From: Dehalococcoidales bacterium
Lineage (GTDB): Bacteria > Chloroflexota > Dehalococcoidia > Dehalococcoidales > RBG-16-60-22
Length of the DNA: 11,946 bases
Direction of reading: 5' to 3'
Assembly: GCA_030615475.1 (NCBI GenBank)
Contig: JAUWZF010000012.1
Location: 1 to 11,946, forward strand
The notes under the pieces are model-generated. The model searched no databases and was not told where the DNA came from. It was given only the letters and a program-made list of their open reading frames with translations. Numbering within the stretch: the stretch's first letter is position 1; every line of letters starts with the position of its first letter. Shown one piece after another: positions 1 through 11,946 of this stretch. Both the position numbers and the translations under genes were made by a program.

Positions 1-475
1 CGGAGCCTCCGCAGTCTACCTCGTCGCCAAACATAAAGGCCGGGGCGGACTGGCCGAAAAGCTGGGCGCTACCGCCGTTATCTACCTTAACGAAGGCAAC
101 CCCGTCGAGAAGCTTCATAAGTTGACCGGCGGCCCGGGGGCGGATGCCGCCATCGAATGCGTCGGCTACCCGGATACCCCCCAGCTTACCGTGGAACTCA
201 CCCGCCGGGGCGGCATCGCCGTCATCGTCGGAGTTTTTGAAAAACCCGGCACGTTCGATTTCAGCACCATTACGTTCAGCGAGAGAACTATGGTAGGCAG
301 CTCCATTTACGTGCACGAGGGCAAAACGGCCATCGACCTGATGGCGGATAAAAGAATCGACCCCGGTCTTCTGATTACCTCCACAGTCCCCCTCAAAGAC
401 GCCGTTAAACTGGGATTTGAAGCATTACTTACAGACAAGGAAACCAACATCAAGGTGCTGCTCCGGGTTCCTTGA
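1..475 (+). CDS. Zinc-type (MDR) alcohol dehydrogenase, C-terminal part
   Basis: This is the 3' end of a medium-chain dehydrogenase/reductase gene. The reading frame is open from base 2, so the gene begins left of the window; the TTG at 122 is internal and is not the start. The visible 157 residues cover the second half of the Rossmann NAD(P)-binding domain: a strand reading VYLVAKHK, then LAEKLGATAVIYL, LTGGPGADAAIECVG, and GGIAVIVGVFEKP. This order is typical of zinc alcohol, sorbitol, threonine or butanediol dehydrogenases. The glycine-rich nucleotide motif and the catalytic zinc ligands lie outside the window, so cofactor and substrate cannot be read. It ends 55 nt before the iron-dependent dehydrogenase and may be co-transcribed with it. 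As a neighbour of a mycofactocin operon it could be a nicotinoprotein client, but that is inferred from context only. Family assignment is secure; substrate is unknown. Confidence 0.85.
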   Translation, partial: GASAVYLVAKHKGRGGLAEKLGATAVIYLNEGNPVEKLHKLTGGPGADAAIECVGYPDTPQLTVELTRRGGIAVIVGVFEKPGTFDFSTITFSERTMVGSSIYVHEGKTAIDLMADKRIDPGLLITSTVPLKDAVKLGFEALLTDKETNIKVLLRVP

Positions 476-517
476 TGATGGTCTGGCATTAGTCTACAAT
501 AGCAAAGAGCACTGCGT

Positions 518-524
518 AAGGAGG
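518..524 (+). promoter_or_regulatory. Shine-Dalgarno site that sets the start of the iron-dependent ADH
   Basis: AAGGAGG is a near-perfect anti-16S match, six bases upstream of GTG 531. It favours GTG 531 over the ATG at 417, which would overlap the end of the preceding dehydrogenase and add 38 residues with no resemblance to the family. Confidence 0.8.
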
Positions 525-530
525 AAGGTA

Positions 531-1742
531 GTGATAAACAAGCAGATTTTTGAATTTCCCATCATTTACACCAACCCTATCCCCAGGATAGCCCTGGGAT
601 GGGGAGCTCACGAAACCGTCGCCGACGAATGTAAAAGCGCCGGTATGAAAAAGGCGCTGATTGTGACGTCCGGCCTCAAGGGGACGGGCATCATCGATGA
701 AATTAAGGGTATTTTGAACCACGGTGGCGTGGCCACGGAAATCTACGACAAGATTACTTCCAACCCCAAGGATCACGAGATAATGGCAGGCTACAAATTA
801 TTCAAAGAGTGCCAGTGCGACGGCGTAGTAGCCGTCGGAGGCGGCAGTTCCATCGATACCGGGAAGTGTATCCGCGTCATCGATGCCAACGGCGGCCAGG
901 ACGTTACCAATTTTTCTGTCTTTCTCGACCCCCCCTTTGAGGAAACCTTAAAGAAGATGAAGCCCTGCACCATCCCCCAGATTTCGGTGGTGACCACCTC
1001 CGGCACGGGCGCCGAGGTTACCTCCTGGGCAGCCATCTCCAATACCAAAGCCAGGGCCAAGGTACTGGTCAGCGCCCCGAATATTCCTTCTACCATAGCT
1101 ATTATCGACCCGTTGCTGGTCAGGCTCCAGCCAAGGCATATCGCCGCCTGGACGGGCTTTGACGCTCTGGCACACGCTATCGAGGCTTTCGTCACCAAGG
1201 TGCAGGGCCCCTATGCCTACGGCATACTGCTGCGGGCTAACGAGCTCATCTACAAAAACCTCCGCGAGTTCACCTACAACCGCATGGACAAGGACGCCTG
1301 CGAGAGGATGTGCTGGGCTTCCACCATGGGCGGTATTGGCATCGGCTTCGGTGCCGGCGCCGGTATCGTGCACGGCCTGGGACACCAGATAAGCGCCCTC
1401 ACGGACTGCCACCATGGCCTTATTAACGCCGTTATCATGCTGGCCGGAGAAAGATATAACCAGCCCGCCATCATCGAGAAATTAGCTGCTTTGACCCGCG
1501 CCATGGGCATCGATACCACCGGCATGACCGAGTGGGAAGCCGCCGACTGCTGGTTCGACGAAATAGAACAGCTGCTTGAGGACCTGGAAATTACACCCGG
1601 TCAAGTTAACCAGCAGTTCGGCCTTGAAGAGAAGGACCTGGACCATATCGTCAAAGTATATTCCAATGACTTCTGCAGCCAGGGTAACCCCAAAGAGTTC
1701 AACTACGATGAATGCATCGACCTCCTGAAGAGCGTGCTCTAG
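531..1742 (+). CDS. Iron-containing (class III) alcohol dehydrogenase
   Basis: A 403-residue NAD(P)-dependent iron alcohol dehydrogenase, slightly longer than the usual 380-390. Residues 103-112 give the nucleotide-binding motif GGGSSIDTGK and 155-164 the family motif TTSGTGAEVT. The metal ligands fit the FucO pattern: Asp211 and His215 in GFDALAHAIEAF, then His281 and His295, fourteen residues apart, in the helix starting HGLGH. The enzyme would interconvert a primary alcohol and its aldehyde in the cytoplasm. The start is the GTG after AAGGAGG. Methanol:NDMA oxidoreductases (Mno/Mdo), which keep NAD bound and need mycofactocin for turnover, belong to this superfamily. The position 154 nt upstream of mftA makes such a role plausible, but the sequence alone does not separate it from ordinary NAD-linked members such as a 1,3-propanediol or butanol dehydrogenase. 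A hairpin with a short T run follows, so it probably ends its own transcript. Confidence 0.9.
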   Translation: MINKQIFEFPIIYTNPIPRIALGWGAHETVADECKSAGMKKALIVTSGLKGTGIIDEIKGILNHGGVATEIYDKITSNPKDHEIMAGYKLFKECQCDGVVAVGGGSSIDTGKCIRVIDANGGQDVTNFSVFLDPPFEETLKKMKPCTIPQISVVTTSGTGAEVTSWAAISNTKARAKVLVSAPNIPSTIAIIDPLLVRLQPRHIAAWTGFDALAHAIEAFVTKVQGPYAYGILLRANELIYKNLREFTYNRMDKDACERMCWASTMGGIGIGFGAGAGIVHGLGHQISALTDCHHGLINAVIMLAGERYNQPAIIEKLAALTRAMGIDTTGMTEWEAADCWFDEIEQLLEDLEITPGQVNQQFGLEEKDLDHIVKVYSNDFCSQGNPKEFNYDECIDLLKSVL

Positions 1743-1804
1743 ATACAAGCTGCCGGAGCTGCCGTTAAGAAGTGGCGTAAGATAATTCTATAGGTTAATA
1801 CAAT

Positions 1805-1865
1805 GTGGGTGGCGAGAAACCCCTGATAATTGTAGAATATAGACGGGGCTCGTCACCCGTCTTTT
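1805..1865 (+). terminator. Strong hairpin with T run: terminator, possibly an mft leader attenuator
   Basis: In the 154-nt gap between the iron ADH and mftA, bases 1805-1816 pair with 1849-1860 (12 pairs, three of them G-U). After a three-base bulge (AAA, 1817-1819), CCCC 1820-1823 pairs with GGGG 1845-1848, leaving a 21-base loop. The 3' arm is followed by C and TTTT (1862-1865), so it can act as an intrinsic terminator for the upstream dehydrogenase, although the T run is short. A second, mutually exclusive hairpin uses AGACGGG 1841-1847 with CCCGTCT 1856-1862. Two competing folds ending at the same T run are also what a transcription attenuator looks like. Which role applies depends on whether the mft promoter lies upstream or downstream of it. 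No convincing sigma-70 promoter is visible in the gap. Confidence 0.6.
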
Positions 1866-1896
1866 GAGAGATAACAGAAAGAAGGTTGAAAACTAA

Positions 1897-2016
1897 ATGG
1901 ATAAAGAGACGATGGAACCCAAGAAAAGCGAGAGCCAGACCGTCGAAGAACCCCGGGTTATCGAGGAGATTGTCGTCGAAGAACTAAGCATCGACGGTGT
2001 TTGCGGGGTATATTAA
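1897..2016 (+). CDS. mftA: Mycofactocin precursor peptide MftA
   Basis: A 39-residue ribosomally made peptide, acidic and rich in Glu in its leader (about residues 1-30) and ending in IDGVCGVY. The conserved tail identifies it as MftA, the precursor of the redox cofactor mycofactocin; the best-known homologues have Met where this one has Val35. The last two residues, Val38 and Tyr39, are the part kept in the cofactor: in studied systems MftC removes the Tyr carboxyl and joins the Val and Tyr side chains into a lactam. The leader strand (VIEEIVVEELSIDG) is the likely binding site for MftB. AGAAGG at 1880-1885 is the probable ribosome site, eleven bases upstream of ATG 1897, which is somewhat long. 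mftB starts two bases after the stop. The gene is short enough to be missed by routine gene callers. Identification is very secure from the C-terminus together with the mftB and mftC neighbours. Confidence 0.95.
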   Translation: MDKETMEPKKSESQTVEEPRVIEEIVVEELSIDGVCGVY

Positions 2017-2018
2017 GC

Positions 2019-2285
2019 ATGACATGCCGCCTGGCCGACAACGTTCAGGTAAGAAAGGAAAGCTGGGGACTGCTTTTCTACGTGCAGACACGCCACAAGG
2101 TCTGCTTCGTGCGCAGCGGCGACTGGCTTCATCCCGAGCATTTTGACGGCACCTGGACATTCGATAGTATCGTTAATGACATAGCCGAGCGTACCGATAC
2201 CCCCGCCGAAATTATCGAGCGCTCTTTACCCAAGTTGACGGAGCGCCTGATAAGAAACAGGATGATTATTAATGAAATATGCTGA
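2019..2285 (+). CDS. mftB: Mycofactocin peptide chaperone MftB
   Basis: An 88-residue soluble protein of the MftB type, a small PqqD-like RiPP recognition element. Its known role is to bind the MftA leader and deliver the peptide to the radical SAM enzyme MftC. The sequence shows an N-terminal beta-rich half (ESWGLLFYVQTRHKVCFV) and a helical C-terminal half (FDSIVNDIAERTD, then a helix from residue 62), as expected for a winged-helix RRE fold. ATG 2019 is chosen because it lies two bases after the mftA stop with GGGG at 2005-2008 as ribosome site. An in-frame TTG at 2001 would add six residues inside mftA and has no better signal. The 3' end overlaps mftC by 14 bases, suggesting translational coupling of chaperone and enzyme. 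Sequence similarity alone is weak in so short a protein; the call rests heavily on position between mftA and mftC. Confidence 0.88.
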   Translation: MTCRLADNVQVRKESWGLLFYVQTRHKVCFVRSGDWLHPEHFDGTWTFDSIVNDIAERTDTPAEIIERSLPKLTERLIRNRMIINEIC

Positions 2286-3303
2286 CTGGCCCTTATCCGC
2301 ACCGGTAAATCTGACGTGGGAAATAACCCACCGGTGCAACCTGAAATGCGTCCATTGCCTCTCATCCAGCAGTAAAGAATCGCCCGGTGAGCTTGATTTT
2401 GAGGAGTGCCGGGCTATCGTCGACCAGCTGGCGGCGCTTAAGGTATTTGAAATCAATTTCGGCGGCGGCGAGCCGCTGCTGAAAGACTTTTTCCTCCCCC
2501 TGTTGCGCTACATACATACAAGGGGCATTGTCACCTGCATCAGCACCAACGGCACCGTGCTCACGGATGAGGCGATAGCCTGTTTTTCCGACAACCCCCT
2601 CGTGAATGTGCAGGTAAGCCTGGACGGCGCCACCCCGGAGGTCAACGACCGTATCCGCGGCCGGGGCACGTTCCACCGAATTATTCAGGGAATCAAGCGC
2701 CTGGCGGGCAAAAACATACCCCTCTCCATCAATACCGTGGTCACCTCGCTGAACTTCATGCAGTTGAGTCAGCTCAAGGAGCTGGCCGGTTCTTACGGAG
2801 CCAGGCTGCGCGTGTCTCGCTTCCGTCCTTCGGGACGGGCCAGGGACAGCTGGGAAATGTTGAGGCTGAACCCGGAACAGCTGCGTGAGCTCTCCGACTG
2901 GCTCAGCGATGACCCCACCATTCTTACCGGCGACTCCTTCTTTTCCATCTCCCGGGACGGTAGAAGGCATCTCGGACTGGACATGTGCGGGGCCTGCAAG
3001 ATGACCGCCTGCATCGACCCCCGCGGCTTCGTTTATCCCTGCGCCTTCATGCAGGAAAGAGAGTTCTGCGGCGGCAACCTCAGAGAGACTGCTTTTCAGG
3101 ATATCTGGGACAATGCGGCCGCGTTCAACTACTTCCGGCAGCTGGAACCCGAAGCCTGCCGGACGTGCCCCCGCTTCAGTAAGTGCCGGGGAGGCTGCCC
3201 CGCCGTGGCTTACTTCGTCAGCCGTGACCTCAACAGCGCCGACCCGGAATGCCTGATTAACTGGAGTCGGGACATATCACCCGCGCCGCTCGAAGGCAGG
3301 TAA
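2272..3303 (+). CDS. mftC: Mycofactocin radical SAM maturase MftC
   Basis: A 343-residue radical SAM enzyme with a C-terminal SPASM domain. The SAM-binding [4Fe-4S] motif is Cys22-x3-Cys26-x2-Cys29 within THRCNLKCVHC, followed by GGGEP at 64-68 and the TIM-barrel strand VQVSLDG near 113-119. The SPASM region has Cys239, 242, 247 and 257 and then the classic Cys296-x2-Cys299-x5-Cys305-x3-Cys309-x17-Cys327 set, enough for two auxiliary iron-sulfur clusters. MftC is known to act on MftB-bound MftA in two steps: oxidative decarboxylation of the C-terminal Tyr, then a carbon-carbon bond between the Val and Tyr remnants. ATG 2272 lies inside the end of mftB, with a weak AGG at 2259-2261. Everything essential appears intact. 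PqqE-type or other SPASM enzymes look similar, but the adjacent mftA settles the call. Confidence 0.95.
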   Translation: MKYADWPLSAPVNLTWEITHRCNLKCVHCLSSSSKESPGELDFEECRAIVDQLAALKVFEINFGGGEPLLKDFFLPLLRYIHTRGIVTCISTNGTVLTDEAIACFSDNPLVNVQVSLDGATPEVNDRIRGRGTFHRIIQGIKRLAGKNIPLSINTVVTSLNFMQLSQLKELAGSYGARLRVSRFRPSGRARDSWEMLRLNPEQLRELSDWLSDDPTILTGDSFFSISRDGRRHLGLDMCGACKMTACIDPRGFVYPCAFMQEREFCGGNLRETAFQDIWDNAAAFNYFRQLEPEACRTCPRFSKCRGGCPAVAYFVSRDLNSADPECLINWSRDISPAPLEGR

Positions 3304-3330
3304 TACTATCACCTGAAGGGGATAGAGATT

Positions 3331-5286
3331 ATGTACGGGCAATTTAAATATCTGTTTTCACCGCTCCAGATAGGCAAGGTGGTCGTGCCCAACCGCATTT
3401 CATTTTCCGCCCACCTGACCAACCTCGCCGAGCATAACCTGCCCAGCGAAAAACACATGTATTACCTGGCGGAGCGAGCTAAAGGCGGCGCCGGCCTGAT
3501 AATTACCGAGGAGCAGTCCGTGCACCCCACGGACCACTCTTACGAGAAGCTCCTCGATGCTTTCAAACCAGAGGTCATACCGGGTTACCGCCGGATATGC
3601 CGCGCCGTCCATGAGTACGAGACGAAGATATTCGCCCAGTTGAACCACAACGGCGGCCAGGGCGACGGCAGCTATTCCCGGTTGCCCGTTATCGGTCCTT
3701 CCCCGGTGCCTGATTTCATGTTCCGGGAAGTCCCCAAGGAAATGGAGATAGAAGACATCCGGGAAGTCATCGAGTATTTCTGCCGGGCGGCCAGCCATGT
3801 CCGAGAGGGTGGCTTCGACGGCATCGAGCTGCAGATTGGCCACAGCTCCCTGATGAGGCAGTTCCTTTCGCCCCTGACCAACCTGCGCGCCGACGATTAC
3901 GGCGGCAGCCCGGAGAACCGGATGAGGTTTCCCCTGGAGGTTATCGGGGCGGTCAGGAGGACGGTGGGGGCGGACTACACGCCGGGGATACGCCTCTGCG
4001 CCGACGAGATGGTGCAGGGTGGCCTGACCCTCGAAGATACCAGAGAGATGGCCCGCCGTTTCGAAGCCACCAGGAAGATAGATTTTATAGATTTGAGTCT
4101 GGCCACCTTCTACAACCTCTACCTCGTGGGCGCCTCAATGCACTCCCCGCTGGGGTACACGATTCCCCTGTCCGCCGGTATCAAAGAGGTCGTCGAACTG
4201 CCGGTTTTTTGCACGGGACGGATTAACGACCCCGTCATGGCGGAAAGAGTCCTGGCCGACGGTCAGGCCGACATGATTGGCATGGTGCGCGCCCAGATAT
4301 GCGACCCCGAAATGGCCAATAAAGCCAGAGAGGGACGACTGGAAGAAATTCGGTCCTGCGTGGCCGACAACCAGGGCTGCTACGGTCGGGTCGGCCTTAA
4401 TAAGACTATCGGCTGTATCCAGAATCCGAATATCGGCTTTGAAAAAGACCGCGGTGCCGGCTCCATCAAGCCCGCTCCGATTAAGAAAAAGGTGCTGGTT
4501 ATCGGCGGGGGGCCGGCCGGCCTGCGTGCCGCGGTGGTTGCCGCCCAACGTGGCCACACGGTGACTCTCTACGAGAAAGCAGACAAACTTGGAGGCCAGG
4601 TTAATATCGCCGCCCTGGGGGCGGGACGGGAAGAAATCGGAGCGGTAATCCGCAACGAGGAGAACCAGCTCAAGCTCCTGCCGGTGGAAATCGTCCTGAA
4701 TAAAGAGGTCACCGCCGAATTCGTTATGGAACAGAACCCTGACGTGGTGATTGTCGCCACGGGGTCGGTGCCCAAGGAGAGCCCGCTGCCCGGCGCGGAC
4801 GGCCCGCATATCTTCAATGTCTGGCAGGCGCTCCTGAACGAGAAGGATGTCGGTGAGAAAGTCCTCTTCATCGACAATGACGGCCATCACCAGGCTACGG
4901 CTACCGCCGAACTGCTCGCTGAGCGGGGCCGGAAAGTCCATATTGTCACCTCATCGCCGACCATCGGCTCCGAGCTGGGGCCGCCGCAGGACTCGTATCT
5001 GTCCCACCAGCGCCTGGCGCAAAAAGGCGTCACCTTCACGCCCGACTTCGCCGTCGTGGAGATAAAGGGGCTGGAGGTCAACGGCCTCAACTTCTATTCC
5101 AACGAGTGGCAGACCTTCAGCGATTACGATTCCGTAGTATACGCGTTGGGTAACCGCGCGGAAGACGGACTCTATAAAGCCCTGAAGGGCAGAGTCAAAG
5201 AGCTTTACCGCATCGGCGACTGCGTGGCGCCGCGTAAAATAGACATGGCGATACTGGAAGGCGAAAATGTCGGCCGGATGATTTAG
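3331..5286 (+). CDS. FadH/OYE-type flavin oxidoreductase (mycofactocin-associated)
   Basis: A 651-residue protein of the 2,4-dienoyl-CoA reductase/trimethylamine dehydrogenase family. Residues 1-340 form an old-yellow-enzyme FMN barrel (GPSPVPD at 122-128; FLSPLTNLRADDYGGSPENR at 178-197). A linker with iron-sulfur cysteines lies at 343-362, and the C-terminal half is an FAD domain with GGGPAGLRAA at 392-401. The cluster motif should read C-x2-C-x3-C-x11-C; here it is Cys343, Asp346, Cys350, Cys362, so the second ligand is replaced by Asp. The second nucleotide site reads IDNDGHH (514-520) instead of GxGxxG, as in trimethylamine-dehydrogenase-like members that pass electrons to an ETF rather than use NADH. 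OYE-type proteins are recurrent partners of mycofactocin loci. AAGGGG (3316-3321) precedes ATG 3331. An ETF gene follows 22 bases later. Substrate is unknown; a link between mycofactocin or a dehydrogenase product and the ETF is inferred. Confidence 0.88.
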   Translation: MYGQFKYLFSPLQIGKVVVPNRISFSAHLTNLAEHNLPSEKHMYYLAERAKGGAGLIITEEQSVHPTDHSYEKLLDAFKPEVIPGYRRICRAVHEYETKIFAQLNHNGGQGDGSYSRLPVIGPSPVPDFMFREVPKEMEIEDIREVIEYFCRAASHVREGGFDGIELQIGHSSLMRQFLSPLTNLRADDYGGSPENRMRFPLEVIGAVRRTVGADYTPGIRLCADEMVQGGLTLEDTREMARRFEATRKIDFIDLSLATFYNLYLVGASMHSPLGYTIPLSAGIKEVVELPVFCTGRINDPVMAERVLADGQADMIGMVRAQICDPEMANKAREGRLEEIRSCVADNQGCYGRVGLNKTIGCIQNPNIGFEKDRGAGSIKPAPIKKKVLVIGGGPAGLRAAVVAAQRGHTVTLYEKADKLGGQVNIAALGAGREEIGAVIRNEENQLKLLPVEIVLNKEVTAEFVMEQNPDVVIVATGSVPKESPLPGADGPHIFNVWQALLNEKDVGEKVLFIDNDGHHQATATAELLAERGRKVHIVTSSPTIGSELGPPQDSYLSHQRLAQKGVTFTPDFAVVEIKGLEVNGLNFYSNEWQTFSDYDSVVYALGNRAEDGLYKALKGRVKELYRIGDCVAPRKIDMAILEGENVGRMI

Positions 5287-5308
5287 CCGCCGGGAGAAAG
5301 GCATAAAA

Positions 5309-6325
5309 ATGGCCAGGACAAGAAATATCTGGGTGCTGCCGGAGATAAACGGTAACGGCGAAGAAATCAGCAAACTGAGCCTCGGACTTCTTACCGAGGC
5401 CAGGTATGTTGCGGAAAAGGTCGGCGGCACCGTAACGGCGCTGGTGCTCGGCGACCAGACCCAGGACTATTCCGACGTTCTCGGTCGGCACGGAGTCGCC
5501 AAGGCCGATATTTTTCAGGACCCACTTTTACAAAATTTCTCCGCCGAGGCGTACGCGGCAGCCCTGTTGCCGAGAATACAATCAGAGAAACCGTGGCTCT
5601 TTCTTATGGGGCATACGACCATCGGCAGAGAGCTGGCCCCCCGACTGGCAGCGCTCCTGGGGACAGGAGTAATTTCAAAGTGTGCTAAAATCGAGCTTTC
5701 CGAGCCGGAGAGTCCGAAATTCTATCGCCCCGTCTATGGAGACCAGCTATTCCAGGAAGTTATCTTTCAGACGGACAATACGATGTTGGTAACCATGGAC
5801 CCGCAATTTTTAAACGTATCCCCCGCCGCCAGAGCGGGTAAGGTAAGGGCTTTAACTATCGAGCCGAACCTGACAGCTGAGTCGATAAAAACCAGACATT
5901 TAGATTACCTGCCCGCCGATTTCCAGACCGTGGACGTTACCGATGCCGATACTGTAGTCTCCGCAGGTATGGGGGCGGCCACTGACGAGCTGCTGCCCAT
6001 GGTCGAAGAGCTGGCCGGACTCATCGAAGGCGCTATCGGCACCACCCGGCCGGTGGTCGACGGGGGAAAAATAAGCAGGGAGCGCATGATTGGCCAGACC
6101 GGCCGGGTAGTCAGTCCGGAGTTCTACCTGGCGCTGGGTATTTCCGGGGCAACCCACCACGTCGGCGGCATCCAGGATTCAAGAAAGATTGTCGCCGTCA
6201 ACCGTGACCCGCGGGCGCCTATCTTCCAGAGTTCCGACGTGGGCATATCCGCCGACCTTAAAGACGTACTGCCAAAACTGATAGAAAGAATCAAGCGCGC
6301 GAAAAACAATGGCGAAATACTTTGA
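5309..6325 (+). CDS. fixB: Electron transfer flavoprotein alpha subunit (FixB-like)
   Basis: A 338-residue ETF alpha subunit. The N-terminal two thirds form the ETF alpha/beta domain; the C-terminal FAD-binding domain carries the diagnostic signature with GQTG at 262-265, LALGISGATHH from 274 to 284, and then IVAVNRDPRAPIFQ. The protein binds FAD and with the beta subunit (7890-8780) shuttles single electrons between dehydrogenases and a quinone oxidoreductase in the cytoplasm. GGGAGAAAGG at 5292-5301 is the ribosome site. The last 17 bases overlap the FixC-like gene, and the partner subunit is four genes on, separated by fixC and fixX. This interleaving fits a FixABCX-type complex rather than a simple two-gene ETF. 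The usual extra N-terminal ferredoxin of some bifurcating ETF alphas is absent. The alternative name etfA is equally valid; family assignment is certain. Confidence 0.93.
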   Translation: MARTRNIWVLPEINGNGEEISKLSLGLLTEARYVAEKVGGTVTALVLGDQTQDYSDVLGRHGVAKADIFQDPLLQNFSAEAYAAALLPRIQSEKPWLFLMGHTTIGRELAPRLAALLGTGVISKCAKIELSEPESPKFYRPVYGDQLFQEVIFQTDNTMLVTMDPQFLNVSPAARAGKVRALTIEPNLTAESIKTRHLDYLPADFQTVDVTDADTVVSAGMGAATDELLPMVEELAGLIEGAIGTTRPVVDGGKISRERMIGQTGRVVSPEFYLALGISGATHHVGGIQDSRKIVAVNRDPRAPIFQSSDVGISADLKDVLPKLIERIKRAKNNGEIL

Positions 6326-7607
6326 CGTTATCATCGTGGGAGCGGGGCCGGCCGGCAGCCTGGCGGCCCTGAAACTGGCCCGTGCCGGACTGAATGTCTG
6401 CCTGGTGGAGCGAGGCCAATACCCCGGCGCCAAGAACATGTTCGGCGGTCTGCTGCATAATACCCCCGTCCTGAACGAGATGCTGCCCGATTTCTGGGAA
6501 CGGGCTCCGCTGGAACGGCATGTCTATAAAAAGGTGCTGGCCTTCATGACCCCGGAGTCGGCCGTTTCCCTGACCTTTGAGAATGAAAATTTCGAGCAGC
6601 CGCCGTATAACGGCCACACTGTATTCCGTCCGGCTTTCGATAGCTGGCTCGCCGCTGAGGCCGTCAGGGAAGGGGCCTTATTGCTCTGCGACTGCACGGC
6701 GGAAGATATTATTAAAAAAGACGGGAGAGTTGCCGGCGTCACCGTCAAAGGCCGGGAGGGGACGCTGAGGGGCAATATCGTCATCGCCGCCGACGGTGTC
6801 CTGTCCTTCATGGCTGAAAAAGCCGGCCTGCGAAAAGATTTTAAAGCTAAAAATATGGGTGTGGGCATAAAACTTCTTCTGGGACTGCCCGAAGCCACCA
6901 TCAACGAGCGGTTCCACCTCGTCCGGGACGAAGGGGCGGATATCAGCTTCGTGGGGACGACCGGGGGTATGGGGGGCGGCGGCTTCCTCTATACCAACCG
7001 CGAGAGTATATCCGTCGGCATGGTGGTGCACCTCGACTCCCTGAAAGCGTCGGGTAAAGCCCCTTACGAGGTGCTGGACGAGCTGTTGCAGCACCCGCAG
7101 GTCAGGAAACTCGTCAAGGGAGCCGTACCGCTGGAATACTCGGCACACCTCATACCGGAGGGGGGCTTTACAGCCATGCCGCAGGTCTATACCGACGGCA
7201 TGATGGTCGCCGGGGATGCCGCCGGACTGTGCTACACCAACGGCATCAACCTGGAAGGTATCAACCTGTCGATGACTTCCGGCGTGCTGGCCGCCGAGAC
7301 GGCGATTAAAGCCCTGGAAGTCGGCGACTACTCCGCCCGGACGCTTTCGCTATATAAAAAGAAGCTGGATGAAAGCTTTATTATCAAAGATATGAAGACC
7401 TTTAAAAATGCCGCCGGCATGATGCACCTGGAGCGCCTGTCCCGGACCTACCCACAGGTTCTCGCCGGTATCCTTGAAAAGCTGTATCGGGTCGAAGGCA
7501 TGCCCCGGTCGAAACTCCTGCGCCTCGCCCGGAAAGAGGCATTGAAAGAGGTGGGGCTGAAAAACCTGATTGCCGACGGCATCAAGATAGGCAGGGCTTT
7601 GTTATGA
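6309..7607 (+). CDS. fixC: FixC-like ETF:quinone oxidoreductase flavoprotein
   Basis: A 432-residue FAD protein of the FixC/ETF-QO family. GAGPAG at 11-16 with FDVIIV before it forms the dinucleotide-binding fold, Glu35 in LVERG is the expected ribose contact, and VAGDAAG at 300-306 with the following NGINLEGINL stretch is the second FAD motif of this family. The hydrophobic plateau typical of quinone-reducing members would follow from homology but cannot be judged here. FixC takes electrons from ETF and passes them to quinone; in FixABCX it is one of the two electron outlets of a bifurcating complex. It overlaps fixB by 17 bases and its stop overlaps the fixX start (ATGA), so the three are translated together. 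It lacks the fused ferredoxin tail of mitochondrial ETF-QO; that part is encoded separately by the next gene. A geranylgeranyl-reductase-type flavoprotein is a less likely alternative. Confidence 0.9.
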   Translation: MAKYFDVIIVGAGPAGSLAALKLARAGLNVCLVERGQYPGAKNMFGGLLHNTPVLNEMLPDFWERAPLERHVYKKVLAFMTPESAVSLTFENENFEQPPYNGHTVFRPAFDSWLAAEAVREGALLLCDCTAEDIIKKDGRVAGVTVKGREGTLRGNIVIAADGVLSFMAEKAGLRKDFKAKNMGVGIKLLLGLPEATINERFHLVRDEGADISFVGTTGGMGGGGFLYTNRESISVGMVVHLDSLKASGKAPYEVLDELLQHPQVRKLVKGAVPLEYSAHLIPEGGFTAMPQVYTDGMMVAGDAAGLCYTNGINLEGINLSMTSGVLAAETAIKALEVGDYSARTLSLYKKKLDESFIIKDMKTFKNAAGMMHLERLSRTYPQVLAGILEKLYRVEGMPRSKLLRLARKEALKEVGLKNLIADGIKIGRALL

Positions 7608-7879
7608 ACATAGAGAACCTGCAGCAGTTGACGCAGTTCCAGATTGACGAGCAGGCTCACATCATCGTCGATAAAGAAATTTGTAAAACCTGTGACCATC
7701 GTGCCTGCGTCCAGTCCTGCCCGGCCAACTGCTACACATTCGATGAAGAAACAAAACTTTTAAGTGTCGTCTATGAAACATGTCTTGAGTGCGGCACCTG
7801 CTATATCATCTGCGATAAAGGAGCGCTCGACTGGAGCTACCCGCGGGGAGGATACGGCGTTTGCTTCCGGCTGACCTAG
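7604..7879 (+). CDS. fixX: FixX-like ferredoxin
   Basis: A 91-residue iron-sulfur protein. The C-terminal half has Cys60-x2-Cys63-x2-Cys66-x3-Cys70 followed by LDWSYPRGGYGVCFR, the hallmark ending of FixX and of the ferredoxin domain of ETF:quinone oxidoreductase. The first half has Cys27-x2-Cys30-x4-Cys35-x3-Cys39-Pro, compatible with a second [4Fe-4S] cluster. It would dock to FixC and form the iron-sulfur step of electron transfer from ETF to quinone. ATG 7604 overlaps the fixC stop by four bases. The ETF beta gene begins ten bases after its stop. The tail and the fixC neighbour make the assignment secure. Confidence 0.93.
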   Translation: MNIENLQQLTQFQIDEQAHIIVDKEICKTCDHRACVQSCPANCYTFDEETKLLSVVYETCLECGTCYIICDKGALDWSYPRGGYGVCFRLT

Positions 7880-7889
7880 AAGAACGGAC

Positions 7890-8780
7890 ATGAAGATTAT
7901 CGTTTGTATAAAAGAGGTGGTTGACCCGGCGCTGAGCCTGGACTTCGGCCTGAGTAATAGAGTCGTCTTCCGGGAAGGCCTGCCGCTCCGGCTGAATCCC
8001 AACGACGCCGCGGCCCTGGCCATGGCCCTGGGGCTCAAGTCGCCGGACGAAGCGGCTCAGGTCGAAATTACCCTCATCTCCATCGGCCCGGAAAGGGTGG
8101 AGAGCTATCTCAAAAACGGGCTGGCCCTGGGGGCGGACCGGGCCGTACGCATATGGGGTGAAGACTTTACGAACTTATCCTCCCACCAGAAAGCCAGGTT
8201 ACTGACCGGTGCCTTATCGTTTTACGGTGCCGACCTCGTTTTTACGGGAGCCATGAGCCTGGATACCGGCAACGGGCAGGTCGGGCCATTAATAGCCGGC
8301 TGGCTCGGCTTACCCTGTACCGGCGATGTCGTCAGTATCGAACTGGACGAGGAACAAAATAGCATCAATCTCACCAGGGACGCCGGCCGGGGAGAACGGG
8401 AAAAGGTGCAGTGCCCCCTCCCCACCATTATCACCGTCAGGGGAGAGGGCAAGCTGCCCTACGCTACTCTGGACAGGCTCATCGAGAGTAAATCCGGCGA
8501 GGTAATGCTGCTCACCCCCGCCGACCTGGGTATTTCAAATGAGGAACTGCATAATGACCCCACCAGAGTCACCGACCTGGTTTACCCGAGGCCCCGACCG
8601 AGGAAGGTGCCGCCGCTGGACAGCTCCCTGCCGGCATTTCACCGGATACTGCAGCTGCTGGAAGGCGGCATCTCCAAGCGAAAAGGCCTGATGCTTAAAG
8701 GCAGCAGCGAGGAACTGGCCGAACGACTCTTCGAGCTCCTGAAAGAAGAGGGGGTAATCAGACCGGCCACAGGTCCATGA
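7890..8780 (+). CDS. fixA: Electron transfer flavoprotein beta subunit (FixA-like)
   Basis: A 296-residue ETF beta subunit, longer than the usual 250-265. It opens with MKIIVCIKEVVDP and has LRLNPNDAAAL near 33-43 and the nucleotide-loop region DTGNGQVGPLIAGWLGLP at 125-142. The VGP form is the version seen in FixA and many bifurcating or anaerobe ETFs, whereas classical respiratory ETF beta has TGQ there. That hints at, but does not prove, FAD in place of AMP. It pairs with the alpha subunit at 5309-6325. The ribosome site is weak (AGAAG just upstream). Residues 230-296 contain a Pro/Arg-rich linker (PRPRPRKVPP) and a C-terminal helix rich in Glu and Leu that may be the arm wrapping the alpha subunit. 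The stop overlaps the start of mftF (ATGA). The alternative name is etfB. Confidence 0.92.
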   Translation: MKIIVCIKEVVDPALSLDFGLSNRVVFREGLPLRLNPNDAAALAMALGLKSPDEAAQVEITLISIGPERVESYLKNGLALGADRAVRIWGEDFTNLSSHQKARLLTGALSFYGADLVFTGAMSLDTGNGQVGPLIAGWLGLPCTGDVVSIELDEEQNSINLTRDAGRGEREKVQCPLPTIITVRGEGKLPYATLDRLIESKSGEVMLLTPADLGISNEELHNDPTRVTDLVYPRPRPRKVPPLDSSLPAFHRILQLLEGGISKRKGLMLKGSSEELAERLFELLKEEGVIRPATGP

Positions 8781-10225
8781 GAGGTTTCGGCTTTTCACTG
8801 GCGGCTAACACCTTCTTAAGAGAAGACCCTGACGGTTATTTCCTGCTTTCCCGGCTGCCCATAAAAATTCTCCGACTGAACGAATCTCTTTTCCGGCTCC
8901 TCAAGCATGTTCAGGATGGGGGCGAAATAGCCGACTTCGCCAGCCAGAACCCCGGCCTTGATGAGCGGAATTTATTAGGAATCCTGCTGTCTCTCGTGGC
9001 GAAGGGATACCTGAAATTAGACAGAATAGCCGAAATCGAAGACTTCCCCCCGGTCTCCGTTATCATACCGGTCAAAGACCAGCCTGAATACTTAATCGAG
9101 TGCCTGCAATCGCTGGAAAATCTCGATTACCCGAAAGACCGACTGGAAATTATCGTGGTGGATGACGGCTCACAAAAAGAAGTTTCCGGGGTTATTGATT
9201 CTCCTGACGTCAGAATCATCCGCCAGGCCGAGTCGCAGGGCCCGGCGGCCTGCCGTAACATCGGGGCAGAAAATGCCCGCGGTGAAATTCTAGCCTTTAT
9301 TGATGCCGACTGCATAGCTGGTGAGAAATGGCTAAAGGAGATAATCCCCCTGTTTACAGCGACTAAAGTAGGGGCGGTGGGGGGCTATGTGGACGGCTAC
9401 TACAAGGACAGCTTACTGGATAAATATGAACGGGTATCTTCTTCGTTGAACATGGGCAAGCGGCTCCTCCTCGAAGGCAGGACGGAATCGAGCTTTTACG
9501 TGCCCACGGCCAATATGCTGGTGACCCGGGAAGCATTCGTAGCTGCCGGGGGTTTTAAGGTCGGCATGCACGTAGGGGAGGATGTCGATTTTTGCTGGCG
9601 GGTGAGAAATCACGGCTATACGCTCCTCTATGTCCCTTACGGCAGCGTGGCCCACAAGCACCGCAACCGGCTCGGCAGGATGCTGCAACGCCGCAGCGAG
9701 TACGGGACATCGGAGGCCGTTCTCTACCGGACTCACCGGGACAAAAGGAAGACTTTTTCAATTCCCGTCTTTTCCGGCCTGTCCTTCCTGGCACTGACCC
9801 TCGCCATCCTGCTGGTGAACTCCTGGCCGATTGCTGCGATGCTCCTCCTGTTCGGGCTCGACCTGTTGCGCAAATCCGCAACTCTGCTGAAATTCAACAT
9901 GGTGATTCCTTTCCCGCAGGTGGTCTATTCCACCTTCAGGAGCTACCTCTCCTTCTTCTACTTCGCCTTCTTTCACCTGGTGCGGTATTACCTGATTCTG
10001 ATATTCGCGCTCGGCTTCTTATGGCACCCTCTGTGGATTTTCGGCGGCCTGGCGATTATCTGCACATCCATCGTGGACTACTATGTAAAAAAGCCGAAGC
10101 TGCTCTACCCTGTCTTCCTCTTTTTCTACCTTCTGGAACACCTGGCCTATCAGGTCGGCGTTTTCCAGGGGTGCCTGAAGCAGAAATATTTCGGGTCGTA
10201 TATACTATCCTTTAGACATGCTTGA
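8777..10225 (+). CDS. mftF: Mycofactocin glycosyltransferase MftF
   Basis: A 482-residue family 2 glycosyltransferase. Residues 1-85 form a PqqD-like helical segment (ILRLNESLFRLLKHVQDGG), and 92-310 hold the GT-A domain: VSVIIPVKD, VVDDGS at 127-132, the DxD metal site IDADC (DAD 176-178), the acceptor-base motif GEDVDFCWR around 267-275, and QRRSEYG at 304-310. After 330 there are several hydrophobic stretches (roughly 333-349, 351-363, 389-412, 419-434, 443-457), so it is probably anchored on the cytoplasmic membrane. Known MftF adds beta-1,4-linked glucose units to the mycofactocin core. The N-terminal extension and the operon position with mftA-C favour MftF over a generic cell-wall glycosyltransferase. 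It is translationally coupled to fixA upstream (ATGA) and overlaps the radical SAM gene downstream by eight bases. Donor sugar and chain length cannot be read from sequence. Confidence 0.88.
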   Translation: MRGFGFSLAANTFLREDPDGYFLLSRLPIKILRLNESLFRLLKHVQDGGEIADFASQNPGLDERNLLGILLSLVAKGYLKLDRIAEIEDFPPVSVIIPVKDQPEYLIECLQSLENLDYPKDRLEIIVVDDGSQKEVSGVIDSPDVRIIRQAESQGPAACRNIGAENARGEILAFIDADCIAGEKWLKEIIPLFTATKVGAVGGYVDGYYKDSLLDKYERVSSSLNMGKRLLLEGRTESSFYVPTANMLVTREAFVAAGGFKVGMHVGEDVDFCWRVRNHGYTLLYVPYGSVAHKHRNRLGRMLQRRSEYGTSEAVLYRTHRDKRKTFSIPVFSGLSFLALTLAILLVNSWPIAAMLLLFGLDLLRKSATLLKFNMVIPFPQVVYSTFRSYLSFFYFAFFHLVRYYLILIFALGFLWHPLWIFGGLAIICTSIVDYYVKKPKLLYPVFLFFYLLEHLAYQVGVFQGCLKQKYFGSYILSFRHA

Positions 10226-11408
10226 TGCGAGAATGAAGAAAGGCAACCCGGTTAAATTCTACGGGACAGTCGCCGGACTGCTCGGCAAAGCCCTGCGATT
10301 CCGCTATGCCAGACTGAGGGCAGCCCCTCTAAAGCCCGAGGCGGTCAGCCTGGCCGTGACCAATCGTTGCAATTCCCACTGCATCATGTGCAACATGTGG
10401 CGGATAGCCAGGGAAAAAACCGATACCAAGGATTTAGAGCTTTCCGGGGATGAGATAATCGATTTACTATCCAGACCCCTGTTCTCGAAACTGGTTGAGC
10501 TCGACCTGACCGGCGGCGAACCGCACCTCAGGGACGACCTGGTCGAGATAGCGCTGGGTATAGCCAGCCTTAAAAAGAGTTCACTTCTTCATTTGAGAAG
10601 CATCGTCATTACGTCTAATGGCCTTCTGCCCGCAAAAATAATCTCCAACTCTCAAAAAATTCTGGAGGGACTCAGGGACACGAATATCGACCTGGTTACC
10701 GTCGCTTCAATCGATGGCATTGGAGCCACCCATGATAAAGTCAGAGGAACCAAAGGAGCTTTTAAACTGGCCGCCATCACCATGGGCGGACTCCTCGAAC
10801 TCAGGGAGAAATATCCCGGCTATTTCATCGGCGTCAAAACGACGGTCCTGCCGGAGAACATCGATAGCCTTGATGATATCCTTGAGTTCGCCGTGAAAGA
10901 GCATCTTTTTCACATTATCTCGCCGGTCTTCTTCACCGAGACCAGGTTCCGAAATACCGATAGAAGAGAGTCGCTGAGACTGGGGCCCGCCGACTACGAA
11001 AAGCTCTTAAATTTCTACAATCGTAATGAGCTGAAGACTAACTACTTCTATTCGAGGATACGGAGCTTTCTGTCTACCGGCCAGAAATGCTGGTCATGTA
11101 CGGCCGCTTACAACTACATGTTCATCGAGTTCGACGGGACGGCATATCCCTGCGAATTGCTCCCCGAACCAATCGGCAACGTGAAAAAACAGAGTCCGGA
11201 AGACATCTGGAACAGTATTCAGGCGCATTACTGGCGAACACGCATCGAAAAAACGGAGCAATGCCGGAACTGCATCGAGCCGGGCGCCGTCCGGTACAGC
11301 GCCTGCGCCGAGGGTCTAAGCTATCTCAAGTTTCTAAGGAAGCTCGGCAGAAACAACTTCACAGAAACCCTTTACGGCGAGGGTTTTATAAAGTATATCG
11401 ATAAGTAA
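10218..11408 (+). CDS. Second radical SAM/SPASM-domain protein of the mft operon
   Basis: A 396-residue radical SAM protein, distinct from MftC. Cys51-x3-Cys55-x2-Cys58 (TNRCNSHCIMC) binds the SAM cluster; TGGEP lies at 98-102 and VASIDG at 162-167. The C-terminal region has Cys291-x2-Cys294, Cys312 in GTAYPCELL, Cys349-x2-Cys352 and Cys363, fitting a SPASM/Twitch domain with one or two auxiliary clusters. A basic, hydrophobic N-terminus (about 1-45) precedes the barrel. ATG 10218 overlaps mftF by eight bases; ATG 10233, five codons later, is an alternative start, and neither has a clear ribosome site, so translation is probably coupled to mftF. It is the last gene of the operon. The standard MFT pathway has no second radical SAM enzyme, so its substrate is unknown. 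Modification of MftA, of the glycan, or of an alcohol dehydrogenase are all open. Family assignment is firm; function is not. Confidence 0.85.
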   Translation: MLDARMKKGNPVKFYGTVAGLLGKALRFRYARLRAAPLKPEAVSLAVTNRCNSHCIMCNMWRIAREKTDTKDLELSGDEIIDLLSRPLFSKLVELDLTGGEPHLRDDLVEIALGIASLKKSSLLHLRSIVITSNGLLPAKIISNSQKILEGLRDTNIDLVTVASIDGIGATHDKVRGTKGAFKLAAITMGGLLELREKYPGYFIGVKTTVLPENIDSLDDILEFAVKEHLFHIISPVFFTETRFRNTDRRESLRLGPADYEKLLNFYNRNELKTNYFYSRIRSFLSTGQKCWSCTAAYNYMFIEFDGTAYPCELLPEPIGNVKKQSPEDIWNSIQAHYWRTRIEKTEQCRNCIEPGAVRYSACAEGLSYLKFLRKLGRNNFTETLYGEGFIKYIDK

Positions 11409-11946
11409 TCAATCGTATTTAATTACCCAGCGCCCTATCACTTGCCTGGCCAGTACCGCCTCCCGGACCTCATCGAGGTCATCCAGCGTAATCAACCTGG
11501 TAACCAGTTTATCGGTCTTCAAGAGGCCGGTGTTCATAACTTCCATCAGACTGGGCAGGTCCTCGGTAGGGTGAGTCTCGCCATACAGGGTACCTTTTAT
11601 CGACTTCGCATGAAGCGGCGCGTAAAACATGGGAATACTGGTAACCGAATCAATAGGCGATATGCCGATGGCGACTATGGTACCGCCCGAGCGTATGGCC
11701 CACCATGCCTGCACCTGGGCTCCGGGGTCGCCGGTGGCCTCGATGGCAAACTCCAGCCCCGCCCCACCGGTGAGCTTCTTGATGATGGGAATCGGGTCAT
11801 CTTTACTGGAATCGACGAAGTGGGTGGCGCCGAACTCCAGGGCTATGTCCCGCTTCGATACCTCCAGGTCGACGGCGACAACCGGGTTGCAGTTACGCAG
11901 CGCCGCGAAACGGATGGCGTTCAGCCCGATGCCGCCGCACCCCCAT
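11409..11946 (-). CDS. Zinc alcohol dehydrogenase, NDMA-dependent type, C-terminal part
   Basis: This is the C-terminal 179 or so residues of an MDR alcohol dehydrogenase on the minus strand; the 5' end lies beyond the right edge. The frame is open from the window edge and begins with the Rossmann motif GCGGIGLNAI, then VVAVDLEVSKRDIALEFGATH, with Asp at the end of strand 2 pointing to NAD. It continues with GLEFAIEATG, GGTIVAIGISP and LYGETHPTEDLPSL. This pattern resembles class III-like alcohol dehydrogenases and in particular the NDMA-dependent nicotinoprotein group that co-occurs with mycofactocin. The catalytic zinc ligands are outside the window. Its stop abuts the stop of the radical SAM gene with no bases between, so the two are convergent. 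A client role for mycofactocin is inferred from subfamily resemblance and location. The GTG at 11712-11714 is internal, not a start. Confidence 0.87.
   Translation of the reverse strand, partial: WGCGGIGLNAIRFAALRNCNPVVAVDLEVSKRDIALEFGATHFVDSSKDDPIPIIKKLTGGAGLEFAIEATGDPGAQVQAWWAIRSGGTIVAIGISPIDSVTSIPMFYAPLHAKSIKGTLYGETHPTEDLPSLMEVMNTGLLKTDKLVTRLITLDDLDEVREAVLARQVIGRWVIKYD

Follow-up and report, generated by a model that had tools for sequence, protein, structure and literature searches.

The locus studied here raises the question of how mycofactocin is finished, and how it is kept oxidised, in organisms whose mycofactocin operon shows neither mftD nor mftG. MftD, an FMN enzyme, converts AHDP to premycofactocin by deamination. 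The window, a stretch of 11,946 nucleotides from a Dehalococcoidales-like MAG, contains one tight operon on a single strand (1897-11408) with the order mftA-mftB-mftC-OYE2-etfA-fixC-fixX-etfB-mftF, followed by a gene encoding a second radical SAM protein, rSAM2 (Table 1). From mftA to the last gene, spacers (+) and overlaps (-) are +2, -14, +27, +22, -17, -4, +10, -4 and -8 nt, as calculated from the gene coordinates with the mftB start taken as the ATG at 2019. All the genes that an earlier note on this DNA had reported, mftABC and mftF around genes for an OYE flavoprotein, ETF alpha, FixC, FixX and ETF beta, closely spaced and in the same direction, were seen directly; rSAM2 is an operon gene that the note did not mention.

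Table 1. Genes of the mycofactocin operon and its upstream neighbour in the window.
Feature	Coordinates	Strand	Basis
Iron-containing alcohol dehydrogenase (Fe-ADH), likely mycofactocin-dependent nicotinoprotein	531..1742	+	PF00465, 139.4 bits
mftA, precursor peptide, 39 aa, C-terminal IDGVCGVY	1897..2016	+	TIGR03969, 37.6 vs cut-off 25; PF23709 above cut-off
mftB, chaperone	2019..2285	+	TIGR03967, 25.3 bits, under cut-off 33; position
mftC, radical SAM maturase	2272..3303	+	TIGR03962, 361 bits vs cut-off 265
OYE2, flavoprotein of FMN / Fe-S / FAD-or-ADP type	3331..5286	+	TIGR03997, 929.7 vs cut-off 793
etfA (FixB type), ETF alpha	5309..6325	+	PF01012, PF00766
fixC, ETF:quinone oxidoreductase flavoprotein	6309..7607	+	7KOE_C, E 7.9e-84; PF21162 ETFQO_UQ-bd above cut-off
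fixX, 2x[4Fe-4S] ferredoxin-like	7604..7879	+	7KOE_D, E 2e-20
etfB (FixA type), ETF beta	7890..8780	+	PF01012
mftF, glycosyltransferase	8777..10225	+	TIGR03965, 353.8 vs cut-off 280
rSAM2, second radical SAM/SPASM protein, no named family	10218..11408	+	PF04055, PF13186 above cut-off

MftA, MftC and MftF all exceed their curated NCBIfam cut-offs within this single locus. MftB, which falls short of its own, has the right size and place and is 60-86% identical to its counterparts in relatives. None of the 25 NCBIfam matches listed for rSAM2 is above its cut-off (best TIGR04545, 80.5 vs 500), and its gene adjoins mftF in relatives L015 and L017. The best solved relatives of EtfA are 6FAH_A and 5OL2_A, with 7KOE_B in fifth place, and those of EtfB are 7KOE_A and then 1O94_C, which is the ETF in complex with trimethylamine dehydrogenase. 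FixC also matches the ETF-QO 2GMH (E 7e-21), and the FixX cysteines 27, 30, 35, 39, 60, 63, 66 and 70 are conserved in 78-79 of 79 relatives. As the earlier note had supposed, curators already record the association of OYE and ETF proteins with mycofactocin, since TIGR03996, TIGR03997, NF038209 and TIGR04503 are named mycofactocin-associated; these names state no function. The OYE2 of the window is a full member of TIGR03997, whereas its ETF subunits score under the cut-offs of mft_etfA NF038209 (151.8 vs 240) and mft_etfB TIGR04503 (76.4 vs 200), as do the ETFs of L017, L031 and L105. No mycofactocin-specific FixC or FixX family was found among the NCBIfam matches listed.

Standard genes are missing from this lineage. 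MftD and the MftE peptidase are under cut-off in all nine mft-bearing close genomes, own included, with short or weak matches only for MftD and one sub-cut-off match for MftE, in G015. A search with the TIGR03970 profile gave no MftG match at 1e-60 in the own genome, which is 78% complete, in agreement with the earlier note. According to PMC7491314, deletion of mftD in M. smegmatis abolishes mycofactocins and AHDP piles up, so lineages without MftD need a substitute; since MftE is also missing in the window lineage, other steps differ too.

Gene order is conserved in the relatives whose contigs are long enough, and among these none lacking the module was found; relatives without it are what the earlier note had said would refute its proposal. 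Of the 40 OYE2-type loci that have enough flanking sequence on either side, 37 contain mftC, and 34 of these 37 show all of etfA, fixC, fixX and etfB; given these counts and the conserved order, the association is more than chance. The block was also found in Geobacter relatives, other Chloroflexota, some Actinobacteriota and one haloarchaeon, Haloterrigena turkmenica, whose plasmid pHTUR01 has the same five redox genes alongside mftABCF. It is therefore neither unique nor strictly anaerobic, and the anaerobic architecture suggested earlier does not hold in general. In L076 and L091, a CCG/Fer4 membrane-type oxidoreductase and a cytochrome c take the place of fixC-fixX, which points to a membrane outlet.

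To see which standard gene the block accompanies, two phylum samples were surveyed: Chloroflexota, taken as the own phylum by named relatives (20 mftC genomes in 400), and the phylum to which the Actinobacteria bin L097 belongs (53 in 396). Across the 73 mftC-bearing genomes, 48 have MftD above cut-off and none of these 48 has OYE2 above cut-off; the 25 genomes lacking MftD have OYE2 (23) or OYE fragments at contig edges (two). In Chloroflexota, MftD was found in four genomes, OYE2 in 14 others and contig-edge fragments in two, while in the L097 phylum MftD was found in 44 and OYE2 in exactly the remaining nine. In this second phylum, five of the nine OYE2 genomes have all five redox genes no further than about 10 kb from mftC; for MftD the same is true of 29 of its 44 genomes. 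Furthermore, no MftD above cut-off was found in 30 genomes taken from OYE2-family loci, and ten of these genomes lack any MftD-family match at 1e-3. On the MftC tree, the MftD/OYE2 state changes eight times, at least six of them on supported branches, and all six independent pairs go in opposite directions; these pairs are the sole way in which kinship among the survey genomes was handled, and many of the genomes are incomplete. The exclusion depends on the cut-offs of 471 (MftD) and 793 (OYE2): a hydroxy-acid oxidase of the MftD superfamily scores 250-279 bits in six of the 25 MftD-lacking genomes, and a more distant OYE relative reaches up to 562 bits in 19 of the 44 MftD genomes. The exclusion of MftD and OYE2 appears to be new; we did not find it in the literature searched.

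MftG behaves differently. It is above cut-off in 12 of 80 genomes, every one with MftD, and 36 MftD-bearing genomes lack TIGR03970 MftG; the OYE2 block is absent from all 36. The block thus goes with the absence of MftD, independently of the absence of MftG. This bears on the earlier proposal of a new electron outlet: the mycofactocin-linked OYE with ETF, FixC and FixX stands, but not as a simple replacement of MftG. The block could still act as an outlet alone, re-oxidising mycofactocinol towards quinone and so doing the work of MftG, with premycofactocin made by another, unrecognised enzyme. MftG is above cut-off in none of 32 genomes (the 25 MftD-lacking ones and seven close mft-bearing ones; the highest score below it is 348 bits, in G095), and the premycofactocin midpoint of -255 mV, taken from PMC7491314, lies below that of menaquinone, -74 mV in PMC10734219. 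Catabolic flux is implied by the alcohol dehydrogenases at the operon and by an aldehyde:ferredoxin oxidoreductase in 34 of the 92 loci scanned, none of these 34 in Dehalococcoidia. We nevertheless consider such a restricted role unlikely, because the block follows the loss of MftD and the unrecognised second deaminase would need to appear and disappear in parallel with it six times or more.

The OYE2 sequence gives some indication of its chemistry. It belongs to the superfamily of trimethylamine and histamine dehydrogenases and dienoyl-CoA reductase. The first GxGxxG motif is kept in all 114 sequences of OYE2 and its kin and the motif of the second Rossmann fold in none; in the alignment, trimethylamine dehydrogenase (1DJN) shows the same loss of the glycine motif at the NAD(P)H site, which lies in the third domain. 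Trimethylamine dehydrogenase, ETF and ETF:quinone oxidoreductase form one electron chain. OYE2 resembles this enzyme as an FMN/Fe-S protein with an ETF partner and a counterpart of His172; it differs in showing L29, Q168, H171 and L265 at Cys30, Tyr169, His172 and Asp267, so that of these only the histidine is kept, in lacking Tyr174, and in being accompanied by FixCX instead of a one-chain ETF-QO. We take Cys30 to be the cysteine of covalent FMN and Tyr169, His172 and Asp267 to be a Tyr-His-Asp set. The histidine is present in 64 of 64 close OYE2s but, among the more distant OYEs that these loci encode, in only 23 of 50.

The best-scoring solved relatives of OYE2 are two CoA-ester reductases, naphthoyl-CoA and dienoyl-CoA reductase, ahead of the amine dehydrogenases. 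Like the residues that are not kept, this counts against a replacement of MftD, and it would suit a block that reduces an enoate or similar compound, or serves an unrelated acyl-CoA dehydrogenase, and merely shares the operon. The earlier note had said that an equal occurrence of the module without mft genes would refute its proposal. Related sets of OYE, ETF and FixCX with no mft genes in the stretch do exist (L100, L102); their OYEs are under the family cut-off. All seven OYEs scored from loci without mftC in the stretch fall under it (560-749 vs 793), and the three roomy loci without mftC are among the loci of these seven. As the tyrosine common to both solved reductases is serine in all 64 close OYE2s, and the exclusion of MftD would be left unexplained, we regard a reductive or unrelated use as very improbable.

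Our preferred reading, which we hold to be slightly on the probable side, is that the OYE2-EtfAB-FixCX block stands in for MftD in these mycofactocin systems, probably re-oxidises mycofactocinol too, and passes the electrons to menaquinone. We infer which substrates are used, in which direction electrons flow and that they leave to quinone, as follows. MftC would make the usual Val-Tyr-derived core from the C-terminal GVY of MftA, and OYE2 would oxidise the alpha carbon of this core from amine to keto, the premycofactocin step; re-oxidation of mycofactocinol would probably also fall to OYE2. From its Fe-S cluster, electrons would pass through EtfAB, the two [4Fe-4S] clusters of FixX and the FAD of FixC to menaquinone, a route with no requirement for oxygen. 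The Fe- and Zn-alcohol dehydrogenases beside the operon would load the finished cofactor. The Fe-ADH of the window, whose gene adjoins mftA in relatives too, is likely such an electron donor: its nearest NCBIfam family is TIGR04266, NDMA-dependent methanol dehydrogenase (254.9, under the cut-off of 625), and it contains TSNPKDHEI, close to the mycofactocin-linked hot spot TSNPKDYEVH (PMC3023750). For a biosynthetic step of low flux, a full respiratory relay is oversized unless mycofactocinol is recycled too, and the exclusion shows interchange, not which reaction is common, as MftD might itself recycle mycofactocinol; both points weigh against MftD replacement, as does the absence of MftE from the window lineage.

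The lack of MftD and MftE in close genomes could also mean that these lineages do not remove the amine and work with an amino form of mycofactocin, which OYE2-ETF-FixCX would cycle or read; the MftD-lacking mutant still accumulates glycosylated AHDP, according to PMC7491314. This appears improbable, since the core is the same (GVY ends 73 of the 74 precursors found at module loci and 50 of 50 at MftD loci), the partner dehydrogenases are of the same kinds, with a similar Fe-ADH hot-spot motif, and without deamination there is no keto/hydroxyl couple.

The earlier note had also allowed for bifurcation. In the form considered here, EtfAB would split electrons of mycofactocinol or NADH, one to menaquinone via FixCX and one to ferredoxin. 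The residues of T. maritima given for this in PMC10734219, alpha R140 and beta R38 and P239/V242, have counterparts in the window ETF (RPVYGD, REGL and DPTRV). However, the same paper reports R140 for some members of each of the five ETF groups, and the beta loops are kept, partly, only in Dehalococcoidia among the modules compared: they were not seen in those of Geobacter, Actinobacteriota, Chloroflexales and the haloarchaeon, and they vary within Dehalococcoidia (QKGL in L017, no PTxV match in L014 and L015). In addition, fixCX is replaceable by another outlet and, by our own arithmetic, ferredoxin (-450) and menaquinone (-74) average to about -262 mV, which means that bifurcation from -255 mV would break even at best. 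It is not general, and we give it hardly any credence.

Compared with the mycobacterial mftABCDEF-mftG system, the window has the same mftA, mftC and mftF, an mftB that scores under its family cut-off, the GVY core and adjoining nicotinoprotein-type alcohol dehydrogenases; it lacks mftD, mftE and mftG, and has OYE2-etfA-fixC-fixX-etfB and the extra radical SAM gene. With FixABCX and Thermotoga maritima EtfABCX (7KOE), the top solved relative of FixC, FixX and EtfB, it shares all four subunits and the FixX cysteines, although here the set goes with an OYE flavoprotein and with a cofactor that is a RiPP. MftG is likewise a flavoprotein linking mycofactocin to the respiratory chain, but of an unrelated family. 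As a broader reading, plausible while falling short of probable, there would be two unrelated premycofactocin synthases, MftD and a quinone-linked relay that finishes the cofactor and keeps it oxidised, the last step of biosynthesis and respiration being one machine. This relay, the form found in Geobacter relatives and at the haloarchaeal mft locus, would consist of OYE2-EtfAB together with FixCX or, in some lineages, with a CCG-type membrane oxidoreductase in place of FixCX.

With the exclusion rule, annotators can easily distinguish two types of mycofactocin system. PMC11778925 puts the share of mftC genomes without MftG at about a quarter and leaves open if its work is done there by other enzymes; the OYE2 relay is a concrete candidate. 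A sharper question concerns the organisms that lack MftD, many of which belong to anaerobic groups: by what route do they make the redox centre? Should the proposed role be correct, mycofactocin would be one more cofactor for which an alternative synthase works without oxygen, a member of the OYE superfamily would have a new reaction, and in Geobacter-type bacteria and Dehalococcoidia the oxidation of alcohols with mycofactocin would be tied directly to the quinone pool.

The 11,946-bp window corresponds to an entire contig of a fragmented MAG (1.41 Mb, 265 contigs, 77.7% complete). Ten genes follow one another from position 1897, with -17 to +27 nt between neighbours: mftA, mftB, mftC, OYE2, etfA, fixC, fixX, etfB, mftF and a gene for a second radical SAM/SPASM protein. 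This confirms the anatomy described in an earlier note (mft genes with a five-gene redox block). The end of a Zn-ADH gene and a Fe-ADH gene are located 5' of the operon, and another Zn-ADH gene lies 3' on the opposite strand. The Fe-ADH bears TSNPKDHEI, the mycofactocin-linked hot spot of the family being TSNPKDYEVH (PMC3023750), and its closest NCBIfam model is NDMA-dependent methanol dehydrogenase, with a score under the cut-off. Among the best 80 of 139 relatives, the named OYE2 records nearest to the window belong to bins of Dehalococcoidales and other Chloroflexota, and the host is accordingly placed in this group. The position equivalent to OYE2 residue 346 is Asp in 25 and Cys in 39 of 64 close OYE2 proteins. 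The second radical SAM/SPASM protein, which belongs to no named family, is also found at or near mftF in nine mft loci of several phyla (L015, L017, L026, L052, L058, L062, L072, L076 and L091), and may further modify the cofactor.

Coordinates of features in the window and in loci of relatives (L-handles)
Stretch	Positions	Feature	Remark
Window	1841-1865	Hairpin AGACGGG...CCCGTCT, then short T run	Directly before mftA; by eye, absent from terminator-scan listing
Window	4366-4368	OYE2 residue 346, one of four Fe-S ligand positions	Asp
Window	10218-11408	Second radical SAM/SPASM gene
L013	1268-2023	Methyltransferase gene	Between mftA and mftB
L016	9864-10604	DUF169 gene	Before mftA
L014 (genome G005)	11025-12987	OYE2 gene in two frames	Sequencing error or real change
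L015 (genome G015)	1392-3704	etfB and mftF in single open frame	Sequencing error or real change
L031	17026-18777	Aldehyde:ferredoxin oxidoreductase gene
L076	12942-15745	Cytochrome c and CCG/Fer4 oxidoreductase	Between etfA and etfB
L091	12985-15494	Cytochrome c and CCG/Fer4 oxidoreductase	Between etfA and etfB
L100	4167-9571	OYE-etfA-fixC-fixX-etfB	No mft genes in stretch; OYE under TIGR03997 cut-off
L102	1100-8629	OYE-etfA-fixC-fixX-etfB	No mft genes in stretch; OYE under TIGR03997 cut-off; from a mft-bearing genome (match place same as G001)

All eight mft-bearing close genomes show a Fe-ADH gene before mftA-mftB(-mftC), the run as a whole holding a single extra gene in L013 and L016, and a Zn-ADH gene ahead of the Fe-ADH except in L017, which belongs to a different family of the same order and has three Fe-ADH genes. 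In the three loci with enough DNA (L014, L015 and L017) the order continues OYE2-etfA-fixC-fixX-etfB-mftF; the remaining loci are interrupted by contig ends. MftE, the peptidase that frees the core, was over cut-off in none of these eight genomes or the window's own; G015 alone gave a match, below the cut-off. Organism names are available for OYE2-type loci from the best 80 of 139 relatives; these loci belong mostly to Geobacter relatives, and also to other Deltaproteobacteria, Goldiibacteriota, Spirochaetes, Chloroflexales and Actinobacteria. Of these 80, 64 contain mftC and none shows MftD. Where DNA was available on both sides (40 loci), mftC was present in 37, all with mftF and 34 with etfA, fixC, fixX and etfB. 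On plasmid pHTUR01 of Haloterrigena turkmenica the five redox genes adjoin mftABCF and mftE, with no MftD within the stretch examined. The module is thus widespread across two domains and is not limited to anaerobes, so the perhaps anaerobic architecture suggested earlier is not general; NCBI curation does already include mycofactocin-associated families for OYE and for ETF, as had been guessed.

The strong new result is the reciprocal exclusion of OYE2 (TIGR03997) and MftD (TIGR03966) in the samples analyzed. According to PMC7491314, MftD deaminates AHDP to premycofactocin, and Mycolicibacterium smegmatis without MftD makes no mycofactocin and accumulates AHDP. MftD was over cut-off in none of nine mft-bearing close genomes, the window's own included. 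Among 400 sampled Chloroflexota genomes, 20 (own genome included) had MftC over cut-off: four genomes, all of one family, had MftD (73-87% identical to Thermomicrobium roseum MftD); 14 others had OYE2; and in the remaining two, G095 and G300, contig ends carry OYE fragments that may come from the second OYE of such loci. In the phylum of Actinobacteria bin L097, 53 of 396 genomes had MftC, 44 with MftD and nine with OYE2; in no genome were both over cut-off, and none lacked both. Across both phyla, OYE2 was found in 0 of 48 genomes with MftD, and the 25 without it comprise 23 with OYE2 over cut-off and the two with fragments; the probability that all 23 would lie within these 25 is 5e-17 assuming independence, which genomes do not have. 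In the MftC tree (70 survey rows) MftD and OYE2, scored separately, each change eight times, at least six on supported branches, and in opposite directions in 6 of 6 independent pairs (sign test p 0.031). Furthermore, none of 30 genomes drawn from OYE2-family loci (30 of the 80) had MftD over cut-off, and ten of them lacked any MftD-family match at E 1e-3; this set includes some OYEs that score under the TIGR03997 cut-off, and three or more of its genomes also occur in the other sets.

This exclusion is defined by curated cut-offs, and weaker relatives of both proteins are common. A hydroxy-acid oxidase scoring 250-279 bits against the MftD model is present in six of the 25 MftD-lacking genomes; since proteins of up to 316 bits coexist with true MftD in several genomes, these are read as ordinary oxidases. 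In 19 of the 44 second-sample MftD genomes there is a distant OYE, scoring 562 bits at most. The natural reading of the exclusion is an interchange of function.

In five of the nine second-sample OYE2 genomes, mftC has all five redox genes within roughly 10 kb (on both sides of it in G767); in the remaining four OYE2 genomes the block is split, farther off or broken by contig ends. MftD is equally near mftC in 29 of the 44 MftD genomes. In one Chloroflexota family the OYE-ETF-FixCX cluster lies about 155 kb from mftC (three genomes with both on one contig). With a search pattern in which the final two residues were left open, 73 of 74 precursor peptides at module-labelled loci ended in GVY (the scan took in 108 stretches and met a few genomes twice), as did all 50 at MftD loci. 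MftC is therefore expected to produce the same core at both.

MftG (TIGR03970) exceeded its cut-off in 12 of the 80 genomes searched, which were the 73 survey genomes and seven of the eight mft-bearing close genomes (all but G027); all 12 have MftD. This count covers TIGR03970; PMC11778925 names two further MftG families, both specific to a genus. None of the 36 MftD genomes without TIGR03970 MftG has OYE2, which indicates that the module goes with the loss of MftD rather than with that of MftG. The wiring proposed in the earlier note is plausible; the contrast it draws with MftG is the weaker half.

Among solved structures, EtfB is closest to T. maritima EtfABCX and to the ETF that partners trimethylamine dehydrogenase; FixC and FixX best match T. 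maritima EtfABCX. The window ETF has counterparts of the residues near the bifurcating FAD given in PMC10734219, but among the sequences compared the beta-subunit residues are not conserved throughout the module and differ even inside Dehalococcoidia. On values from PMC7491314 and PMC10734219, premycofactocin (-255 mV) can reduce menaquinone directly, and a split that sends electrons to ferredoxin would roughly break even. The proteins that occupy the fixC-fixX site in L076 and L091 include a CCG/Fer4 protein of 633-640 aa, with a NarI-like domain in L076; a different outlet in this position suggests that the electrons end up in the membrane quinone pool. No outlet gene was found in L094, the third mft locus with DNA on both sides that lacks fixC-fixX.

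In the mechanism we propose, neighbouring alcohol dehydrogenases would load mycofactocin, and OYE2-EtfAB-FixCX would replace MftD by oxidizing the alpha carbon of the core and passing the electrons to menaquinone: each cofactor molecule would be deaminated once, and mycofactocinol plausibly also oxidized at every turnover. An aldehyde:ferredoxin oxidoreductase gene near the mft locus (34 of 92 loci scanned, mostly of Geobacter relatives and usually after mftF) fits an alcohol to aldehyde to acid route in Geobacter-type loci. The OYE2-EtfAB-FixCX relay probably does the work of MftD, on the substrates and in the direction that we infer.
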